Shown piece after piece: positions 1 to 64,000 of a DNA stretch of 64,000 nt. The stretch is from an uncultured Flavobacteriaceae bacterium (lineage in GTDB: Bacteria; Bacteroidota; Bacteroidia; Flavobacteriales; Flavobacteriaceae). Position 1 is the first letter of the stretch; each line of letters opens with the position of its first letter. The stretch is from positions 62,001 through 126,000 of the forward strand of contig CANMXP010000013.1 of NCBI GenBank assembly GCA_947501845.1, read 5' to 3'. A model generated the notes under the pieces. The model had not been told where the DNA came from. It did not search any database and saw only the letters and a list, made by a program, of their open reading frames with translations. A program made the translations under genes and the position numbers.

Positions 1-722
1 TCTTTCATAAGTTCAGAATTCCTATCATGCATTTTATCTATATCTCCCATAGAATCCAAGAAAAATGCTTCTAGATATTCTGTTCTATCTGATCCCCAGG
101 CATGCACATGTGGATAGTATGCTTTTATATATTCATTCTTATTAATTATGGCTTCAAATCCTTCTTTTTTTAATGCCATAAATTCTTCCTGCGTACCATC
201 TTCTGGAAATGAAAAATGATTTTTTCTAACATAAGTTACCATATCCTTAGTTGGTTTTTCAGCCATGAACTTAACACCTGGTATAGTTGCATAAATTTCA
301 TCAGAATGCTCATGAGCATAATATGCGTTGCGTTTTTTAAAGAATGCTTCCCTATTGGTTTCATCAGGCCAAGCTTCTTTGATTAATTCGGCATTTCTAT
401 CTCCAAATTTCCCCATGTCTTCCCACGATGCAAATGTTTGCACATTAATAAGTTCTGTATTATCTGCTGTAAATAAATGCAAATAAGTAGATGCCCCCAT
501 AATAAATTCATTCTTCATGGTTACTTTGTCTAAAAACTCTTTTTCAATGGCTTTCCATGCTTCCATATCAAAATCCTCCATATCCATGTTCCAATGCATC
601 GTAGTTACTGCAATAAACTCAGGGCCTTTTGGAGCTTCTTCTTCCTGTGCAAAAAACGTGAATGGACTCAGCAATAATAACATTGCTAAAACAGCTGTAA
701 AAAATTGGTTGGTTGTTTTCAT
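1..722 (-). CDS. Secreted protein of unknown function, 3' end outside the window
   Basis: The gene starts with ATG at 722 and is still open at base 1, so about 240 residues are visible. The N-terminus is a typical Sec signal peptide with a hydrophobic stretch ending FTFFAQ near residue 26. The mature part contains two similar halves. Roughly residues 70-115 hold KNEFI, then a YLH segment, then DRNAELIKE; roughly residues 185-238 hold KNEYI, then a HVH segment, then DRNSELMKE. This looks like a tandem duplication of one domain of about 90-100 residues, possibly of ferredoxin-like type (inference). No enzyme motif is recognised. The protein is rich in Met, Trp and acidic residues. Confidence 0.85.
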   Translation of the reverse strand, partial: MKTTNQFFTAVLAMLLLLSPFTFFAQEEEAPKGPEFIAVTTMHWNMDMEDFDMEAWKAIEKEFLDKVTMKNEFIMGASTYLHLFTADNTELINVQTFASWEDMGKFGDRNAELIKEAWPDETNREAFFKKRNAYYAHEHSDEIYATIPGVKFMAEKPTKDMVTYVRKNHFSFPEDGTQEEFMALKKEGFEAIINKNEYIKAYYPHVHAWGSDRTEYLEAFFLDSMGDIDKMHDRNSELMK

Positions 723-988
723 AATCTGTAAAAATTTAAAGTTAATATATTTGAATTAGTCAATACAACTTTAAGATTATGGGGCTATAAAAAGATTTAG
801 GACAACCTATTATGCTCTACAAATAAAAAAATGGGGGAGTTGAGAATATCTAAATATACAACAAAAAAACGTGTGGTTAACATTAAGCTACATTTTATAT
901 AGTTGATAAGTTATTTTTTCTGCTTCATCAGCTCGTTGGAATGGCACCTAAGTTTACAGCAATAAAACTCTAATTTAGACTAATCATA

Positions 989-1858
989 TTATTCTAATTT
1001 CCATGTACGTACCCAGTCGTATTTAGTGGTTCGTTCTTCTATGGTTCCGCTTTCAACAAGGCCACCGTCTTTAGGAATGGGATTCCAACTATAAGTCTCT
1101 ATAGCCATATGCAGAAAGGCAGGGGTATCCCACTCTACTGTAGGATTCAATTTATACATAAACTTACCATCTAAATAACAAAGAATCTCAGTAGGCGATT
1201 TCCACCACGCTCCATACACATAATACCTCTCATGATTTTTTTCATCTAAATACACAGCGTCTTGGTCTCGTTCACTTTTTGGCTGGCAATCCGTTTTTCT
1301 ATGAATGGTATTGGAATGAAAGATACGATCCCAATCTTTAGCCCAATCTTGTGTTAATTCGGTTGTTCTACCAACACATTCTTGAATGTCCAGCTCTTCT
1401 TTTTTTTCACAATTGTATTTAGACATTAACCAAAAAGTAGATGACATAACCGTTTTATTCGCTTTCATTTTACACTCAAAATACCAACCAACATTTCCTG
1501 GTTTTAATGCCCTTACAATACCGCCTTGGTGTGTAAACGCTTTATCATTTTTCTTAACTACAGAATCTAATTTACCAACCGTTACTTGCAACTTACCATC
1601 TTCCACCCTAACATTACTTGCTTTAAAAAGACCAGGAGGCCTTCCTATCCATTTCCAGTCATTTCCAACAGGTTCCTTTTGCCATTTCGACACATTTAAT
1701 TCATTTCCTTCAAACTCATCAGATAAATAATCGACTTTTACCCATTTTTTATTTTTTGGTTTTGGGTCTTGATTGTCCTGAAATGTAGGCATTTCATTTT
1801 TGCAAGATATAATGGATAAAAAGGCAGTTGCCAATACAATTTGGGGGCGTATTTTCAT
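989..1858 (-). CDS. GH16 family glycoside hydrolase lipoprotein (agarase/porphyranase-like)
   Basis: The product is a 289-residue putative exported lipoprotein. The signal peptide ends in the lipobox SIISC, with Cys19 as the lipidated residue. The GH16 active-site motif E-x-D-x-x-E is present as ELDIQE: Glu155 is the expected nucleophile, Asp157 the helper and Glu160 the acid/base. A GRPPGLF segment at residues 72-78 and the Trp-rich strands fit the agarase/porphyranase branch better than laminarinases, but substrate cannot be fixed from sequence alone. It probably cleaves a red-algal galactan at the cell surface. No SusC/SusD pair or sulfatase lies in the visible neighbourhood, so it is not inside an obvious polysaccharide utilization locus here. 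Confidence 0.88.
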   Translation of the reverse strand: MKIRPQIVLATAFLSIISCKNEMPTFQDNQDPKPKNKKWVKVDYLSDEFEGNELNVSKWQKEPVGNDWKWIGRPPGLFKASNVRVEDGKLQVTVGKLDSVVKKNDKAFTHQGGIVRALKPGNVGWYFECKMKANKTVMSSTFWLMSKYNCEKKEELDIQECVGRTTELTQDWAKDWDRIFHSNTIHRKTDCQPKSERDQDAVYLDEKNHERYYVYGAWWKSPTEILCYLDGKFMYKLNPTVEWDTPAFLHMAIETYSWNPIPKDGGLVESGTIEERTTKYDWVRTWKLE

Positions 1859-1979
1859 GGGTTTAAATTTGTTGACTTTTAATATTCGAAAGCTTTCTTT
1901 AATAACTAAAATAATCGCTCACTCTACCTGCGCGCTTAACAATAGTTTTTAATTATGTTAATTTATTTGGTTATTATTC

Positions 1980-2348
1980 TTAGATATTATTTAACTTTTC
2001 TCTTAACTTTTTAGGCATCCCTTTGACTACCATATCGTAAGAATGGTCTATTAATGTCTTAATTAATTGGGGCTGTAACTCGCCTTCATGAATATATAAA
2101 GTATTCCAGTGTTTTTTACTCATATGAAACCCAGGACGGATACTATTGTATTCTGCTCGAAGTTCTTCGGAATACTCTGGGTCTGCCTTTAAATTCACCG
2201 CTGCTTCACCTGCTTCCCAACGCTTTAACGAAGCCAATGCAAACATTTTTCCCAATACTTTAAAAACCAATGTTTCTTCATCAAAAGGAAATTCTTCTGT
2301 TGTACTTTTTTTACTTAAACAATATTCGCGAAGTTGGTCTATATGCAT
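1980..2348 (-). CDS. MmcQ/YjbR family protein
   Basis: This is a 122-residue soluble protein with the YjbR pattern: an N-terminal helix, the PFDEETLVFKVLGKMFAL segment, a NLKADPE strand, then RPGFHMSKKHWNT and a C-terminal helix ending in a Lys/Arg-rich tail. The family has a CyaY-like fold, is widespread, and has been called DNA-binding, but its role is not established. The length is normal for the family. It stands alone between the GH16 gene and the DUF4230 gene, with over 100 bp on each side, so it is probably transcribed singly. Confidence 0.85.
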   Translation of the reverse strand: MHIDQLREYCLSKKSTTEEFPFDEETLVFKVLGKMFALASLKRWEAGEAAVNLKADPEYSEELRAEYNSIRPGFHMSKKHWNTLYIHEGELQPQLIKTLIDHSYDMVVKGMPKKLREKLNNI

Positions 2349-2470
2349 ATTTTTACTTTTTGTTATTCAAGTGTTAGCGGTGTCTATTTGATGTGAGTTG
2401 CTATTGATAAAATAACCTGACTGTATTTAACATGTCCCCAAAAAAGACAAGTCCAGTAAAGCCCTAATCA

Positions 2471-3079
2471 TCATTGGAGTTTTTTAATAGGATTCTCTTC
2501 TATTTTTAATGCCGAATAATCTAATTTCCAACCTATTGTTTCTACAATAGTTTCCATTAACAAAATAGTTTCTAAAGCTTCTTTCTGAGCTATTTGAATG
2601 AGGCCACTTTCTGGTATTTTATCTTGAATATGGTGTTTAGCCTCCTTATGCAAATCGGTTAAATCGGTTGCTTCGAACTTATTAAATAAGCCATCCGATT
2701 TATCATAATAATTCAAATTAGTTTCAATTGAAAGCACCTCTGGTTGCGGAAAATACTGTAATAAAATTTTCTTCTTATCATTATCTGCTGTCAGTTTTAT
2801 TTTAGATAAATCGTACCCCACATGTGCCTTTGCATTTACAACTACTAAGGCTTTCTTTTTACTGGAAATCAGTTTCAAAAAACGCTCTTTAACATCTTCA
2901 TAATGATATATTTCGGCAAAATCGCCTTCAACTGTTATAAACTTACAAACCTTTTTTATCTTGTCTAAAAGCAATACCGATTGGGATTTTACCAATTGTT
3001 TTTTCTTTAATGACTTGAAGTAAGTAACAATTGCCAAAGTAAGCAAGATCCCTATTATAATTCCTAAAAATGCTTCCAT
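2471..3079 (-). CDS. DUF4230 domain-containing membrane-anchored protein
   Basis: The 202-residue protein has one N-terminal transmembrane helix (about residues 3-20, GIIIGILLTLAIVTYF) followed by a basic stretch. The rest is a soluble domain that matches DUF4230 by its features: VEGDFAEIYHYED, KKKALVVVNAKAHVGYDLS and a C-terminal amphipathic helix. Function of the family is unknown. Its ATG directly follows the stop codon of the cyclase-family gene upstream (TAG then ATG), so the two are co-transcribed and probably translationally coupled. The domain most likely faces the periplasm (inference from the single N-terminal helix). Confidence 0.82.
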   Translation of the reverse strand: MEAFLGIIIGILLTLAIVTYFKSLKKKQLVKSQSVLLLDKIKKVCKFITVEGDFAEIYHYEDVKERFLKLISSKKKALVVVNAKAHVGYDLSKIKLTADNDKKKILLQYFPQPEVLSIETNLNYYDKSDGLFNKFEATDLTDLHKEAKHHIQDKIPESGLIQIAQKEALETILLMETIVETIGWKLDYSALKIEENPIKKLQ

Positions 3080-3829
3080 CTAATCAATTATTTTATATAA
3101 AACTGGTTTACTGGGTGATGCATCATTTTCAAACGGTGCTATTTGAAGGTTTAAAAAATACGCACCATCTTCCACCGCATTTGGCACAAAAATAAACTCT
3201 GTTATGGTGGCGTCCAATCTTATTTTTTCTTTGGTATTCCAAAAAGCACTATGCGCCAATAATCTGCATTCATCCTTTTCCTTGTCTACACTAGGTAAAT
3301 CAATTAGTAGATGTTTCACGCCTTTTTCACGCAAATAAATAGCGGCATCTTCTAATAAATAAGGCGGATTTGTATGCGAGTATTGTGCAGTTAGTTTTTC
3401 TTTGGTATTAGGAATCGTTCTTATAACAATGGCATCTCTTTTTTTATTCCCAATAGCAAATTGTAATTGCTTTTTAGAAATCACAAAATCACCATTTAGT
3501 TTTTCTGGAGCTACCGTTATGACCTCGGCCAAAAAGAAAAAACGCTTTAAATTCTCGTTTATTGAGTGCACTTTTTTTGTGATATGCCCCACACATTCGG
3601 TATGGGTGCCATGAGCATGTGGATTAAACGAAATATTATTAAAGTTTACACAGGCACCGTCTGCTACACTAATAGTCATCTCACCGTCTTTAGCAGGAGC
3701 AATTGTTGGCGTATCGATATACCATGCACTAACATTATTTTTTGATGCACTAATTGGTATTGAAATATCAATAGGTAACGACAAATCTATTTGAAGTTTT
3801 TTTGAATTATACTGAATGGTTGCTAGCAT
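3080..3829 (-). CDS. Cyclase family (kynurenine formamidase-like) metal hydrolase
   Basis: The 249-residue protein belongs to the cyclase/KynB superfamily of metal-dependent hydrolases. The metal-binding segment is visible as HAHGTHTECVGH at residues 71-82: His71/His73, His76, Glu78 and His82 are the candidate ligands, with Glu where classical KynB has Asp. C-terminal strands with HLLIDLPSVD and LLAHSAFW also fit. There is no signal peptide, so it is cytosolic. It heads a two-gene unit with the DUF4230 gene. No tryptophan-degradation gene is nearby, so kynurenine formamidase activity should not be assumed. Confidence 0.82.
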   Translation of the reverse strand: MLATIQYNSKKLQIDLSLPIDISIPISASKNNVSAWYIDTPTIAPAKDGEMTISVADGACVNFNNISFNPHAHGTHTECVGHITKKVHSINENLKRFFFLAEVITVAPEKLNGDFVISKKQLQFAIGNKKRDAIVIRTIPNTKEKLTAQYSHTNPPYLLEDAAIYLREKGVKHLLIDLPSVDKEKDECRLLAHSAFWNTKEKIRLDATITEFIFVPNAVEDGAYFLNLQIAPFENDASPSKPVLYKIID

Positions 3830-3967
3830 TTATGCTGAATTTGCTTAAGGAACTCTTAAATTACATCTATAATTCCAAATATAAGTTTTTTAATACTGTT
3901 TTTCGTCTTTAAAAACTTAGAAATATTAATGGCATTTTACAGCATTTCAATTTGAAAGATTTTGAAA

Positions 3968-5122
3968 TTAATTAAGAATAAAAAGCTCTGAAGCAATACC
4001 ATCAACCAAAAATTTACCCTTTTGTGTTGTTTTTAATATCTCTAAACGGTTTCGGTTCTCATCAAGGTCACTAGAAACAACAAGCATACCATCTTTTATA
4101 AATTTTTCGGATGTCGCTTTTAACTGCTTAAGAAAACGATCTCCAAACTCGCTTTTTATTTTATTTATGGACACCCCCCAGACTGTTCTTAAACCTGTCA
4201 TAACATACTCATTATACTTATCTTCCTTAGAAAGCATTTCTATTGTATTTGGGAGTTTATTACTTTGAATAGATTGTATGTATTTTGAGTTATTCGACAC
4301 ATTCCAGCTACGTTGGTTTTCATTAAACGAATGCGCAGAGGGACCAACACCTATATAAGGCTTCCCTTGCCAATAGCTTGTATTGTGTTTTGAAAAATAA
4401 TGCGGTTTTCCAAAATTTGAAATTTCGTAATGCACAAAGCCCTGTGCTTTGGTTTTATCAATTAAATGATTGAAATGCTCCAGAGCTAACGTTTCATCAA
4501 TTGGCGGGTAGTCTCCTTTTTTTATAAAAGTATCAAGTGCCGTTTTAGACTCAACAGTTAGTGCATAACTAGATATGTGATTAACCCCATAACCAAATGC
4601 TATTTCAAGGTTTTCATTCCATTTTTTCAGGCTCATGTTGGGAATACCATAAATAAGATCGATGGTTATATTATCGAAATACTGCGTTGCAAGTTGCAAA
4701 CATGCCTTAGCTTCTTCAGAATTGTGAGCGCGGTTCATACTTTTTAAATCATCTTCAAAAAAAGACTGAATACCTATGCTTAAACGGTTTATTGGGCTTC
4801 TGGACAATTGGACAATTAAATCATTTGATAAATCGTCTGGATTTGCTTCCAAAGTAATTTCGGGGTTATCGATTACCGAATAGTTTTTGTAAACCGAATC
4901 TATTAACAATTGTAATTCATCGTTAGTCAATAAGCTAGGCGTACCGCCTCCAAAATAAATGGTTTCGATAGTTTGACCATCAAGCTCAGTGCTTCTAAGT
5001 TTCAACTCTTTTACTAAAGCCCGAATGAGTTCATCTTTCTTTTTTAGAGACGTGGAAAAGTGAAAATCGCAATAATAGCATGCTTGTTTGCAAAATGGTA
5101 TGTGGATGTAGATGCCTGACAT
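3968..5122 (-). CDS. hemW: Radical SAM haem chaperone HemW
   Basis: The 384-residue protein starts MSGIYIHIPF and carries the radical-SAM cluster motif as Cys11, Cys15 and Cys18 (CKQACYYC), followed by the HemW-type Phe. The GGGTPSLL segment near residue 60 binds SAM. GVGPSAHSF and the C-terminal winged-helix-like domain are typical of HemW, which was long annotated as oxygen-independent coproporphyrinogen oxidase but now is known as a haem-trafficking protein. It lacks the extra motifs of HemN. A ten-copy heptamer repeat begins 28 bp before the start codon, which could influence its expression. Confidence 0.93.
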   Translation of the reverse strand: MSGIYIHIPFCKQACYYCDFHFSTSLKKKDELIRALVKELKLRSTELDGQTIETIYFGGGTPSLLTNDELQLLIDSVYKNYSVIDNPEITLEANPDDLSNDLIVQLSRSPINRLSIGIQSFFEDDLKSMNRAHNSEEAKACLQLATQYFDNITIDLIYGIPNMSLKKWNENLEIAFGYGVNHISSYALTVESKTALDTFIKKGDYPPIDETLALEHFNHLIDKTKAQGFVHYEISNFGKPHYFSKHNTSYWQGKPYIGVGPSAHSFNENQRSWNVSNNSKYIQSIQSNKLPNTIEMLSKEDKYNEYVMTGLRTVWGVSINKIKSEFGDRFLKQLKATSEKFIKDGMLVVSSDLDENRNRLEILKTTQKGKFLVDGIASELFILN

Positions 5123-5150
5123 TATTTAGTATTCGGTTTCTGTTTGTAAT

Positions 5151-5220
5151 ATTCAATGTTCAGTATTCAGTATTCAGTATTCAGTGTTCAGTGTTCGGTG
5201 TTCGGTGTTCAGTGTTCGGT
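5151..5220. repeat. Ten-copy 7-bp tandem repeat upstream of hemW
   Basis: Ten uninterrupted 7-bp units fill exactly 70 bp. Read on the plus strand they are ATTCAAT, GTTCAGT, three ATTCAGT, GTTCAGT, two GTTCGGT, GTTCAGT and GTTCGGT. The units drift from the A-type to the G-type along the array. The array ends 28 bp upstream of the hemW start codon, so it lies in the hemW promoter or leader region. A 7-bp unit in a noncoding position changes spacing, not reading frame, if it slips. Confidence 0.95.
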
Positions 5221-5315
5221 GGTATTGATTAAACTAAAAGGTTTCGAATTATTATGACATTTTATAAAAACTGTAATTTCCAGCACTAATAGGTAACACT
5301 GTAAACTGATTACTA

Positions 5316-5867
5316 CTAACCTATTTTATTAGGGTTCTGCTTCACAAAGGCATCCCATCCCGTATAACTTTTGCCAACACTTACTTTTCCCGAATTGTAA
5401 AAATGACAAACTGCTGCCGCTAAGCCATCGGTAGCATCTAAGTTTTTAGGCAAGGTCTTTAAGCCCAGCATACTTTGTAACATTCTAGCAACTTGTTCTT
5501 TGCTGGCATTCCCGTTACCTGTTATTGCCATTTTAATCTTTTTAGGAAGATACTCGGTAATAGGAATTTCTCTGCTCAATCCTGCCGCCATGGCAACCCC
5601 TTGTGCTCTACCCAGCTTTAGCATACTTTGCACATTTTTTCCAAAAAAAGGCGCCTCAATTGCAATTTCGTCTGGATTGTGCGTATCAATAAGTTCAATA
5701 GTACGTTCAAAAATAAGTTTTAATTTTAAGTAATGGTCATCATATTTTTTTAAATCGAGTTCATTAAGCTGTAAAAAAGTCATCGTTTTTCCTACCACTT
5801 TTATAAGTCCGAAGCCCATAATAGTGGTACCAGGATCAATACCTAAAATAATTCTTTCTTTAGTCAT
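5316..5867 (-). CDS. ruvC: Crossover junction endodeoxyribonuclease RuvC
   Basis: RuvC resolves Holliday junctions. With the ATG at 5867 the protein has 183 residues, and all four metal-binding acidic residues are in place: Asp11 (GIDPGT), Glu71 (IEAPFFGKN), Asp144 and Asp147 ([12 protein letters not shown]). A GTG at 5891 would add eight residues, but it overlaps the upstream gene and the family normally begins a few residues before GIDPGT. The ATG lies one base after the stop of the upstream outer-membrane protein, so the two genes are probably coupled. RuvA and RuvB are not in the window. Confidence 0.95.
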
Positions 5868-5868
5868 T

Positions 5869-6504
5869 CTACTCACAATAATAACATCCACTAAGCGATA
5901 TAGAAGCTCCGACTGTTAGCGTTAAAAGGTTACCGTTAAAAGCTCCAAAGCCTTCAGATATAGGCTCAAAATCTTTTGCAAATCCATGTATGTACGAAAC
6001 ATCTGTATAAACAGAAAGTTTATCTGAAATTCCAAAATGTAATTCTACACCTGCCATAGCATTAAAAAACGATGTTTTGTTTTGAGTAAAATTCCCCAAA
6101 GGCTTCACCGAAGATAGGCCTGGGCCTGCATGTACAAACAGACCTTTATCTTGGGATAAGTTAAATATTCTGTTGAGATTATAAACGCCCTGCAAATTGA
6201 TACGGGAATAATTAAGTTTAAACATCTGTGCATCTTTTTTATTAGATATTCTGCTAAAGCTATAATCTAATTTTGTTCCAAATATAGGTTTAAACATATA
6301 TTGAACGCCTAAGTTTACTGTTGGAAAATTATAAGTCTTTCCTTCAAAACCATTTACAAATCCATTTTTTGACGGACTATTTAAGCCTAATGCAAATTGA
6401 GCTTTTATAGTACTGGTATCGCCTTGAGAAAATGATACAAAACAACTTAATACAAAAGCTATGGTGCAAAAGGTCTTTTTATAATTTTTTAAATTTGAGA
6501 TCAT
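5869..6504 (-). CDS. Outer-membrane beta-barrel protein (OmpA-barrel/porin family)
   Basis: The 211-residue protein has an N-terminal signal peptide ending near VSFSQG and alternating strands with aromatic girdles ([48 protein letters not shown]). This is the pattern of the small barrel that precedes OmpA domains in Bacteroidota, but here no OmpA C-terminal domain follows. It is therefore a stand-alone barrel. It sits directly upstream of ruvC (1-bp gap) and is divergent from the membrane protein at 6552. Its C-terminus, CYYCE, has two cysteines, which is unusual for a barrel end. Confidence 0.82.
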
Positions 6505-6551
6505 AATGTAATAATGATTTAATTTGCATTCTTAATCGGTATATTACTTAC

Positions 6552-7511
6552 ATGCTACCATACAAAACTAAACAATTCTTTTTTGGGCTTATTAAATTGA
6601 GTATTGTATGTGGTGCTTTTTACATTATATACCAAAAACTAATAAATAATCCAGAACTCGATTTTCATACTTTTATTACTTTTTTATTAAAAAAAGACAT
6701 TTTTTCACTCAAAAACACTCTTTTATTACTTTTTTTGACATTTTTCAATTGGTTTTTTGAAATTTTAAAATGGCAAACCTTAGTGACTCCCATAAAAAAA
6801 ATAAGCTTCAAAAATGCTTTCGAACAAAGTTTGGGAGCTTTAACAGCTTCACTATTTACACCTAATAGAATTGGTGAATATGGTGCTAAAGCTATTTATT
6901 ATACGTCCAATTATAGAAAGCGTATACTCTTAATTAATTTATTAGGAAATATGATGCAAATGTTCGCCACTGTTGTTTTTGGAGTTATCGGTCTTTGCTT
7001 ATTTATAGCTAGATATCCAATCAATATCAATTATTATAAATCTGTTCAATTTCTTTTAATAGGCCTGCTTGTTATTGTTTTGGTTGGCTTTGCTCTCCAA
7101 AAAACAAAATTCACTATCAAAGGATTTTCTTTAAAAAAAGTTAAACGTTTTATTTTAGATTTCCCTAAAAAATCTAGCATCATAGCCTTATTCCTGTCAA
7201 TATTTCGTTACCTTATTTTTTCGTTTCAGTTTTACCTTTTATTACAGTTTTTTAAGGTTGACATATCATATTTTAATGCAATGATCGTTATTACTTCCAT
7301 GTACTTATTGGCCTCGGTAATTCCTTCCATTTTTATATTCGATGTTATTATTAAAGGCAGTGTTGCTATCTACTTGTTTAGTATTATTGGTATTAACGAA
7401 ATTACTATTTTAAGTAGTATCACTATCATGTGGCTATTGAATTTTGTTTTACCAAGTATTTTTGGAAGCTACTATGTAATTCATTTTAATTTACCCAAAG
7501 ACACGCACTAA
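6552..7511 (+). CDS. Flippase-like (UPF0104/lysylphosphatidylglycerol synthase TM region) membrane protein
   Basis: This 319-residue polytopic protein has about eight hydrophobic segments and the family-typical FTPNRIGEYGAKA segment near residue 100, which corresponds to the conserved xNRxGExxR region of the UPF0104/AglD/MprF N-terminal fold. Members are thought to move or anchor polyprenyl- or lipid-linked substrates. Only 2 bp separate it from the glycosyltransferase downstream, so they form a two-gene unit. A joint role in making or exporting a glycolipid or surface glycan is an inference from that pairing. Confidence 0.82.
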   Translation: MLPYKTKQFFFGLIKLSIVCGAFYIIYQKLINNPELDFHTFITFLLKKDIFSLKNTLLLLFLTFFNWFFEILKWQTLVTPIKKISFKNAFEQSLGALTASLFTPNRIGEYGAKAIYYTSNYRKRILLINLLGNMMQMFATVVFGVIGLCLFIARYPININYYKSVQFLLIGLLVIVLVGFALQKTKFTIKGFSLKKVKRFILDFPKKSSIIALFLSIFRYLIFSFQFYLLLQFFKVDISYFNAMIVITSMYLLASVIPSIFIFDVIIKGSVAIYLFSIIGINEITILSSITIMWLLNFVLPSIFGSYYVIHFNLPKDTH

Positions 7512-7513
7512 TT

Positions 7514-8638
7514 ATGGTTTTAACAAGTATCATTATTACGATAAGCTATCTATTTTTAATAGGGTGTTTCGTTTTTGGCTTTGATAAGATTAAGCCATTC
7601 CAATTAGGTGATAACTCTTCAAAAACTGCATTCTCTGTCATTATTCCTTTTAGAAATGAAGCTGAAAATTTACCACGTCTATTAGCTTCTATTGATGAAT
7701 TAGAATATCCAAAGCATTTATTTGAAATTATTTTTGTTGATGATGCGTCTCACGATAGTTCTGTTGATATAATTACAAGATTTCTACCAAATACTCGAAA
7801 TGACATACAGGTCATTAAAAATAAACGAAGCACCCAGTCTCCAAAAAAAGATGCCATTACTACAGCAATCCATCATGCAAAAAACAAATGGATTATAACA
7901 ACTGATGCCGACTGTATCCTACCAAAATATTGGCTTGGTAGCTTTGATGAATGGATTCAAAAAACAAATGCAAAATGCATCGTTGCACCAATTACCTATA
8001 CATACGCTGCAAATTTTCTAGATCAATTTCAATTGCTAGATATTTTAAGCTTACAGGGCGCCACTATAGGTGGCTTTGGTATCAATAAGCCGTTTCTGTG
8101 CAATGGGGCTAATTTTGCATACGAAAAGACTCTATTTCAAGAATTAAACGGTTTTGAAGGCAATACGGATATTGCCAGTGGCGATGATATTTTCCTGCTT
8201 GAAAAAGTAGCTAAAGCGTATCCAGAACAACTCCATTATTTAAAATGTGAAAATGCCATAGTAAAAACACAAACACAACCATCATGGAAAGACCTAATAT
8301 CGCAACGCGTTCGTTGGGCTGCAAAAACAAGTGCTTATAATAATGGGTTTGGAAAATTAACGGGAGGTATTGTTTTACTTATGAACGGGTTAGTTATTTT
8401 AACATTATTGTTAGCCACCCTTGGTATTTTTAATTTTAAAATCTGGGTTTATATTGTAATAATAAAATTTAATATTGATTTCTTTCTAATCTATAAATCG
8501 GCTATTTTTTTTAATCAGAAAGCGGTGCTAAGAAGTTTTATTTTTGGTTTTATTATATATCCTTTTTTTAGTTTCTACGTCGCTTTCACATCGCTTTTTA
8601 AATCCTATAAGTGGAAAGGTAGGACGTTTAAAAAGTAG
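7514..8638 (+). CDS. Family 2 glycosyltransferase, membrane-anchored
   Basis: The 374-residue protein has an N-terminal transmembrane helix, a GT-A domain and two to three C-terminal helices. Visible GT2 motifs are SVIIPFRNEAENL, VDDASHDSS, the DxD equivalent TTDADC, the acceptor-site SGDDIFLL and the QxxRW-type SQRVRWA, which marks processive or synthase-like members. It probably transfers a sugar to a lipid or polysaccharide at the cytoplasmic face of the inner membrane. It is co-transcribed with the flippase-like gene immediately upstream and converges on the lipoprotein at 8640 with a 1-bp gap. Confidence 0.88.
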   Translation: MVLTSIIITISYLFLIGCFVFGFDKIKPFQLGDNSSKTAFSVIIPFRNEAENLPRLLASIDELEYPKHLFEIIFVDDASHDSSVDIITRFLPNTRNDIQVIKNKRSTQSPKKDAITTAIHHAKNKWIITTDADCILPKYWLGSFDEWIQKTNAKCIVAPITYTYAANFLDQFQLLDILSLQGATIGGFGINKPFLCNGANFAYEKTLFQELNGFEGNTDIASGDDIFLLEKVAKAYPEQLHYLKCENAIVKTQTQPSWKDLISQRVRWAAKTSAYNNGFGKLTGGIVLLMNGLVILTLLLATLGIFNFKIWVYIVIIKFNIDFFLIYKSAIFFNQKAVLRSFIFGFIIYPFFSFYVAFTSLFKSYKWKGRTFKK

Positions 8639-8639
8639 A

Positions 8640-9116
8640 TCAGTGCACACCAATAATAATTGGCAATTTAAATTCTGTTGTAACTTGTTGTCCGCGTTTT
8701 ATTGCTGGGAAAATTTTGGGCAAGGTATCTAAGCTATTAACCAACAAATCATTAATATTTGGTATTTCCTTAATAGTCAGGCTATCTACTTTAGCCTCTA
8801 GCAACGTTATTATACCAGTTCCAGATATTTGAAGCTTTAAATCTATGGTATCGTTAACATCTTGGGTCACAATAATAATCTCGTCTTTTAGGTATTCAAA
8901 TATATGACCTGTTAAAACATCTGTAAAGCACTGTTTCTTTTCTTGCTTGGTAGATAAAGAGTCACATGAAGAGAAGGATGGGTATTCATCAACATCGTTC
9001 CAATTAAAAGCTTGTAATTCTTCGTTTAATATGGCTTCAGAAGACGTTTTTTTCACATTAAAATACTCGCAAGAAGTAAGTAATATGATTACTAAAAAAG
9101 CACAAATCTGTTTCAT
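8640..9116 (-). CDS. Lipoprotein with a TonB C-terminal-like domain
   Basis: The 158-residue product has a lipobox LLTSC (Cys16) and is a candidate lipoprotein. Its C-terminal 100 residues resemble the periplasmic tail of the BlaR1-like protein at 10300-11694. Both have a P-x-F-x-x-C start, a KKQCF/KECF segment, a strand ending in an expected conserved hydrophobic turn, then LPKIFPAIKRGQQVTTEFKL here against LPKMIPGRHHGKEV there, and a final LPI(V/I) strand. That layout is the TonB C-terminal fold. It lies 41 bp downstream of the TPR gene of the BlaR1 operon, and probably belongs to the same unit. Function is unknown. Confidence 0.72.
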   Translation of the reverse strand: MKQICAFLVIILLTSCEYFNVKKTSSEAILNEELQAFNWNDVDEYPSFSSCDSLSTKQEKKQCFTDVLTGHIFEYLKDEIIIVTQDVNDTIDLKLQISGTGIITLLEAKVDSLTIKEIPNINDLLVNSLDTLPKIFPAIKRGQQVTTEFKLPIIIGVH

Positions 9117-9157
9117 GGACTACAACTGAAAACCGAAATGTACAATTTTTTTACATT

Positions 9158-10303
9158 TTAATCGTCTTTTATCCCGTCCTTCACAAATTTTTCTTTCTTT
9201 AATTCACTGATACGCCCATCAATGTATTCTACATAGCTCCCCGCTGGGTATTTCTTTTTAAAGTTTTTATACATTTCAAGTTTTGTTTCTATATCTGCAT
9301 AATAGGCATCTTTTGTTATTAATAAGAAGAAATGTATTTGCGTATTATTAGGGTTTTCTTTTATTGCTTTTTTTAGCATTTCGATAGATTCGCTATACTT
9401 TTTTTGTCTATTTAGTGCATTGGCCAATTTTGAATACTCTTCATCCAAGGGCACATCCTTTAAAGTTAAAAATTGCTTCATATACTTTTCCGCATTAATA
9501 AAATCGTTAAGTTCAAAATAACACATCCCAATAGCATATAAAGAAGCCATATCATTCTTATTATATTTTAACACCTGTTTTCGTTGCTCAATAGCCTTTT
9601 CAAAGTCATAGTTTTTGTAATAGCACAAACTAAGTTTTTCATGAATAAACTCAGAAGATTCACCAAGTTCAATGAGCTTTTCAAACCAAATAACGGCCTT
9701 TCTGTAATACTTTTGCCAATAGTAATTTTGTGCTTTAAGACTTATGAGCTTTACATTGTTTTTATAGGTTTCAAATCCTCTATCTATATATTCGTTTACT
9801 AATTCATGTTTCCTCTTTTTTAGGTAATATTTTGCCACTCTATAAATAGCCTTTTGGTGAGTTTGGTCTAAATCGTAAGCAGAGAGAAAGCTATTAATGG
9901 CAGTAGAATCTTTTAATTGTTCTAAAACCAAACCTCGTTCATAATGGTAATTAGGATTTTTATTATCGATATAAACCAAATCATCAAAAACGCTTATCGC
10001 TGTTTTATACTTTTTGGTTTTAGTAAGTAATTTGGCATATTCGTATTTTAACAGTGCATTTTTGGGTTTTGCCTCAAGACTTGACTTGTAGTTCTTCAAT
10101 GCCGCATCATAATTCCCAATGGCAAAGTAAGCCTTAGCTATTTTATCAAAAACTTCAGATTGATCTTCTAAGCTCTTATAGCGATCTATAGCTTTAGAAT
10201 AATTGCCATGGGCATATAAACTATCTGCACTATTTAAAACCGAAGTTTGTGCTTCGGTTTTAAATGATATTATTAGCAGTATTAACAAGAAAATTCTAAT
10301 CAT
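9158..10303 (-). CDS. Secreted tetratricopeptide-repeat protein
   Basis: The 381-residue protein begins with a signal peptide (hydrophobic run LLILLIISF, cleavage near TEAQ) and is then almost entirely TPR helices. About eight degenerate repeats are visible, for example ADSLYAHGNYSKAIDRYKSL and AKAYFAIGNYDAALKNYKS. It ends in a short Lys-rich tail. It overlaps the BlaR1-like gene by four bases (ATGA), so the two are translationally coupled. A periplasmic scaffold or sensor partner for the BlaR1-like protease is an inference from that coupling. Confidence 0.87.
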   Translation of the reverse strand: MIRIFLLILLIISFKTEAQTSVLNSADSLYAHGNYSKAIDRYKSLEDQSEVFDKIAKAYFAIGNYDAALKNYKSSLEAKPKNALLKYEYAKLLTKTKKYKTAISVFDDLVYIDNKNPNYHYERGLVLEQLKDSTAINSFLSAYDLDQTHQKAIYRVAKYYLKKRKHELVNEYIDRGFETYKNNVKLISLKAQNYYWQKYYRKAVIWFEKLIELGESSEFIHEKLSLCYYKNYDFEKAIEQRKQVLKYNKNDMASLYAIGMCYFELNDFINAEKYMKQFLTLKDVPLDEEYSKLANALNRQKKYSESIEMLKKAIKENPNNTQIHFFLLITKDAYYADIETKLEMYKNFKKKYPAGSYVEYIDGRISELKKEKFVKDGIKDD

Positions 10304-11694
10304 CCGTTTCCTTTATCTTTGGACTTGACTTCAAAAACTATTGGTAAAGAATAAAGTGTATTAACTTCTTTACCGTGATGTCGGCCTGGTATCATTTTTG
10401 GAAGCGTGTTAAGTACACGAACAGCTTCAGCTTCCAAGTCTGGGTGTGGTGCTCTAGAACGGATATCAACAATGTTACCTTCTTTACTAATTTTAAAAAT
10501 AACATTGATTCGTTGTCTCCCTTCTAAATTTAAATTGTTTGCTTTTTTAGTATCAAAATTTCTATTTACATGCATAGACACACTTCTAGAAAAGCATTCT
10601 TTTTGTTTAGCTCCATCAACGTCTTCACAATTAGGAAATACAGGAGGTTTTTCTATAGCACCAAAAGGAACATCCCCCAGATTAGCATATTTGTTGGTCT
10701 TATTTAATACTAAAGACAAACTTTTCATAGCTTGTTTTTCGTCTTCTGATGTAATTTCCCCTTTCTTTTCTATGGTCGATTTTAATTGATTTATTTGATC
10801 TGTTAATGATATTTCTTTGTCCTTTACATTTTTTTGAGTTCCGCAAGACGTATAGATTAGCATTCCTAAAACCATAGGAACTAAAAGTATGTACTTTAAT
10901 AAATTAATTTGTTTTGATTGTGTTTTTTGTAACATAACGATTCGTTTTTTGATTAATGATTGTTTAAAAAATGGGTTGATGAATGATAGATTTTTAGTTT
11001 GAAAAAGTTGGGATAACAAATTTTCGTAATAGTCTTTTTTATTTTGATTTTCTGTAGCTTTCTTGTCTGCTATGTATTCATGAAGTTGTATCATTCTATT
11101 TTGATACATATACACCAACGGATTAAACCAAAATAGAATTCGTAGTACTTCAAAAAACAATAGGTCTAGTGTGTGCTTTTGTTTAACATGTGCCATTTCA
11201 TGTTTTAAAATAGGCACTTTATCTTTTTCGTCTATTTTTTCACCTAAAAAGATATAATGGAAACACGAAAAGGCAGCATAGCTATTTAGTAACTTAACAA
11301 TAAACAAATTCCCTATTTTGCTTTTAGGGTTTCTGGAAATTATTAGAATCAATTTAGATATCTTAAACAGTAATAAAAGTGTCGCCAATAACATTCCAGT
11401 ATATAAAACCATCTCCCAGGGCGATAAAGATTTTGAAGTCATTAACGCTAAAGTATTCGTGTTAGTTTGTGGTGCATTGCCAATAATAACCTCAGGTAAA
11501 CTAAATACAAATTCTTGAGGCAGTACTTCTTTAAAACGATTTATTTTAATAAAAGGAATTATTAATGACAAGAAAATTGTACCAAGAAGATAAACCCGGT
11601 TCCAGTTAAAAAATGTTTCTTTCTTAAAAAACAGGTCATAAATAATTAAAAAGAACAACTGAAATGCTATTACATTAATAATATACTGTATCAT
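10300..11694 (-). CDS. BlaR1-type M56 membrane metallopeptidase with TonB-like C-terminal domain
   Basis: The 464-residue protein has four predicted transmembrane segments in its first 280 residues and the M56 zinc motif HEMAH (His165, Glu166, His169), with a downstream LHEYIADKKA segment giving the third ligand. After the last helix (about 265-285, followed by a Cys) comes a periplasmic part ending in a TonB C-terminal-like domain (about residues 340-460, LPKMIPGRHHG). In BlaR1/MecR1 systems the cytosolic protease domain triggers cleavage of the BlaI-type repressor. Here the penicillin-binding sensor domain is replaced by the TonB-like domain, so the signal is unlikely to be a beta-lactam. 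It follows blaI by 2 bp. Confidence 0.88.
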   Translation of the reverse strand: MIQYIINVIAFQLFFLIIYDLFFKKETFFNWNRVYLLGTIFLSLIIPFIKINRFKEVLPQEFVFSLPEVIIGNAPQTNTNTLALMTSKSLSPWEMVLYTGMLLATLLLLFKISKLILIISRNPKSKIGNLFIVKLLNSYAAFSCFHYIFLGEKIDEKDKVPILKHEMAHVKQKHTLDLLFFEVLRILFWFNPLVYMYQNRMIQLHEYIADKKATENQNKKDYYENLLSQLFQTKNLSFINPFFKQSLIKKRIVMLQKTQSKQINLLKYILLVPMVLGMLIYTSCGTQKNVKDKEISLTDQINQLKSTIEKKGEITSEDEKQAMKSLSLVLNKTNKYANLGDVPFGAIEKPPVFPNCEDVDGAKQKECFSRSVSMHVNRNFDTKKANNLNLEGRQRINVIFKISKEGNIVDIRSRAPHPDLEAEAVRVLNTLPKMIPGRHHGKEVNTLYSLPIVFEVKSKDKGNG

Positions 11695-11696
11695 GA

Positions 11697-12059
11697 CTAC
11701 GGGTTTTTCTTATTAATTTCTTTTAAAACAGATTCTAAATCTTCGATATTCATATCATTTTTCTTCACAAAAAAAGATACCATACTCTTAAAAGACCCTT
11801 GAAAATAATTGTCGACCAATTTATTTATAGACTGATTACTGTAATCTTGCTTAGCTACCAGTGGAAAGTAAATATGCCCTTTTCCTTCTTTTTCGTAATC
11901 TACAAATCCTTTATTTTCTAAAATCCTAACAATAGTAGACACGGTATTATAAGCTGGCTTAGGTTCAGAAAATTGCTCAATCATAGCTTTAACATTGGCT
12001 TTTTTTAATCTCCAAAGTATTTGCATGATGTCCTCCTCGGCTTTTGTAAGTTGTTTCAT
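11697..12059 (-). CDS. BlaI/MecI/CopY family transcriptional repressor
   Basis: The 120-residue protein is a winged-helix repressor of the BlaI family: LTKAEEDIMQILWRL at the N-terminus, a recognition helix in AYNTVSTIVRILENKGF, the wing KEGKGHIYFPL, and a C-terminal dimerisation helix pair. In characterised systems it represses its own operon and is inactivated by proteolysis driven by the BlaR1 partner, which is encoded immediately downstream. The 40-bp palindrome at 12159-12198, 100 bp upstream of its start codon, is the natural candidate operator. Confidence 0.92.
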   Translation of the reverse strand: MKQLTKAEEDIMQILWRLKKANVKAMIEQFSEPKPAYNTVSTIVRILENKGFVDYEKEGKGHIYFPLVAKQDYSNQSINKLVDNYFQGSFKSMVSFFVKKNDMNIEDLESVLKEINKKNP

Positions 12060-12158
12060 AGATGCTTAATTTACTTCAGTATCTTTTAGATACTTTTTAT
12101 TTAATTGAGATGCAAAATCAAGTTCAGCATAGCAAAAAGAAATATTTCTCTTCGCTAA

Positions 12159-12198
12159 TATAACTAAAAAATTAGTTTAAACTAATTTTTTAGTTATA
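12159..12198. promoter_or_regulatory. 40-bp perfect palindrome, candidate double BlaI-type operator
   Basis: Bases 12159-12198 are a perfect 20+20 palindrome with no spacer. It is made of two 16-bp dyads of the form AACTAA-N4-TTAGTT, at 12162-12177 and 12180-12195, whose centres are 18 bp apart. It lies between blaI (start 12059, leftward) and the DUF456 gene (start 12253, rightward). A paired dyad upstream of a BlaI-family gene is what a two-dimer operator would look like. No U-run follows, and the divergent setting argues against a terminator. Binding by this BlaI homologue is an inference. Confidence 0.75.
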
Positions 12199-12252
12199 AG
12201 ATGTAACATTTATTCGTTTGGCACGTCTAACAACTAGAATACAAATACTTAT

Positions 12253-12732
12253 ATGGACATTTTTTTAATCATCATTGCTGCTTTATTTATGATTTTAGGT
12301 ATTATAGGTAGTTTTTTACCTGTACTACCTGGACCGTTAACAAGTTGGGTTGGGCTATTGATACTTTACTTTGCCGATTCTATAACAATGAGTAAATCGT
12401 TTTTAATTATTACATTAATAATTGCCGTACTTATTTGGGTGTTAGATTACATTATTCCAGCTATAGGCACAAAACGATTTGGCGGCACCAAGTACGGTAT
12501 GGTGGGAACTACTATAGGACTTATCGTAGGGCTTTTAAGTCCAATTCCTGGAGGTATTATTATTGGACCTTTTGTTGGCGCATTAATAGGCGAACTTTTA
12601 AATAAAAATGATACTAAAACCGCCACAAAGGCTGCTTTTGGGTCTTTTATTGGTTTTATAACCTCTACATTTATAAAGTTTGTTACAGCTGTTATCTACC
12701 TTGGCTTTTATATAGGATTCCTTTTAGATTAA
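12253..12732 (+). CDS. DUF456 family membrane protein
   Basis: The 159-residue protein consists of four to five hydrophobic, Gly-rich segments typical of DUF456: ILGIIGSFLPVLPGPLTSW near the N-terminus, KRFGGTKYGMVG in the middle loop, and two glycine-rich helices (LSPIPGGIIIGPFVGALIGE). It is an inner-membrane protein of unknown function, and its length is normal. Its start lies 54 bp after the candidate BlaI operator, so it may be co-regulated with the blaI operon (inference). Confidence 0.87.
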   Translation: MDIFLIIIAALFMILGIIGSFLPVLPGPLTSWVGLLILYFADSITMSKSFLIITLIIAVLIWVLDYIIPAIGTKRFGGTKYGMVGTTIGLIVGLLSPIPGGIIIGPFVGALIGELLNKNDTKTATKAAFGSFIGFITSTFIKFVTAVIYLGFYIGFLLD

Positions 12733-13350
12733 TTAAGGTTGTATATAGCAATAAATTAAGCTCTACAAATACTAAAAGTCTTATTACTAACTAAGGTGAG
12801 TTTTAACTTTAGTTTTATTTAAATGAAAATCAGTTAATTATATTTAAATGTCAAGTTGAGCGCAGTCAAAACCTAATTAAAACAACTGAAATTTTAAGAC
12901 CTTTCGACTGCGCTCAAGGTGACAAGGTTTATTGTATTGAACTTTTGTCTATTTCTTTATAAATTTTATGTCGAACTCATGCTAACTATGTAATTTTCTT
13001 GAAGTAAAAAATGAACTCAACGTTTCTAGAAAAAATGGTTAATCATGCCCAAAAGACACAATGCAAATACTAAATACCCCAACAACTATAGTTTATAAAA
13101 TGAAGAAACCCTATGGGTCTCTCACCTCCATAGGGCTTGTAAATTGCTATTATCAACAAAAAAAATTGAGGGATTAATTAATTTTTCGAAGTGTTGATAT
13201 TGTAAATATAGCTATAAGTATTGTCTTTCAACTGCGGGAAACCCGTAACACTATTACGGGTTAATGGTAGTTTCTAAGAATATCAACGGTTTTCAAAGGG
13301 TAAAAAAGTCGCATTTTTTTAAAAAAAGTAATCCATTACTCACATTCAAC
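12733..13350. other. 618-bp intergenic region with several hairpins, no gene seen
   Basis: No open reading frame with coding character was found. Four structures stand out. An inverted repeat with arms at 12849-12873 and 12898-12924 is built on TTGAGCGCAGTC / GACTGCGCTCAA. A hairpin has CCCTATGG at 13109-13116 and CCATAGGG at 13128-13135. A perfect 9-bp hairpin has AACCCGTAA at 13240-13248 and TTACGGGTT at 13254-13262. Finally there is an A/T-run pair at 13315-13328. The last three lie downstream of the response regulator gene on the minus strand and could act in its 3' end formation, but none has a clean U-run. Confidence 0.6.
12849..12924. repeat. Inverted repeat of the GACTGCGCTCAA type
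   Basis: The left arm (12849-12873) reads TGTCAAGTTGAGCGCAGTC and onward. The reverse complement of the right arm (12898-12924) reads TGTCACCTTGAGCGCAGTC and onward, so about 20 of 24 positions match across a 24-bp loop. The base composition is clearly richer in G+C than the surrounding DNA. Sequences of this kind recur between genes in many Flavobacteriaceae genomes, so I read it as a dispersed extragenic palindrome, not a gene-specific operator. That last statement is from general knowledge. Confidence 0.7.
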
Positions 13351-14025
13351 CTAAACAAAGCCCTTTTTTCTTGCTTCATTTAATAAAGTTTCGTCCTGTC
13401 CGTCACTAACTTCAAAGATTTCTCTAAGGTGTTTTTTCCTTTTCTCTACCGCACTTAAAGAGATATCTAGATGGGATGCCAAATTTTTAGTTTTAACGCC
13501 TTGAGACAAAAGGTGAAGTATTTTTCTGTTTTTATCATCAATGACCAAATCGCTTGTAAGGGTTTTTCTAATATGGCTATTTACGGTACCACTGTAAAAT
13601 GGTGGATTGTTAAGTACAGCTTGAAACGCACTGGCAAGTTCGCTAGACGTTAAATCACTTTTAATTAAAAACCCCTCAGGGTCAATCGTTTTAATAATAT
13701 TATGAATTCTAAAAGACTCATTAAACATTGTTAATATGATGATCTTGCTCCTGGGCAAAATTCGGCGTGCGTATTCTGCCAAGTCTTCACCAGAATTCAT
13801 TAGTCCATCGGCAGATGGAGGTAAACTAATGTCTACAAACAGCACATCATAAGGGGTATCATTTTGAATTGATTTATCCATGTAGGCAATGGCTTCATCA
13901 CAATTATTTGCAATATCAATATCGAGTTCCTGATTTTCCTTTTTAGAAAAAAGCAAGGTGTTTTGATAGCCCTCAATAATCATGGGATGATCATCAATCA
14001 TTAATATTTTTAATTTTTCTGTCAT
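13351..14025 (-). CDS. NarL/FixJ-type response regulator
   Basis: The 224-residue protein has an N-terminal receiver domain with the phospho-acceptor Asp65 (VLFVDISLPP), acidic pocket Asp11/Asp12, and conserved Thr/Lys positions (IILTMFN, LIKSD). The C-terminal LuxR-type helix-turn-helix spans about residues 160-215 (NRKILHLLSQGVKTKNLA, then ISLSAVEKRKKHLREIF). It lies 12 bp after the histidine kinase gene on the same strand, so the two form one operon and the kinase is its cognate partner. Targets cannot be read from this window. Confidence 0.93.
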   Translation of the reverse strand: MTEKLKILMIDDHPMIIEGYQNTLLFSKKENQELDIDIANNCDEAIAYMDKSIQNDTPYDVLFVDISLPPSADGLMNSGEDLAEYARRILPRSKIIILTMFNESFRIHNIIKTIDPEGFLIKSDLTSSELASAFQAVLNNPPFYSGTVNSHIRKTLTSDLVIDDKNRKILHLLSQGVKTKNLASHLDISLSAVEKRKKHLREIFEVSDGQDETLLNEARKKGFV

Positions 14026-14037
14026 ACTAAATTTTGT

Positions 14038-15873
14038 TTAGGAAATGGGGACTTTAATAGTAACTGTCGTTCCTACATCTTTTTCCGAGGTTAAATTTAT
14101 ACTGCCTTCTATTTCATTTATTCTGGAATTCATATTCTTTAATCCTATACCCGATTTCACCTTATTAACATCGAATCCAGAGCCATTATCGGTCATTTTT
14201 AAGCAAATTACATTATTTTTTAATTTAAAACTAATATTTACCTCTGTAGCATCGGCATGTTTATGTATATTATGGAGGGCTTCCTGTATGATTCTATAGG
14301 TATGGATCTTGTTTTTATTAGAGACCTCATCCCAATTAATGGTATCGTCATGTACCAATTCATAATTGAGATTGTAGGCTACCGTTTGTGTTTCTAAAAA
14401 TGTTTTTATAATGTCTATAAACCCAGAGCCAGATACAAAATCGGTATTTAACTCATGCGATACTTTTCGTATATCTTGTTCTATATCTTTAAGTTCATCA
14501 ATATACTGCCCCCTAGTTTTTATAGCCTCTGTACTATTATTCATGTTTAAACTGTCTAAACTTAAGCGGGTACCAAACAGGCGACCTAAAACCCCATCAT
14601 GCAACTCCTCCGAAATACGTTTTTTTTCTAAAGTACGCGCTTCTTCAATACTTTCGTTTTGAGATAGCATCAAGTTATAAATCTCTTCATTGGTTTCTTG
14701 CTGCTTCTGTATGAATTTTAATTCTTTATTCTTGTTTCTTTGGGAGATCACCAAATACAAAAGAAAAGAAGAAATAACAACCACCACAGAAATTATTAAA
14801 AGCCATAGCCTTTCTTTTGCAATTTGAATGTTTTCTTGCTCTATTTGTTTGGTTTCATATTGAATTCTAGCAAATTTATTTCTTATTCTGCGTTCATTCT
14901 TCTGTAAACTATCACTTAATTTCACATATTCCCTTAAATATTCGGCAGCAATATCTCCTTCTTCTATTTCTGAAAGAAGATATAATGATTTTAATAAATC
15001 GTCATTATGATATTGTTCTGATATATTTTTTGCCTTATAAGCATAAAATTTCGCAGAATCCTTTTTACCATAATCGTTATAATATTCTGCTAAATGTCTA
15101 TTAATTATAATAGAATTGTATCCTCCATTATTTATGCTATCGTTAATTCTCAATGCTTTAATATATAATTCTGGTAATTGTTCCAGCTTATTTGACAAGT
15201 ACAAAGTGTGAGCATAATTGTCTAAAACTACAACAAAAAAACTGGGACGTTCGTTCATCAAATTAGTATTTACTAAAATCTGGTCATAATATTTCAGAGC
15301 CAAATCATATTTCTTCGAATTCTTATAAACGTACCCTAAATTATTTAAAGAATTATCTATCGTAAATTCATTCTTCCCTTTTAGGCTTTTCTTTAATTCT
15401 AGTGCTTTTTTGTGGTATTTTATGGATTCATCAAATTGTTCTAGTTCATTAAATACTATTCCTAAATTGTTATACAAATAAGCCTTATGTAAAATTACTT
15501 GACTAGTATTCCCCTGACTTTCCAGCAAATTAATAGCTTCAATTGATGTAACTTCACTACCCGTGTAATCCTTTTCATTTGTTTGAATTCTTGCTATCTT
15601 ATGTAATGTTAGAGCAATCTGATACTTATTATCTAAACTTCTAAAAATTTTTTCTGCCTCTTTATAATGATAATAGGCACTATCAGCTAAAAGCAGATTG
15701 CGATATAGTCCACCAACATCGTAATGAGCAAAAGCAATTTTAGAAGAATCTTTAATCTTGGAGTGTAATATATTTTTTTTAATTGAATCTATTTTAAAAA
15801 TACCTTTATTGGATTGTGAAAACACACCCTCGGTTAGAATAATGAATAGTATAAAAATTAAAGTAACTCTCAA
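14038..15873 (-). CDS. TPR-containing sensor histidine kinase (HisKA_3 family)
   Basis: The 611-residue kinase starts with a signal peptide (ending VFSQ, residue 20), followed by a periplasmic TPR domain of five to six repeats (about 40-330). One transmembrane helix at 357-377 and a coiled-coil linker lead to a HisKA_3 dimerisation domain with phospho-acceptor His425 (SEELHDG). The C-terminus is a HATPase domain (HNIHKHADATEV, DNGSGFD, GIGLKNM). The reading frame has no ATG: the only plausible start is TTG at 15873, placed exactly at the signal peptide, and a stop lies in frame 48 bases further upstream. The ligand is unknown; secreted peptides or proteins are a reasonable guess for a TPR sensor. 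Confidence 0.9.
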   Translation of the reverse strand: MRVTLIFILFIILTEGVFSQSNKGIFKIDSIKKNILHSKIKDSSKIAFAHYDVGGLYRNLLLADSAYYHYKEAEKIFRSLDNKYQIALTLHKIARIQTNEKDYTGSEVTSIEAINLLESQGNTSQVILHKAYLYNNLGIVFNELEQFDESIKYHKKALELKKSLKGKNEFTIDNSLNNLGYVYKNSKKYDLALKYYDQILVNTNLMNERPSFFVVVLDNYAHTLYLSNKLEQLPELYIKALRINDSINNGGYNSIIINRHLAEYYNDYGKKDSAKFYAYKAKNISEQYHNDDLLKSLYLLSEIEEGDIAAEYLREYVKLSDSLQKNERRIRNKFARIQYETKQIEQENIQIAKERLWLLIISVVVVISSFLLYLVISQRNKNKELKFIQKQQETNEEIYNLMLSQNESIEEARTLEKKRISEELHDGVLGRLFGTRLSLDSLNMNNSTEAIKTRGQYIDELKDIEQDIRKVSHELNTDFVSGSGFIDIIKTFLETQTVAYNLNYELVHDDTINWDEVSNKNKIHTYRIIQEALHNIHKHADATEVNISFKLKNNVICLKMTDNGSGFDVNKVKSGIGLKNMNSRINEIEGSINLTSEKDVGTTVTIKVPIS

Positions 15874-15928
15874 AAGATAAATATTAATTATCCCTTCAAA
15901 TGTATCTATAATTTTTCATTTATATAAA

Positions 15929-15965
15929 TTAAAAAATCCCCGTTACCATAAATAGCAAGGGGGAT
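15929..15965 (-). terminator. Intrinsic terminator after the small lipoprotein gene
   Basis: On the minus strand, ATCCCC (15965-15960) pairs with GGGGAT (15941-15936) and is followed directly by a run of T (15936-15931). It lies 25 bp past the stop codon of the 50-residue lipoprotein and 56 bp before the kinase gene. It should end the short transcript, or limit read-through into the kinase. Confidence 0.7.
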
Positions 15966-15990
15966 AAAGAATTAAAATTTATAAAATATC

Positions 15991-16143
15991 TTATTCTTCT
16001 ATTTGGCCTCCAGTATAAGGAGTTGGCATTTCACTATCATTCCCTGCTCTCAACACATCATCTTCATTTAAATCTTGTTTTGTACATGATACTAATGTTG
16101 CGAAAATAAATGCTACGAATAAAGTAATTTTTAGGGCTTTCAT
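15991..16143 (-). CDS. Small acidic lipoprotein (50 residues)
   Basis: Starting at the ATG at 16143, the product has 50 residues. A strong lipoprotein signal (hydrophobic core ITLFVAFIFATLVSC) places the lipidated Cys at position 20. The mature 31-residue peptide is acidic (eight Asp/Glu against two Lys/Arg) and has the segment TKQDLNEDDVL. An upstream extension to 75 residues is possible, but would bury the signal peptide. It lies upstream of the TPR histidine kinase on the same strand, with an intrinsic terminator between them. Function is unknown. A role as exported signal or accessory of the kinase is speculation from location. Confidence 0.75.
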   Translation of the reverse strand: MKALKITLFVAFIFATLVSCTKQDLNEDDVLRAGNDSEMPTPYTGGQIEE

Positions 16144-16490
16144 AATTTTTGATTTTAAGGTTATTATTATTACTATTTTTTCTCTAATTATTCTAAACAA
16201 AATTGTTGACCAAGACACTTAAAAAAAAAGTGTCTCAGACGAGGGAAAAAATGGATTATTAACTTAAAATCAAATGCGTAAAAGCATAGTGATTCTTTGA
16301 AAAACTTTTTGAGGGAAAAATAATACGGATTAATTCGTCTTTGAAAAACTTAGGGATAATTGGGGCGCTCTCTAAGACGCAGTAAAAATCGTTAAACTGC
16401 ATTTGTAAGTAAAATATAATCGATGAAATGCATTTTTTTAACGACGAAAAGATTATTGACAATAAAAAACTGTTGATAACCTGTTAAAAA

Positions 16491-17498
16491 CTATTTAAGG
16501 GTAGATTTGCTTTTAATGAGGCTTGTTTTAACAATTTTAGTCTTTACATCTTCATTTAAATGCATGTTTTCTAACCTATTAATTAGCAATTGCGCAGCAT
16601 TGGCTCCAATAATTTTAGCATGCTGCCTAATGGTTGTTAATTTTGGAAGCGTATGATTAGAATCTGCTTTACTGGCAAAGCCAATAACCGAAATATCTTT
16701 AGGTACTTTTAAGCCTAAATTAACAGCAGTATTAATTGCAATAATACCAGATGAACTGTCTGCAGCGACTACAGCATCAACCGTTTTATTCTTTTTAAGG
16801 AAAGATTTTATTTTTTTCTGATGATCGTCTTTCTTTTTTATTTTTAAAACCAAAGGCACTTGCTTGTTTTCTTCCAAAGTGGCTTTATTATAGCCTCTTT
16901 CTCTTAATTTACCAACACTTAAATCATTAATATTACTAATAAAGGCAATGTTTTTACGATTTTCAAGAAGGAGTCCTTTAGTAGCGTTATAGGTAGCATC
17001 AAAATCGTCTACAATCACTTTATCACATAATACATCATGAGCCACCCGATCGAACATAACAATTGGTAAGCCTTGGCTAATGGTTTTCTTAAAGTGGTCT
17101 ATTTCATTTTTAATTTGAGTTTCTTCAGCAACCGATAATATAAAGCCATCTACACTTCCATTGGCTAGCAACAACAGGCTTTCCTTTTCTTTTTCTAAAG
17201 ATTCGTTAGAAATACATGTAATAATATTATACCCTAAATTGGTGGCTTCTCTTTCAATACCAAAAAGAACTTTGGCCAAAAAATGATTAAGTATGTTAGG
17301 GATAATAACACCAATGGTTTTTGTTTTATTCTGCTTTAAGCTTAAGGCAACTTTATTGGGCTTGTAATTATATAACTCGGCCAACTCTTTAACACGTTTA
17401 ACCGTATCTTCACCAATTTCTTCACTGTTATTCAATGCTTTTGAAACTGTAGAAATAGAAACGTTTAATTCTTTTGCCAACTGTTTTAAAGTAACCAT
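16491..17498 (-). CDS. LacI family transcriptional regulator
   Basis: The 335-residue protein has an N-terminal LacI helix-turn-helix (VTLKQLAKELNVSISTVSKAL), the hinge helix NKVALSLKQNKT, and a periplasmic-binding-protein-like effector domain with typical VIIPNILNHF, VDGFILS and DISVIGFA segments. It is a full-length regulator that normally responds to a sugar or sugar phosphate. The nearest likely target is the sugar transporter at 18158. An inverted repeat overlapping its own -7 box suggests autoregulation. Confidence 0.93.
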   Translation of the reverse strand: MVTLKQLAKELNVSISTVSKALNNSEEIGEDTVKRVKELAELYNYKPNKVALSLKQNKTKTIGVIIPNILNHFLAKVLFGIEREATNLGYNIITCISNESLEKEKESLLLLANGSVDGFILSVAEETQIKNEIDHFKKTISQGLPIVMFDRVAHDVLCDKVIVDDFDATYNATKGLLLENRKNIAFISNINDLSVGKLRERGYNKATLEENKQVPLVLKIKKKDDHQKKIKSFLKKNKTVDAVVAADSSSGIIAINTAVNLGLKVPKDISVIGFASKADSNHTLPKLTTIRQHAKIIGANAAQLLINRLENMHLNEDVKTKIVKTSLIKSKSTLK

Positions 17499-17529
17499 AC
17501 CCCTTTACATATAAATTATAAGTATTGCA

Positions 17530-17554
17530 ATTTACAAAATTACTCTTTGTAAAT
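17530..17554 (-). promoter_or_regulatory. Inverted repeat over the -7 box of the LacI-type gene
   Basis: Arms ATTTACAAA (17530-17538) and TTTGTAAAT (17546-17554) are perfectly complementary across 7 bp. On the minus strand the sequence TAATTTTG (17542-17535) fits the Bacteroidota -7 consensus TAnnTTTG and lies inside the repeat, 37 bp before the regulator's ATG. No -33 TTG was found at the usual distance. A repressor bound here would block the promoter. The repeat lacks the central CG common in LacI operators, so who binds is open. Confidence 0.55.
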
Positions 17555-17764
17555 AGTCTAATTAGAAAGATTGGATATTTTTTAATATATAGATAAAGTA
17601 GCGTTAAGGAACTATGGGCTATAAAAATCAATCGTTTATAGGAAAGAAAAAAACAAGCGTGTATATAAAATAATTTTAAACAAAAACAGTCTCATATTTG
17701 ACTGACCTTAATCAAATATCAGTAAAAATTTCACGCCATTAAATAAGTTTATAACAACAAGAAG

Positions 17765-17917
17765 CTATCTAGAATAGGACTTCCCTAGTATTCTAAACAT
17801 CCCCGTTCCACAGGTTGGACAGCTTCCTTTCATGGCTTTTCTACCATTCTTCATAGTCACTTCATTAGCGTTCTTAATTTCTTTTTTGTCTTTACACTTT
17901 ACACAATACCCTTCCAT
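17765..17917 (-). CDS. DUF5679 zinc-ribbon peptide
   Basis: From the ATG at 17917 the product has 50 residues. It carries two Cys pairs, CVKC at residues 5-8 and CPTCG near residue 33, which form a small zinc ribbon. The KNANEVTMKNGRKAMKGSC core and the basic C-terminus are those of DUF5679 proteins, known from bacteria and archaea and related in look to the domain on ribosomal or topoisomerase tails. Function is unknown. A longer start giving 70 residues is possible but adds a low-complexity stretch. The gene is isolated, with 180-260 bp on each side. Confidence 0.8.
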   Translation of the reverse strand: MEGYCVKCKDKKEIKNANEVTMKNGRKAMKGSCPTCGTGMFRILGKSYSR

Positions 17918-18093
17918 AATTTTAAATTTTATTTGTTTAAACTTTATAAATGTAAGTTTTATTGTTGGTGTTAGCAAACCAAAATGTAGTACATAAGCTA
18001 CGTTTTAAGCAAAAAATAAAATTTATTGTTTTGACCCTCACGTATTTATCAATTAAGCACAGGTTATACCACACATCTTTCTTACAGAATGCC

Positions 18094-18124
18094 TTGGCTA
18101 GGTGATTATCTAATAATATATTTA
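18094..18124 (+). promoter_or_regulatory. Promoter of the sugar MFS transporter
   Basis: TTG at 18094-18096, a 20-bp spacer and TATATTTA at 18117-18124 fit the Bacteroidota consensus TTG / TAnnTTTG with one mismatch. Transcription should start near 18131, which leaves a leader of about 27 bases before the ATG at 18158. Confidence 0.55.
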
Positions 18125-18157
18125 TACAATTAACTAAATATTATTAAATCAATAATT

Positions 18158-19486
18158 ATGTCCAGCACTAACCAATTATCAACATCAAAGCATAGCACAT
18201 TAGTTCCAATAATGATAATAGCTGGACTATTTTTTATTTTCGGATTTGTAACATGGATCAACGGCGCTCTTATTCCGTTTATGAAAACCATCAACGAATT
18301 AACCGATGCGCAATCTTACCTAGTCGCTTCAGCATCATATATTTCCTTTGTTATTATGGCTTTGCCATCATCATATATTATTAATAAAATTGGTTATAAA
18401 AAAGGTATGTCTCTAGGATTGGTTATTATGGGCCTAGGTGCCTTGGTTTTTATTCCAGCAGCAGAGGCAAGAACTTATTGGATGTTTTTAACAGGCATTT
18501 TTATTCAAGGCACTGGCATGACACTTTTACAAACAGCTTCAAATCCATACATTACCATTTTAGGCCCTATAGAAAGTGCTGCTAAACGCATCTCTATTAT
18601 GGGAATAGCGAACAAAGTTGCTGGCGGTTTAGGATCGTTAATCTTTAGTGTTATTTTATTATCGGGGATTGATGACATCAAGGATAAATTAAGTACCGTT
18701 TCAAATACAGAAAGAGCAGAGCTATTAAATGTTATGGCAGATAGCGTTGTGACCCCTTATATTATAATGGCCATTGTACTGTTCCTTTTAGGTATTTTAA
18801 TCAGGCAAGCGCCTTTACCACATGTTGAAGCTGCACCTATTGAAACATCTAAAGAAGGAGAATCAACAAAAACAAGCATTTTCCAGTTTCCTCACCTATG
18901 GTTGGGGGTTCTAGCATTATTTGTTTACGTTGGTGTGGAAGTTATCGCTGGAGACACCATAATAGCTTATGGTATTTCTTTAAACCTACCTGTTAGTCAA
19001 GCACAATTTTTCACTTCATTTACTTTATTGGCCATGGTTGCCACTTATGCTTTAGGCGTGGTTTTAATACCCAAATATATGAGTCAATCGTTCGCCTTAA
19101 AAGCCAGTGCAACTTTGGGTATTATTCTATCCTTTTGCATTGTATTTTCCACTGGGTTTACATCGGTTCTTTTTGTAGCAGCATTAGGTATTGCCAATGC
19201 TTTGGTATGGCCTGCAGTTTGGCCACTTACTTTAAAGGGACTAGGGAAGTTTACCAAAACAGCCTCTGCCTTGCTCATTATGGCTATTTCTGGAGGTGCT
19301 ATTATACCACCTTTGTACGGTGCCATTGTTGATGCAAAAAAAGAACAATTATTAACCAGTGGTGTTGAAGAGGTATCTGCCATAGCAGAATCTGCATCCA
19401 GTGGGTATTGGATTTTACTCCCCTGTTATCTAATTATTTTATATTATGCGTTTTGGGGGCATAAAGTTGGCCTCAAAAAAACATAG
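18158..19486 (+). CDS. Sugar MFS transporter (FucP/GluP family)
   Basis: The 442-residue protein has twelve hydrophobic segments and the FGHS/FucP hallmarks: FFIFGFVTWINGALIPF in helix 1 (with the conserved Asn-Gly), the QGTGMTLLQTASNPYI segment in helix 4, and KRISIMGIANKVAG after it. The family imports fucose, glucose, galactose or related sugars by proton symport across the inner membrane. Substrate cannot be chosen from sequence alone. A LacI-type regulator is encoded 660 bp away on the other strand and may control it. The S9 peptidase gene follows by 33 bp on the same strand. Confidence 0.92.
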   Translation: MSSTNQLSTSKHSTLVPIMIIAGLFFIFGFVTWINGALIPFMKTINELTDAQSYLVASASYISFVIMALPSSYIINKIGYKKGMSLGLVIMGLGALVFIPAAEARTYWMFLTGIFIQGTGMTLLQTASNPYITILGPIESAAKRISIMGIANKVAGGLGSLIFSVILLSGIDDIKDKLSTVSNTERAELLNVMADSVVTPYIIMAIVLFLLGILIRQAPLPHVEAAPIETSKEGESTKTSIFQFPHLWLGVLALFVYVGVEVIAGDTIIAYGISLNLPVSQAQFFTSFTLLAMVATYALGVVLIPKYMSQSFALKASATLGIILSFCIVFSTGFTSVLFVAALGIANALVWPAVWPLTLKGLGKFTKTASALLIMAISGGAIIPPLYGAIVDAKKEQLLTSGVEEVSAIAESASSGYWILLPCYLIILYYAFWGHKVGLKKT

Positions 19487-19519
19487 ATCAAATTTCATTC
19501 ACAAACAAACAAACAAACA

Positions 19520-22030
19520 ATGAAAAACATTGCTTTGCTATTTATTCTTTTTTTAAGTATAAATTCAATTTCAGCCCAAGAGACAAACAGAACAATTCCA
19601 ACACCTAATTACCGCTTAGCTTCACAGTTTTCTCCAAAGAATCTTGCTAAATTAGTGCACTCCACTAAGGTTAAACCTCATTGGTTAAAAAGAGGGAATC
19701 GTTTTTGGTACCAATATAAAACCACAGAGGGCTCCAATTATTATTTGGTAAATGCCGATACGAAATCGAAATCAAAATTATTCGACAACGAAAAAATGGC
19801 CAAATGGCTAACAGAAATCACAAAAGACCCTTATGATGCACAACATTTACCGCGTTTTAAATTTAAATTCGTTAAAAATGAAACGGCTATTCGCTTTAGG
19901 GTGACCTCCTCTGAAGAAGTCGAAGCTGTAGAAGATGACAAAACCGTTGAAAATGATTCTTCAGCCACAAAAAAAGAAAAAAAGAAGGCCCCAAAAATGG
20001 AAAAAAAGATATATCATCTTGAATACAAATTAGGTGGTAATTCTCTAACCATCATCGATAATAAAAAGAAAGAAAAAGAACCATGGAAAAAATGGGCCAA
20101 TATCTCACCAGATAGTACCATTGTATTGTTTTCTAAAAATTACAATTTGTTTTGGATGGATAAAGCTAATTTTTTAAAAGCTGTTAAAGATGAAAAGGAC
20201 TCTACCATTGTAGAAAACCAATGGACCACAGATGGTGTTGAGTATTATAGCTATGGAGGCTCTAACCGCGGAGAAAACAATGAAACTAAAGAAAAAAAGA
20301 AGGATGACAGAAAAAGGGTTCGTGGCATTTGGTCTCATGATTCCAAAAAATTTATATTCACAAAATCTGACTCCAGACACATTAAGGATTTATGGGTTAT
20401 CAACTCTGTTGCCAAAAAACGTCCAACCCTAGAAACCTACAAATACCACATGCCAGGAGAACAAGAGTTTTACAAGCAAGAACTACTGATTTTCGATATC
20501 CCCACTAAAGCCGTTGTAAATGTTAAATTAGACACCACCAAACAACAAGGCATCTCTGTACACAGGGCTCTTAGAAAGCAATCAAATAGAGATGATGAAT
20601 TTCAACCAACACTATTGCTTTCTAAAAAGGGAAAAGTTTATTTTAATACCATAAGTAGAGATAGAAAAAAACTGGATATCTGTGTTGCCGATATGAACTC
20701 TGGAGAGGTTACTGTTTTAATTGAAGAACGATTTAATACCTATATTGAATCAAGACCTTTGGTTTTATTTAATAATGAACAAGAACTACTCCATTGGTCT
20801 GAACGCGATGGCTGGGCACATTTTTACTTGTATGATTCTAATGGCAAACTAAAACGCCAAGTAACTTCTGGGTCTTACCATGCAAACCGGTTTATTAATT
20901 TAGATGAGAAAGCACGGGTACTTTATTTTACGGCAAATGGTGTTCCTAAAAACCAAGACCCCTATTACGAACATTTGCACCGTATTAATCTGGATGGTTC
21001 TGGCTTACGAAATGTTAATTCTGGAGATTATAATACTGAAACAAGTATGGCCGACTCCAACAGATATTTTGTGAGTAACTACTCTAGGGTTAATACCATA
21101 CCAAAATCTGAATTGCGGAATAATAACGGTACAGTAATTATGAATTTGGAAGAAGCTGATTTATCCCAGCTCTTTAATACTGGATACCAATTCCCTGAAC
21201 CTTTTAAGGTGAAAGCAGATGACGGTATTACCGATATTTACGGTGTGATGTACAAGCCTTTTAACTTTGATGAAACAATGCATTATCCTTTATTAGAATA
21301 TGTGTACCCTGGCCCACAAACTGAAGCGGTAAATAAATCTTTTTCGGTTAGAATGGACAGACTGGACCGCATGGCACAAGTGGGATTTGTAGTCATAACA
21401 TTAGGAAATAGGGGTGGTCACCCCAATCGCTCAAAATGGTATCATAATTATGGATATGGAAATCTTAGGGATTACGGTTTGGCAGATAAAAAATATGTAG
21501 CCGAGCAATTAGCTAAAACACACCCTTATATTAACATCGATAAAGTTGGTATTTACGGGCATTCTGGAGGAGGCTTCATGTCTACCGCTGCCATGTTAGT
21601 ATATCCAGATTTTTTTAAAGCAGCAGTTTCTTCTGCTGGAAATCATGATAATTCCATTTATAACAGTTGGTGGAGCGAAACACATCATGGTGTTAAAGAA
21701 AAAAAGGATGCCGATAATAATATTTCTTACGAATATACCATTGATAAGAATCAGTCTTTAGCATCCAACCTAAAGGGCCACCTTATGTTAATTACTGGAG
21801 ACATAGATAATAATGTACACCCTGGAGGTACAATTAGAATGGCTAATGCTCTAATTAAAGCCAATAAACGATTCGATTTTATGATAATGCCAGGGCAACG
21901 TCATGGTTTTGGGAATATGACGGAATATTCCTTTTGGCTTAGAGCAGATCATTTTAGTAAACATTTATTGGGCAAAGAAGCTACCAATATCGATATTGTG
22001 GAAATGAACAGAGATAAGCCTAAAAAATAG
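19520..22030 (+). CDS. Secreted S9 family (DPP-IV-like) serine peptidase
   Basis: The 836-residue protein has a signal peptide ending ISAQ (residue 20), a long beta-propeller region (about 60-570) and a C-terminal alpha/beta-hydrolase domain. The catalytic triad can be placed as Ser682 (GHSGGG), Asp763 (GDIDNNVH) and His795 (GQRHGF). It should cleave peptides from the N-terminus after Pro or a similar residue in the periplasm or outside. An inserted Lys/Glu-rich stretch (about 140-185) is unusual and probably forms an exposed loop in the propeller. It may be co-transcribed with the MFS transporter upstream. Confidence 0.92.
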   Translation: MKNIALLFILFLSINSISAQETNRTIPTPNYRLASQFSPKNLAKLVHSTKVKPHWLKRGNRFWYQYKTTEGSNYYLVNADTKSKSKLFDNEKMAKWLTEITKDPYDAQHLPRFKFKFVKNETAIRFRVTSSEEVEAVEDDKTVENDSSATKKEKKKAPKMEKKIYHLEYKLGGNSLTIIDNKKKEKEPWKKWANISPDSTIVLFSKNYNLFWMDKANFLKAVKDEKDSTIVENQWTTDGVEYYSYGGSNRGENNETKEKKKDDRKRVRGIWSHDSKKFIFTKSDSRHIKDLWVINSVAKKRPTLETYKYHMPGEQEFYKQELLIFDIPTKAVVNVKLDTTKQQGISVHRALRKQSNRDDEFQPTLLLSKKGKVYFNTISRDRKKLDICVADMNSGEVTVLIEERFNTYIESRPLVLFNNEQELLHWSERDGWAHFYLYDSNGKLKRQVTSGSYHANRFINLDEKARVLYFTANGVPKNQDPYYEHLHRINLDGSGLRNVNSGDYNTETSMADSNRYFVSNYSRVNTIPKSELRNNNGTVIMNLEEADLSQLFNTGYQFPEPFKVKADDGITDIYGVMYKPFNFDETMHYPLLEYVYPGPQTEAVNKSFSVRMDRLDRMAQVGFVVITLGNRGGHPNRSKWYHNYGYGNLRDYGLADKKYVAEQLAKTHPYINIDKVGIYGHSGGGFMSTAAMLVYPDFFKAAVSSAGNHDNSIYNSWWSETHHGVKEKKDADNNISYEYTIDKNQSLASNLKGHLMLITGDIDNNVHPGGTIRMANALIKANKRFDFMIMPGQRHGFGNMTEYSFWLRADHFSKHLLGKEATNIDIVEMNRDKPKK

Positions 22031-22049
22031 GAAGCACTTTCTGCCAATG

Positions 22050-22082
22050 AAAAAAGCCATGTTATTTTAAATAACATGGCTT
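22050..22082. terminator. Bidirectional terminator between S9 peptidase and hppA
   Basis: A perfect 13-bp stem (AAGCCATGTTATT at 22054-22066, its complement at 22070-22082) encloses a 3-base loop between two converging genes. On the minus strand it is followed by six T, which serves hppA. On the plus strand the tail (TTCTTAGTT) is weaker. Confidence 0.85.
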
Positions 22083-22107
22083 CTTAGTTAGTATAGTTGA
22101 ATTTAGT

Positions 22108-24420
22108 TTAGTTAGCTCTTTTAAGTGTTTTAGCAACAACAGCAGCGTTTTCATAAGCTATAGTAGCATCTTCAGCAACAACCTCTTTAACAAGCTTATT
22201 AGCTTCTTTTGTTTGAACGGCGTTAACAGTAAGGTCTTTTTCTGATGCCTGGTTAACAACAACTTCGGTAGCTGCTTTTTCTTCAACGTATGCCGCAACA
22301 CCCTCTGATGTTAAAGCAATACTTGGCGCAATAACCAATGCTACAACCGACATTAATTTTAATAAGATATTTAAAGAAGGCCCTGAAGTATCTTTAAAAG
22401 GATCTCCAACAGTATCACCTACAACAGCTGCTTTATGGGCATCTGTTCCTTTTCTACCTTGTTCTTCAATAGTTTTCTTGGCATTATCCCAAGCGCCCCC
22501 TGCGTTAGATTGGAAAATAGCCATAAGTACGCCACAGGTTGTAACACCTGCAAGTAATCCTCCTAACATTTCTGCACCACCAATAAATCCTACCGCCACA
22601 GGTACTGCAATAGCTAAAAGCCCAGGGAATACCATTTCTTTAATAGACGCTTTTGTAGAAATATCTACACATTTATCATATTCTGCATATCCATCTGCAG
22701 CATCAAATATTTTTCTATCAGCTTCAGAAGCTTTCGACATGTCTGAATCATATTTACGCATCACTTCCAGAGCGGCTTTTAATTGCGGAATGTCTCTAAA
22801 TTGACGACGCACTTCTTCAATCATAGCCATTGCTGCCCGACCAACAGCATTCATAGACAATGCCGAAAACACAAACGGCAGCATGCCTCCTACTAACAAA
22901 CCTGCCATAATTTTAGGTTGAGACACATCAATAGCAGTCACATTTGCTGTCTTCATAAAAGCTGCAAACAACGCCAAGGCTGTTAATGCAGCAGAAGCGA
23001 TGGCAAAACCTTTACCAATCGCAGCCGTTGTGTTACCTACGGCATCCAGCTTATCGGTACGTTCGCGAACTTCACTTGGCAACTCTGCCATTTCAGCAAT
23101 ACCACCTGCATTATCAGAAATTGGCCCATAAGCATCAACAGCTAATTGTATTCCTGTATTTGCTAACATACCAACAGCAGCAATAGCAATACCATATAAA
23201 CCAGCATAATGGTGCGATACTAAAATAGCCGCAGCAATTAATATAATAGGAATTGCAGTAGACATCATACCTATACCTAAACCAGCTATAATGTTTGTAG
23301 CTGCTCCAGTTTCAGATTGTTTTACTATAGAATTAACAGGTTTCTTTCCTGTTCCTGTATAATATTCGGTAACTTTTCCAACAGCTAAACCTGCTACCAA
23401 ACCAGCAATTACTGCTATAAAAACACCTAATGACCCGTGAGGCAAACCTGTAGTCCCCGAAAGCATAGCGTCAATTATAAAATAAGATGCTATAACCATT
23501 AAACCTGCCGAACCAAATTCGCCAATATTTAAAGCTGTTTGTGGATTTCCACCATCTTTTACTCTTACAAAAAATGTTCCTATAATAGACATGATAATAC
23601 CAACAGCAGCTAATACCAACGGTAAATACACAGCTCCTAAACCATTAAAATCTGGTGTTAAAATAAAAGCGCCCAATACCATGGTTCCAATAATAGAACC
23701 TACATACGATTCGAATAAATCGGCTCCCATACCAGCTACATCACCTACATTATCACCTACATTATCTGCAATAGTCGCAGGATTTAAAGGATGATCCTCA
23801 GGAATTCCTGCTTCCACTTTACCAACTAAATCGGCTCCAACATCGGCTGCTTTGGTGTAAATACCACCGCCTACACGAGCAAATAACGCTATAGACGATG
23901 CTCCAAGAGAAAACCCTGATAATACATTAAGAACTTCGTTAATGCCCCAGCCCATTTCACTGTAAATCATAAATAAACCACTCAATCCTAAAACGCCTAA
24001 GCCTACAACACCAAGCCCCATAACAGCACCACCAGCAAAAGCAACTTCCAGAGCCTTACCTAATGAGGTCCTCGCTGCACTCGTAGTCCTTACATTTGCC
24101 TTTGTAGCAACTTTCATACCTATAAACCCGGCTAATGCAGAACAAATAGCTCCAACAATAAAAGATACAGCAACCATACCATTAGATCCCGTTTCCGAAC
24201 TTCCTTTAAAATATAGTAGAACTGCAACAGCTATTACAAATACCGATAAAATTTTGTATTCTGCCTTTAAAAAAGACATCGCACCATCTGCAATGTTCTT
24301 AGCAATTCTAATCATTTTTTCATCGCCCTGATCTTGTTTGGACACCCAGGCACTTTTTACAAAGACATAGGCTAACGCTATGATCCCAAACACTGGTAAA
24401 AATTTCACTATTAATTCCAT
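22108..24420 (-). CDS. hppA: Membrane-bound ion-translocating pyrophosphatase
   Basis: The 770-residue integral membrane protein couples pyrophosphate hydrolysis to export of H+ and/or Na+. The substrate-binding segments are intact: [17 protein letters not shown] and [20 protein letters not shown], plus the C-terminal DNAKK and [19 protein letters not shown]. The segment [16 protein letters not shown] has Ala where potassium-independent enzymes have Lys, which points to the K+-dependent subfamily. About 16 membrane segments are expected. The last 70 residues form a soluble, Ala/Glu-rich tail ([14 protein letters not shown] and onward) beyond the usual core. A soluble pyrophosphatase is encoded on the same strand just upstream. 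Confidence 0.96.
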
Positions 24421-24501
24421 ATTAATTAGTTCTTTATTGGTTATTATTTTTTAACGGAGCTAAAAATAGGAAAATATAAGTGATAAAAAAAGCCCCTATT
24501 A

Positions 24502-24549
24502 ATTAAAGATAATATATTTAAATCCCTGTTTAAATATATTATCTTTAAT
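24502..24549. repeat. 21-bp perfect stem-loop upstream of hppA
   Basis: The arms ATTAAAGATAATATATTTAAA (24502-24522) and their exact complement (24529-24549) enclose the 6-base loop TCCCTG. The stem is wholly A/T apart from one G·C pair. It stands 82 bp upstream of the hppA ATG. It may be an operator, a leader hairpin or a remnant of a mobile repeat; nothing in the sequence decides between these. Confidence 0.8.
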
Positions 24550-24733
24550 ACAATGATATATGTTAGTTTTTTCTTGTTTATTTCAATGAAATTGTGTTAT
24601 AAATCCCAATCAAAAAAGGCTGTTTTTAATAATGAGATTTCTTAAAAAAAGAAAAAATCTTACTAATCTCAAAGTACAGTTGGTTATTGTGCTTTAATTA
24701 TATTCCAAATGCTTCTTGCCCTAAAATTGGGAA

Positions 24734-24764
24734 CAAAAAAACCATCTTAAAATTAAGATGGTTT
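24734..24764 (-). terminator. Intrinsic terminator downstream of ppa
   Basis: On the minus strand a 12-bp stem (AAACCATCTTAA and its complement, 24764-24739) with a 2-base apex is followed by a run of seven T. It lies about 190 bp past the ppa stop codon, so the ppa transcript would carry a long 3' untranslated region that includes the inverted-repeat element at 24779-24938. Confidence 0.8.
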
Positions 24765-24778
24765 ATTATAAACTTTAT

Positions 24779-24938
24779 GAACTCATTATGACTTTTTGTA
24801 TTTAACCGAAAATGAGATAAAATTAGTTCAGATGAGGCTCTTTTTAAAATGCATAGCAGCGACACGCATGAGAAAAGTAACGAAATAAGAACGAATTTTA
24901 GCCGTTTTTTAGGACATAGAAAAAGTCAAGATGAGTTC
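24779..24938. repeat. 160-bp element with 22-bp terminal inverted repeats
   Basis: The left end GAACTCATTATGACTTTTT (24779 on) and the reverse complement of the right end, GAACTCATCTTGACTTTTT (24938 leftward), agree at 19 of 22 positions. The 116-bp interior is noncoding, has a higher G+C content than its flanks (GCATAGCAGCGACACGCATG) and shows no gene. No clear target-site duplication is visible. It could be a MITE-like element, or a structured RNA in the 3' region of ppa. Confidence 0.65.
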
Positions 24939-24955
24939 TATATAAAAATTTTTGA

Positions 24956-25483
24956 CTAAATAGTAAACGTTCTTTTTTTCTTGTGCTCGCTATTCTCATA
25001 TCTCTGCACACATTCATGATAAATCTTAGCAGCTTCTTCTGCATTTCCCCACCCGCCAGTATCAACTTTTTTCTTTTCTAAGTCTTTATATACTTGAAAA
25101 AAATGTTCTATTTCTTTTAACCTATGCGGGTTTAAATCTGCTATATCTTTATTATTACTCCAAATTGGATCTGAAACCGGTACACAAATAATTTTTTCAT
25201 CAGGTCCTTTTTCATCAGTCATATGGAATACTCCAATTGGTCTTACTTCCATAACAACCATAGGATATGTTGGTTCTGTACCCATAACCAATACATCTAA
25301 TGGATCTTGATCCAAAGCCAATGTTTCTGGGATAAAACCGTAATCTCCTGGATACATCATGGATGAAAACAACATACGGTCGAAACGAATTTTATTTAGT
25401 GTAAAATCATATTCATATTTATTTCTACTTCCTTTGGGTATTTCTATTAATACGTCAAATGTCAAATCTTTTTTCTTAGTCAT
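24956..25483 (-). CDS. ppa: Soluble inorganic pyrophosphatase (family I)
   Basis: The 175-residue cytosolic enzyme hydrolyses pyrophosphate to phosphate. The family I signature is present as DQDPLDVLV, with the three catalytic Asp residues, and MYPGDYGFIPETL lies just before it. The C-terminal HFFQVYKDLE helix and KTxDTGGW-like stretch (KKVDTGGWGN) also fit. Length is normal. It has its own strong promoter at 25506-25536 and a terminator about 190 bp downstream, so it is monocistronic even though hppA follows on the same strand. Confidence 0.96.
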   Translation of the reverse strand: MTKKKDLTFDVLIEIPKGSRNKYEYDFTLNKIRFDRMLFSSMMYPGDYGFIPETLALDQDPLDVLVMGTEPTYPMVVMEVRPIGVFHMTDEKGPDEKIICVPVSDPIWSNNKDIADLNPHRLKEIEHFFQVYKDLEKKKVDTGGWGNAEEAAKIYHECVQRYENSEHKKKRTFTI

Positions 25484-25505
25484 ATTTTATAAATATTTAG
25501 GGCTG

Positions 25506-25536
25506 CAAAAGTACTGAACGCTTAGGCTTTAAGCAA
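25506..25536 (-). promoter_or_regulatory. Promoter of ppa
   Basis: On the minus strand TTG (25536-25534), a 20-bp spacer and TACTTTTG (25513-25506) match the Bacteroidota -33/-7 consensus TTG / TAnnTTTG exactly. The start of transcription is expected near 25499, giving a leader of about 16 bases before the ATG at 25483. Confidence 0.8.
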
Positions 25537-25609
25537 CAAAATCAGGTTGTTTTATATTAAATATTCCATATCTTGTGCTCGACTAATTCAAATAATATAA
25601 CCAAAGACT

Positions 25610-27844
25610 ATGAGACTTTTTCTTTTTGCATGCTTAACCCTGTTTTCTATATCACCTATTAGCTCACAGACACAACCCTGGCAAGGTAAATTTGAACCTA
25701 TCGACAACCTCATCAAACCTCCAAATACCTACAGGACGGCCAGTGGAGCTCCTGGAAAAGATTATTGGCAACAACGTGCTAATTATAAAATAAAAGCAAC
25801 CCTTAATGAAAGTAACAATACTATTTCTGGAGAAGAAACCATTACTTACTATAATAATTCGCCAGACGATTTAAGCTATCTATGGATACAGCTCGAACAA
25901 AATGTCAACAAAAAAGGCAATGAAGATTTTGGAGGCATCAACAATAACATAAAAGACGGCATAACCACTAGGCAAATGCAGTTTCTTACCAGAGCTATAG
26001 ATTTTCCAGCTGGTTACTCCATTAAACATGTAAAAGATTCCAACGGAAACAACATAAAAACCATGGTTAATAATACCATGATGAAGGTTAAATTGAATGC
26101 ACTCCTTAAATCGGGTGAATCTACAAGTTTTTCAATAGCATGGTCTTATCCTATAACAGATAGAAGCATGTATTTATTATCACGTGAAGGCTATGAATAT
26201 TTCCCATCTGATGGCAATACGGTTTATCTGATTGCACACTGGTTTCCTAGAATGGCCGTTTATAACGATACCGAAGGTTGGCAGAATCAGCAATTTCAAA
26301 AACTTGGAGAGTTTGCTTTGGAATTTGGTGACTACGACGTTGAAATTACGGTACCAGAAGACCATATTGTAGCAGCTACTGGCTTGCTTCAAAATAGCGA
26401 GTCTGTATTAACCAAAGCGCAACGTAAACGTATGGATGAAGCTCGAAAATCTTTTGAAAAACCAGTCATGATTATTACACAAGCTGAGGCTGAAGCCAAT
26501 GAAAAACGGAAATCGAAAAAACAAAAAACATGGCAGTTTAAAGCTAAAAATGTTCGTGATTTTGCCTTTGCATCTTCTCGTAAATTTATGTGGGATGCCC
26601 AAGTTGTAAAATTACCAACCAATACAGTTATGGCCATGTCTTTTTACCCTAAAGAGGGGTTACCTGTGTGGCAAGAAGAATCTACCAAAGCCGTGAAGCA
26701 TGCTTTAGAAGTATATTCTGAAGCGACTTTCGATTATCCTTATCCTGTAGCTATTTCTGTAAACACCTCTAATATTGGCATGGAATTCCCAATGATTAGC
26801 TTTAATGGTGGACGACCAAAAAATGGCAAAATAAGCCCCGCTGCCAAACAAGGAATGATAGGGACCATCATTCATGAAGTAGGTCATAACTGGTTTCCGA
26901 TGATTGTGAGTTCCGATGAACGCAAATGGATGTGGATGGACGAAGGTTTAAATACATTTTTGCATCAAAGAACCGTTGCAGAACGCTATCCTGGCTTTAA
27001 TAGCGTAACACCTAAAAGCATTGTGCCGTTTATGAGTGGCGACAAAAATATTTTACGCCCTATTATGACGACTTCAGACAGCGAACTTATGTCTCAATTT
27101 GGTGCTAACTTCTATTTAAAACCAACCGTTGGGCTACAAATGCTTCGTAACTCTATTATTGGGAAAGAATTATTTGACGAAGCCTTTAAAGAATACGCCA
27201 ACCGATGGAAGTACAAACACCCCAATCCTTCCGATTTATTTAGAACCCTTGAAGATGCTACAGCGACCGATCTAGATTGGTTTTTTAGAGGATGGTTTTT
27301 TACTACCGACCATGTAGACATGGAGTTAAGTCATGTCAAGTGGTTTAAAGTATATGAAGAAAACTCAAATATTGAGGATCAAAACAACGTGTCTAAGGTA
27401 AAAATAGAAACCTCGGGCAAAGGTGTTCAATCGTTAGCTAAAGATTTTTCGAGCGGTCCAGAAACCATTACCATGAACACAACTCCTGATGCTGCGTATG
27501 GTCAATTTTTATCACGAATTAATGAGCCTGAATTACGCAAACAACTTTCTGGTAAAAACATTTACGAAATCACCGTTAAAAACGTAGGCGGCCTTGTTAT
27601 GCCCGTTAATATTGAATGGGTGTTTGTTGATGGTACTAAAGAAATTAATACCATTCCTGCTGAAGTTTGGCGCAGAAATGAGTACGAAATTCAAAAAACC
27701 TTTATAAAAGAAAAAGAAGTTAAAGAAGTAAATTTAGATCCTAATTTTGAATATGCTGATACCAACAAAGAAAACAATACCTTTCCCAAAGTAAATGAAC
27801 AGTCGGATTTTGATTTATTTAAGGAAAAAAAGGGAAATAATTAA
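25610..27844 (+). CDS. Secreted M1 family zinc metallopeptidase
   Basis: The 744-residue protein has a signal peptide (ending near ISSQ, residue 20) and an M1 catalytic domain. The zinc motif is H422-E423-V-G-H426, and Glu445 follows after exactly 18 residues (HExxH-18-E). The substrate-anchoring exopeptidase motif appears as NIGMEFPM (389-396), close to the usual GxMEN, with Phe-Pro in place of Asn. That change is seen in some bacterial M1 groups and makes classical aminopeptidase specificity uncertain. It should act in the periplasm or at the cell surface. The peroxidase gene follows after 7 bp. Confidence 0.9.
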   Translation: MRLFLFACLTLFSISPISSQTQPWQGKFEPIDNLIKPPNTYRTASGAPGKDYWQQRANYKIKATLNESNNTISGEETITYYNNSPDDLSYLWIQLEQNVNKKGNEDFGGINNNIKDGITTRQMQFLTRAIDFPAGYSIKHVKDSNGNNIKTMVNNTMMKVKLNALLKSGESTSFSIAWSYPITDRSMYLLSREGYEYFPSDGNTVYLIAHWFPRMAVYNDTEGWQNQQFQKLGEFALEFGDYDVEITVPEDHIVAATGLLQNSESVLTKAQRKRMDEARKSFEKPVMIITQAEAEANEKRKSKKQKTWQFKAKNVRDFAFASSRKFMWDAQVVKLPTNTVMAMSFYPKEGLPVWQEESTKAVKHALEVYSEATFDYPYPVAISVNTSNIGMEFPMISFNGGRPKNGKISPAAKQGMIGTIIHEVGHNWFPMIVSSDERKWMWMDEGLNTFLHQRTVAERYPGFNSVTPKSIVPFMSGDKNILRPIMTTSDSELMSQFGANFYLKPTVGLQMLRNSIIGKELFDEAFKEYANRWKYKHPNPSDLFRTLEDATATDLDWFFRGWFFTTDHVDMELSHVKWFKVYEENSNIEDQNNVSKVKIETSGKGVQSLAKDFSSGPETITMNTTPDAAYGQFLSRINEPELRKQLSGKNIYEITVKNVGGLVMPVNIEWVFVDGTKEINTIPAEVWRRNEYEIQKTFIKEKEVKEVNLDPNFEYADTNKENNTFPKVNEQSDFDLFKEKKGNN

Positions 27845-27851
27845 AATAAAA

Positions 27852-29036
27852 ATGAACAACAAGGCTTTGCCTAACATTTATAAAAACACTTTTTTAGCAT
27901 TTGTATTGATATTAATTAGTTGTAATGCTAATGATAAAAAAACTGTAGCGGTTACCAAAATAGACCAAAGGGTTAATGCACTTCCTTTAAAAGTTAAATC
28001 GCCCCCCAATAATCCTGCCTCGGCAGAAAAAACCAATTTAGGACGTTTACTTTTTTTCGATCCTATTCTATCGGGCAACAAAGACGTGGCTTGTGCGACT
28101 TGCCATCATCCTACAAATGGTTTTGCGGAGTTTAGAGATTTATCTATTGGTGTAAATGGCAAAGGGTTTGGCAATAAACGTGTTTTTAAAATGCCAAATA
28201 AAATTCCTTTTGTTAAACGAAACGCTCACACTGTTTTAAACACTGCTTTTAATGGTATTGATTCCTTAAATCATTATAACCCAGAAAAATCCCCTATGTT
28301 TTGGGACAACCGTGTTACCAGCTTAGAAGCTCAGGCCATAGAACCCATAAAAGCCATGGAAGAAATGCGTGGCCTAAACTATTCTGAAACTGAAATTTTA
28401 GTAGAAGTTGTATCTCGACTGGAAGCCATTCCAGAATATAAAAAACTATTCGGGCAAGTATTTAAAGGAGAAAACGCGATAACTATTGAAAATATAGGTA
28501 AGGCTATTGCTGCTTACGAAAGAACTTTAGTCACCAACAATTCACGTTTCGACAAATATATGCGCGGTGATGCCAATGCCATATCTTTATCTGAAAAAGA
28601 AGGTTTTAAAGTATTTATAGAAGCGGGCTGTATTAATTGCCATAACGGCCCTATGTTTTCCGATTATAAGATCCATGTCTTAAGTGTTCCAGAAAACGAC
28701 AAACTAACTATGGTTGACGATGGTTTTAAACAACAATTTGGATTCCGAACACCAACGCTTCGCAACTTACGTTTTACAAGTCCCTACATGCACAATGGGA
28801 CCCTACCTACACTAAAAAAAGTTTTAGAGTTTTATGAGGATTTAAAATTCAAAAAAACCAGAAACCCTGAAGTCGGCATTCATCAAATTGATACTCTAGC
28901 TCAAAATTTAACTATGGCCATGAAAGATTTCAATCAAATCATTTCTTTTTTAAACACGTTAAATGACGATGACTTTGATAAAACAGTGCCTGAAACTGTA
29001 CCTAGCGGTTTGATGGTTGGTGGGGATATTGAGTAA
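27852..29036 (+). CDS. Di-haem cytochrome c peroxidase family lipoprotein
   Basis: Starting at the ATG at 27852, the protein has 394 residues and a lipoprotein signal (LILISC, Cys24). Two haem c sites are visible, CATCH (Cys81, Cys84, His85) and CINCH (Cys260, Cys263, His264), which is the layout of CcpA/MauG enzymes. RTPTLRNLRFTSPYMHNG near residue 300 carries the usual Met/His axial-ligand region. It should reduce hydrogen peroxide or carry out a MauG-like oxidation in the periplasm. An upstream start at 27795 would overlap the M1 peptidase and place 19 residues before the signal peptide, so it is rejected. Confidence 0.92.
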   Translation: MNNKALPNIYKNTFLAFVLILISCNANDKKTVAVTKIDQRVNALPLKVKSPPNNPASAEKTNLGRLLFFDPILSGNKDVACATCHHPTNGFAEFRDLSIGVNGKGFGNKRVFKMPNKIPFVKRNAHTVLNTAFNGIDSLNHYNPEKSPMFWDNRVTSLEAQAIEPIKAMEEMRGLNYSETEILVEVVSRLEAIPEYKKLFGQVFKGENAITIENIGKAIAAYERTLVTNNSRFDKYMRGDANAISLSEKEGFKVFIEAGCINCHNGPMFSDYKIHVLSVPENDKLTMVDDGFKQQFGFRTPTLRNLRFTSPYMHNGTLPTLKKVLEFYEDLKFKKTRNPEVGIHQIDTLAQNLTMAMKDFNQIISFLNTLNDDDFDKTVPETVPSGLMVGGDIE

Positions 29037-29545
29037 ACAAAGGCTGTGTGCGAGGCTTAAAACTTTGTAATTATTATGCTACTAAACAAATCGTACTTAC
29101 AAATTTTGCAGAGCACCTAATTCGCCTTAATCGGTTTGATTGTCATTCATTATTATTGAGTTGTCTATAACAATAATAAACTCTAAAAATGACTTTGCCA
29201 AACTAAGGTCTAACACTCGTTTGCAACGATTTATTACATCACAGTTTATATAACTAAAATATAAAAACCACATCTTTTTATTCGAGAGTGTCATCAGTTT
29301 TTGTCTTACTCTTATTCTCGTCCGAGTTACAAACTCGAACTAGCATATATGATGACTCAATGGTGGTTATTGCTCTTTTAAAGCCCCACATCTCTTCCTA
29401 TATATCTACCACCAATATACAGCATGAGCGAGCCCCTATCAATCTGATCCAACGTATAAAAGCCTAATATTTACCCAATAACTGGTATTGAATACACTGT
29501 TTTCCATATATAAATTTGTAGTTATTAATCATAAAATCAATAATC
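29037..29545. other. 509-bp intergenic region, no gene seen
   Basis: No coding sequence was recognised. The region holds a two-tier hairpin at 29286-29358: outer arms GAGTGTCATCA and TGATGACTC, inner hairpin CGAGTT/AACTCG at 29323-29337. The promoter of the decayed gene downstream lies at 29488-29518. Confidence 0.6.
29488..29518 (+). promoter_or_regulatory. Promoter of the decayed small secreted protein gene
   Basis: TTG at 29488-29490, a 20-bp spacer and TAAATTTG at 29511-29518 match the Bacteroidota consensus exactly. The expected transcription start is about 20 bases before the ATG at 29546. The promoter looks intact although the gene behind it is broken. Confidence 0.7.
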
Positions 29546-29816
29546 ATGAAAAAATTATTATGCACTATCGCTTTATTATTTGCTTTTGTTGGAACTTCAT
29601 TCGGTCAAACTAAAAATAAAAAAGGGAATGTAAAGTTGTTTTAAAGGCTGGTAGTAGCTCTGCTTCAAAAACTTCAAAAACAAATCATTAAAGACATGTA
29701 AAAACTATACCAGGCAAGCTCAAAAAGTATCTGGTGCTTCTTATGGTACTTTCAATGGAAAAAAGGGGAATGCCACCAAGGCCAAATCAAGACCAACAAA
29801 AGCATCTGAACAGTAA
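29546..29816 (+). pseudogene. Decayed gene for a small secreted Ser/Lys-rich protein
   Basis: The ATG at 29546 opens a clear signal peptide (KKLLCTIALLFAFVGTSFGQ), but the frame stops at 29642-29644 after 32 residues. Coding character continues in two other frames. One reads KVVLKAGSSSASKTSKTNH up to a stop near 29689. The other reads NYTRQAQKVSGASYGTFNGK from 29703 to a stop at 29814-29816. All three segments are rich in Ser, Lys, Thr and Ala, as one short secreted protein would be. At least two frameshifts are needed to join them. The promoter and the terminator at 29892 are intact, which suggests recent loss. A sequencing error cannot be excluded. Confidence 0.65.
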
Positions 29817-29891
29817 AACCAATGATGTAAAAACGTTTAAAACTAATATCTTTAATCTTTCAGTTAAGGCCATAAAACAAATCGATCACAT

Positions 29892-29931
29892 AAAAAGCCA
29901 CATTCCAACAATAAAGTGTGGCTTTTTATAT
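29892..29931. terminator. Bidirectional terminator
   Basis: AAAAAGCCACA (29892-29902) pairs with TGTGGCTTTTT (29917-29927) across a 14-base loop, with T-runs on both strands. It separates the decayed secreted-protein gene from the outer-membrane gene ending at 29933, and serves both. Confidence 0.85.
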
Positions 29932-29932
29932 T

Positions 29933-31012
29933 TTAATCTACATCAAACCTAACTCCTATTGAAATATTATTCTGGTCCACTACCTGATTTTTAAAAATAG
30001 GTGACAAATCATATTTAACATAGAGTGCTACATCATCAAAAGCAATATAACCGCTTAACCCGTAGACTAAATCACTGGTATTAAAACCTCGTTTTTGCTT
30101 TTCTTTTATGCGCTCACCATTCATCTCGTACTTAAGTTTTTGACGCGTTCCAATATTAAAACCTGCATACCCTCCAACACCTATTTTAAATTGATTTCGT
30201 GTTGAGTACCTGAAAAAATTGTCTCCCTCAATTTTTTTTGAAGGCCCAAACTCAAAATGGGCAGGAAATACTAGGTTAGTAATCGTCAATTTAGACTTTT
30301 TAAGACTTTCAGGAAATTCTTCTAATACGGTTTGATTGCCCTGTTGAACAAAGTACCTATTATCAGTAGGTTTCAATCCATTTATCTGAAAAGAAAAACC
30401 ATATTTAAAACGTAAAAAATTAGTGTTTTTAAACACCCGAGTTCTCCATGCCCAACCTAATTCTAAAAACCGAGAGCCTGCAAACTTATAAGGGGAATTG
30501 TCCAGTTTTTCACCTTCAATGATGGCATTATTAAAACCAAAAGCCAATACAAAGTCATTGGAAGTGCGTCTATCAAATTTCTTTGGTTTGTTTTTACTTT
30601 TAATTTTTATGCCTGCAAAACTACCCTCATCACTACCTATACTAAAACCTATTTTTGATAATTCTTCATTGTCATTTGTTTGATAGCCTTCTTCATTTCG
30701 TTCTAAAAGAGCAATTTTATTATTTATAATTGCAATACGATTTTCAATATTTAGAGCTCGTTTTTTTGCTACTTCTTTTTTTAATATGTTAGCTTCTTCA
30801 TTGGAAAGCCCCCCCTTTTCTAAACGCTCATTAATAGTAGCTACCTCGATCTTTAAAAAATGGCGTTCTTCGCTTTTAATACGTTCTTTAATTTCTTTTA
30901 AAGTTTCAATTTTCTCTTTATTATTTACATTCTGAATGGTGTCTTGTGCATTGATTAATTGCACACTTACACATAGCACGGCAAGTGCTAAATACTTAGT
31001 AATAATTTGCAT
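29933..31012 (-). CDS. Outer-membrane beta-barrel protein with periplasmic coiled coil
   Basis: The 359-residue protein has a signal peptide ending INAQ (residue 22), then about 85 residues of charged, heptad-like helix (KEKIETLKEIKERIKSEER and onward) that should form a coiled coil. A barrel domain with alternating aromatic strands follows (for example SRFLELGWAWRTRVF and FKIGVGGYAGFNIGTRQK) and ends GVRFDVD. It lies downstream of the ECF sigma and anti-sigma genes on the same strand, 97 bp after the latter, so it may be part of that regulon or operon. Function is unknown. Confidence 0.8.
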   Translation of the reverse strand: MQIITKYLALAVLCVSVQLINAQDTIQNVNNKEKIETLKEIKERIKSEERHFLKIEVATINERLEKGGLSNEEANILKKEVAKKRALNIENRIAIINNKIALLERNEEGYQTNDNEELSKIGFSIGSDEGSFAGIKIKSKNKPKKFDRRTSNDFVLAFGFNNAIIEGEKLDNSPYKFAGSRFLELGWAWRTRVFKNTNFLRFKYGFSFQINGLKPTDNRYFVQQGNQTVLEEFPESLKKSKLTITNLVFPAHFEFGPSKKIEGDNFFRYSTRNQFKIGVGGYAGFNIGTRQKLKYEMNGERIKEKQKRGFNTSDLVYGLSGYIAFDDVALYVKYDLSPIFKNQVVDQNNISIGVRFDVD

Positions 31013-31109
31013 AACTGTTCGTTTTTAACACTGAATTGATTTTCAGCATTTGTTGATTATTGATGATGATATTTATAATTCATAAAATCCATGCCTAGGC
31101 AGGCACATA

Positions 31110-31874
31110 TTAGTCATTACGTTGAGCAACTGCTGTTTTTACAGTACCGTAACTTGCCTTTATGGCTTCAAAAACTTTCGTTCTAAAGGATTGATCTAAT
31201 TCTGCTTCAACATCTTGAAGTAATAAATTAGCATCGACCACTCCTGTAGTTTCATTATATAATCGGTTTAATTGAATTTCCTTTTGAGCTTCCAACAACA
31301 AAGCATCTATAGCAGCATCAGTAACCGCGTTATTATCTTTCAATGTTTGTATCTGGCTTGCAACAGCTTGTATTGTTTCTTGTTCGAAAGTTAAAGATTC
31401 AATTGGCACTTCAATAGGGCTACCTACAGACTTTTTCTTTAACTTTTCTATATCATTTTCTTGGACAATCATTGTTTGTTCATCATTAAGCTCTGGAGTC
31501 ATTAAAACCGATTTTTTAATCACCTTCTTAACACCTGCTTTTTGGTTTTCCTTGATACCTTCAGTGGTATTCTCAACATTGGCCTGTTCCTCAACAACTA
31601 TGGTTTTATCTATATGTTGCTCTACAACTTCTGGAACAACCACTATTTTTGGGACATCATTTATACCTGTTTCATTATTAAAAAACTGAGAAATTATTAA
31701 TAAAACCCCGACAACACTTGCTGCCAGACCTACCCATAAAAGTGGCCTATTTTTTTTCTTAGCCCCCTTATCATCTAAACGTTCCGAGAGCCTATCCCAT
31801 GCATTACTTGATGGTTTCAAAGTCCTTTTATCAAGCTTATCCTTTATATTTTCTTCAAATTTAATTGGTGCCAT
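31110..31874 (-). CDS. Membrane protein in anti-sigma position
   Basis: The 254-residue protein has a cytosolic N-terminus (about 1-45, basic), one transmembrane helix (LLWVGLAASVVGVLLIISQF, about 45-64) and a periplasmic part rich in Val, Glu and Gln. The gene begins inside the end of the ECF sigma gene (14-bp overlap), the usual arrangement for a sigma/anti-sigma pair. The N-terminal segment KRTLKPSSNAWDRLSERLDD recurs in Bacteroidota proteins that follow ECF genes. The anti-sigma role is inferred from topology and coupling; no zinc-binding anti-sigma motif (HxxxCxxC) is present. Confidence 0.75.
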   Translation of the reverse strand: MAPIKFEENIKDKLDKRTLKPSSNAWDRLSERLDDKGAKKKNRPLLWVGLAASVVGVLLIISQFFNNETGINDVPKIVVVPEVVEQHIDKTIVVEEQANVENTTEGIKENQKAGVKKVIKKSVLMTPELNDEQTMIVQENDIEKLKKKSVGSPIEVPIESLTFEQETIQAVASQIQTLKDNNAVTDAAIDALLLEAQKEIQLNRLYNETTGVVDANLLLQDVEAELDQSFRTKVFEAIKASYGTVKTAVAQRND

Positions 31875-32439
31875 AGCTTGTTGTTTTATTTAATTTTTTA
31901 ATCTTTTCCTGAAGCAATTTTCGTGCTTTGAATAACTGCGATTTTGATGTGCCTTCCGTTATGTTTAACATCTTTGCTATTTCGCTATGCTTATATCCCT
32001 CAATAGCATACATTACAAATACCATTTTATAACCTTCGGGAAGTGCATCTATAAGCTGTTGTATTTCGGCAACTTCTATATTGGTATTAATATTATTTGT
32101 ATAGTCATTACCATACTCAAAATCTTCAACAGAAAATACTATTTGTTTTTTTTGTCTTAAAAACGAGATAGACTCTCTTACCATAATTCTCCGAATCCAA
32201 CCTTCAAAACTACCTTCATTTTTAAAGCTTTTTAAATTAGAAAACACTTTAAAAAACCCATTAAGCATAGCTTCCTCTGCCTGTTGCAAATCCTTTATAT
32301 AATACCTGCAAATACTTAACATTTTTGGAGCATGCATTTCAAATAATATACGTTGCGCCTCACGATTGTTTTTAATCGCTTTTTTTATAAGTGACGATTC
32401 GTTTTTATGCAATTGGATTACTTTCAAAAATGATTTCAT
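31861..32439 (-). CDS. ECF-type RNA polymerase sigma factor
   Basis: The 192-residue protein has region 2 (AQRILFEMHAPKMLSICRYY, followed by EAMLNGFFKVFSNL and EGWIRRIMVRE) and region 4 with a helix-turn-helix (LPEGYKMVFVMYAIEGYKHS, then EIAKMLNITEGTSKSQLFKA). It belongs to the extracytoplasmic-function group, and should direct RNA polymerase in response to an envelope signal. The downstream membrane protein overlaps it by 14 bp and is the likely anti-sigma factor. Confidence 0.93.
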   Translation of the reverse strand: MKSFLKVIQLHKNESSLIKKAIKNNREAQRILFEMHAPKMLSICRYYIKDLQQAEEAMLNGFFKVFSNLKSFKNEGSFEGWIRRIMVRESISFLRQKKQIVFSVEDFEYGNDYTNNINTNIEVAEIQQLIDALPEGYKMVFVMYAIEGYKHSEIAKMLNITEGTSKSQLFKARKLLQEKIKKLNKTTSYGTN

Positions 32440-32582
32440 TTAGTCTTCTATTTTTAAAGACGCAAATTTTATGCTAATGGTTGCCCAGTATAAAAAATAT
32501 AAATGCAATTTAAAAAGAAACAAAAGATAACATATTAAAAATGAAGCTTTTGGCTTTATTAAGATTTAATAAAAAAAACGGA

Positions 32583-33560
32583 CTACTTCTTCCTATCAAT
32601 CACATAGTTCACCATAAGTTCCAGTGAATTTCTATAATCCGACTCAGGATATGTTCGAAGTATTTGCAGCGCTTCTCCTTGAAATGCTTTCATCTTTTTA
32701 ATGGCATAATCTAAACCACCATTATTTTTCACAAAAGCAATAACTTCCTTAACACGCTTAGTATCTTTATTATGATTTTTTATGGAATTGATAAGCCAGT
32801 TTTTATCTTTTTTTGAAGATTGATTAAGCACATAAATTAAAGGCAGGGTCATTTTCTGCTCTTTAATATCGATCCCTGTAGGTTTTCCTATTTGAGTATC
32901 ACCGTAATCGAACAAATCATCTTTTATCTGAAATGCCATTCCTATAAGTTCACCAAACTTTCGCATAGACTCTACATGCTGTGATTCTGGTTTTACAGAT
33001 GCTGCTCCTAAACTACAACAAGCGGCAATTAAAGTTGCTGTTTTCTGACGAATAATTTCATAATAAATCGTTTCTGTGATATCAAGTTTTCTAGCCTTTT
33101 CAATTTGAAGCAACTCACCTTCACTCATTTCACGAACTGCTATAGAAATAATCTTGAGTAAATCGAAGTCGTTATTATCAATACTTAAAAGCAAGCCTTT
33201 AGACAGCAAATAGTCTCCTATCAAAACAGCTATCTTATTTTTCCAAAGTGCATTTACAGAGAAAAAGCCACGTCTTCTATTACTATCATCAACAACATCA
33301 TCGTGTACTAAAGTCGCGGTATGTATTAGTTCAATGACTGAAGCACCTCTATAAGTTCGCTCACTAACTTCTCCGTTCGACACCATTTTAGAAACCAAAA
33401 ACACGAACATAGGCCGCATTTGCTTCCCTTTTCTGTTTACTATATAGTGCGTAATCCTATTAAGTAATGCAACCTTACTAGACATAGAGAGTTGAAACTT
33501 TTGCTCGAAAAGATCCATCTCATAAGCTATAGGCTGTTTTATTTGCTCTACTATTTTCAA
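32583..33560 (-). CDS. Long-chain polyprenyl diphosphate synthase
   Basis: The 325-residue enzyme has both Asp-rich motifs of trans-prenyltransferases: HDDVVDD (Asp87, Asp88, Asp91, Asp92) and DDLFDYGD in the C-terminal half, plus GKQMRPMFVFL for isopentenyl-diphosphate binding. It should make the C35-C40 side chain for menaquinone. No ATG exists at the expected start: the frame begins at TTG (33560) directly after an in-frame stop, and the encoded KIVEQIKQPI matches the N-terminus I know from flavobacterial homologues. The next ATG would remove 14 residues. Confidence 0.9.
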   Translation of the reverse strand: MKIVEQIKQPIAYEMDLFEQKFQLSMSSKVALLNRITHYIVNRKGKQMRPMFVFLVSKMVSNGEVSERTYRGASVIELIHTATLVHDDVVDDSNRRRGFFSVNALWKNKIAVLIGDYLLSKGLLLSIDNNDFDLLKIISIAVREMSEGELLQIEKARKLDITETIYYEIIRQKTATLIAACCSLGAASVKPESQHVESMRKFGELIGMAFQIKDDLFDYGDTQIGKPTGIDIKEQKMTLPLIYVLNQSSKKDKNWLINSIKNHNKDTKRVKEVIAFVKNNGGLDYAIKKMKAFQGEALQILRTYPESDYRNSLELMVNYVIDRKK

Positions 33561-33826
33561 TATAAAAACTTAATCTCAGCGAAATTACTAATAAAGTTAA
33601 GATATTACTACTATTGGCTCTCGAAAGTTCTTTTTCCTTCAAGTATTTAAGCTTTTCCCTTTTCTTAAAAAACGATACACATTCGCTCATTTTCAGCATA
33701 AAATAAAATAGACAAATCACTTCTATATGTTTACTATTAATCTCGAAAAAAAACGCTTAATCGATTAAATACAGTTTAAGAAAAAATATTTACTAACTTA
33801 AATATCTAACTAACAACCAATTACAT

Positions 33827-34660
33827 ATGAAAAAAATTACTTTATTAATAATCTTTCTGATTTCAACAATTTCTTTCAATGCTCAAACGGTAGCATGGTC
33901 ATCAGATTTAGAAGATTTAACAGGATGGAGTGTGGGCAATGGAACCGCAGACTTAAATGATGACACTTGGGGTTTTTACTCAGGCGGAGGAGAATCGCTA
34001 GGTTTTACTGGAGCTTTAGGCTTCTCAAAATCTTGGGATCCAGAACCAGCAGCAACAGGAGGTACTCCTATAACGCCTGATAACTTATTATTTACCCCTA
34101 CATTTGCAATTCCAGCAAATGCGCTTTCAATTTCTTTTAAAATGAAAGTTGGATCTAATGACCCCAATTTCTTTGCAGAGAATTTCGCCGTTTTAGTTTA
34201 TGATGATGTCGATTTTAATGGGACACTAACAGAAATTCATGAAGAAACTTTAACCGCTGGCGGAGATAATAGTGCAAAAGATATTACAGCCGACATACCT
34301 GCATTATTTGCTGGAAAAACCACCGGGATAATTATAAGGCATTATGACTGTACTGATCAAAATCAATTATTAGTTGATGATTTTGAAGTATCTTTTTCTA
34401 CATCTTTATCTATTGAAGACAATACATTAGAAATAGTTCGTGTTTACCCTAACCCAGTCAATGACATCTTGAAAATTGATACCAAGTCATCTATTGACTC
34501 CGCTACAATAGTTAATCAATTAGGACAACGAATAATCGATGTTAAATCTAATAACATTGTAAACAATTCTATTGATTTGTCTACACTCAATAAAGGCTTG
34601 TATTTTATTACTGTTAAATCTAAAGAAAGATCAGCTACTCTTAAAATAATTAAAAAATAA
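33827..34660 (+). CDS. Secreted protein with type IX secretion sorting domain
   Basis: The 277-residue protein has a signal peptide ending FNAQ (residue 19), a jelly-roll-like domain of the choice-of-anchor J type (VAWSSDLEDLTGWSVGNGT and onward, about 22-190) and a C-terminal T9SS type A sorting domain. The last 75 residues contain the diagnostic VYPNPVNDIL and end GLYFITVKSK...LKIIKK. It is exported by the type IX system and attached or released at the cell surface. It may bind carbohydrate or protein. It is monocistronic, with a terminator right behind it. Confidence 0.9.
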   Translation: MKKITLLIIFLISTISFNAQTVAWSSDLEDLTGWSVGNGTADLNDDTWGFYSGGGESLGFTGALGFSKSWDPEPAATGGTPITPDNLLFTPTFAIPANALSISFKMKVGSNDPNFFAENFAVLVYDDVDFNGTLTEIHEETLTAGGDNSAKDITADIPALFAGKTTGIIIRHYDCTDQNQLLVDDFEVSFSTSLSIEDNTLEIVRVYPNPVNDILKIDTKSSIDSATIVNQLGQRIIDVKSNNIVNNSIDLSTLNKGLYFITVKSKERSATLKIIKK

Positions 34661-34683
34661 TTCTACTCTAGCTAAATAGTGCC

Positions 34684-34712
34684 AAAAAGAGCTTCAAATT
34701 GAGGCTCTTTTT
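34684..34712. terminator. Bidirectional terminator between T9SS protein and rlmN
   Basis: AAAAAGAGC (34684-34692) pairs with GCTCTTTTT (34704-34712) across an 11-base loop. T-runs follow on both strands. The right arm overlaps the rlmN stop codon. Confidence 0.85.
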
Positions 34713-35751
34713 ATTTTTTGTTGGCTAATTGTCCGCAGGCCGCATCAATATCTTTTCCACGACTGCGGCGCACATTTACAACAATTCTATTTTTCTCTAA
34801 GGTATGGATATAGTTCTCTAAAGCCTCATTGGTTGCCTGTTTAAAATCGCCATCATCAATAGGGTTGTACTCAATTATATTTACTTTACTTGGCACATAC
34901 TTACAGAATTCCACCAAGGCATCAATATCTTTTTGTGTATCATTTATGCCTTTCCAAACCACATATTCGTAACTTATTTTACGTTTGGTTTTGGCATACC
35001 AATATTCTAATGCTTCTTTTAAATCTATTAAAGGAAAAGTTTCATTAAAGGGCATTATTGACGTCCGAACTTCATCAATAGCTGAGTGCAAAGACACCGC
35101 CAAATTAAATTTCACGTCGTCATCTGCCATTTTTTTAATCATTTTAGGCACACCCGATGTGGATACTGTGATTCGCTTTGCAGACATCCCTAAACCTTCT
35201 GAAGATGTAATTTTATCAATAGCCTTAATAACATTATTATAATTCATAAGAGGCTCCCCCATTCCCATAAAAACGATATTACTTAATGGGCGATTATGAT
35301 ACAAGCGACTTTCTTTATCAATAGCGACTACTTGATCGTAAATCTCATCTGGATTTAAGTTACGCATGCGCTTTAAGCGTGCTGTTGCACAAAATTTACA
35401 ATCTAAACTACAGCCTACCTGACTGGATACGCAGGCGGTTGTTCTTGTTGCTGTTGGTATTAAAACCGATTCTACTATTAAGCCGTCATGCAATAGAACC
35501 GCATTTTTTACCGTACCATCATTACTACGCTGCATAGTATCTACTTCTATATGGTTGATAACAAAATGGTCTTCCAACATCTGACGTGTTTCCTTTGAAA
35601 TATTGGTCATATCCTCAAACGTATGCGCCGATTTTTGCCAAAGCCACTCATAAACCTGATTTCCACGGAAAGCTTTATCGCCCTGATTTACAAAGAATGT
35701 TCTTAGATCGTCTTTGGTTAATGCTCGAATGTCTTTTTTGCTTGCTGCCAT
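34711..35751 (-). CDS. rlmN: 23S rRNA (adenine-2503-C2)-methyltransferase / tRNA methyltransferase RlmN
   Basis: The 346-residue radical-SAM enzyme methylates A2503 of 23S rRNA and A37 of some tRNAs. The cluster motif is CSLDCKFC, followed by MGMGEPLMNYNNV for SAM binding. The C-terminal Cys needed for the methyl-transfer mechanism is present in RGKDIDAACGQLA. The N-terminal helical domain (LTKDDLRTFFVNQGDKAFRG) is normal. Its promoter region has TATTTTAG close to the -7 consensus, and it is separated from queA upstream by a terminator. Confidence 0.95.
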   Translation of the reverse strand: MAASKKDIRALTKDDLRTFFVNQGDKAFRGNQVYEWLWQKSAHTFEDMTNISKETRQMLEDHFVINHIEVDTMQRSNDGTVKNAVLLHDGLIVESVLIPTATRTTACVSSQVGCSLDCKFCATARLKRMRNLNPDEIYDQVVAIDKESRLYHNRPLSNIVFMGMGEPLMNYNNVIKAIDKITSSEGLGMSAKRITVSTSGVPKMIKKMADDDVKFNLAVSLHSAIDEVRTSIMPFNETFPLIDLKEALEYWYAKTKRKISYEYVVWKGINDTQKDIDALVEFCKYVPSKVNIIEYNPIDDGDFKQATNEALENYIHTLEKNRIVVNVRRSRGKDIDAACGQLANKK

Positions 35752-35860
35752 AAGTGTTGCTAAAATAGTGAAAGGTTTTTCGATTTTAGATATTTGATTT
35801 TATTAATTGGTACTCAGAGGTCAAGACAACATTTTTTTGTTTCCACGTATTGATATATCT

Positions 35861-35892
35861 AAAAAAAGCCTTGTTAAACAAAACAAGGCTTT
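35861..35892 (-). terminator. Intrinsic terminator downstream of queA
   Basis: On the minus strand AAAGCCTTGTT (35892-35882) pairs with AACAAGGCTTT (35875-35865), followed by a T-run reaching 35861. It lies 40 bp past the queA stop and upstream of the rlmN start. Confidence 0.85.
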
Positions 35893-35931
35893 AAAAATAT
35901 GTTTATAAAGATTCTGAAAACAAGTTCAGAA

Positions 35932-36981
35932 TTATAGAATTAACATGGCATCTCCGTAGCTATAAAATTTATACTTTTCTTTTACAGCTTCCTCGTATGC
36001 TTTTTTAATAAAATCATGTCCTGCAAATGCCGAAACCATCATTAACAATGTTGATTTTGGGGTATGAAAATTAGTAATCATACAATTAGCAATACTAAAA
36101 TCGTAAGGAGGAAAAATAAATTTATTGGTCCATCCTTCAATTTCATTTAATCTACCACTTGAAGACACAGAACTTTCTATAGCACGCATAGCGGTAGTTC
36201 CTACTGCACAGATACGTTTTTTATTTTCTATACCTTTATTTACAATATTGACTGCTCTTTCATCAATCTTTAACTCTTCGCTATCCATTTTGTGTTTTGA
36301 CAAATCTTCAACCTCAACTGGATTAAAAGTACCCAATCCTACGTGTAAAGTTACTTCTGCAAAATCAACTCCTTTAATTTCTAACCTTTTTAGTAAGTGT
36401 TTAGAAAAGTGAAGACCTGCAGTTGGAGCTGCTACCGCACCTTCGTTTTTTGCATATATGGTTTGATAACGTGCTTCATCGTCTGGTTCTACATCTCTTT
36501 TTATATATTTTGGAAGTGGTGTTTCTCCAAGTTCATTTAGCTTTCTACGGAACTCTGAATAGGATCCATCATATAAAAAACGTAATGTACGCCCTCTAGA
36601 GGTTGTATTATCTATAACTTCTGCTACCAATGTATCATCATCACCAAAGTATAGTTTGTTACCTATTCTTATTTTACGTGCAGGATCAACCAAAACATCC
36701 CAAAGACGTTGTTCTTCATTTAATTCTCTTAATAAGAACACTTCTATCCTAGCGCCTGTTTTTTCCTTATTACCATATAACCTTGCAGGAAACACTTTAG
36801 TATTATTAAGGATTAATACATCTTCTTCGTCAAAATAATCTATGAGATCCTTAAACATTTTATGCTCAATGGTTTGTTCTTTTCTATTTAAAACCATTAA
36901 ACGTGACTCGTCTCTGTTTTCTGCAGGGTATTCTGCTAATAATTCATCTGGAAGATTGAAACCAAAGTGTGATAATTTCAT
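35932..36981 (-). CDS. queA: S-adenosylmethionine:tRNA ribosyltransferase-isomerase QueA
   Basis: The 349-residue enzyme moves the ribosyl group of SAM to preQ1 in tRNA to make epoxyqueuosine. Diagnostic segments are the N-terminal [30 protein letters not shown], the APTAGLHFS motif, and [23 protein letters not shown]. Length is normal. It has its own promoter 127-158 bp upstream and a terminator behind it, so it is monocistronic. Confidence 0.96.
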
Positions 36982-37107
36982 TTGTTAGTTTTTTGTTTTT
37001 AGTATGTCAAATGATGCTTCTTATTATAGCATAAAGCTTTAGGTAGAAAAATACCTTAAAATTCTGAAAGAATCATTTAATAAGTTGTTTCGTTTTTTTG
37101 AAAGCTG

Positions 37108-37139
37108 CAAATATACAATCTGCGAATAGGGGTTGTCAA
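37108..37139 (-). promoter_or_regulatory. Promoter of queA
   Basis: On the minus strand TTG (37139-37137), a 21-bp spacer and TATATTTG (37115-37108) match the Bacteroidota consensus exactly. The expected transcription start near 37101 leaves a leader of about 120 bases before the queA ATG. No preQ1 riboswitch was recognised in that leader. Confidence 0.75.
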
Positions 37140-37154
37140 GTAAATGAGTGATTA

Positions 37155-38381
37155 TTATTCAGTTATTTTAAATCCGATAGATTTTAAATCGTCCCAAAAA
37201 GCTGGATACGATTTAGAAACAACCATGGCATCCTCTATTATAATTGGTGTTTTAAGAGCTAAAGGCGCAAATGCCATTGCCATTCTATGATCGTGATAGG
37301 TTGCAATTGATACGAATTCGTTAATCGTATTAGAAGCCGATAAATGTAGAGACTTATCTGTAATCTCAACATGGCCACCTAATTTTTCGATTTCATTTTT
37401 TAAGGCAACCAACCTATCGGTTTCTTTAATTTTAAGGGTATGAAGCCCTGCCAAATCACAAGGCATTCCTAAAGCAAAGCAGGTTATTGCTATTGTTTGT
37501 GCAATATCTGGAGCATTTTTTAAATTTAAAGTCAACGGTTCTAAATTCGAAAATTCTTTCTTTAGAGTAACACTATTGTTGGCATTAAAAACAGTACTCA
37601 CTCCAAAATGTTTATAAATATCTGCTAAAACAGAATCACCTTGTAAGGAATTTTCTTTGTACGAAGACAATGTAATTTCTGTTCCAACTTCACTCATAGC
37701 AACAATACTAAAAAAGTAGGATGCTGATGACCAATCTGATTCTACAGTCAATGTTTTTGGTTGCTGATTCTTACTTTCTGGTTTTACGGTTATAGTATTT
37801 CCGATAAACGAGGATTCTACACCAATCTCTTCTAACAAACTGAGTGTCATTTTAATGTAAGGAATCGATGTTATTTCTCCCTCAAGGATAAGCTCCAATC
37901 CGTTTTCAAGCTTAGAAGCAATAAGTAATAGAGCAGAAATGTATTGGCTACTTACGTTTGCTTTTAATGAAACTTTATGTTTCGTTAATTTTTTACCTTT
38001 TATTTTTATTGGAGGAAGCCCTTCATTTTCAGTATAGCTAATATCTGCTCCTAGCTCTCGAAGTGCTTCTACTAATACTTTAATAGGGCGCTCTTTCATT
38101 CGTTTAGAACCTGTAAGCGTTACTTCTCTCCCTTCTTGAACTGAAAAATACGCCGTTAAAAAGCGCATCGCTGTACCTGCATGATTAATGTCTACTATAT
38201 TTGAATCTGTGCTTAAAGCATTCGTCATTAAGTTACTATCATCAGAATTTGACACATTGTCAAGACTAATTTCGGGATACAGAGCCTTTAAAAGCAACAA
38301 TCTATTCGATTCACTTTTAGATCCTGTTATTTGAATTGAAGATTTCTTAGAAATTGTCGATTTTTGAAGTGTAATATGCAT
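37155..38381 (-). CDS. aroA: 3-phosphoshikimate 1-carboxyvinyltransferase (EPSP synthase)
   Basis: The 408-residue enzyme joins shikimate-3-phosphate and phosphoenolpyruvate in the shikimate pathway. Substrate-binding segments are GSKSESNRLLLLKAL near the N-terminus, NHAGTAMRFLTA-like (HAGTAMRFL) in the middle, and KETDRLVALKNE plus YHDHRMAMAFAPLAL near the C-terminus. The ATG at 38381 is preferred over a TTG at 38405. It follows the MazG-like gene by about 33 bp. It lies apart from the Phe/Tyr operon at 45-49 kb. Confidence 0.95.
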   Translation of the reverse strand: MHITLQKSTISKKSSIQITGSKSESNRLLLLKALYPEISLDNVSNSDDSNLMTNALSTDSNIVDINHAGTAMRFLTAYFSVQEGREVTLTGSKRMKERPIKVLVEALRELGADISYTENEGLPPIKIKGKKLTKHKVSLKANVSSQYISALLLIASKLENGLELILEGEITSIPYIKMTLSLLEEIGVESSFIGNTITVKPESKNQQPKTLTVESDWSSASYFFSIVAMSEVGTEITLSSYKENSLQGDSVLADIYKHFGVSTVFNANNSVTLKKEFSNLEPLTLNLKNAPDIAQTIAITCFALGMPCDLAGLHTLKIKETDRLVALKNEIEKLGGHVEITDKSLHLSASNTINEFVSIATYHDHRMAMAFAPLALKTPIIIEDAMVVSKSYPAFWDDLKSIGFKITE

Positions 38382-38414
38382 GCCTATGAATTCTCTTTTA
38401 AACAAGCTGCAAAT

Positions 38415-38741
38415 TTACTTTAATTTTTCGTTATTATGGTGCCTATCGTGATCTCGTTTTGCTTTCTTATCCATTCTTTTATCAAATGCTTTTTGCAAAT
38501 CGACTCCTGTTTGGTTTGCCAGACATAAAACCACAAATAAAACATCTGCCAATTCTTCCCCAAGGTCTTTATCTTTATCACTTTCTTTTTCACTTTGTTC
38601 TCCATAACGCCTTGCTATAATACGAGCTACCTCTCCTACTTCTTCTGTAAGTTGAGCCATATTGGTAAGTTCATTAAAATAACGAACACCATGTTCATTA
38701 ATCCAATCGTCAACTATTTTTTGTGCATTTTTTATATCCAT
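38415..38741 (-). CDS. MazG-like nucleotide pyrophosphohydrolase
   Basis: The 108-residue protein is an all-alpha NTP pyrophosphatase. The metal-binding pattern is visible: LTEEVGEVARIIARR gives the first ExxE pair, and LGEELADVLFVVLCLA the ExxD pair. Such enzymes remove noncanonical or excess nucleoside triphosphates. The C-terminus is very basic (KRMDKKAKRDHDRHHNN). It lies between the DUF3857 proteins and aroA on the same strand with short gaps and is probably co-transcribed with them. Confidence 0.88.
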   Translation of the reverse strand: MDIKNAQKIVDDWINEHGVRYFNELTNMAQLTEEVGEVARIIARRYGEQSEKESDKDKDLGEELADVLFVVLCLANQTGVDLQKAFDKRMDKKAKRDHDRHHNNEKLK

Positions 38742-38742
38742 A

Positions 38743-40746
38743 CTATACTTTTGTTAATACTATCTGTTCATTTTCTTTTTCTATTATTTGCTTAAAGTAT
38801 TCTTTTAGAGCATCATAATATATAGGAGAAATAATTGATTGATTAATTTGCAATTCAATTAAAAAATGTATCATATTATTTGAATGGGACACATTATATT
38901 TAAAAACTCCTAAATTATCTGGCATGACAAATGCCGCTTTCTCTGGGGCAGACTCCACTTTATACCCATCAGGTATTTTTATTACAATTTGATATCTGGT
39001 GGCAGCAGGATATCCAAAATCGACTGGAAATTCTCGATTTTCTAATTTAAAAGGGTTTTCTGTAGTCTTTAAAAAGAACATAGGTGAAAAATATATTTTA
39101 TCGCCTATAATATCTGCCTGACTCTCTTTATTAAATTTATAAGATTCTATGGCTGGTTTAGATAAATCATTTTTGTTTTTCACCTGAAAATCAGAAATTT
39201 CCATACCGTTGTATTTATTTTCTAACTTTTCTAAAAAATCCTCCTCATCAGCTTTATTATATTTTTGTCTGTATGATAATGCCATATGATTGGTTTTTAT
39301 ACTCCTAAAACTTCCTTCAATAGCACCTTCTTCGTTTAAATTAACCATCAAGGAAATATTGTTTTTTGATTTCTGTTTTGGATATAAATCGACCAATGTA
39401 GAGCCTCCCTTTTCTGCAATAACCCGTCCTTGCCAATTCAATGTTCTAAATGGCAAAACATTTGGAGTACTATACGCACTGGTAGCATCTAACAGCATAT
39501 TTCCTTCAGGGAATTTAACATAGCTAACAACATAGTTGTAACCTTCTCTTGTTGGGAACAACGGAATTCCATTTTGTCTTGTACTTACCAAAACTGGATA
39601 CGCAGTTAAACCTGCATACTTTAACATAGAGGTTAACATTAAATTTATCTCTGCAACATTTCCCACATGTTCCTTAAATGCTTTTTTAACACCTACATTG
39701 GTATACTTGCCATAGCCTCCATTCCATTTCACCTTAGATTTAACAAAATTAAAAATTAAAGCTGTACGTTTCACAGGATCTGATATAGAACCAATCATAG
39801 CATCTATTTCATCTTTAAAATAGCTTGTTTTATGTAATTCTTCCCCAAAATAGGAGCTTTTATAAATGGTTTTAACAACGTCTTCCCAAGTTGTTGAATA
39901 ATACTTAATTGTTGACCGCGGAAATTTAGTATAAGATAGTTCGTACTTCATGGCCGATCTATAATTATTTATACTATTTACATAAGGTTCCTCTTTTAAA
40001 GCTGGTACGTTTGTAAGATCATATGACGATATATTCTTAGTGAAATCTACATCTGAGGAATGGAATGATGTAGAAACAGAACCATTAGTAGATCTAGTCT
40101 TACTATTAAAAGTAATTTTGTCCCCTCTGGTTTCTATTTTAGGAATTACTGATAAAAACCCTTTAGTACTCGTTTTAAAAACAAAATATTCTGGTGCTTC
40201 AAATACAGCTTCTAATTTTTTTACTGGAATATCATACTGAAAATCAAAATCATCAACATTAGAGTAGAAAGGAGACATGATCTTATATCTAAACTCAACC
40301 ACACAACCTTCTTTAATATTTGGCATGGTAAATTTTGTTTCATTAAAATATTTAGATCTTTCGGATTTAAAAATGCCTTCTTTAGTTAGCTTCGTGTCTT
40401 CTATTTTTCCTTCAACCAAATTATAGGTATAGGCTTTAATATTGCTTACATCTTCTTTATCGCTTCCATTTTTATATAGGCTTACTTGTTCTGTTGCATA
40501 ACCAAAGCCTTCTTGGTTATATATTTTTATGCGCTCATGTATATCTGTTACCAAACGGAAGCCTTCATTTTGTATATATTCAAAAAAAGTTCTTCTATAC
40601 TTATATAAATACGTGGCACCTGCAGAGGAGTCTAATGGATTAAATTTTTCTTGCAGTTCTTCTTTAGAGATTTTCCCAAATTTATAATCTTGAGCAAATG
40701 TTGTTATGGTAAAGCATAAGCTAAACAAAATCGCTATGGTTTTCAT
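38743..40746 (-). CDS. DUF3857 protein with degenerate transglutaminase fold
   Basis: With the ATG at 40746 the protein has 667 residues and a signal peptide ending TTFAQ. It has an N-terminal DUF3857 beta domain (about 45-260), a transglutaminase-like domain (about 300-430) and a C-terminal DUF3858-like beta region. Where the paralogue at 40763 has the catalytic GDCK and NH, this protein has GNVA and NY: Val364 replaces Cys and Tyr405 replaces His, while Asp420 (LLDATS) is kept. It therefore looks like a pseudoenzyme. A TTG start at 40761 is possible but adds only five residues. It lies 16 bp after the paralogue, so the pair is one operon. Confidence 0.85.
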   Translation of the reverse strand: MKTIAILFSLCFTITTFAQDYKFGKISKEELQEKFNPLDSSAGATYLYKYRRTFFEYIQNEGFRLVTDIHERIKIYNQEGFGYATEQVSLYKNGSDKEDVSNIKAYTYNLVEGKIEDTKLTKEGIFKSERSKYFNETKFTMPNIKEGCVVEFRYKIMSPFYSNVDDFDFQYDIPVKKLEAVFEAPEYFVFKTSTKGFLSVIPKIETRGDKITFNSKTRSTNGSVSTSFHSSDVDFTKNISSYDLTNVPALKEEPYVNSINNYRSAMKYELSYTKFPRSTIKYYSTTWEDVVKTIYKSSYFGEELHKTSYFKDEIDAMIGSISDPVKRTALIFNFVKSKVKWNGGYGKYTNVGVKKAFKEHVGNVAEINLMLTSMLKYAGLTAYPVLVSTRQNGIPLFPTREGYNYVVSYVKFPEGNMLLDATSAYSTPNVLPFRTLNWQGRVIAEKGGSTLVDLYPKQKSKNNISLMVNLNEEGAIEGSFRSIKTNHMALSYRQKYNKADEEDFLEKLENKYNGMEISDFQVKNKNDLSKPAIESYKFNKESQADIIGDKIYFSPMFFLKTTENPFKLENREFPVDFGYPAATRYQIVIKIPDGYKVESAPEKAAFVMPDNLGVFKYNVSHSNNMIHFLIELQINQSIISPIYYDALKEYFKQIIEKENEQIVLTKV

Positions 40747-40762
40747 TTTGTTATTTTTCAAT

Positions 40763-42676
40763 TTATTCTTTTTTAATTAATGCCACTTTTGCATTGTCTT
40801 GTTTATTTACTTCTTTATAAAAGGTTCTAAAAGCATCGTAATCTTCTTTGGGAAATTCACCATCTTTTATCACAAATTCTCTTTTGTATATAAGTGTATT
40901 TTTATTTTTTACAATTACCTCAGCTTTATAGCTACCAAATTTATTTTCAATGATTTTATTATTAGGTTTAGACTCTACTTTATAATCTTGAGGTAATGTA
41001 ATTTTAACTTCATCGACATCTGTAAAGCCTCTTTTTATTTTAAGAGGATGTTTTCTATTTCTGTAACGATCTGGTATATCTGTATTTCTATTTAAAGCAT
41101 TTAACGTGAGTAACATTCTATCCCCTATTTTTTTAGAGTAATTGCTTGCCTCAAAGCTAACATCTTCAACAAACTCGACTACTTCTTTGTTGTTTGTAAT
41201 ATGCATACTATTGATTTTGATAGTATTGATATATCTCCAGCGCTTTTTATAATGTTTATCAAGATCTCTTTCTGTCTCAGTTTCTAACCAATATTTATCA
41301 TCATATTGGATGCCTTTGGAAGCAACATTTACATGAGCCTTAATAGCACCTTCGTTTGAAATTGTATAATTCCCTTTAATCCGTTGAATACTCTCTTCCG
41401 TTTTGTATTTTTTTGTGTGTTTGATTTCACCACCTTCTGGGGTTATAACCAGAACGTCTCTATCGTCTGTAAAATCGCCTATAAAACCAAAGGGCAACTT
41501 CTGGCTGGTACACTCTAACCAGATGTCTTCTTTATTTTCTTGAGGGATATTAAGAATGACATGATTACCTTGCATCGCTGCGAAATCTTTCTCTAAACTT
41601 CTTTGAGAACTCCCTGCATACACGACGGTATAATTTGACTTAACCCCTGCTGCTTTTAAGAGAGACATGGTATAATTTGTTAAAGCTTTACAATCTCCAT
41701 AGCCCAGTTTATCCACTTCAGAAGCATTAAAAGGTTTCCAGCCCCCAATACCCACTTGCACACTTATGTAGCGTGTTTTGTCTTGTACATATTGGTAGAT
41801 TTTCTTTGCTTTTGCGACATCATCTGGTTCATCTTTCACCAGATCTTGAATCATACTAACGGTACCCGCAGGCAAATCGTAAGTATCTTTTATCAAATCA
41901 TGATACATCCATTTTCCAAAATCGTTCCAGTTTTCTACCTGTGTATGTACACCTTCTAATGCAAATTGTTTTGAAGCCACCAATATTTTAGGAGACATAT
42001 TAGCAGATCCTGGGCTATACGCCTCAGGTTTTACAGCTGGAATATTTTTTACTTTGTATGTGATTTTCCCTGGAAGTGTTTCTTTTTCTAAATCTAAAAT
42101 TTCAAAATTCTTTTCTTTAGTTCTAATAGTTATATCTTCTGGAAACTCTATGGTATAGGTACTTTTCTCTACACTTAAAAAATAACCGTTTACTGGCATA
42201 AAAGGTCTAATAAATGCCGTATTATTATTCACGACTTCACTAGTAAACTCAATGGTATAAGGATATTTAATTGGTGTATAATCTAAATATTTAACTCTAG
42301 AATCAGAATATAATGTACCTCCATCTACAGCACTCACATCTTTAAAATCGTTCTTCTTTATTTTTTTAATTTCTTTACCAAAATTATCAAAAACCAAAAC
42401 TTCTAAACTTTTAATTTTCAAATTATTATCATAATGCACGTAGGCATTAACATCGTCATCTCCTTTTTTGTTTAATACCGTAATGATTTTTTTATTGGTG
42501 ATGTACATTTCGCTTGAAGACCTTAACACAATATGCACATCGCTAGATCGAATAACAGCATTGGCTTTTTCTTTAAGATTCGTTGGAATTGTAATACTTG
42601 TATATAAATTTTCTTGAGAAGTAATAGATAAAGTTATGAGCAAAATTAAAACACTCACAATTTTTTTAATAATCAT
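40763..42676 (-). CDS. DUF3857 / transglutaminase-like periplasmic protein
   Basis: The 637-residue protein has a signal peptide ending ITSQ (residue 21), a DUF3857 domain (about 40-250) and a transglutaminase-like domain with Cys329 (GYGDCKA), His372 (GNHVIL) and Glu388 (WLECTS) in the triad positions, Glu replacing the usual Asp. A C-terminal beta region follows. Proteins of this type are common in Bacteroidota, are predicted to act in the periplasm, and have no established substrate. The downstream paralogue lacks the Cys and His, so the two may work as an active/inactive pair. Confidence 0.87.
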   Translation of the reverse strand: MIIKKIVSVLILLITLSITSQENLYTSITIPTNLKEKANAVIRSSDVHIVLRSSSEMYITNKKIITVLNKKGDDDVNAYVHYDNNLKIKSLEVLVFDNFGKEIKKIKKNDFKDVSAVDGGTLYSDSRVKYLDYTPIKYPYTIEFTSEVVNNNTAFIRPFMPVNGYFLSVEKSTYTIEFPEDITIRTKEKNFEILDLEKETLPGKITYKVKNIPAVKPEAYSPGSANMSPKILVASKQFALEGVHTQVENWNDFGKWMYHDLIKDTYDLPAGTVSMIQDLVKDEPDDVAKAKKIYQYVQDKTRYISVQVGIGGWKPFNASEVDKLGYGDCKALTNYTMSLLKAAGVKSNYTVVYAGSSQRSLEKDFAAMQGNHVILNIPQENKEDIWLECTSQKLPFGFIGDFTDDRDVLVITPEGGEIKHTKKYKTEESIQRIKGNYTISNEGAIKAHVNVASKGIQYDDKYWLETETERDLDKHYKKRWRYINTIKINSMHITNNKEVVEFVEDVSFEASNYSKKIGDRMLLTLNALNRNTDIPDRYRNRKHPLKIKRGFTDVDEVKITLPQDYKVESKPNNKIIENKFGSYKAEVIVKNKNTLIYKREFVIKDGEFPKEDYDAFRTFYKEVNKQDNAKVALIKKE

Positions 42677-42745
42677 ATATTAAAAGTTTTAAACGTTGAA
42701 GGTATTTGTATAATATTGATTATTATATGAGAAAAATCAGTTTCA

Positions 42746-43267
42746 TTAAATATTTTTAGTACGACAAATTAAAAATCGTACAGCCAATATAAGAAAAGAT
42801 GGGATAAAAATATATTTAAACTCGCTAAATAGCACGCGCATTCCCCATTCTGAAAAAAATGCTTCTACTCCAATTGGTGATACTTGTACGCCTCGAAACG
42901 GGAAGAAAAAACGACTATTATCAAATGGAATCAAAAAACCAACACCTTCACCTCCAGATGTCATAGCATCTAAAAGGCCATGCGAGAGTGTGGATAAAAA
43001 AATAACTAGAAACCAGACGCCTTTATTTTTTCTACCTAAGGTCATCATTAAAATAAAAGCCCATACAACTGAAAATAGTATAGAATGTGAAAACCCTCGG
43101 TGCCCCATAGGATGTGCGTAAGGAATACCAAATTTAAAACCTATAACATCAAAATCTGGCAGTATTGTTGATAATACAGCTAATATTATTAACCATTTTG
43201 CATGGTGCTTATCAATGACTTTTGCTAATGTAAAACCAACTATACCATGTCCAAATACTGATGCCAT
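42746..43267 (-). CDS. DUF457 / YdjM-type membrane-bound metal-dependent hydrolase
   Basis: The 173-residue membrane protein has about four hydrophobic helices and the family motifs HGIVGFTLAKVIDKHH at the N-terminus, LPDFDVIG, and HRGFSHSILFS, whose His, Asp and Ser positions are proposed metal ligands. The YdjM family is annotated as a membrane hydrolase and is induced by DNA damage in E. coli, but its substrate is unknown. Its ATG overlaps the dtd stop codon by one base (TAATG), so the two are translationally coupled. Confidence 0.87.
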   Translation of the reverse strand: MASVFGHGIVGFTLAKVIDKHHAKWLIILAVLSTILPDFDVIGFKFGIPYAHPMGHRGFSHSILFSVVWAFILMMTLGRKNKGVWFLVIFLSTLSHGLLDAMTSGGEGVGFLIPFDNSRFFFPFRGVQVSPIGVEAFFSEWGMRVLFSEFKYIFIPSFLILAVRFLICRTKNI

Positions 43268-43719
43268 TATGTTTTGTTTTTTGAATCGATAATGATAGTA
43301 ACTGGCCCGTCGTTGATCAACGCAACTTTCATATCGGCACCAAATTCTCCAGTCTGCACATTTTTCCCTAAGCTAGCCTCTAATTGTTTTATAAAGCTTT
43401 CATAAAGCGGTATGGCTACATCAGGTTTTGCAGCCTTAATATAGCTAGGCCTATTTCCTTTTTTTGTAGAAGCATGCAAAGTGAATTGACTAACTACAAT
43501 AGCATCACCTTTAACATCCAACAAAGAACGGTTCATTATATTATTTTCATCCCCAAAAACACGAAGATTCGCAATTTTATTAATTAACCATTTAATATCT
43601 TCCTGGGTGTCTTCATTAACAATCCCCAAAAGAATTAAAAGTCCATGCGAAATGGATGCTACTTGCTCGCCATTAATGGTTACACTTGCTTCTGAAACTC
43701 TTTGAATAACTACTTTCAT
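43267..43719 (-). CDS. dtd: D-aminoacyl-tRNA deacylase
   Basis: The 150-residue enzyme removes D-amino acids (and glycine from tRNA-Ala) that were charged by mistake. The cross-dimer active-site motifs are complete: SQFTLHA (with the catalytic Thr) and NDGPVTI near the C-terminus. The N-terminal MKVVIQRVSEASVTINGE is typical. Immediately before its ATG lies a hairpin-forming GC-rich repeat (CCCCTAAATCCCCAAAGGGG, 43721-43740), which could hide the translation start. Confidence 0.95.
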   Translation of the reverse strand: MKVVIQRVSEASVTINGEQVASISHGLLILLGIVNEDTQEDIKWLINKIANLRVFGDENNIMNRSLLDVKGDAIVVSQFTLHASTKKGNRPSYIKAAKPDVAIPLYESFIKQLEASLGKNVQTGEFGADMKVALINDGPVTIIIDSKNKT

Positions 43720-43720
43720 T

Positions 43721-43750
43721 CCCCTAAATCCCCAAAGGGGGCTTTTTTAT
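43721..43750. repeat. CCCC/GGGG hairpin abutting the dtd start
   Basis: CCCC at 43721-43724 or 43731-43734 can pair with GGGGG at 43737-43741, followed on the plus strand by a T-run. It begins two bases before the dtd ATG on the minus strand. Repeats of the form CCCTAAATCCCC...GGGG are frequent between flavobacterial genes (general knowledge), and this is probably one of them. Confidence 0.6.
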
Positions 43751-43800
43751 CGTTGATTAAAACTAATCACTATACTACTTACTGTACTGCAAACTAATCA

Positions 43801-44748
43801 CTAACCATCCCAATTATCAGTTCTGTAATGTTCATCTTCACCTTCAATAATTTGTAAATAACTTCGGTATCTCGAAAATGCGATCTCATCATTATCCAAT
43901 GCTTTTTTAACAGCACATTTAGGTTCTTGAATATGTAGGCAGTTATTAAACTTACAGTCTTGTTTTAATTTAAATATTTCTGGAAAGTAATCACCAACTT
44001 CTTCTTTATCCATATCAACCACTCCAAACCCTTTAATACCAGGGGTATCAATAATTTTTGCTCCAAAACTTAAATCGAACATTTCTGCAAAGGTTGTTGT
44101 ATGCTGGCCTTGCATGTGTTGTGACGAAATTTCTTTTGTCTTGATATTTAAAGTAGGTTCTATAGCATTTACAAGTGTAGACTTACCAACCCCAGAATGC
44201 CCAGAAAACATACTAATCTTATCACGCATTAAACTTTTTACCTTATCTACATTTTTGCCTGTTTTTGCAGAAACACCTATACATTCATACCCTATTTTTC
44301 TATAAGTATGTGCCAGGTATTTAACTTCTAAGAGGGTTTCGTCATCATAAGTGTCTACTTTATTAAACAATAATACTGTTTTTATAGAGTATGCATTGGC
44401 TGTTACTAAAAACCGATCGATAAAACTGGTTAACGTGGGTGGATTATTAATCGTAATCATTAAAAAAACCTGATCTAAATTAGCCGCAATAATATGAGTT
44501 TGTTTAGATAAATTAACCGATTTTCTAACAATGTAATTTGTTCTATCATGAATCTTATGTATGATACCTGATTCCTGATTATTGTTGGTTTCAAGTTCAA
44601 AATCCACCATATCTCCAACTGCAATAGGGTTTGTACTTTTAATACCTTTTATACGGAATTTGCCCTTTATACGGCATTCGTAAATATGGCCTAAATCGGT
44701 TTTAACCGTGTACCAACTTCCAGTAGATTTATAAACGAGTCCTGTCAT
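43801..44748 (-). CDS. rsgA: Ribosome small subunit-dependent GTPase A (RsgA)
   Basis: The 315-residue GTPase acts in maturation of the 30S ribosome. It has the N-terminal OB-fold, the circularly permuted G motifs (FNKVD before GHSGVGKSTLVNAI, then DTPGIKGFG) and the C-terminal zinc knuckle with CKFNNCLHIQEPKC. TACTTTTG at 44763-44756 on the minus strand fits the -7 box. It would place the transcription start almost at the ATG, so the mRNA is nearly leaderless. Confidence 0.95.
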   Translation of the reverse strand: MTGLVYKSTGSWYTVKTDLGHIYECRIKGKFRIKGIKSTNPIAVGDMVDFELETNNNQESGIIHKIHDRTNYIVRKSVNLSKQTHIIAANLDQVFLMITINNPPTLTSFIDRFLVTANAYSIKTVLLFNKVDTYDDETLLEVKYLAHTYRKIGYECIGVSAKTGKNVDKVKSLMRDKISMFSGHSGVGKSTLVNAIEPTLNIKTKEISSQHMQGQHTTTFAEMFDLSFGAKIIDTPGIKGFGVVDMDKEEVGDYFPEIFKLKQDCKFNNCLHIQEPKCAVKKALDNDEIAFSRYRSYLQIIEGEDEHYRTDNWDG

Positions 44749-44842
44749 ATTTTTTCAAAAGTAAAGCTAAAAAAAATTTTTTTTGGCATAGATATTGTTT
44801 AAACTTGTCATTATTAATTTTTAACCATTAAAAAACCAACAC

Positions 44843-45292
44843 ATGAAAAAATTACTTATTATTTTTACTATTGCTTTATTTTCTTTTATTGATGGTAACG
44901 CCCAAGTTCAATACAAAGTTATTACTAGTGTAGAATCTATTGTTCCTAATGGATTAGGACGTTCTAGAATTATCAGTGCTAACGAAGAAAAAGATTACAA
45001 AGAATACACTAGTACACAAACTGAAGAGGATAACACACGTAACAAATCGAAACGTGGAGATATTAGAGTAAAGGGTTTTGACGAAACAAAACTATTAAAC
45101 TTTTATAACCTAGGAGGTATCCGTTTTCAAAACATTGCCGCTAATGATGCTTTAATTACTTCAAAAATCAATACGATGATAGAAGAAGGCTGGGAGTTGG
45201 CTTTTGTTACTAGTGCAGTTGAAAGTAAAGGAGGTAAAGACGATAAGCAAGGTATTTTTATAACACGCTATATTTTTAAAAGAAATAAATAA
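44843..45292 (+). CDS. Secreted protein of unknown function
   Basis: The 149-residue protein has a signal peptide ending GNAQ (residue 21). The mature part is hydrophilic, with the segment KDYKEYTSTQTEEDNTRN in the middle and GWELAFVTSAVESKGG...IFITRYIFKR at the C-terminus. The MIEEGWELAFV pattern resembles that of small DUF4177-like domains found in several Bacteroidota secreted proteins (tentative). No catalytic motif is seen. It is monocistronic between rsgA (divergent) and a bidirectional terminator. Confidence 0.78.
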   Translation: MKKLLIIFTIALFSFIDGNAQVQYKVITSVESIVPNGLGRSRIISANEEKDYKEYTSTQTEEDNTRNKSKRGDIRVKGFDETKLLNFYNLGGIRFQNIAANDALITSKINTMIEEGWELAFVTSAVESKGGKDDKQGIFITRYIFKRNK

Positions 45293-45319
45293 TTTGTATT
45301 TATTATTTTGAATAGAAAC

Positions 45320-45348
45320 AAAAAGCCTCGCTAATGCGAGGCTTTTTT
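45320..45348. terminator. Bidirectional terminator after the aromatic operon
   Basis: A perfect 12-bp stem (45320-45331 with 45336-45347) around the tetraloop TAAT, GC-rich in its core (AAGCCTCGC), with T-runs on both strands. It ends the secreted-protein gene on the plus strand and the Phe/Tyr operon on the minus strand. Confidence 0.92.
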
Positions 45349-45364
45349 ATTATAAAGCTTATTA

Positions 45365-46447
45365 TTAGCCATTAATAATCTTCTCTTGATGATTGATAGA
45401 CTCTTGGTGAATTGCTTTAAACATTCTTAATATAAACTCTTCACTAAGTCCGTGCTCTTCCCCTTCTAGAACCATTTTTCCTAAAATCTCGTTCCAACGT
45501 TTAGATTGCAATACAGCAACATTTTTTTTCTTTTTAAGAGCACCTATACCATCTGCCGCTACCATACGTTTTCCTAACAAATTAATAATATCATTATCAA
45601 CAACATCAATTTGTGCTCTTAAATTATTTAAAGCATTGTTATATTCTTCTTCAGCATCAGTCTCTTTTCTAATCTTAAGATCTTTCATAATTTGCACTAA
45701 AGTACTTGGTGTAACTTGCTGTGCAGCATCACTCCATGCATTTTCAGGATCGTGATGTGTTTCAACCATAAGCCCATCATAATTTAAATCTAAAGCTGTT
45801 TGCGAAACATCAAAGATCATCTCTCTATTACCTGTAATATGAGAAGGATCTAGAATTAAAGGAATATCTGGAAATTTATTTTGAAATTCGATAGCTAATT
45901 GCCATTCTGGAATGTTTCTGTATTTGGTTTTTTGATACGTTGAAAACCCTCTATGTATGGCTCCAATGTTCTTAACACCAGCTTTGTATATACGCTCTAT
46001 ACCTCCTAGCCATAAAGATAAATCTGGATTTACTGGATTCTTTATCAGCACAGGCTTATCTGTTCCTTCCAAAGCATCTGCAATTTCTTGCATAATAAAT
46101 GGACTCACTGTAGAACGTGCCCCAATCCATAATAAATCAACATCATGCTCTAAAGCCAATTTTACATGGGCAGCATTAGCTACTTCTGTACAGGTTTTCA
46201 TACCCGTTTCTTCCTTTACTTTTTGTAGCCATTTTAAACCTAAAGCTCCAACACCTTCAAACATTCCTGGTCTTGTTCTTGGTTTCCAAATACCAGCTCT
46301 AAAATAGTTAGCATCTGTGTCTTTTAGCTCATGAGCTATTTTTAATACTTGCTCTTCTGTTTCAGCACTACAAGGTCCTGCAATAACCAAAGGATGATCT
46401 AAATTTAATGCATCCAACCAGTTTCTCATTTCTTTTTTATTTTCCAT
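45365..46447 (-). CDS. Bifunctional DAHP synthase / chorismate mutase
   Basis: The 360-residue fusion has an N-terminal class I-beta DAHP synthase (about 1-265; VIAGPCSAE, RAGIWKPRTRPG, IGARS, IHRGFS, DPSHITGNR, METHHDP) and a C-terminal AroQ chorismate mutase (about 270-355; LRAQIDVVDNDIINLLGKRM, IGALKKKKNVAVLQ). It catalyses the first committed step of the aromatic pathway and the first step from chorismate to Phe/Tyr. This domain order is known from Bacteroidota enzymes. It is the last gene of the attenuated operon, 20 bp after tyrA, so both entry and branch steps share one control. Confidence 0.95.
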   Translation of the reverse strand: MENKKEMRNWLDALNLDHPLVIAGPCSAETEEQVLKIAHELKDTDANYFRAGIWKPRTRPGMFEGVGALGLKWLQKVKEETGMKTCTEVANAAHVKLALEHDVDLLWIGARSTVSPFIMQEIADALEGTDKPVLIKNPVNPDLSLWLGGIERIYKAGVKNIGAIHRGFSTYQKTKYRNIPEWQLAIEFQNKFPDIPLILDPSHITGNREMIFDVSQTALDLNYDGLMVETHHDPENAWSDAAQQVTPSTLVQIMKDLKIRKETDAEEEYNNALNNLRAQIDVVDNDIINLLGKRMVAADGIGALKKKKNVAVLQSKRWNEILGKMVLEGEEHGLSEEFILRMFKAIHQESINHQEKIING

Positions 46448-46467
46448 GATTTTTAATATTTAGCTGC

Positions 46468-47319
46468 TTAAGCTATTCCGTTTAAAATTTGTTTTATATG
46501 ATTCGTATTTTTCATTTCATTATAAACTTCTTCAAAGTCACCTTTTTCCATAAGTTCTTTAAATTGTTTTAGGTTATTGATATACTCTTCTAAAGTTTCA
46601 ATAACATTTTCTTTGTTTTGTTTAAAAATTGGGGTCCACATTTCTGGCGAACTCTTAGCCAAACGAACCGTAGAAGCAAATCCACTACCTGCCATATCAA
46701 AAATATCGCGTTCATTTTTTTCTTTTTCTATCACCGTTTTACCCAGCATAAAAGAGCTTATATGCGATAAATGCGACATATATGCTATATGTTTGTCGTG
46801 TGCTTCTGGATTCATATAACGAATGCGCATCCCTATATCTACAAAAAGTTTCAAGGCTTTTTCTTGAAGTTTAAATGCTGTTTTTTCAACTTCACAAACA
46901 ATATTAGTTTTGCCCTTAAATAAACCTGAAATTGCTGCACTAGGCCCCGAATGTTCAGTTCCGGCAATAGGATGCATGGCTAAAAAATTTCTACGTTTAG
47001 GATGGTTTTCAATAACCTTACATATGTCCACTTTAGTGGATCCTGCATCCACGACCAATCCTGAATCTGAAATCTTATCTAAAATAACTGGCAGTAACTT
47101 CACTGTAGCATCCACGGGAATAGATATAATGACTAAGTCGGCATTATCTATATCATCTAGTGTTGCTTTTTTATCAATTAAATTGAGTGACAGCGCTTCA
47201 TCTAGCGTCGTTTGCTTTCTGCTAATTCCATGAATAACCACATCTGGATCATTCTTTTTTATATCTATAGCAAGGCTACCACCTATTAATCCAACTCCTA
47301 TAATATATATATTTTTCAT
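46468..47319 (-). CDS. tyrA: Prephenate dehydrogenase
   Basis: The 283-residue enzyme oxidatively decarboxylates prephenate to 4-hydroxyphenylpyruvate for tyrosine. The NAD-binding motif GVGLIGGSLA is at the N-terminus, followed by the catalytic-domain segments HPIAGTEHSGP (with the conserved His) and SHLSHISSF. It lacks a fused chorismate mutase or ACT domain, in line with the mutase being fused to the DAHP synthase. It lies 94 bp after the aminotransferase gene, a gap that contains two small hairpins (47328-47358). Confidence 0.94.
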   Translation of the reverse strand: MKNIYIIGVGLIGGSLAIDIKKNDPDVVIHGISRKQTTLDEALSLNLIDKKATLDDIDNADLVIISIPVDATVKLLPVILDKISDSGLVVDAGSTKVDICKVIENHPKRRNFLAMHPIAGTEHSGPSAAISGLFKGKTNIVCEVEKTAFKLQEKALKLFVDIGMRIRYMNPEAHDKHIAYMSHLSHISSFMLGKTVIEKEKNERDIFDMAGSGFASTVRLAKSSPEMWTPIFKQNKENVIETLEEYINNLKQFKELMEKGDFEEVYNEMKNTNHIKQILNGIA

Positions 47320-47413
47320 TCCCTTTTGTCTTCTTAAGACATCCTCCCTAAAGGAAGGGTTATTATTTAATATTTATCTCTATTACTGTTTATCGATTCT
47401 ACAATCTGATCAC

Positions 47414-48559
47414 TTATTTAACTCTTCTTATAGCTTCTTCTAAAACCTCGTTTGATGCGCATAACGAAAATCGTATATACCCTTCTCCTTTACTTCCAAA
47501 GATGGTTCCAGGGGTAATGAATATATGATTGTTTTTAAGCACTAAATCTATATATGCTTCAGCTTTTTCAGAGGCTGGTAATTTAGCCCAAACAAAAAGC
47601 CCTGTTGCATTTTTATCGTATGTACAATTTAACGCGTCTGCTAATTCCCAAACCAAATCTCGGCGTTTTTTATAAACACTATTTAGAGTTACAAACCACA
47701 TATTAGAACATTTTAAAGCTTCAATGGCCCCTTTTTGAATGCCATAAAACATACCAGAATCCATGTTACTCTTCACCTTTAAAATATTGTTTATATGCTT
47801 GCTATCCCCAACAACCATTCCCACACGCCATCCAGCCATATTAAATGTCTTACTTAACGAATTAAGCTCTAAACATACCTCTTTGGCTCCTTCTACACTT
47901 AATATACTTTTTGGATCGTCATTCAATATAAAACTATACGGATTGTCATTAACAATTAAAATATCATGCCGCTTAGCAAAAGCCACCAATTCTTCAAACA
48001 AAGCCTCACTTGGTTTAGCCCCTGTTGGCATATGCGGGTAGTTTACCCACATCAATTTCACGTTAGTTAAATCTAGCTGTTCTAAAGCTTCAAAATCTGG
48101 CAACCAATTATTTTTGGCATCTAATTCGTAAAAAACAGGTTTTGCGCCTACCAGCTTTGTAACAGATTGGTATGTTGGGTATCCTGGATTTGGAATCAAC
48201 ACCCCATCACCTTCATTTAAATACGCCATCGAAATATGCATGATACCTTCCTTACTTCCCATGAGTGGTAAAACTTCTGTGGAAGCACTTAACGATACCG
48301 AAAAATGTTCTTTATAAAATCCTGTTATAGCTTCTCTTAATTCAGGCAACCCCTGGTAGCTTTGGTATTTATGCGCATTAGGTGCCAAAAGCCCTTCTTT
48401 TATAGCTTCTACAACACGTTGTGGCGGCTGTAAATCTGGACTCCCAATACCTAAATTAATAATAGGTTTTCCACTGGTAATAAGGAAATTTACTTCTCTT
48501 AGTTTTTTTGAAAAGTAATATTCCTCTACTGTTTGTAATCTATTAGCAGCTTCAATCAT
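47414..48559 (-). CDS. Class I/II aminotransferase (aromatic operon)
   Basis: The 381-residue PLP enzyme has the lysine motif SLSKTFNMAGWRVG, the NPGYPTYQS and NDNPYSF segments, and the C-terminal RFSLC that holds the substrate-carboxylate Arg. Its place between pheA and tyrA makes it the likely phenylpyruvate/4-hydroxyphenylpyruvate transaminase of the operon. It overlaps the end of pheA by four bases (ATGA-type), so the two are translationally coupled. Confidence 0.92.
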   Translation of the reverse strand: MIEAANRLQTVEEYYFSKKLREVNFLITSGKPIINLGIGSPDLQPPQRVVEAIKEGLLAPNAHKYQSYQGLPELREAITGFYKEHFSVSLSASTEVLPLMGSKEGIMHISMAYLNEGDGVLIPNPGYPTYQSVTKLVGAKPVFYELDAKNNWLPDFEALEQLDLTNVKLMWVNYPHMPTGAKPSEALFEELVAFAKRHDILIVNDNPYSFILNDDPKSILSVEGAKEVCLELNSLSKTFNMAGWRVGMVVGDSKHINNILKVKSNMDSGMFYGIQKGAIEALKCSNMWFVTLNSVYKKRRDLVWELADALNCTYDKNATGLFVWAKLPASEKAEAYIDLVLKNNHIFITPGTIFGSKGEGYIRFSLCASNEVLEEAIRRVK

Positions 48560-49383
48560 AATTTAGCATTTTTATATTCACCCAACACTTTAAATCCTTC
48601 TCCCATAATATCAATTATAGATTTTGATTTTTTAAAATCCTCATATTTTTCAAAAGTAACGTCAACGAAAAAAGCATATTTCCAAGGTGTTTCAATGATT
48701 GGCAAGGATTGAATTTTGGTTAAATTCAATTTACAGTCACTCATCACATTAAGGATGGCCGCTAAACTACCTCGTTTGTGATCACTCTCAAATTTAACAG
48801 AGGCCTTATTGATTTCGCTTTCAGGCACTTCAGAATTTGTCCGCTTTACTATAACAAAACGGGTTTCGTTATGTTTTATCGTTTGGATACTTGTTGCTAA
48901 AACATCCAATTCGAATATATCGGCGGCCATTGTACTTGCAATTGCGCCAATGCCTTTAAGCTTTTTTTCTTGGATACGCTGGGCAACCTCGGCCGTATCT
49001 TTATCTTCTACCAATTTAATATGAGGATACTGCTTAAAAAACTCTTTACATTGCAATAATGCCATTGGATGAGAATACACCTCTTCTATGTCTTCTATAC
49101 GTTGATTTGGCAATGCCATTAAGTTGTGCTGAATATCTAAATAATGCTCGCCAACAACGTGCAAATCATATTTATCAATTAAAGCGTAATTAGGGATAAT
49201 AGATCCTACTATAGAATTTTCTAAAGCCATAATAGCGGCATCGCATTCTTTAGTAATTAGCGAATCGACACCCCTATCGAATGTTAGGCATTCAATAACA
49301 TCAACAGGTTTCTCAAAAAATTGTTGTGACACAATATGATGAAAAGATCCTTTTACTCCTTGTATGGCTACTACTTTAATCAA
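48556..49383 (-). CDS. pheA: Prephenate dehydratase
   Basis: The 275-residue enzyme converts prephenate to phenylpyruvate. It has the catalytic domain with IQGVKGSFHH, ALENSIVGSIIPNYALID and the NETRFVIV segment, whose Thr-Arg-Phe is the conserved TRF motif. A C-terminal ACT domain follows (about 195-275). The usual Phe-binding ESRP is QSLP here and GALV is GSLA, so feedback sensitivity may differ. The start is TTG at 49383: an in-frame stop lies 12 bases upstream and no ATG fits. It is the first structural gene behind the aromatic leader and attenuator. Confidence 0.94.
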   Translation of the reverse strand: MIKVVAIQGVKGSFHHIVSQQFFEKPVDVIECLTFDRGVDSLITKECDAAIMALENSIVGSIIPNYALIDKYDLHVVGEHYLDIQHNLMALPNQRIEDIEEVYSHPMALLQCKEFFKQYPHIKLVEDKDTAEVAQRIQEKKLKGIGAIASTMAADIFELDVLATSIQTIKHNETRFVIVKRTNSEVPESEINKASVKFESDHKRGSLAAILNVMSDCKLNLTKIQSLPIIETPWKYAFFVDVTFEKYEDFKKSKSIIDIMGEGFKVLGEYKNAKL

Positions 49384-49404
49384 AATTTCATTTTATTTTA
49401 TAAG

Positions 49405-49425
49405 ACCTCAATCTTAAATTGAGGT
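49405..49425 (-). promoter_or_regulatory. Hairpin just before the pheA start
   Basis: On the minus strand ACCTCAAT (49425-49418) pairs perfectly with ATTGAGGT (49412-49405) around TTAAG, and ends 21 bp before the TTG start of pheA. It has no U-run. It may set up translation initiation or mRNA processing behind the attenuator; nothing in the sequence proves a role. Confidence 0.5.
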
Positions 49426-49445
49426 TGTTCAACTAAAAGTTAAAC

Positions 49446-49474
49446 AAAAAAAAGTCCCGATTTTCATCGAGACT
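49446..49474 (-). terminator. Attenuator terminator of the Phe/Tyr operon
   Basis: On the minus strand AGTCTCGAT (49474-49466) pairs with ATCGGGACT (49461-49453) through nine pairs, one of them U·G, around a GAAA tetraloop. It is followed at once by seven more T (49452-49446). It lies between the leader peptide and pheA, 63 bp before the start codon. A terminator in front of a biosynthetic operon, behind a peptide full of the product amino acids, is the layout of an attenuator. The plus strand has a C·A mismatch in the stem, so the structure works only in the minus-strand RNA. Confidence 0.88.
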
Positions 49475-49499
49475 CATATTTAAAATTTATAGTTATAAA

Positions 49500-49583
49500 T
49501 TATACATACAACGTCTCGTTCCTTTTGCTAAAAAAGAAGTAAAACCAGTTGTTATAATATGTATAAAATACTGTTGTTGTCAT
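49500..49583 (-). CDS. Aromatic leader peptide (27 residues) of the Phe/Tyr operon
   Basis: The ATG at 49583 opens a 28-codon frame ending in TAA at 49502-49500. The peptide has 11 aromatic residues of 27: five Phe, five Tyr and one Trp. Ten fall in positions 6-18, which read FYTYYNNWFYFFF. A ribosome short of charged tRNA-Phe or tRNA-Tyr would stall there. The last codons (AAC GAG ACG) contain the CGAGAC that can pair with GTCTCG in the terminator's 5' arm (49473-49468). The terminator begins 25 bp after the stop codon. A promoter with near-consensus boxes lies 11-39 bp before the ATG. All of these are what ribosome-mediated attenuation needs. That it works this way is inferred, not shown. 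Confidence 0.88.
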   Translation of the reverse strand: MTTTVFYTYYNNWFYFFFSKRNETLYV

Positions 49584-49593
49584 AATTATGAGG

Positions 49594-49622
49594 CTAAAGT
49601 AAATAATATTTTAAGAAATCAA
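49594..49622 (-). promoter_or_regulatory. Promoter of the Phe/Tyr operon leader
   Basis: On the minus strand TTG (49622-49620), an 18-bp spacer and TACTTTAG (49601-49594) fit the Bacteroidota consensus with one mismatch in the -7 box. Transcription would start near 49587, a few bases before the leader ATG, so the leader mRNA has almost no untranslated 5' end. The divergent gldA -7 box lies about 100 bp away. Confidence 0.65.
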
Positions 49623-49703
49623 AATTGTGGTCTTATTTTTTTTTGAATTTTTTAAAAGTTTTAAAGATTATACAACAAAACTTCTATAGCATTATATAAT
49701 TAT

Positions 49704-49711
49704 TATTTTTG
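49704..49711 (+). promoter_or_regulatory. -7 box of gldA
   Basis: TATTTTTG matches TAnnTTTG exactly and lies 17 bp before the gldA ATG. No TTG was found at the usual -33 distance, so only the -7 half is supported. Confidence 0.45.
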
Positions 49712-49728
49712 AATAAATAATTTTAATT

Positions 49729-50625
49729 ATGTCTATTGAAGTAGTAGGAATTTCTAAACGCTATGGCGAACAAAAAGCTTTAAGCAATATTTCATTTAAG
49801 GTTAACAAACCAGAAATCGTTGGGTTTTTAGGTCCCAATGGCGCTGGAAAATCTACCATGATGAAAATATTAACTACTTATATCAATCCTAGTGAAGGGG
49901 TTGCCAAAGTAAATGGACATGATATAAAAGAGCACATACAACTTGTTCAGCAAAGTGTTGGGTATTTACCAGAACACAATCCATTATACCTCGATATGTT
50001 TGTTAAAGAGTATTTAAACTTTAATGCTAGTATATATAAGGTCTCTAAACAGCGTATCCATGATGTTATTGAGCTTACTGGCTTAACCCCCGAAGTTCAT
50101 AAAAAAATAGGGCAGCTCTCAAAAGGGTATCGCCAGCGTGTTGGTTTGGCCAATGCTTTATTGCATGATCCTGATGTTTTAATATTAGATGAACCGACTA
50201 CAGGTCTAGACCCTAACCAATTAGTAGACATTAGAAATCTCATTAAAACAATTGGAAAAACCAAAACCGTATTTCTATCTACACATATTATGCAAGAAGT
50301 TGAAGCCATGTGCGATCGTGTTATTATAATTAATAAAGGTGAAATTGTCGCAGATAAGAAGCTTAGCGAATTACGCGATGAGAAAGAACAAATCGTTGTT
50401 GTAGAATTTGATTATCGCATTGAAGATGCTTTTTTACTTAAGCTTCCTAAAGTTCAAAGCGTCAACAACACACATGATTTTGTTTATGAAATTACTTTTA
50501 AAACTTCGGAAGATATGCGATCTCATGTATTTGATTTTGCTCACGATAATCAATTAAAAATTTTACAGCTTAACCAAAAGAATGCGAGTTTGGAATCTCT
50601 CTTCAGAGATTTAACATTAAAATAG
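49729..50625 (+). CDS. gldA: Gliding motility ABC transporter ATP-binding protein GldA
   Basis: The 298-residue ATPase has Walker A GPNGAGKST (35-43, Lys41), Q-loop, the ABC signature LSKGYRQRVGLA (130-141), Walker B LILDEPTTGLD (Asp154, Glu155) and the H-loop STHIMQEV. The C-terminal 80 residues (IVVVEFDYRIEDAF and onward) are the GldA-type extension. GldA works with GldF and GldG in gliding or related surface functions, but gldF/gldG are not adjacent here. It is divergent from the aromatic operon leader. Confidence 0.9.
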   Translation: MSIEVVGISKRYGEQKALSNISFKVNKPEIVGFLGPNGAGKSTMMKILTTYINPSEGVAKVNGHDIKEHIQLVQQSVGYLPEHNPLYLDMFVKEYLNFNASIYKVSKQRIHDVIELTGLTPEVHKKIGQLSKGYRQRVGLANALLHDPDVLILDEPTTGLDPNQLVDIRNLIKTIGKTKTVFLSTHIMQEVEAMCDRVIIINKGEIVADKKLSELRDEKEQIVVVEFDYRIEDAFLLKLPKVQSVNNTHDFVYEITFKTSEDMRSHVFDFAHDNQLKILQLNQKNASLESLFRDLTLK

Positions 50626-50662
50626 CCTTTCTTTATCTATTGATGAGTTTTAAATGAAAAGT

Positions 50663-50685
50663 ATGATAAATATCATCCTTATGAT
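50663..50685. promoter_or_regulatory. CRP/FNR-like dyad upstream of pta-ackA
   Basis: ATGAT-AAAT-ATCAT (50663-50676) is a dyad with 5-bp arms and a 4-bp centre, the geometry of CRP/FNR sites (TTGAT-N4-ATCAA). A third ATGAT follows at 50681-50685, making ATCAT-CCTT-ATGAT. It lies about 100 bp before the pta start codon. Regulation of acetate formation by an FNR-type protein would make sense, but binding is only inferred. Confidence 0.4.
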
Positions 50686-50784
50686 AATAAGTAGGTGCTA
50701 ATTTTGCTGAAGAATATTTATACTAAGTGTAGTTATCTGGCTTACAAAGTAAGCTATAAACTATCTTATAACACATAAAATACT

Positions 50785-52875
50785 ATGAGTAAAGGAATTT
50801 ATGTCGCTACCATTGAGCCTAACAGCGGAAAATCTGTTGTTGTTCTTGGTTTAATGCGTATGCTGTTGGGAAAAACTGCTAAGGTTGGCTATTTTAGACC
50901 AATTATTGAAGATCTTGAGGCAGGAGAAATGGACAATCACATTAACACTGTGATGTCTCATTTTGAATTGGATATCAATTATAAAAAAACATTTGCATAT
51001 ACGAGAAATCAGGTGCTTGACTTATATAATCAAGGAAAATCTGGTGAAGTCTTAGATGAAATCATTAAAAAATATAAAAGCCTTGAAGAACGCTTTGATT
51101 TTGTTTTAGTAGAAGGCACCGATTTCTCTCATGAAAACTCAAGTTTAGAATTAGATATAAATATCTTAATCTCTAAGAACCTTGGACTTCCTGTTATTAT
51201 CGTTTCTCAAGGAGATAAAAAAGAACTTAAAGAGATTGTAGATAGTGTTCAATTAGCCCATGATACCTTTACACAAGACGTCGATGTACTTTCCATAATA
51301 ACCAACAAAGCAAACCCCGATGATCTTTCTACGCTTAAAGAACAATTAAAAACACGCATTAATAATGGCACCAATATTACGGTGATACCTAAAATACCCA
51401 GCCTTAGTAGTCCTACTGTAAAAGAAATTTCGAAAGCCTTAGGCGGCGAAGTTCTTTTTGGGCAAGATATGCTGAATAATTTAACTGAGAATTTTAGTGT
51501 GGGGGCTATGCAATTACGTAACTATTTAGTGCATCTTAAGGAAAATGCCTTAGTTATTGCTCCAGGTGATAGAGCCGATATTATCTTAGGCGCATTACAG
51601 GCTAATATTTCTAAAAATTATCCTAAAATTGCTGGGATCATTTTAACTGGCGGCCTTATTCCTGAAGAACCTATTTTAAAACTTATCGAAGGGCTCTCAA
51701 GTATTGTTCCGCTTATTAGCGTTAAAGGTGGCACTTATAATGTTACTAGCAGTATTGGCAATATAAAAGCTAGAATATATGCTGAAAATGCTGAAAAAAT
51801 CACAACATCTATTGCTACTTTTGAAAAGCATGTAGATACAGATAAGCTTGCGGAAAAACTCATAACTTTTGAATCTGAGGTATTCACTCCTAGAATGTTT
51901 CAATATAATTTATTGCAACGTGCCTTAAATGACAAAAAGCATATTGTTTTACCTGAAGGTTATGATGAGCGTGTATTGCGTGCTGCCGCTAAATTAATCA
52001 ACGCACATGTTGTAGAATTAACGCTTCTGGGTGAAGAGGATAGAATTAAAGAACTTATTGAAAAATTAGATATCCCTTTAAATACAGATGAGATAAACAT
52101 TATATCACCTATAAAATCACCTCACTTTGAAGATTACGTTAATACGTTTTATGAACTTAGAAAGCACAAAAATGTGACTTTACAGATGGCAAAAGATACG
52201 ATGGCAGATGTTTCGTATTTTGGCACCATGATGATTTATAAGGGGCATGCAGATGGCATGGTTTCTGGGGCAGTACACACAACCCAACATACTTTACGCC
52301 CTGCATTGCAATTTATAAAAACGAAGCCTGGTGTTAATCTGGTATCGTCTATTTTCTTTATGTGTTTAGAAGACAGAATTTCTGTGTTTGGAGATTGTGC
52401 TATTAACCCAAATCCAGATGCGCAACAATTAGCAGAAATAGCTATTTCATCTGCTCGAACTGCTGAAGAATTTGGTATAGAGCCTAAGGTTGCCATGCTT
52501 TCTTATTCATCTGGGGCTTCTGGTAAAGGTGCCGATGTAGAAAAAGTTAGAGAGGCAACCGATATTGTAAAAGCGCAAACTTCAGATTTAAAAATAGAAG
52601 GTCCTATTCAATACGATGCGGCAGTAGATATGCGCATTGGAAAAACCAAATTACCAGATTCTGAAGTTGCTGGACATGCCAGTGTTTTAATTTTTCCAGA
52701 TTTAAATACAGGCAATAATACATATAAAGCCGTACAACGTGAAACTGGGGCATTAGCTATAGGTCCTGTTTTACAAGGCTTAAACAAACCTGTTAACGAC
52801 CTGAGTAGAGGTTGTACTGTCGATGATATTTATAGCACTGTTATTATAACTGCTATTCAAGCTCAAAACCAATAA
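50785..52875 (+). CDS. pta: Phosphate acetyltransferase (long form)
   Basis: The 696-residue enzyme interconverts acetyl-CoA and acetyl phosphate. It is the long, multidomain form: an N-terminal P-loop-like/BioD-type domain (SKGIYVATIEPNSGKSVVVLGL, about 1-200), a DRTGG domain (about 210-330) and the catalytic C-terminal domain from about residue 375 (LPEGYDERVLRAAAKL, SYSSGASGKGADVEKV). Such N-terminal domains modulate activity in E. coli Pta. The ackA gene follows after 2 bp, so the two form the acetate pathway operon. Confidence 0.96.
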   Translation: MSKGIYVATIEPNSGKSVVVLGLMRMLLGKTAKVGYFRPIIEDLEAGEMDNHINTVMSHFELDINYKKTFAYTRNQVLDLYNQGKSGEVLDEIIKKYKSLEERFDFVLVEGTDFSHENSSLELDINILISKNLGLPVIIVSQGDKKELKEIVDSVQLAHDTFTQDVDVLSIITNKANPDDLSTLKEQLKTRINNGTNITVIPKIPSLSSPTVKEISKALGGEVLFGQDMLNNLTENFSVGAMQLRNYLVHLKENALVIAPGDRADIILGALQANISKNYPKIAGIILTGGLIPEEPILKLIEGLSSIVPLISVKGGTYNVTSSIGNIKARIYAENAEKITTSIATFEKHVDTDKLAEKLITFESEVFTPRMFQYNLLQRALNDKKHIVLPEGYDERVLRAAAKLINAHVVELTLLGEEDRIKELIEKLDIPLNTDEINIISPIKSPHFEDYVNTFYELRKHKNVTLQMAKDTMADVSYFGTMMIYKGHADGMVSGAVHTTQHTLRPALQFIKTKPGVNLVSSIFFMCLEDRISVFGDCAINPNPDAQQLAEIAISSARTAEEFGIEPKVAMLSYSSGASGKGADVEKVREATDIVKAQTSDLKIEGPIQYDAAVDMRIGKTKLPDSEVAGHASVLIFPDLNTGNNTYKAVQRETGALAIGPVLQGLNKPVNDLSRGCTVDDIYSTVIITAIQAQNQ

Positions 52876-52877
52876 AT

Positions 52878-54080
52878 ATGCAAGTATTAGTTTTAAATTC
52901 TGGTAGTTCCTCAATAAAGTTTCAATTATTTTCAATGCCTGAAGCGCGTATTTTATGTTCGGGGCAAATTGAGCGTATTGGTCTAGATGATGCTATCTTC
53001 ACATACAAAACCCCCAATAATACTATTGAATTTGAAAGTCCTATTTTAAATCATAAAGATGGGTTAATATTATTATCTAAACAGCTTTTAGATAAAAATA
53101 CAGGCATTATAAAATCGCCCGAAGATATTTCAATTGTAGGACATCGCGTGGTTCATGGTGGTATTTATTTTAATGAAACTACTGAGATTACTAATATTGT
53201 AAAAGAAAGAATTAAAGAATTATCATCATTAGCACCTTTACATAACCCAGCGAATCTTGAAGGTATTGAAGTGGCAGAAGATATTTTTCCGAATGCAAAA
53301 CAAGTTGCTGTTTTCGATACGGCCTTTCATCAATCCATACCAGAACATGCTTATAAATATGCCATTCCTAATAACTTTTTAGACGATCACCACATCCGTC
53401 TATATGGTTTTCATGGTACAAGCCATAAATATGTTTCGGAAAAAGCTATCGATTATTTAAATAAAAAAGACTCTAAAATTATCACTATTCATTTAGGAAA
53501 TGGTTGTAGTATGACTGCTATCAAAGATGGTAAAAGTATTGATCATTCTTTAGGATTTTCTCCAGTAAGTGGCTTAATTATGGGAACACGCTCTGGTGAC
53601 ATCGACCCTGCAATCATCTTTCATTTAGCAAATAAGTTAGATTTCAGTTTAGAGGACATTAATACACTATTACAAAAAAAGAGCGGTATGTTAGGACTTA
53701 CTGGTTTTAGTGATTTAAGAGACATCCAAGAACAAGCAGCACAAGGTAACAAAGCCTGTCAGTTAGCTTTAGAAATGAATGTATACCGCATAAAAAAATA
53801 TATTGGCAGCTATGCAGCTATTTTAAACGGATTAGATGCAATTGTATTTACTGCTGGTATTGGAGAAAACTCCCAGCTAATGAGAGAACTTGTCTGTAAA
53901 GATCTGGAATTTTTAGGCATTTATTTAGACCTCGAAAAAAACAAAATCAGATCTAAGGAAACACATGTTATTAGTACACAAGATTCTAAAGTAGAAATTT
54001 TAGTCATTCCAACTAATGAAGAATTGGAAATAGCCAAACAGGCTACCGAGTTATTCAAAGATCAAGCGTCCTTTATATAA
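52878..54080 (+). CDS. ackA: Acetate kinase
   Basis: The 400-residue enzyme makes acetate and ATP from acetyl phosphate. It has the signature LVLNSGSSSIKFQLF at the N-terminus, GHRVVHGG, FHGTSHKYVSEKA, the HLGNGCSMTAI phosphate loop, MGTRSGDIDPAI and FTAGIGENS. It forms an operon with pta. Its last 30 bp overlap the 3' end of the DUF2807 gene on the other strand, so there is no room for a terminator between them. Confidence 0.97.
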   Translation: MQVLVLNSGSSSIKFQLFSMPEARILCSGQIERIGLDDAIFTYKTPNNTIEFESPILNHKDGLILLSKQLLDKNTGIIKSPEDISIVGHRVVHGGIYFNETTEITNIVKERIKELSSLAPLHNPANLEGIEVAEDIFPNAKQVAVFDTAFHQSIPEHAYKYAIPNNFLDDHHIRLYGFHGTSHKYVSEKAIDYLNKKDSKIITIHLGNGCSMTAIKDGKSIDHSLGFSPVSGLIMGTRSGDIDPAIIFHLANKLDFSLEDINTLLQKKSGMLGLTGFSDLRDIQEQAAQGNKACQLALEMNVYRIKKYIGSYAAILNGLDAIVFTAGIGENSQLMRELVCKDLEFLGIYLDLEKNKIRSKETHVISTQDSKVEILVIPTNEELEIAKQATELFKDQASFI

Positions 54081-54797
54081 TTCATTAACCTCTACTATTG
54101 GAGGGCGGTTAACCGCAATAACATGACCTACTCCAGAAATAGTGCCTTTTATTTCTTGTTGCGGATTTATAATCATGTCGTTTGATGCACGATTCCATAG
54201 TTGTACTTTTTGGGCGATCAGGTTTCTCCCTTCAAAACGAGATGAACCAGCTGCAAAAGTTAGGTTTAAATTTTCTGTTCTGCCAGAAATAAAGCAATTC
54301 GACAAACCATTAAAGACTAACCGAAAGGTATTGTTGTTTATCTGCAATCTAAAATTGGCATTAGTATAGGTGTCTGGTTCTCCAAAATCTTCCGACTGGA
54401 TCGTTAAATTTGGATAGGTTAAAACGCCATCAGAACTGATATCATATTGAGTCGAGCTTCTTATTTCCGTTATATTAGGTGATGTTACGTAAATCTTGGT
54501 AATACCATAATCACGTACATAGTTACAATGGTTCTCATCGGTCAATATCAGCTTATTATCTAAAACAATGGCTTCCACGTCATTCATTAAGTTTCGACCT
54601 GTTTCAATAACAACTTTTTGTTCTACACCTTCTTTAATAATGAGTTCGATATCACGATTGACTAGTATTTTATTAAAAGCCTCTACAACGACTTCTTGTT
54701 GAATAATGCGCCCTGTTTTTTGAAAACAATCACCTGCATGCTCACTGTTGCAAGCCATTATTAAAAATAAAACTAATATGTTAATTATTCTTTTCAT
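54051..54797 (-). CDS. DUF2807 (GIN domain) lipoprotein
   Basis: The 248-residue protein has a lipobox (FLIMAC, Cys16) and a repetitive beta-strand domain of the DUF2807/GIN type: FNKILVNRDIELIIKEG, VYVTSPNITEIRSS-like (TKIYVTSPNITEIRS) and later LNLTFAAGSSRFEG. Such proteins fold as a beta-helix and are exported; function is unknown. The gene ends inside the 3' end of ackA (30-bp convergent overlap). Confidence 0.87.
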   Translation of the reverse strand: MKRIINILVLFLIMACNSEHAGDCFQKTGRIIQQEVVVEAFNKILVNRDIELIIKEGVEQKVVIETGRNLMNDVEAIVLDNKLILTDENHCNYVRDYGITKIYVTSPNITEIRSSTQYDISSDGVLTYPNLTIQSEDFGEPDTYTNANFRLQINNNTFRLVFNGLSNCFISGRTENLNLTFAAGSSRFEGRNLIAQKVQLWNRASNDMIINPQQEIKGTISGVGHVIAVNRPPIVEVNELYKGRLIFE

Positions 54798-54802
54798 ATT
54801 TT

Positions 54803-54905
54803 GTTATTCCCGCGAAATCAGGAATCCACTATTGTGTTTTCAGGTTTCAGCTCACTTCGACTTTAATTTACCTTGAGCCTAGTTAAAAGACTCAGTGACC
54901 ACAGA
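54803..54905. repeat. Fragments of dispersed extragenic repeats
   Basis: The intergenic gap before the DUF2807 gene holds ATTCCCGCGAAATCAGGAAT (54808-54827) and a stretch with CACTTCGACT and CTTGAGCC (54849-54878). Both resemble short repeats that recur between genes in Flavobacteriaceae. Identity is only by eye and from general knowledge. Confidence 0.4.
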
Positions 54906-54911
54906 AAATAT

Positions 54912-56012
54912 CTATAGCCTAACACCTATTCCAAATTCTACAGCCTCTGCTTTGGCGCCGTGAGATTTTAGTGTTAATGCACCAAACCACTTATTACTAA
55001 AATACCGCTTTAAACCTATTCTTATATATGTTCGTCCCTCAAAATCAAATGGGTAATACACATAATACCCAAACTGTGAAACAAGTGATGTTTTATTAAT
55101 AAATAATTCATGCCCAGCAAAAACACCCACTCTTTTATAATCTTTATTTCCGGGTGAATTATCTTCTGGAAAAGCAACCGATCTATAATAAATAAACTCT
55201 TTTAAAAAATTTGAAAAGAAAACATCGGTTCCAAACTGCAAAGCACTTTTCCTATTAATCCGTTTATCTGCATAAGCAGAAAAAATGTAAAAGGGAAATT
55301 GCCCACTACCTACAACATCACTTTCATTGATTCCAGATCTAAAAGCAAAGTTATATTTTATTGGTTCTGTGAATTTTTCTTTCTCGGCGCCACCAATTGT
55401 ACTTATAAATTCTGGTTCTACATCATCTAAACTATAAGTCACTCCTACATTTAAAACCATAGAATTTATGCTTGTATTTGGTGCTCTTACATTGGCATTG
55501 GAATAATGAATAAACGACAAACCCGCTTGCAGCCCAAACCTGTCTATAATACGTTCTTTTTTGTAATTAAGCATCAGATAGGTGCTACTCATTATTTTAG
55601 AGCCAAAAGCTACATTTCTAAAATTCGCTTCTTTATCATAAGGGTTGGTTGTTAAGGCGAGACCTTGACCAATACGCAACATTAAATGACGGTTTAAAAA
55701 ATAGAAATTATAATGTGCATATAAAGAATAGTTATTTCCTAAGACATCATTTTTTAGATTTTGATAAATAAAAGACACCCCATAATCGGGATAATTATAA
55801 CCCTGTTCCCAATCGTTAAATCCGTAGGTTTTTTTATTCCAGCTTAAAATAACACCTTCAGGGTGACCTTGTATTAAATGTGAAATATCGTTGTTGTGCA
55901 ACGCTATATTTCCTTTAAAATAATTAATATCAATATAGGATGTATGTTCCTTTTCTTGTGCGAAAGAAACCCCGAAAACTGCACAAAAAATACAGACTAA
56001 AAATAATCTCAT
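54912..56012 (-). CDS. PagL/acyloxyacyl hydrolase-like outer-membrane protein
   Basis: From the ATG at 56012 the protein has 366 residues and a signal peptide ending SFAQ (residue 19). Beta-strands with aromatic ends fill the rest, and the terminal strand ends EFGIGVRL. The segment SFIHYSNANV matches the His-x-Ser-Asn active site of PagL-type lipid A 3-O-deacylases. It may remodel lipopolysaccharide acyl chains in the outer membrane, though the barrel is larger than PagL itself. A longer start at 56069 uses TTG, overlaps metF and buries the signal peptide, so it is rejected. It follows metF by 37 bp and may be read through from it. Confidence 0.8.
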   Translation of the reverse strand: MRLFLVCIFCAVFGVSFAQEKEHTSYIDINYFKGNIALHNNDISHLIQGHPEGVILSWNKKTYGFNDWEQGYNYPDYGVSFIYQNLKNDVLGNNYSLYAHYNFYFLNRHLMLRIGQGLALTTNPYDKEANFRNVAFGSKIMSSTYLMLNYKKERIIDRFGLQAGLSFIHYSNANVRAPNTSINSMVLNVGVTYSLDDVEPEFISTIGGAEKEKFTEPIKYNFAFRSGINESDVVGSGQFPFYIFSAYADKRINRKSALQFGTDVFFSNFLKEFIYYRSVAFPEDNSPGNKDYKRVGVFAGHELFINKTSLVSQFGYYVYYPFDFEGRTYIRIGLKRYFSNKWFGALTLKSHGAKAEAVEFGIGVRL

Positions 56013-56049
56013 TAATAGATTTGCTTGAAGAGCAAAAATAACGGAATTA

Positions 56050-57006
56050 TTAAAACATATGTGATGCAATCGCCTTTATATTATCACTTTTACCCATAGA
56101 GTAATAATGAAGTACAGGAACGCCCGCTTTTTTAAGCTCTTCAGATTGTTTTATAGCCCATTCTATACCTACTTGCCTCACTTGCTTATTGTCTTTGCAT
56201 TTTTCAACTTCATTGACCAAAGTTTCTGGCAGATCTATTTTAAAAACCTGTGGCAAGACTTGTAAATGACGCTTTACAGCTATGGGCTTTATCCCTGGAA
56301 TAATAGGTACATGTATCCCCGCTTTTTTTGCCTTATCTACAAATTCGAAGTATTTTTCATTATCAAAAAACATTTGGGTGACTACATAATCTGCTCCTGC
56401 TTCTACTTTTTCTTTAAGACGCCTTAAATCTGCTTGTAAAGAAGGGGCCTCCATATGCTTTTCTGGATAGCCAGCAACGCCAATACAAAAATCAGATTTA
56501 TGATCAGACTCTATAACCTCGTGCAAATACTTTCCGCAATTTAAATTCTGTATTTGAGCGACTAACTCCGTTGCATAATGGTTTCCGCCTTTTGAAGGTT
56601 CAAAATATTTTTGATGACTCATAGCGTCGCCACGAAGTGCCATGACATTATCGATGCCCAAATAATGACAATCTACCAATAAGTATTCAGTTTCTTCCTT
56701 GGTAAAACCACCACATAATACATGAGGAACGGTATCTACATTATATTTATGCTTTATCGCTGCACAAATACCAACAGTACCAGGACGCATACGCGTTATT
56801 TTTCTATCTAATAATCCTTCTCCTTTATCAATATACACATACTGTTCTCTAGAAGTAGTTACATCAATAAATGGTGGGCTAAATTCCATCAAAGGATCTA
56901 TATTATTGTACAACTCCTGAATATTTCTTCCTTTTTGTGGTGGAATAATTTCAAACGAAAACAATGTTTTCCCGTTAGCTTTTTTTATGTGGTCTGTTAC
57001 TTTCAT
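56050..57006 (-). CDS. metF: 5,10-methylenetetrahydrofolate reductase
   Basis: The 318-residue flavoprotein makes 5-methyltetrahydrofolate for methionine synthesis. TIM-barrel segments are all present: SFEIIPPQKG, DVTTSREQ, PHVLCGGFT, NVMALRGD, IGVAGYPEKHMEAP, and VTQMFFDNEKYF. It is the last clearly methionine-related gene of the operon headed by the SAM-I riboswitch, 57 bp after a divergent MTHFR-like gene. Confidence 0.95.
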   Translation of the reverse strand: MKVTDHIKKANGKTLFSFEIIPPQKGRNIQELYNNIDPLMEFSPPFIDVTTSREQYVYIDKGEGLLDRKITRMRPGTVGICAAIKHKYNVDTVPHVLCGGFTKEETEYLLVDCHYLGIDNVMALRGDAMSHQKYFEPSKGGNHYATELVAQIQNLNCGKYLHEVIESDHKSDFCIGVAGYPEKHMEAPSLQADLRRLKEKVEAGADYVVTQMFFDNEKYFEFVDKAKKAGIHVPIIPGIKPIAVKRHLQVLPQVFKIDLPETLVNEVEKCKDNKQVRQVGIEWAIKQSEELKKAGVPVLHYYSMGKSDNIKAIASHMF

Positions 57007-57063
57007 TTATGCTGAATTTATTTCAGTATCTGTTTCTAACTTATTTTTAACGTTATCGTAAAC

Positions 57064-58017
57064 TTAATACTCTAATTCAAATGCTGCAGTTGAATATTCA
57101 TATTTATTCATTAATAATTTTACCTCCTTCAACAATTCAATCGAAGCTTCAATTTCGGCCTTTCGTATTGAAACGCTTTCTATATTAAAGCCAATGGGTA
57201 TTTTTTTACCTTCACAATAATGCAATAATTCTTCAGCGATATCTTTACAAACATCTACTGAATTTGATAATATATCTTTCGAGTTTTTTAAATCGTTTTT
57301 TAACCATCTTGGGATATCAATCCCTAACCATTCCATAAATTCCATAGTTTTTAGAGAACCGCAAGGTGTTAAGGTAAATATAATTGGAACCAATTCTCGG
57401 TTACTCTCAATAGAACTATAGTAATAATCTGAAAGGAAATTTTTAGTATTATTTATATTGTATACACATTGCGAAATAAAAAAACGACATCCTTTTTCTG
57501 TCTTTTTATAAAGACGCATATGTTCATCATTTTTTTTATGGTGACGCTCTGGAATGGTAACGCCCCCTAATCGAATTGAAGTATTAGAACTTTGATTTAT
57601 TTGATAAGCATCATTTAAAGAAAGTGTTGCTTTTTGTTTATTTGATGGCGTACCAACAAAAACAGAATAGTCTATACGTTTTGAATTTTTATTAATCCAT
57701 TTGTTTAGTTCATCAACCGAATATTTCCCTACACTCTTATAGATAATCTTTGGTAGGTTTAAGTCTTTTAAGTAATTATCACTATAAACATCTGGGCTTA
57801 GAGTTTCCATAAAAGGGAATGGTCTGGCTGCATTATTTCTAGAAGACTCATCTTGAATATCGTACAAGACTAAACCGTCAATTTCCAAACCACTAATACG
57901 CTCTATCTGTTTATTAGCGATAGTTCTAATTTTACTTTCATCGGTATGCAATTTAGGTGGCGTTAATCCGTAAAGTAAAATTCCAGACTTTTTACTATTG
58001 ATTTTATCTTCTAACAT
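57064..58017 (-). CDS. Divergent methylenetetrahydrofolate reductase-like protein
   Basis: The 317-residue protein looks like a distant MetF paralogue. It has LLYGLTPPKLHTDES at the start (compare SFEIIPPK), GLVLYDIQDESSRN, RLGGVTIPERHHKKNDEHMRL, FFISQCVYNINNTKNFL (compare TQMFFDNEKYF) and a C-terminal helix. The NADH/folate contacts of true MetF are not clear in it. It lies in the methionine operon between a small unknown gene and metF. Its partner role may be in a methyl-group or folate reaction (inference from context); a pure MetF activity is unlikely to be needed twice. Confidence 0.7.
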   Translation of the reverse strand: MLEDKINSKKSGILLYGLTPPKLHTDESKIRTIANKQIERISGLEIDGLVLYDIQDESSRNNAARPFPFMETLSPDVYSDNYLKDLNLPKIIYKSVGKYSVDELNKWINKNSKRIDYSVFVGTPSNKQKATLSLNDAYQINQSSNTSIRLGGVTIPERHHKKNDEHMRLYKKTEKGCRFFISQCVYNINNTKNFLSDYYYSSIESNRELVPIIFTLTPCGSLKTMEFMEWLGIDIPRWLKNDLKNSKDILSNSVDVCKDIAEELLHYCEGKKIPIGFNIESVSIRKAEIEASIELLKEVKLLMNKYEYSTAAFELEY

Positions 58018-58020
58018 GTA

Positions 58021-58260
58021 CTACACTAATATTTTTTTTACGTCTTCAAAAGATTCCTGATACTCCCAATAAATCCATCTACCATCTAAATAATCTGTTA
58101 AAATATAAGTCTCACTAACCGACTTAATTCTAGAAACCGCCACTACTTTTTTAGAAAACCCGTCAACAGTTACATTTTCTAATTTTTCTTTGTTATCAGC
58201 ATCATATCCGTGAGATATTATATGGTTTCCTAATGTCAATTCTACAAATTCCATATTCAT
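58021..58260 (-). CDS. Small protein of unknown function in the met operon
   Basis: The 79-residue protein has no signal peptide. It contains strands (EFVELTLGNHIISHG, NVTVDGFSKKVVAVSRI) and ends with an aromatic-rich stretch (YLDGRWIYWEYQESF). ATG codons occur at positions 1 and 3, and either may be used. It fits tightly, 4 bp after metH and 3 bp before the MTHFR-like gene, so it is certainly part of the operon. I do not recognise the family. Confidence 0.65.
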   Translation of the reverse strand: MNMEFVELTLGNHIISHGYDADNKEKLENVTVDGFSKKVVAVSRIKSVSETYILTDYLDGRWIYWEYQESFEDVKKILV

Positions 58261-58264
58261 TATA

Positions 58265-60940
58265 TTATTGATCGGCCAGATTAGGATGCAGCCACTTTCT
58301 AGCTTTATCCTTTTCTATACCTTTTCTAGTGGCGTAATCGGTTACCTGATCATCCGTAATTTTACCTAAACCAAAATATTTAGCTTCTGGATTGGCAAAA
58401 TAGTATCCAGATACTGCTGCTGCTGGCCACATGGCTAGACTTTCTGTTAAGGAAACACCTATAAGTTTTTCAACATCTAACAATTCCCAAATGGTTTCTT
58501 TCTCTAAATGATCTGGACATGCGGGGTAGCCAGGTGCAGGACGGATACCTTTATAAGTTTCTTTTATCAACTCTTCATTAGATAGATTTTCATCAGATGC
58601 ATATCCCCAATGTTTCGTACGCACTTGCTTATGTAAATACTCAGCAAATGCTTCTGCGAATCTATCTGCAATAGCTTGCGCCATTATTGAGTTGTAATCG
58701 TCTCCTTTTTCTTTGTAATAAGTTGCTAATTCTTGTGCTCCAAAAATACCCACACAAAATGCCCCCATATAATCCGTTTTACCTGTTTCCTTTGGTGCAA
58801 CAAAATCGGACAACGCTATATTTGGCACGCCTTCTCTCTTCTTTAATTGCTGACGCAAGGTTCTAAACACAGCAATCTCACGACCTTTTTTCTGAATAGA
58901 GATATCATCATCATGAATTGTATTGGCTTCAAATAAGCCAAAAACAGCTTTTGGTTTTAGCAACTGTTTTGCAACAATCTGCCTGATCATTTCTTGAGCA
59001 TCTTCATACAATTGGGTTGCTTGTTCACCAACAACTTCATCTGTTAAAATCTCTGGAAATTTACCATGTAAATCCCATGAAATAAAGAAAGGTTTCCAAT
59101 CTATATAAGGCAACAGCTCTTTTAAGCTCAATTGTTTTAATATTTGAACTCCTAACTCTTTAGGCTTTACAATTTTAGACACTTCCCAATCTATACTGTA
59201 TTTTTTGTTCCGCGCTTCTTCTATAGAGATATATGATTTCTCTTTGCCTCTTTTTAAAAACTTCTCGCGAAATTCATCGTAATCCTTTTTAAGTTTTGCG
59301 ACATATGCATGGGATGTTTTTTTATTCAATAAATCACCAACAACAGTCACTGCTCTAGATGCATCATTTACATGAACTACAGCATTTTTATACTGAGGGT
59401 CAATTTTCACAGCAGTATGTGCTTTCGATGTGGTTGCTCCTCCAATAAGTAAAGGCACCGTGAAATTTTGACGCTCCATTTCTTTGGCTAAATACACCAT
59501 TTCATCTAATGATGGTGTAATTAAACCTGATAGGCCAATAGCATCTACATTGTGTTCTTTTGCTTCAGAAATTATTTTCTCTGGTGGCACCATAACCCCC
59601 AGATCAACTATTTCATAATTATTACAACCTAAAACAACACTCACAATATTTTTTCCAATATCATGTACATCGCCTTTTACAGTTGCCATTAATACTTTTC
59701 CTAGAGCCTCTTGTTTTTCGCCCTTTTCAGCTTCAATAAATGGGTTTAAATAGCTCACGGCCTTTTTCATAACCCTTGCCGATTTCACAACTTGCGGCAA
59801 GAACATTTTTCCAGCTCCAAACAAATCACCTACCACATTCATTCCAATCATCAAATGACCTTCTATAACCTCGATTGGTTTTTTTGCTTCTTGTCTTGCT
59901 TGTTCTACATCTTCAATAATATAGGCATCAATTCCTTTTACCAAAGCGTGTGTAATACGTTCTTGTAATGCATTCTCCCTCCAAGATAGATCTACGGTCT
60001 TTTCTTTTTTGGACCCTTTTACAGTTTCAGCAAAATCTAACAAACGCTCTGTTGCGTCATCTCTTCTGTCTAGAATAACATCTTCAACGTGTTCTAATAA
60101 ATCTTTAGGAATATCATCATACACCTCTAAAAGAGCTGGGTTTACAATCCCCATATTCATACCAGCCTGAATAGCATAGTATAAAAATACTGAGTGCATC
60201 GCTTCCCGAACACGGTCATTTCCTCTAAAAGAAAACGATACATTGCTCACACCTCCACTAACACTTGCATTTGGTAAATTTTCACGTACCCAACGAGTTG
60301 CTTCAATGAAATCGATCGCATTTTGGCGGTGTTCTTCCATGCCTGTTGCTACAGGAAATATATTTAAATCGAAAATGATATCTTCCGATGGAAACCCTAC
60401 TTTATTTACTAAAACATCATAAGAACGCTTAGATATTTCAATACGTCTTTCATAATTATCAGCCTGTCCAACCTCGTCAAAAGCCATAACTATTACGGCT
60501 GCTCCGTAGCGCTTTATCTGTTTTGCTTCCCAGATAAATTTTTCTTCGCCTTCTTTTAAAGAAATGGAGTTTACTATGCATTTTCCTTGCACCACCTGAA
60601 GCCCAGCTTCAATAATTTCCCACTTGGAGCTATCTATCATAATAGGCACGCGACAAATATCTGGTTCGGCAGCTATTAAATTTAAAAAACGAACCATCGA
60701 TTCTTTTCCATCAATAAGACCATCGTCCATATTGATATCTATGATTTGTGCTCCACCATCTACCTGATGACGCGCAATATCCAGTGCTTCATCAAACTTC
60801 TCTTCTTTTATTAATCTTAAAAACTTACGCGAACCAGCAACATTAGTACGCTCACCAACATTAACAAAGTTACTGTTTTCGTTAAGGACTAGTGGTTCTA
60901 ATCCTGATAAACGCATGTATTTTTTTTGAATCTTGCTCAT
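58265..60940 (-). CDS. metH: Methionine synthase, C-terminal part (pterin, B12 and activation domains)
   Basis: The 891-residue protein carries the cobalamin-dependent part of MetH. The pterin-binding domain is at about 20-320 ([39 protein letters not shown]). The B12 domain has the His-on motif GDVHDIGKN (Asp424, His426) and [11 protein letters not shown]. The C-terminal reactivation domain binds SAM ([12 protein letters not shown]). The homocysteine-binding domain is missing because it is encoded separately at 61273-62286. Two-gene MetH is known in Bacteroidota. The start overlaps the end of the ABM-domain gene by one base. Confidence 0.96.
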
Positions 60941-61221
60941 TATTTATAATGTTCTACAACTGGAAATGGCTCGTAAAAATGATGCAATAAAGCTTTCCAT
61001 TCTTGATATGCATTCGATTTTCTGAACCCTATTTCATGATTCTCAATAGTTTTCCAGTTCACTAATAATATATATTTATCATCCTGCTCTATACACTTCT
61101 TTAATTCGTGCGATATATATCCTTTTACAGAAGAAATGATACGTTGTGCTTCTTGAAAACTTTTTTCAAAATCTTCAGAAAGCCCTTTCTTAATATTTAG
61201 TATAGCTACTTCTAGTATCAT
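60940..61221 (-). CDS. Antibiotic biosynthesis monooxygenase (ABM) domain protein
   Basis: The 93-residue protein fits the dimeric alpha-beta-barrel ABM fold: [12 protein letters not shown] at the N-terminus, [36 protein letters not shown] and [11 protein letters not shown] at the end. Members are small oxygenases or unknown stress proteins; the name does not imply antibiotic synthesis here. It is inserted between the two halves of metH and overlaps the second by one base, so it is co-expressed. Why it is there is unclear. Confidence 0.82.
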
Positions 61222-61272
61222 ATTTTATCAACTTATTGACACTTGTTAGGTTTTAAAACCCTAACAGGTCTA

Positions 61273-62286
61273 TTATAAGATTCCTGCTTCTGTAGGAATA
61301 ACAGTTCTTGGTTTATATTTCGCAGCTATATCTGCTATAACTCTAATATGCTCTGGATTTGTGCCACAGCAACCTCCTATAATATTTATTAAATTCTTTT
61401 TTAAATATTCTTCTATTTGAGCACCCATTTCTTCGGGTGTTTCATCATACTCTCCAAAAGCATTTGGTAACCCCGCATTGGGATGCGCAGAAATTGCAAA
61501 ATCTGTTTTAGAAGCAATAGCCTCCAAATGTGGTTGTAATAAATTAGCTCCTAAAGCACAATTAAAACCAACTGATAGCAGCGGAATATGCGATACAGAA
61601 ATTAAAAAGGCTTCTGCCGTTTGACCAGAAAGTGTTCTTCCTGATGCATCGGTAATGGTACCACTAAGCATAACAGGCATCTCTATATTGCGTTCTTCTT
61701 TAACTTCTTCTATAGCAAACAAAGCTGCTTTAGCGTTTAAGGTATCGAAAACGGTTTCTACTAATAACAAATCGGAGCCACCATCAACCAAAGCTTCTAC
61801 CTGTTGTTTATAGGCTACACGTAACTCGTCAAAAGTCACTGCTCTGTATCCTGGATCGTTAACATCTGGAGACATACTTGCTGTTCGGTTTGTAGGACCG
61901 ATTGATCCTGCTACGAAACGTGGTTTATGCGGCTCTTTTGCAGTAAACTTATCGGCAACTTCTTTGGCTATTTTTGCCGATTGGTAATTAAGCTCATATA
62001 CCAAATCCTCCATTTGATAATCTGCCATGGCTATTGTTGTACCAGAAAATGTATTGGTTTCTACAATATCTGCACCCACCTCAAAGTATTTAGCATGTAT
62101 TTCTTTAATTGCCTCAGGCTGCGTGATTGAAAGCAAATCGTTATTACCTTGTAATGGCGTAGGGTAATCTTTAAAGCGTTCACCTCTAAAATCTTCTTCG
62201 GTAAATTTATAAGCCTGTAACATGGTACCCATAGCACCGTCTAGTACTAAAATACGTTCTTGTAAAACTTGTTGTATGTTCGACAT
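61273..62286 (-). CDS. metH: Methionine synthase, homocysteine-binding part
   Basis: The 337-residue protein is the N-terminal, homocysteine S-methyltransferase domain of MetH. Zinc is held by three Cys: Cys243 (GFNCALGA) and Cys306-Cys307 ([11 protein letters not shown]). The N-terminal segment [13 protein letters not shown] and [16 protein letters not shown] are typical. It must pair with the 891-residue B12-binding protein encoded downstream. It is the first gene behind the SAM-I riboswitch. Confidence 0.95.
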
Positions 62287-62364
62287 TTTAATATTTTTTA
62301 AGCGTCATTCTGATTCGATTTCTGAGCCACATTGTACGGGCAACCATATAATGAGAACCGCTCC

Positions 62365-62413
62365 CTTCAACTTGAGTCTATGCTGAGCTAAGCCAAAGTA
62401 CTCAGGGAGATAT
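62365..62413. repeat. Imperfect extragenic palindrome in the met leader
   Basis: CTCCCT near 62365 pairs with AGGGAG near 62413, with inner complementarity (TTGAGT and ACTCAG; GCTGAGC in the apex). It lies between the SAM-I riboswitch and the metH start and would be part of the mRNA leader. It looks like one of the dispersed CTGAG/CTTGAGT repeats of this group. Confidence 0.45.
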
Positions 62414-62423
62414 TTTCAGATCG

Positions 62424-62452
62424 ATGAATATTTGATTTTCAAATATTCGTTT
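62424..62452. repeat. A/T hairpin downstream of the SAM-I riboswitch
   Basis: GAATATTTGA and TCAAATATTC pair perfectly across a 3-base loop, about 40-70 bp downstream of the riboswitch on the minus strand. The T-run expected of a terminator lies only on the other strand. It might take part in the expression platform, but that is unproven. Confidence 0.5.
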
Positions 62453-62492
62453 TATTTATATGTCGTCAAGAAAAGTAAAAGAAACACTTTTC

Positions 62493-62600
62493 GTTATCTT
62501 TCCAATATCAATTGAATATTAGTAGAATTTAGCACCTTCTTTAAAGTTAAAGGGTTGCCAAGGCTTCACAGGGTCTATTCCCTCTACCTTTCTTGATAAC
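62493..62600 (-). ncRNA. SAM-I riboswitch
   Basis: The minus-strand sequence matches the SAM-I (S-box) aptamer. P1 is closed by GTTATC (62600-62595) and GATAAC (62498-62493). In between lie TTATCAAGAAAGG, the AGAGGGAATAGACCCTGTGA helix-P2 region, GAAGCC, the nearly invariant TTGGCAACC, AAGGTGCTAAATTCTAC, and a P4 hairpin (AATATTCAATTGATATT). It stands in front of the methionine operon, the expected target: SAM should lower expression. The first metH ATG is about 207 bp further on, and no clear terminator with a U-run follows, so the expression platform is not identified. Confidence 0.95.
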
Positions 62601-62627
62601 AATATTAATACGTTAATGAACTAAGGG

Positions 62628-62635
62628 CAAAAATA
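62628..62635 (-). promoter_or_regulatory. -7 box of the met operon
   Basis: TATTTTTG on the minus strand fits TAnnTTTG exactly and lies 28 bp before the riboswitch, so the aptamer would begin about 20 bases into the transcript. A -33 TTG at the usual distance was not found. Confidence 0.55.
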
Positions 62636-62678
62636 ACAACTATATTTTTCTTATCCTTATAATTTATTAAAAAATGTA

Positions 62679-63569
62679 CTATTCGAATAAGGACGACGAT
62701 AAATATCTATCGCCTCTATCACAAATAATAGCAACTATAACACCTTCATCAATAGACTCTGCTACTTCTAGAGCACAGAACACAGAACCTCCGCTGCTCA
62801 TTCCTGCAAACACACCAGCTTCTTTTGCCAAACGCTGTGTTGTTGCTTTGGCATCTGCTTCGGTCACTTCTATAACCTGGTCTACCTTCGATCTATTAAA
62901 AAATTTAGGCACATATGCTTCTGGCCATTTTCTTATTCCCGGAATTCTGGAATTATCATCTGGCTGTGCACCAACAATGGTCACGCCTTTATTTTGTTCT
63001 TTTAAATAAGTAGACACGCCCATAATAGTTCCAGTAGTTCCCATGGCCGAAACAAAATGCGTTATCTCACCTTCTGTTGTTTCCCAAATTTCTGGTCCTG
63101 TGGTTTTATAATGTGCCTTCCAGTTGTCGTCATTTTCAAACTGGTTTAACAAGGTATAACCTTTTTCATCTCTAAGCTTGAATGCTAGATCTCTTGATCC
63201 TTCAATCCCAACATCTGAAGAAGTTAAAATCACTTCAGCTCCGTAAGCACGCATGGTCTTTACACGTTCTTCTGTAGAGTTTTCAGGCATAATCAACACC
63301 ATATTCAATCCTAAAAGCTTGGCAATAAGTGCCAAAGCAATCCCAGTATTTCCGCTAGTTGCTTCAACTAAAGTCCCTCCTTTTTTAATATCACCACGCT
63401 TAAGCGCTTCATTAATCATATTAAAAGCAGGTCTGTCTTTAACACTACCCCCAGGGTTATTACCTTCTAATTTTAAATAAAGCTTAACACCTTCTTTAGA
63501 AACTAAATGACTGGCATCTACTAAAGGGGTATTGCCAATAAAATCTAAAATCGTTTTATCGTATGCCAT
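62679..63569 (-). CDS. cysM: Cysteine synthase B (O-acetylserine sulfhydrylase)
   Basis: The 296-residue PLP enzyme makes cysteine from O-acetylserine and sulfide (CysM can also use thiosulfate). Motifs are [11 protein letters not shown] with the PLP lysine Lys44, [12 protein letters not shown], and MSSGGS. The segment [16 protein letters not shown] distinguishes CysM from CysK. It overlaps the end of cysE by 14 bp, so acetylation of serine and sulfide incorporation are translationally coupled. The methionine operon with its SAM riboswitch begins right behind it. Confidence 0.94.
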
Positions 63570-64000
63570 TCTTTTTAGGTCTGATTTTAATTTCGGTTTG
63601 ATACGTTACCAACGAGTTTTCTGGCACCGATTGGGTAATCCATACGTTGGCTCCTATAATGCTATTAGTACCTATAACAATATCACCTCCTAAAATGGTT
63701 GCATTTGCATAGATACACACATTATCTTCAATAGTTGGATGTCTTTTCGTTGATGCCAAGCTTTTGGCCACTTGAATCCCCCCTAAGGTCACCCCTTGAT
63801 ATATTTTAACATTCTTACCAATTATAGACGATTCTCCTATCACAATTCCTGTTCCGTGATCAATATAAAACGATTCTTCAATAGTAGCTCCTGGATGTAT
63901 GTCTATACCCGTTATACCATGAATATATTCACTCATCATTCTAGGAAGAATAGGAACATCCAATTTATAAAGCGCATGACTTAGCCTATAAATAGATATG
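63556..64000 (-). CDS. cysE: Serine O-acetyltransferase, 5' end outside the window
   Basis: At least 148 residues are visible and the frame is open at base 64000. The left-handed beta-helix of hexapeptide repeats is clear: [58 protein letters not shown], and [14 protein letters not shown]. His/Asp positions of the active site (DIHPGA, DHGTG) are intact. The visible N-terminal part ([20 protein letters not shown]) belongs to the SAT helical region. It feeds O-acetylserine to CysM encoded downstream. Confidence 0.92.

Follow-up and report, generated by a model that had tools for sequence, protein, structure and literature searches.

We describe a leader upstream of the phenylalanine/tyrosine (Phe/Tyr) operon of an uncultured marine Flavobacteriaceae bacterium that is very probably a ribosome-mediated transcription attenuator. 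A first-pass annotation of the same DNA had proposed attenuation, and this reading is supported here because aromatic codons are kept as the leader peptide diverges, an antiterminator covaries with the terminator, the spacing is near-constant and the promoter is conserved without a Shine-Dalgarno sequence. Sequence comparison shows the leader ORF and its aromatic codons, both the terminator and the antiterminator, the spacing, and the promoter motif. The window, that is, the whole stretch of 64,000 nucleotides that was analysed, carries the leader on its minus strand from 49622 to 49446, where a Bacteroidota-type promoter, a leader ORF and an intrinsic terminator follow one another upstream of pheA. 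The promoter, the 27-codon frame with 11 aromatic codons and the terminator with its GAAA loop were each found where the first-pass annotation had placed them, and the gene order that it gave, pheA-aminotransferase-tyrA-DAHP synthase/chorismate mutase with the DAHP entry step included, agrees with Pfam. The antiterminator and the 1:2 hairpin were absent from that annotation and were found in the follow-up analysis. The features are as follows.

49594..49622, minus strand: promoter, with TTG (49622-49620), an 18 nt spacer and TACTTTAG (49601-49594), assigned by motif conservation.
49500..49583, minus strand: leader ORF MTTTVFYTYYNNWFYFFFSKRNETLYV, 27 codons, 11 of them aromatic, conserved in relatives.
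49530..49568, minus strand: regulatory codons 6-18, FYTYYNNWFYFFF, the putative ribosome-stalling region; aromatic density is kept while the peptide diverges.
49509..49551, minus strand: 1:2 hairpin, a predicted fold in which aromatic codons pair with AAAAGGAA and GAGAC.
49513..49518, minus strand: region 2, CGAGAC, the predicted antiterminator 5' strand, within the end of the leader ORF.
49466..49475, minus strand: region 3, GAGTCTCGAT, terminator 5' arm and predicted antiterminator 3' strand, with the core GTCTCG at 49473-49468.
49446..49461, minus strand: region 4, ATCGGGACTT (49461-49452), the intrinsic terminator 3' arm, with the U tract to 49446.
48556..49383, minus strand: pheA, prephenate dehydratase, with a TTG start (Pfam PF00800, 183.7 bits).
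47414..48559, minus strand: class I/II aminotransferase (Pfam PF00155).
46468..47319, minus strand: tyrA, prephenate dehydrogenase (Pfam PF02153, PF20463).
45365..46447, minus strand: DAHP synthase fused to chorismate mutase (Pfam PF00793, PF01817).

The promoter motif lies 10 nt from the leader ATG, the leader stop 24 nt from the terminator hairpin and 116 nt from pheA, and the end of the U tract 62 nt from the pheA TTG start (49383). The terminator (49475-49452, minus strand) is GAGTCTCGAT-GAAA-ATCGGGACTT, with 10 pairs, a GAAA loop and a U tract to 49446; it is the sole terminator-like site in 49001-50000, where shuffles average 0.2, and the 217-nt leader fold is 5.2 standard deviations more stable than shuffles. 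Between this terminator and pheA are two extra hairpins (GTTTAACTTTTAGTTGAAC, CCTCAATTTAAGATTGAGG; 49445-49406, minus strand), which by eye are similar at one related locus (L004), more or less imperfect at three (L002, L003, L007) and not seen at two (L009, L012). The aminotransferase, tyrA and DAHP synthase/chorismate mutase genes lie 3' of pheA in 78 of 80 named pheA loci, kept from 318 relatives found, the other two loci being incomplete. An ABC-transporter ATPase gene (49729-50625, plus strand) is divergent from the operon in the window and divergent upstream in 79 of the 80 named relatives.

The leader of the window has a best density of 10 aromatic codons in 13. When the 550 nt upstream of pheA were subjected to 1000 dinucleotide shuffles and the best ORF was scored each time, the maximum was 8 in 13, reached by 4 of the 1000. 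A lack of conservation of the aromatic codons in relatives had been set beforehand as the refuting outcome, and the codons are conserved: in 80/80 named loci, the nearest of which include Flavivirga (96% PheA identity), an ATG ORF upstream of pheA has 8 or more aromatic codons in 13, and among 100 further genera of the family, taken from 178 genomes with pheA, 98 reach 7 or more of 13 and 95 reach 8 or more. This family set omits the 30 best rows, which are near-duplicates of the named set, and the remaining list was not sampled. On the reverse strand at least 7 of 13 was reached in 4/100 family genera and 2/80 named loci and at least 8 in 1/100 family genera; dinucleotide shuffles of the family regions gave 16 and 4 per 1000 at the two thresholds, and a same-strand composition control that counted Ile, Asn and Lys gave 18/100 and 6/100 family genera. 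The two family genera without an aromatic leader are L183 and L266; at L183 (G013), tandem terminator-like units with the hairpin ATCCCGCC...GGCGGGAT were seen upstream of the leaderless pheA. A genome-wide pattern for Phe/Tyr codon runs gave 67 and 62 matches in the window's own genome against 65 and 67 in the reversed control and so had no discriminating power.

The leader peptide changes across genera, from YTYFNNWFYFFF through YFWNGFYFYFFF to YNWNFFYFFFYFF, with its aromatic codons retained. Codons for both Phe and Tyr are present in 178/178 leaders (98 family, 80 named), and a Trp codon in 72/98 family and 37/80 named leaders, so that, to judge from codon content, the constant signal is Phe and Tyr, with Trp frequent and dispensable. 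Of the signals suggested in the first-pass annotation, Phe and Tyr and perhaps also Trp, the first two have codons in every leader, but Trp is not a fixed part.

Downstream of the ORF, a scan found a U-tailed hairpin in 190 of 197 ORF-bearing loci, and six of the seven missed were recognised by eye. For covariation we aligned the window and 97 family genera, cut at region 2 (L203, the terminator of which was missed by the scan, was omitted). In this alignment the terminator is 97.9% paired, with 9/10 pairs changed on both sides and a covariation of 0.279. Region 2, CGAGAC, begins about 11 nt after the aromatic run ends, and its complement GTCTCG lies in the terminator 5' arm; the antiterminator so formed has 93.4% of cells paired and 5/6 pairs changed on both sides, and its covariation of 0.277 compares with 0.188 in shuffled alignments (0/500 as high) and a maximum of 0.102 in slid versions. 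A central base of region 3 (alignment column 69) covaries with both region 2 (A-U 47, G-C 44, G-U 4, unpaired 3) and region 4 (C-G 47, U-G 26, U-A 25), which is what a base with two alternative partners should show. With a separate alignment for each of regions 2 and 3, the top pairing excess fell on the predicted column pair, paired in 98/98 sequences against 75.5 expected. On this comparative evidence the antiterminator and the terminator would exclude one another.

Outside the family or in a divergent genus, the arms are replaced and nevertheless complementary (GAGCGGTC/GACCGCTC, AGAGG/CCTCT, GCCGGG/CCCGGC, AGGCGGGA/TCCCGCCT and AGGATTGT/ACAATCCT). In an arm-swap test with 2000 permutations over 115 loci (L203 dropped), the mean score of each locus with its own arm was 17.58 against a maximum of 14.82; over 20 hand-picked diverse loci, again with 2000 permutations, it was 18.98 against 16.80, and there the own arm ranked 1 or 2 in 15 loci, 3 in one, 7 in three and 14 in L286. 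Judged from the window locus by itself, the 6-bp antiterminator is weak (p 0.035), and values of 0.05 or less were obtained in 130/190 loci. Related sequences share changes, and a tree of 61 PheA proteins (the window and 60 family genera) places 6 changes at the region-2 base, 7 at its region-3 partner and 12 at the region-4 base. Independent pairs on this tree numbered about 2 concordant, 0 discordant and 2 unchanged from region 2, about 2, 0 and 4 from region 3, and about 3, 0 and 2 for region 4 against region 3; they point the same way as the covariation and are too few to decide, sign tests on them being not significant with so few events. For these reasons we rely on several results taken together: the shuffled and slid controls, the swapping of arms and the arms replaced at distant loci. 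In the window, regions 2 and 3 and all that lies between them are predicted to form a single long hairpin (-14.5 kcal/mol) that includes an AU-rich stem; family-wide this stem is hardly above chance (mean z -0.53, 9/98 at rank 0.05), and it was dropped as a general family feature.

Region 2 lies within the end of the leader ORF, and the question arises whether RNA or peptide is conserved there. The motif [CT]G[AG]G[AG][CT] is present at region 2 in 73 of 99 family loci (window included), in frame 2 in 38, frame 1 in 32 and frame 0 in 3, and since it thus occurs in all three reading frames, the alignments indicate that region 2 is conserved as RNA and not as peptide. These observations bear on an arrest peptide, in which a TnaC-like nascent chain would stall the ribosome in response to a free aromatic amino acid and not to the supply of charged tRNA. 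Such a peptide would account for the tail SKRNEALYV, which is conserved in the nearest genera (SKRNE-A/T-LYV near the window); elsewhere, however, the tail is swapped for KRGTGLL or KSRD while the RNA motif stays. Between the SKRNE-type and KRGTGLL tails the nucleotides are nearly identical (AGGAACGAGAC, GGAACGGGACT) and read in a different frame. The changed tail peptide and the presence of the motif in all three frames argue against arrest by the nascent chain, and the aromatic run is free to vary in order and length between loci; we consider this explanation very unlikely.

Across the aromatic codons and region 2, synonymous-codon randomisations fold less stably than the native sequence (mean z -1.63; 37/91 at rank 0.05 or below), which suggests that codon choice also keeps the predicted 1:2 hairpin; this hairpin would hide region 2 or pause RNA polymerase. 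Over all loci, the region 2 motif was found in 161/196; of these 161 loci, 146 have it starting 10-11 nt past the end of the aromatic run and 148 have it within -18 to +13 of the stop codon. The geometric argument, which takes the size of the ribosome footprint from general knowledge, holds in those 148 loci: region 2 would be exposed while a ribosome is on the aromatic codons and covered once it reaches the stop codon.

Translation of the leader would begin without a Shine-Dalgarno sequence. Among the window and 98 family leaders, a Shine-Dalgarno-like word precedes the leader ATG in only 1/99, and the motif TAnnTT[TA]G occurs within 60 nt upstream of the ATG in 95/99, against 8.7% in shuffles; TTG stands 16-21 nt farther upstream of the motif in 60/95. 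The first-pass annotation had described a near-leaderless mRNA lacking Shine-Dalgarno initiation. The absence of a Shine-Dalgarno word extends to the family, whereas 'near-leaderless', with transcript starts predicted from the motif, fits the group of the window, where motif and ATG are 10 nt apart, and 'short 5' UTR' fits the family, the distance being 16-19 nt in 55 of the 95 leaders with the motif.

A sensor independent of translation, such as a T-box or an aptamer, could drive the same terminator with the ORF incidental, and terminator and antiterminator would by themselves suffice for it. Against it, few features are more constant than the aromatic ORF, the spacer that separates region 2 from region 3 differs greatly from genus to genus, and no Rfam 15 family reaches its gathering score over the leader. 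There are sub-threshold matches only (Phe_leader RF01859, 18.7 bits against a gathering score of 55); Bacteroid-trp RF01692 has no match in the window, hence none at 49446-49622, and T-box models have none at gathering in the window and none up to E 10 in 49380-49640. We give such a sensor slightly less credence even than an arrest peptide. Reinitiation, by which the leader ORF would boost translation of pheA, has been proposed for leader genes near structural genes, and the part of PMC4833913 available to us reports a peak of such genes that includes Bacteroidetes; that peak lies at 11-14 bp (PMC4833913), whereas here the leader stop is 116 nt before pheA with the terminator between, and aromatic codons and antiterminator covariation would be left unexplained, so that we regard it as extremely improbable. 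That AT-rich intergenic composition yields Phe/Tyr-rich frames and hairpins by chance, as the AT-rich DNA and the 16 in 1000 shuffles reaching 7 of 13 might allow, is just as improbable and already refuted by conservation (98/100 against 4/100 on the reverse strand) and by the covariation.

Attenuation by a translating ribosome would then proceed as follows, where we infer the stalling, the footprint argument, the acting amino acids and the role of the 1:2 hairpin. A ribosome would start without a Shine-Dalgarno sequence close to the 5' terminus of the nascent leader RNA, from where it would translate the aromatic codons. With ample Phe-tRNA and Tyr-tRNA it would reach the stop codon and cover region 2 (CGAGAC), region 3 would pair with region 4, and RNA polymerase would halt at the U tract before pheA. 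When Phe-tRNA or Tyr-tRNA is short, the ribosome would stall on the aromatic run with the 1:2 hairpin opened, leaving region 2 free, as this starts about 11 nt past the end of the run; free region 2 would pair with region 3, no terminator would form, and pheA and the aminotransferase, tyrA and DAHP synthase genes would be transcribed.

Beyond the family, loci were taken for the best 30 of 56 matches in the order, 28 of them outside the family; the order-level families f2, f13 and f15 lie outside this sample. Leader and terminator are present in 3 of the 28, one in family f3 (L121) and two in f9 (L132 and L137), and a doubtful leader at L131 (f16) consists of an ORF above the density cut with no terminator. 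No leader was found in the 12/12 loci of f5, the other 11 of f16 or the single f12 locus. Twelve 600-kb genomes of f16 (L120, L122, L125, L127-L131, L135, L136, L139, L140) keep pheA with no convincing leader, and it looks as if control was lost in reduced genomes. In other orders of the same class, a leader is present in 11 of 15 loci (L270, L271, L272, L274, L275, L276, L278, L280-L283), these 15 being the ones with listed positions among 24 genomes with a match. Outside the class, one of five loci of the phylum has a leader (L286), and among 29 further phylum loci (L141-L169), a biased sample of the best-scoring prephenate dehydratase matches, none reaches 7 of 13.

The genome of the window has similar leaders before hisG (L299), trpE (L305), ilvD (L328) and the homoserine dehydrogenase gene (L353); the counts that follow are without a control comparison. 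The hisG leader is MNFIQLHHHFHICSQAK, and at least 4 His in 13 codons occur in 12/12 loci. For trpE the leader is MNTILNNTWWWSFRNLRS, with WWW in 11 of the 12 strong loci and WW in the other one, 12 weak second matches being left out. The ilvD leader MKKQILNIVSIIVIVIISQQ stands upstream of the gene in 9/9 same-genus loci; two loci from other families were also compared, with an Ile/Leu/Val-rich ORF (9 of 13) at L326 and just 5 of 13 at L333. A TTTITTT leader precedes the homoserine dehydrogenase gene in 6/8 same-genus loci; of two loci outside this set, L362 has a weaker one and L361 none. The own-genome his, trp and ilv leaders are followed by hairpins with a T-rich tail, and by eye the leader tail is complementary to the 5' arm. 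The trp leader of this genome is the Rfam family Bacteroid-trp RF01692 (59.1 bits, gathering 49), which matches only before trpE (L305, L304). Two riboswitches were also noted: a SAM riboswitch (RF00162, 62491-62602, minus strand, 87.2 bits), the only gathering-level Rfam match in the window, and a SAM-II riboswitch near ilvD in a same-genus genome (L335, 837-919, minus strand).

Ribosome-mediated transcription attenuation is established for pheL-pheA and trpL of E. coli. The present leader resembles them in an ORF with end-product codons, in alternative 1:2, 2:3 and 3:4 pairing, in a terminator before the first gene and, for pheL-pheA, in pheA as the first regulated gene; it differs in its mixed Phe and Tyr (and Trp) codons, in a region 2 within the ORF end, in the lack of a Shine-Dalgarno sequence and in an operon that takes in tyrA and DAHP synthase. 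A mixed aromatic sensor, an antiterminator strand within the ORF and initiation without a Shine-Dalgarno sequence would thus be the points particular to this system. In the enterobacterial Ile/Val/Leu and Thr/Ile leaders one leader likewise answers to several amino acids, the signals there being branched-chain or Thr and not aromatic.

Whether attenuation had been described for this group was left open by the first-pass annotation, and in part it had been, as shown by Bacteroid-trp in Rfam and, in their available portions, by PMC9723704 and PMC1173090 (Table 7). The Bacteroid-trp leader RNA, RF01692, appears in Table 1 of PMC2864571 (as far as that text is accessible); like the present leader it is a Bacteroidota peptide leader, but it has Trp codons and belongs to another operon. 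Structured, transcribed and conserved 5' elements precede pheA and hisG in Flavobacterium psychrophilum and other Flavobacteriaceae, and the authors point to strong indications of leader-peptide attenuation upstream of amino-acid operons (PMC9723704); the structured region before pheA is shared with our locus, and in the accessible sections of that paper no leader peptide, codons, antiterminator or covariation is given. In Bacteroides thetaiotaomicron an attenuator from a predicted-attenuator database lies upstream of pheA>hisHb>aroAIb-aroQ>tyrA, an operon with the same enzymes in the same phylum, for which the consulted part of PMC1173090, including Table 7, gives no leader peptide. Long 5' UTRs of the same species carry short ORFs 'reminiscent of leader peptides', candidate leader peptides of Bacteroidota with a hypothetical gene as the example; the main text, so far as it was available, mentions neither phenylalanine nor tryptophan (PMC7366714). 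The his genes of Bacteroidota are treated in PMC8305728, the available part of which mentions no leader. Searches of the open-licence literature turned up no account of the Phe/Tyr leader peptide, of its antiterminator or of its extent, which is no proof of absence.

The leaders provide a complete and testable model of control for the Phe/Tyr operon across the family, in a phylum where, to judge from the literature searched, such control is little worked out so far, and they could be annotated as an RNA family, no Rfam 15 family matching the leader of the window at threshold. They may also serve as natural sensors of how closely transcription and translation are coupled in bacteria that initiate without a Shine-Dalgarno sequence, as early loading of the ribosome and its closeness to RNA polymerase would be required. 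Uncoupled 'runaway' transcription may be widespread, according to the evidence reviewed in the portion of PMC7858274 that was available, and a switch driven by the ribosome would therefore be a useful probe in this phylum. Tentatively, and with rather less than even confidence, we suggest that one leader integrates the charging of all aromatic tRNAs (Phe, Tyr and often Trp) for an operon to which the DAHP entry step belongs, and that, alongside the leaders of his, trp, ilv and thr, it may reflect attenuation as a main and old mode of amino-acid control in the class Bacteroidia, one that works on short, at times nearly leaderless, 5' ends lacking a Shine-Dalgarno sequence. If this is true, such 5' ends would demand a pioneering ribosome close behind RNA polymerase in the phylum.
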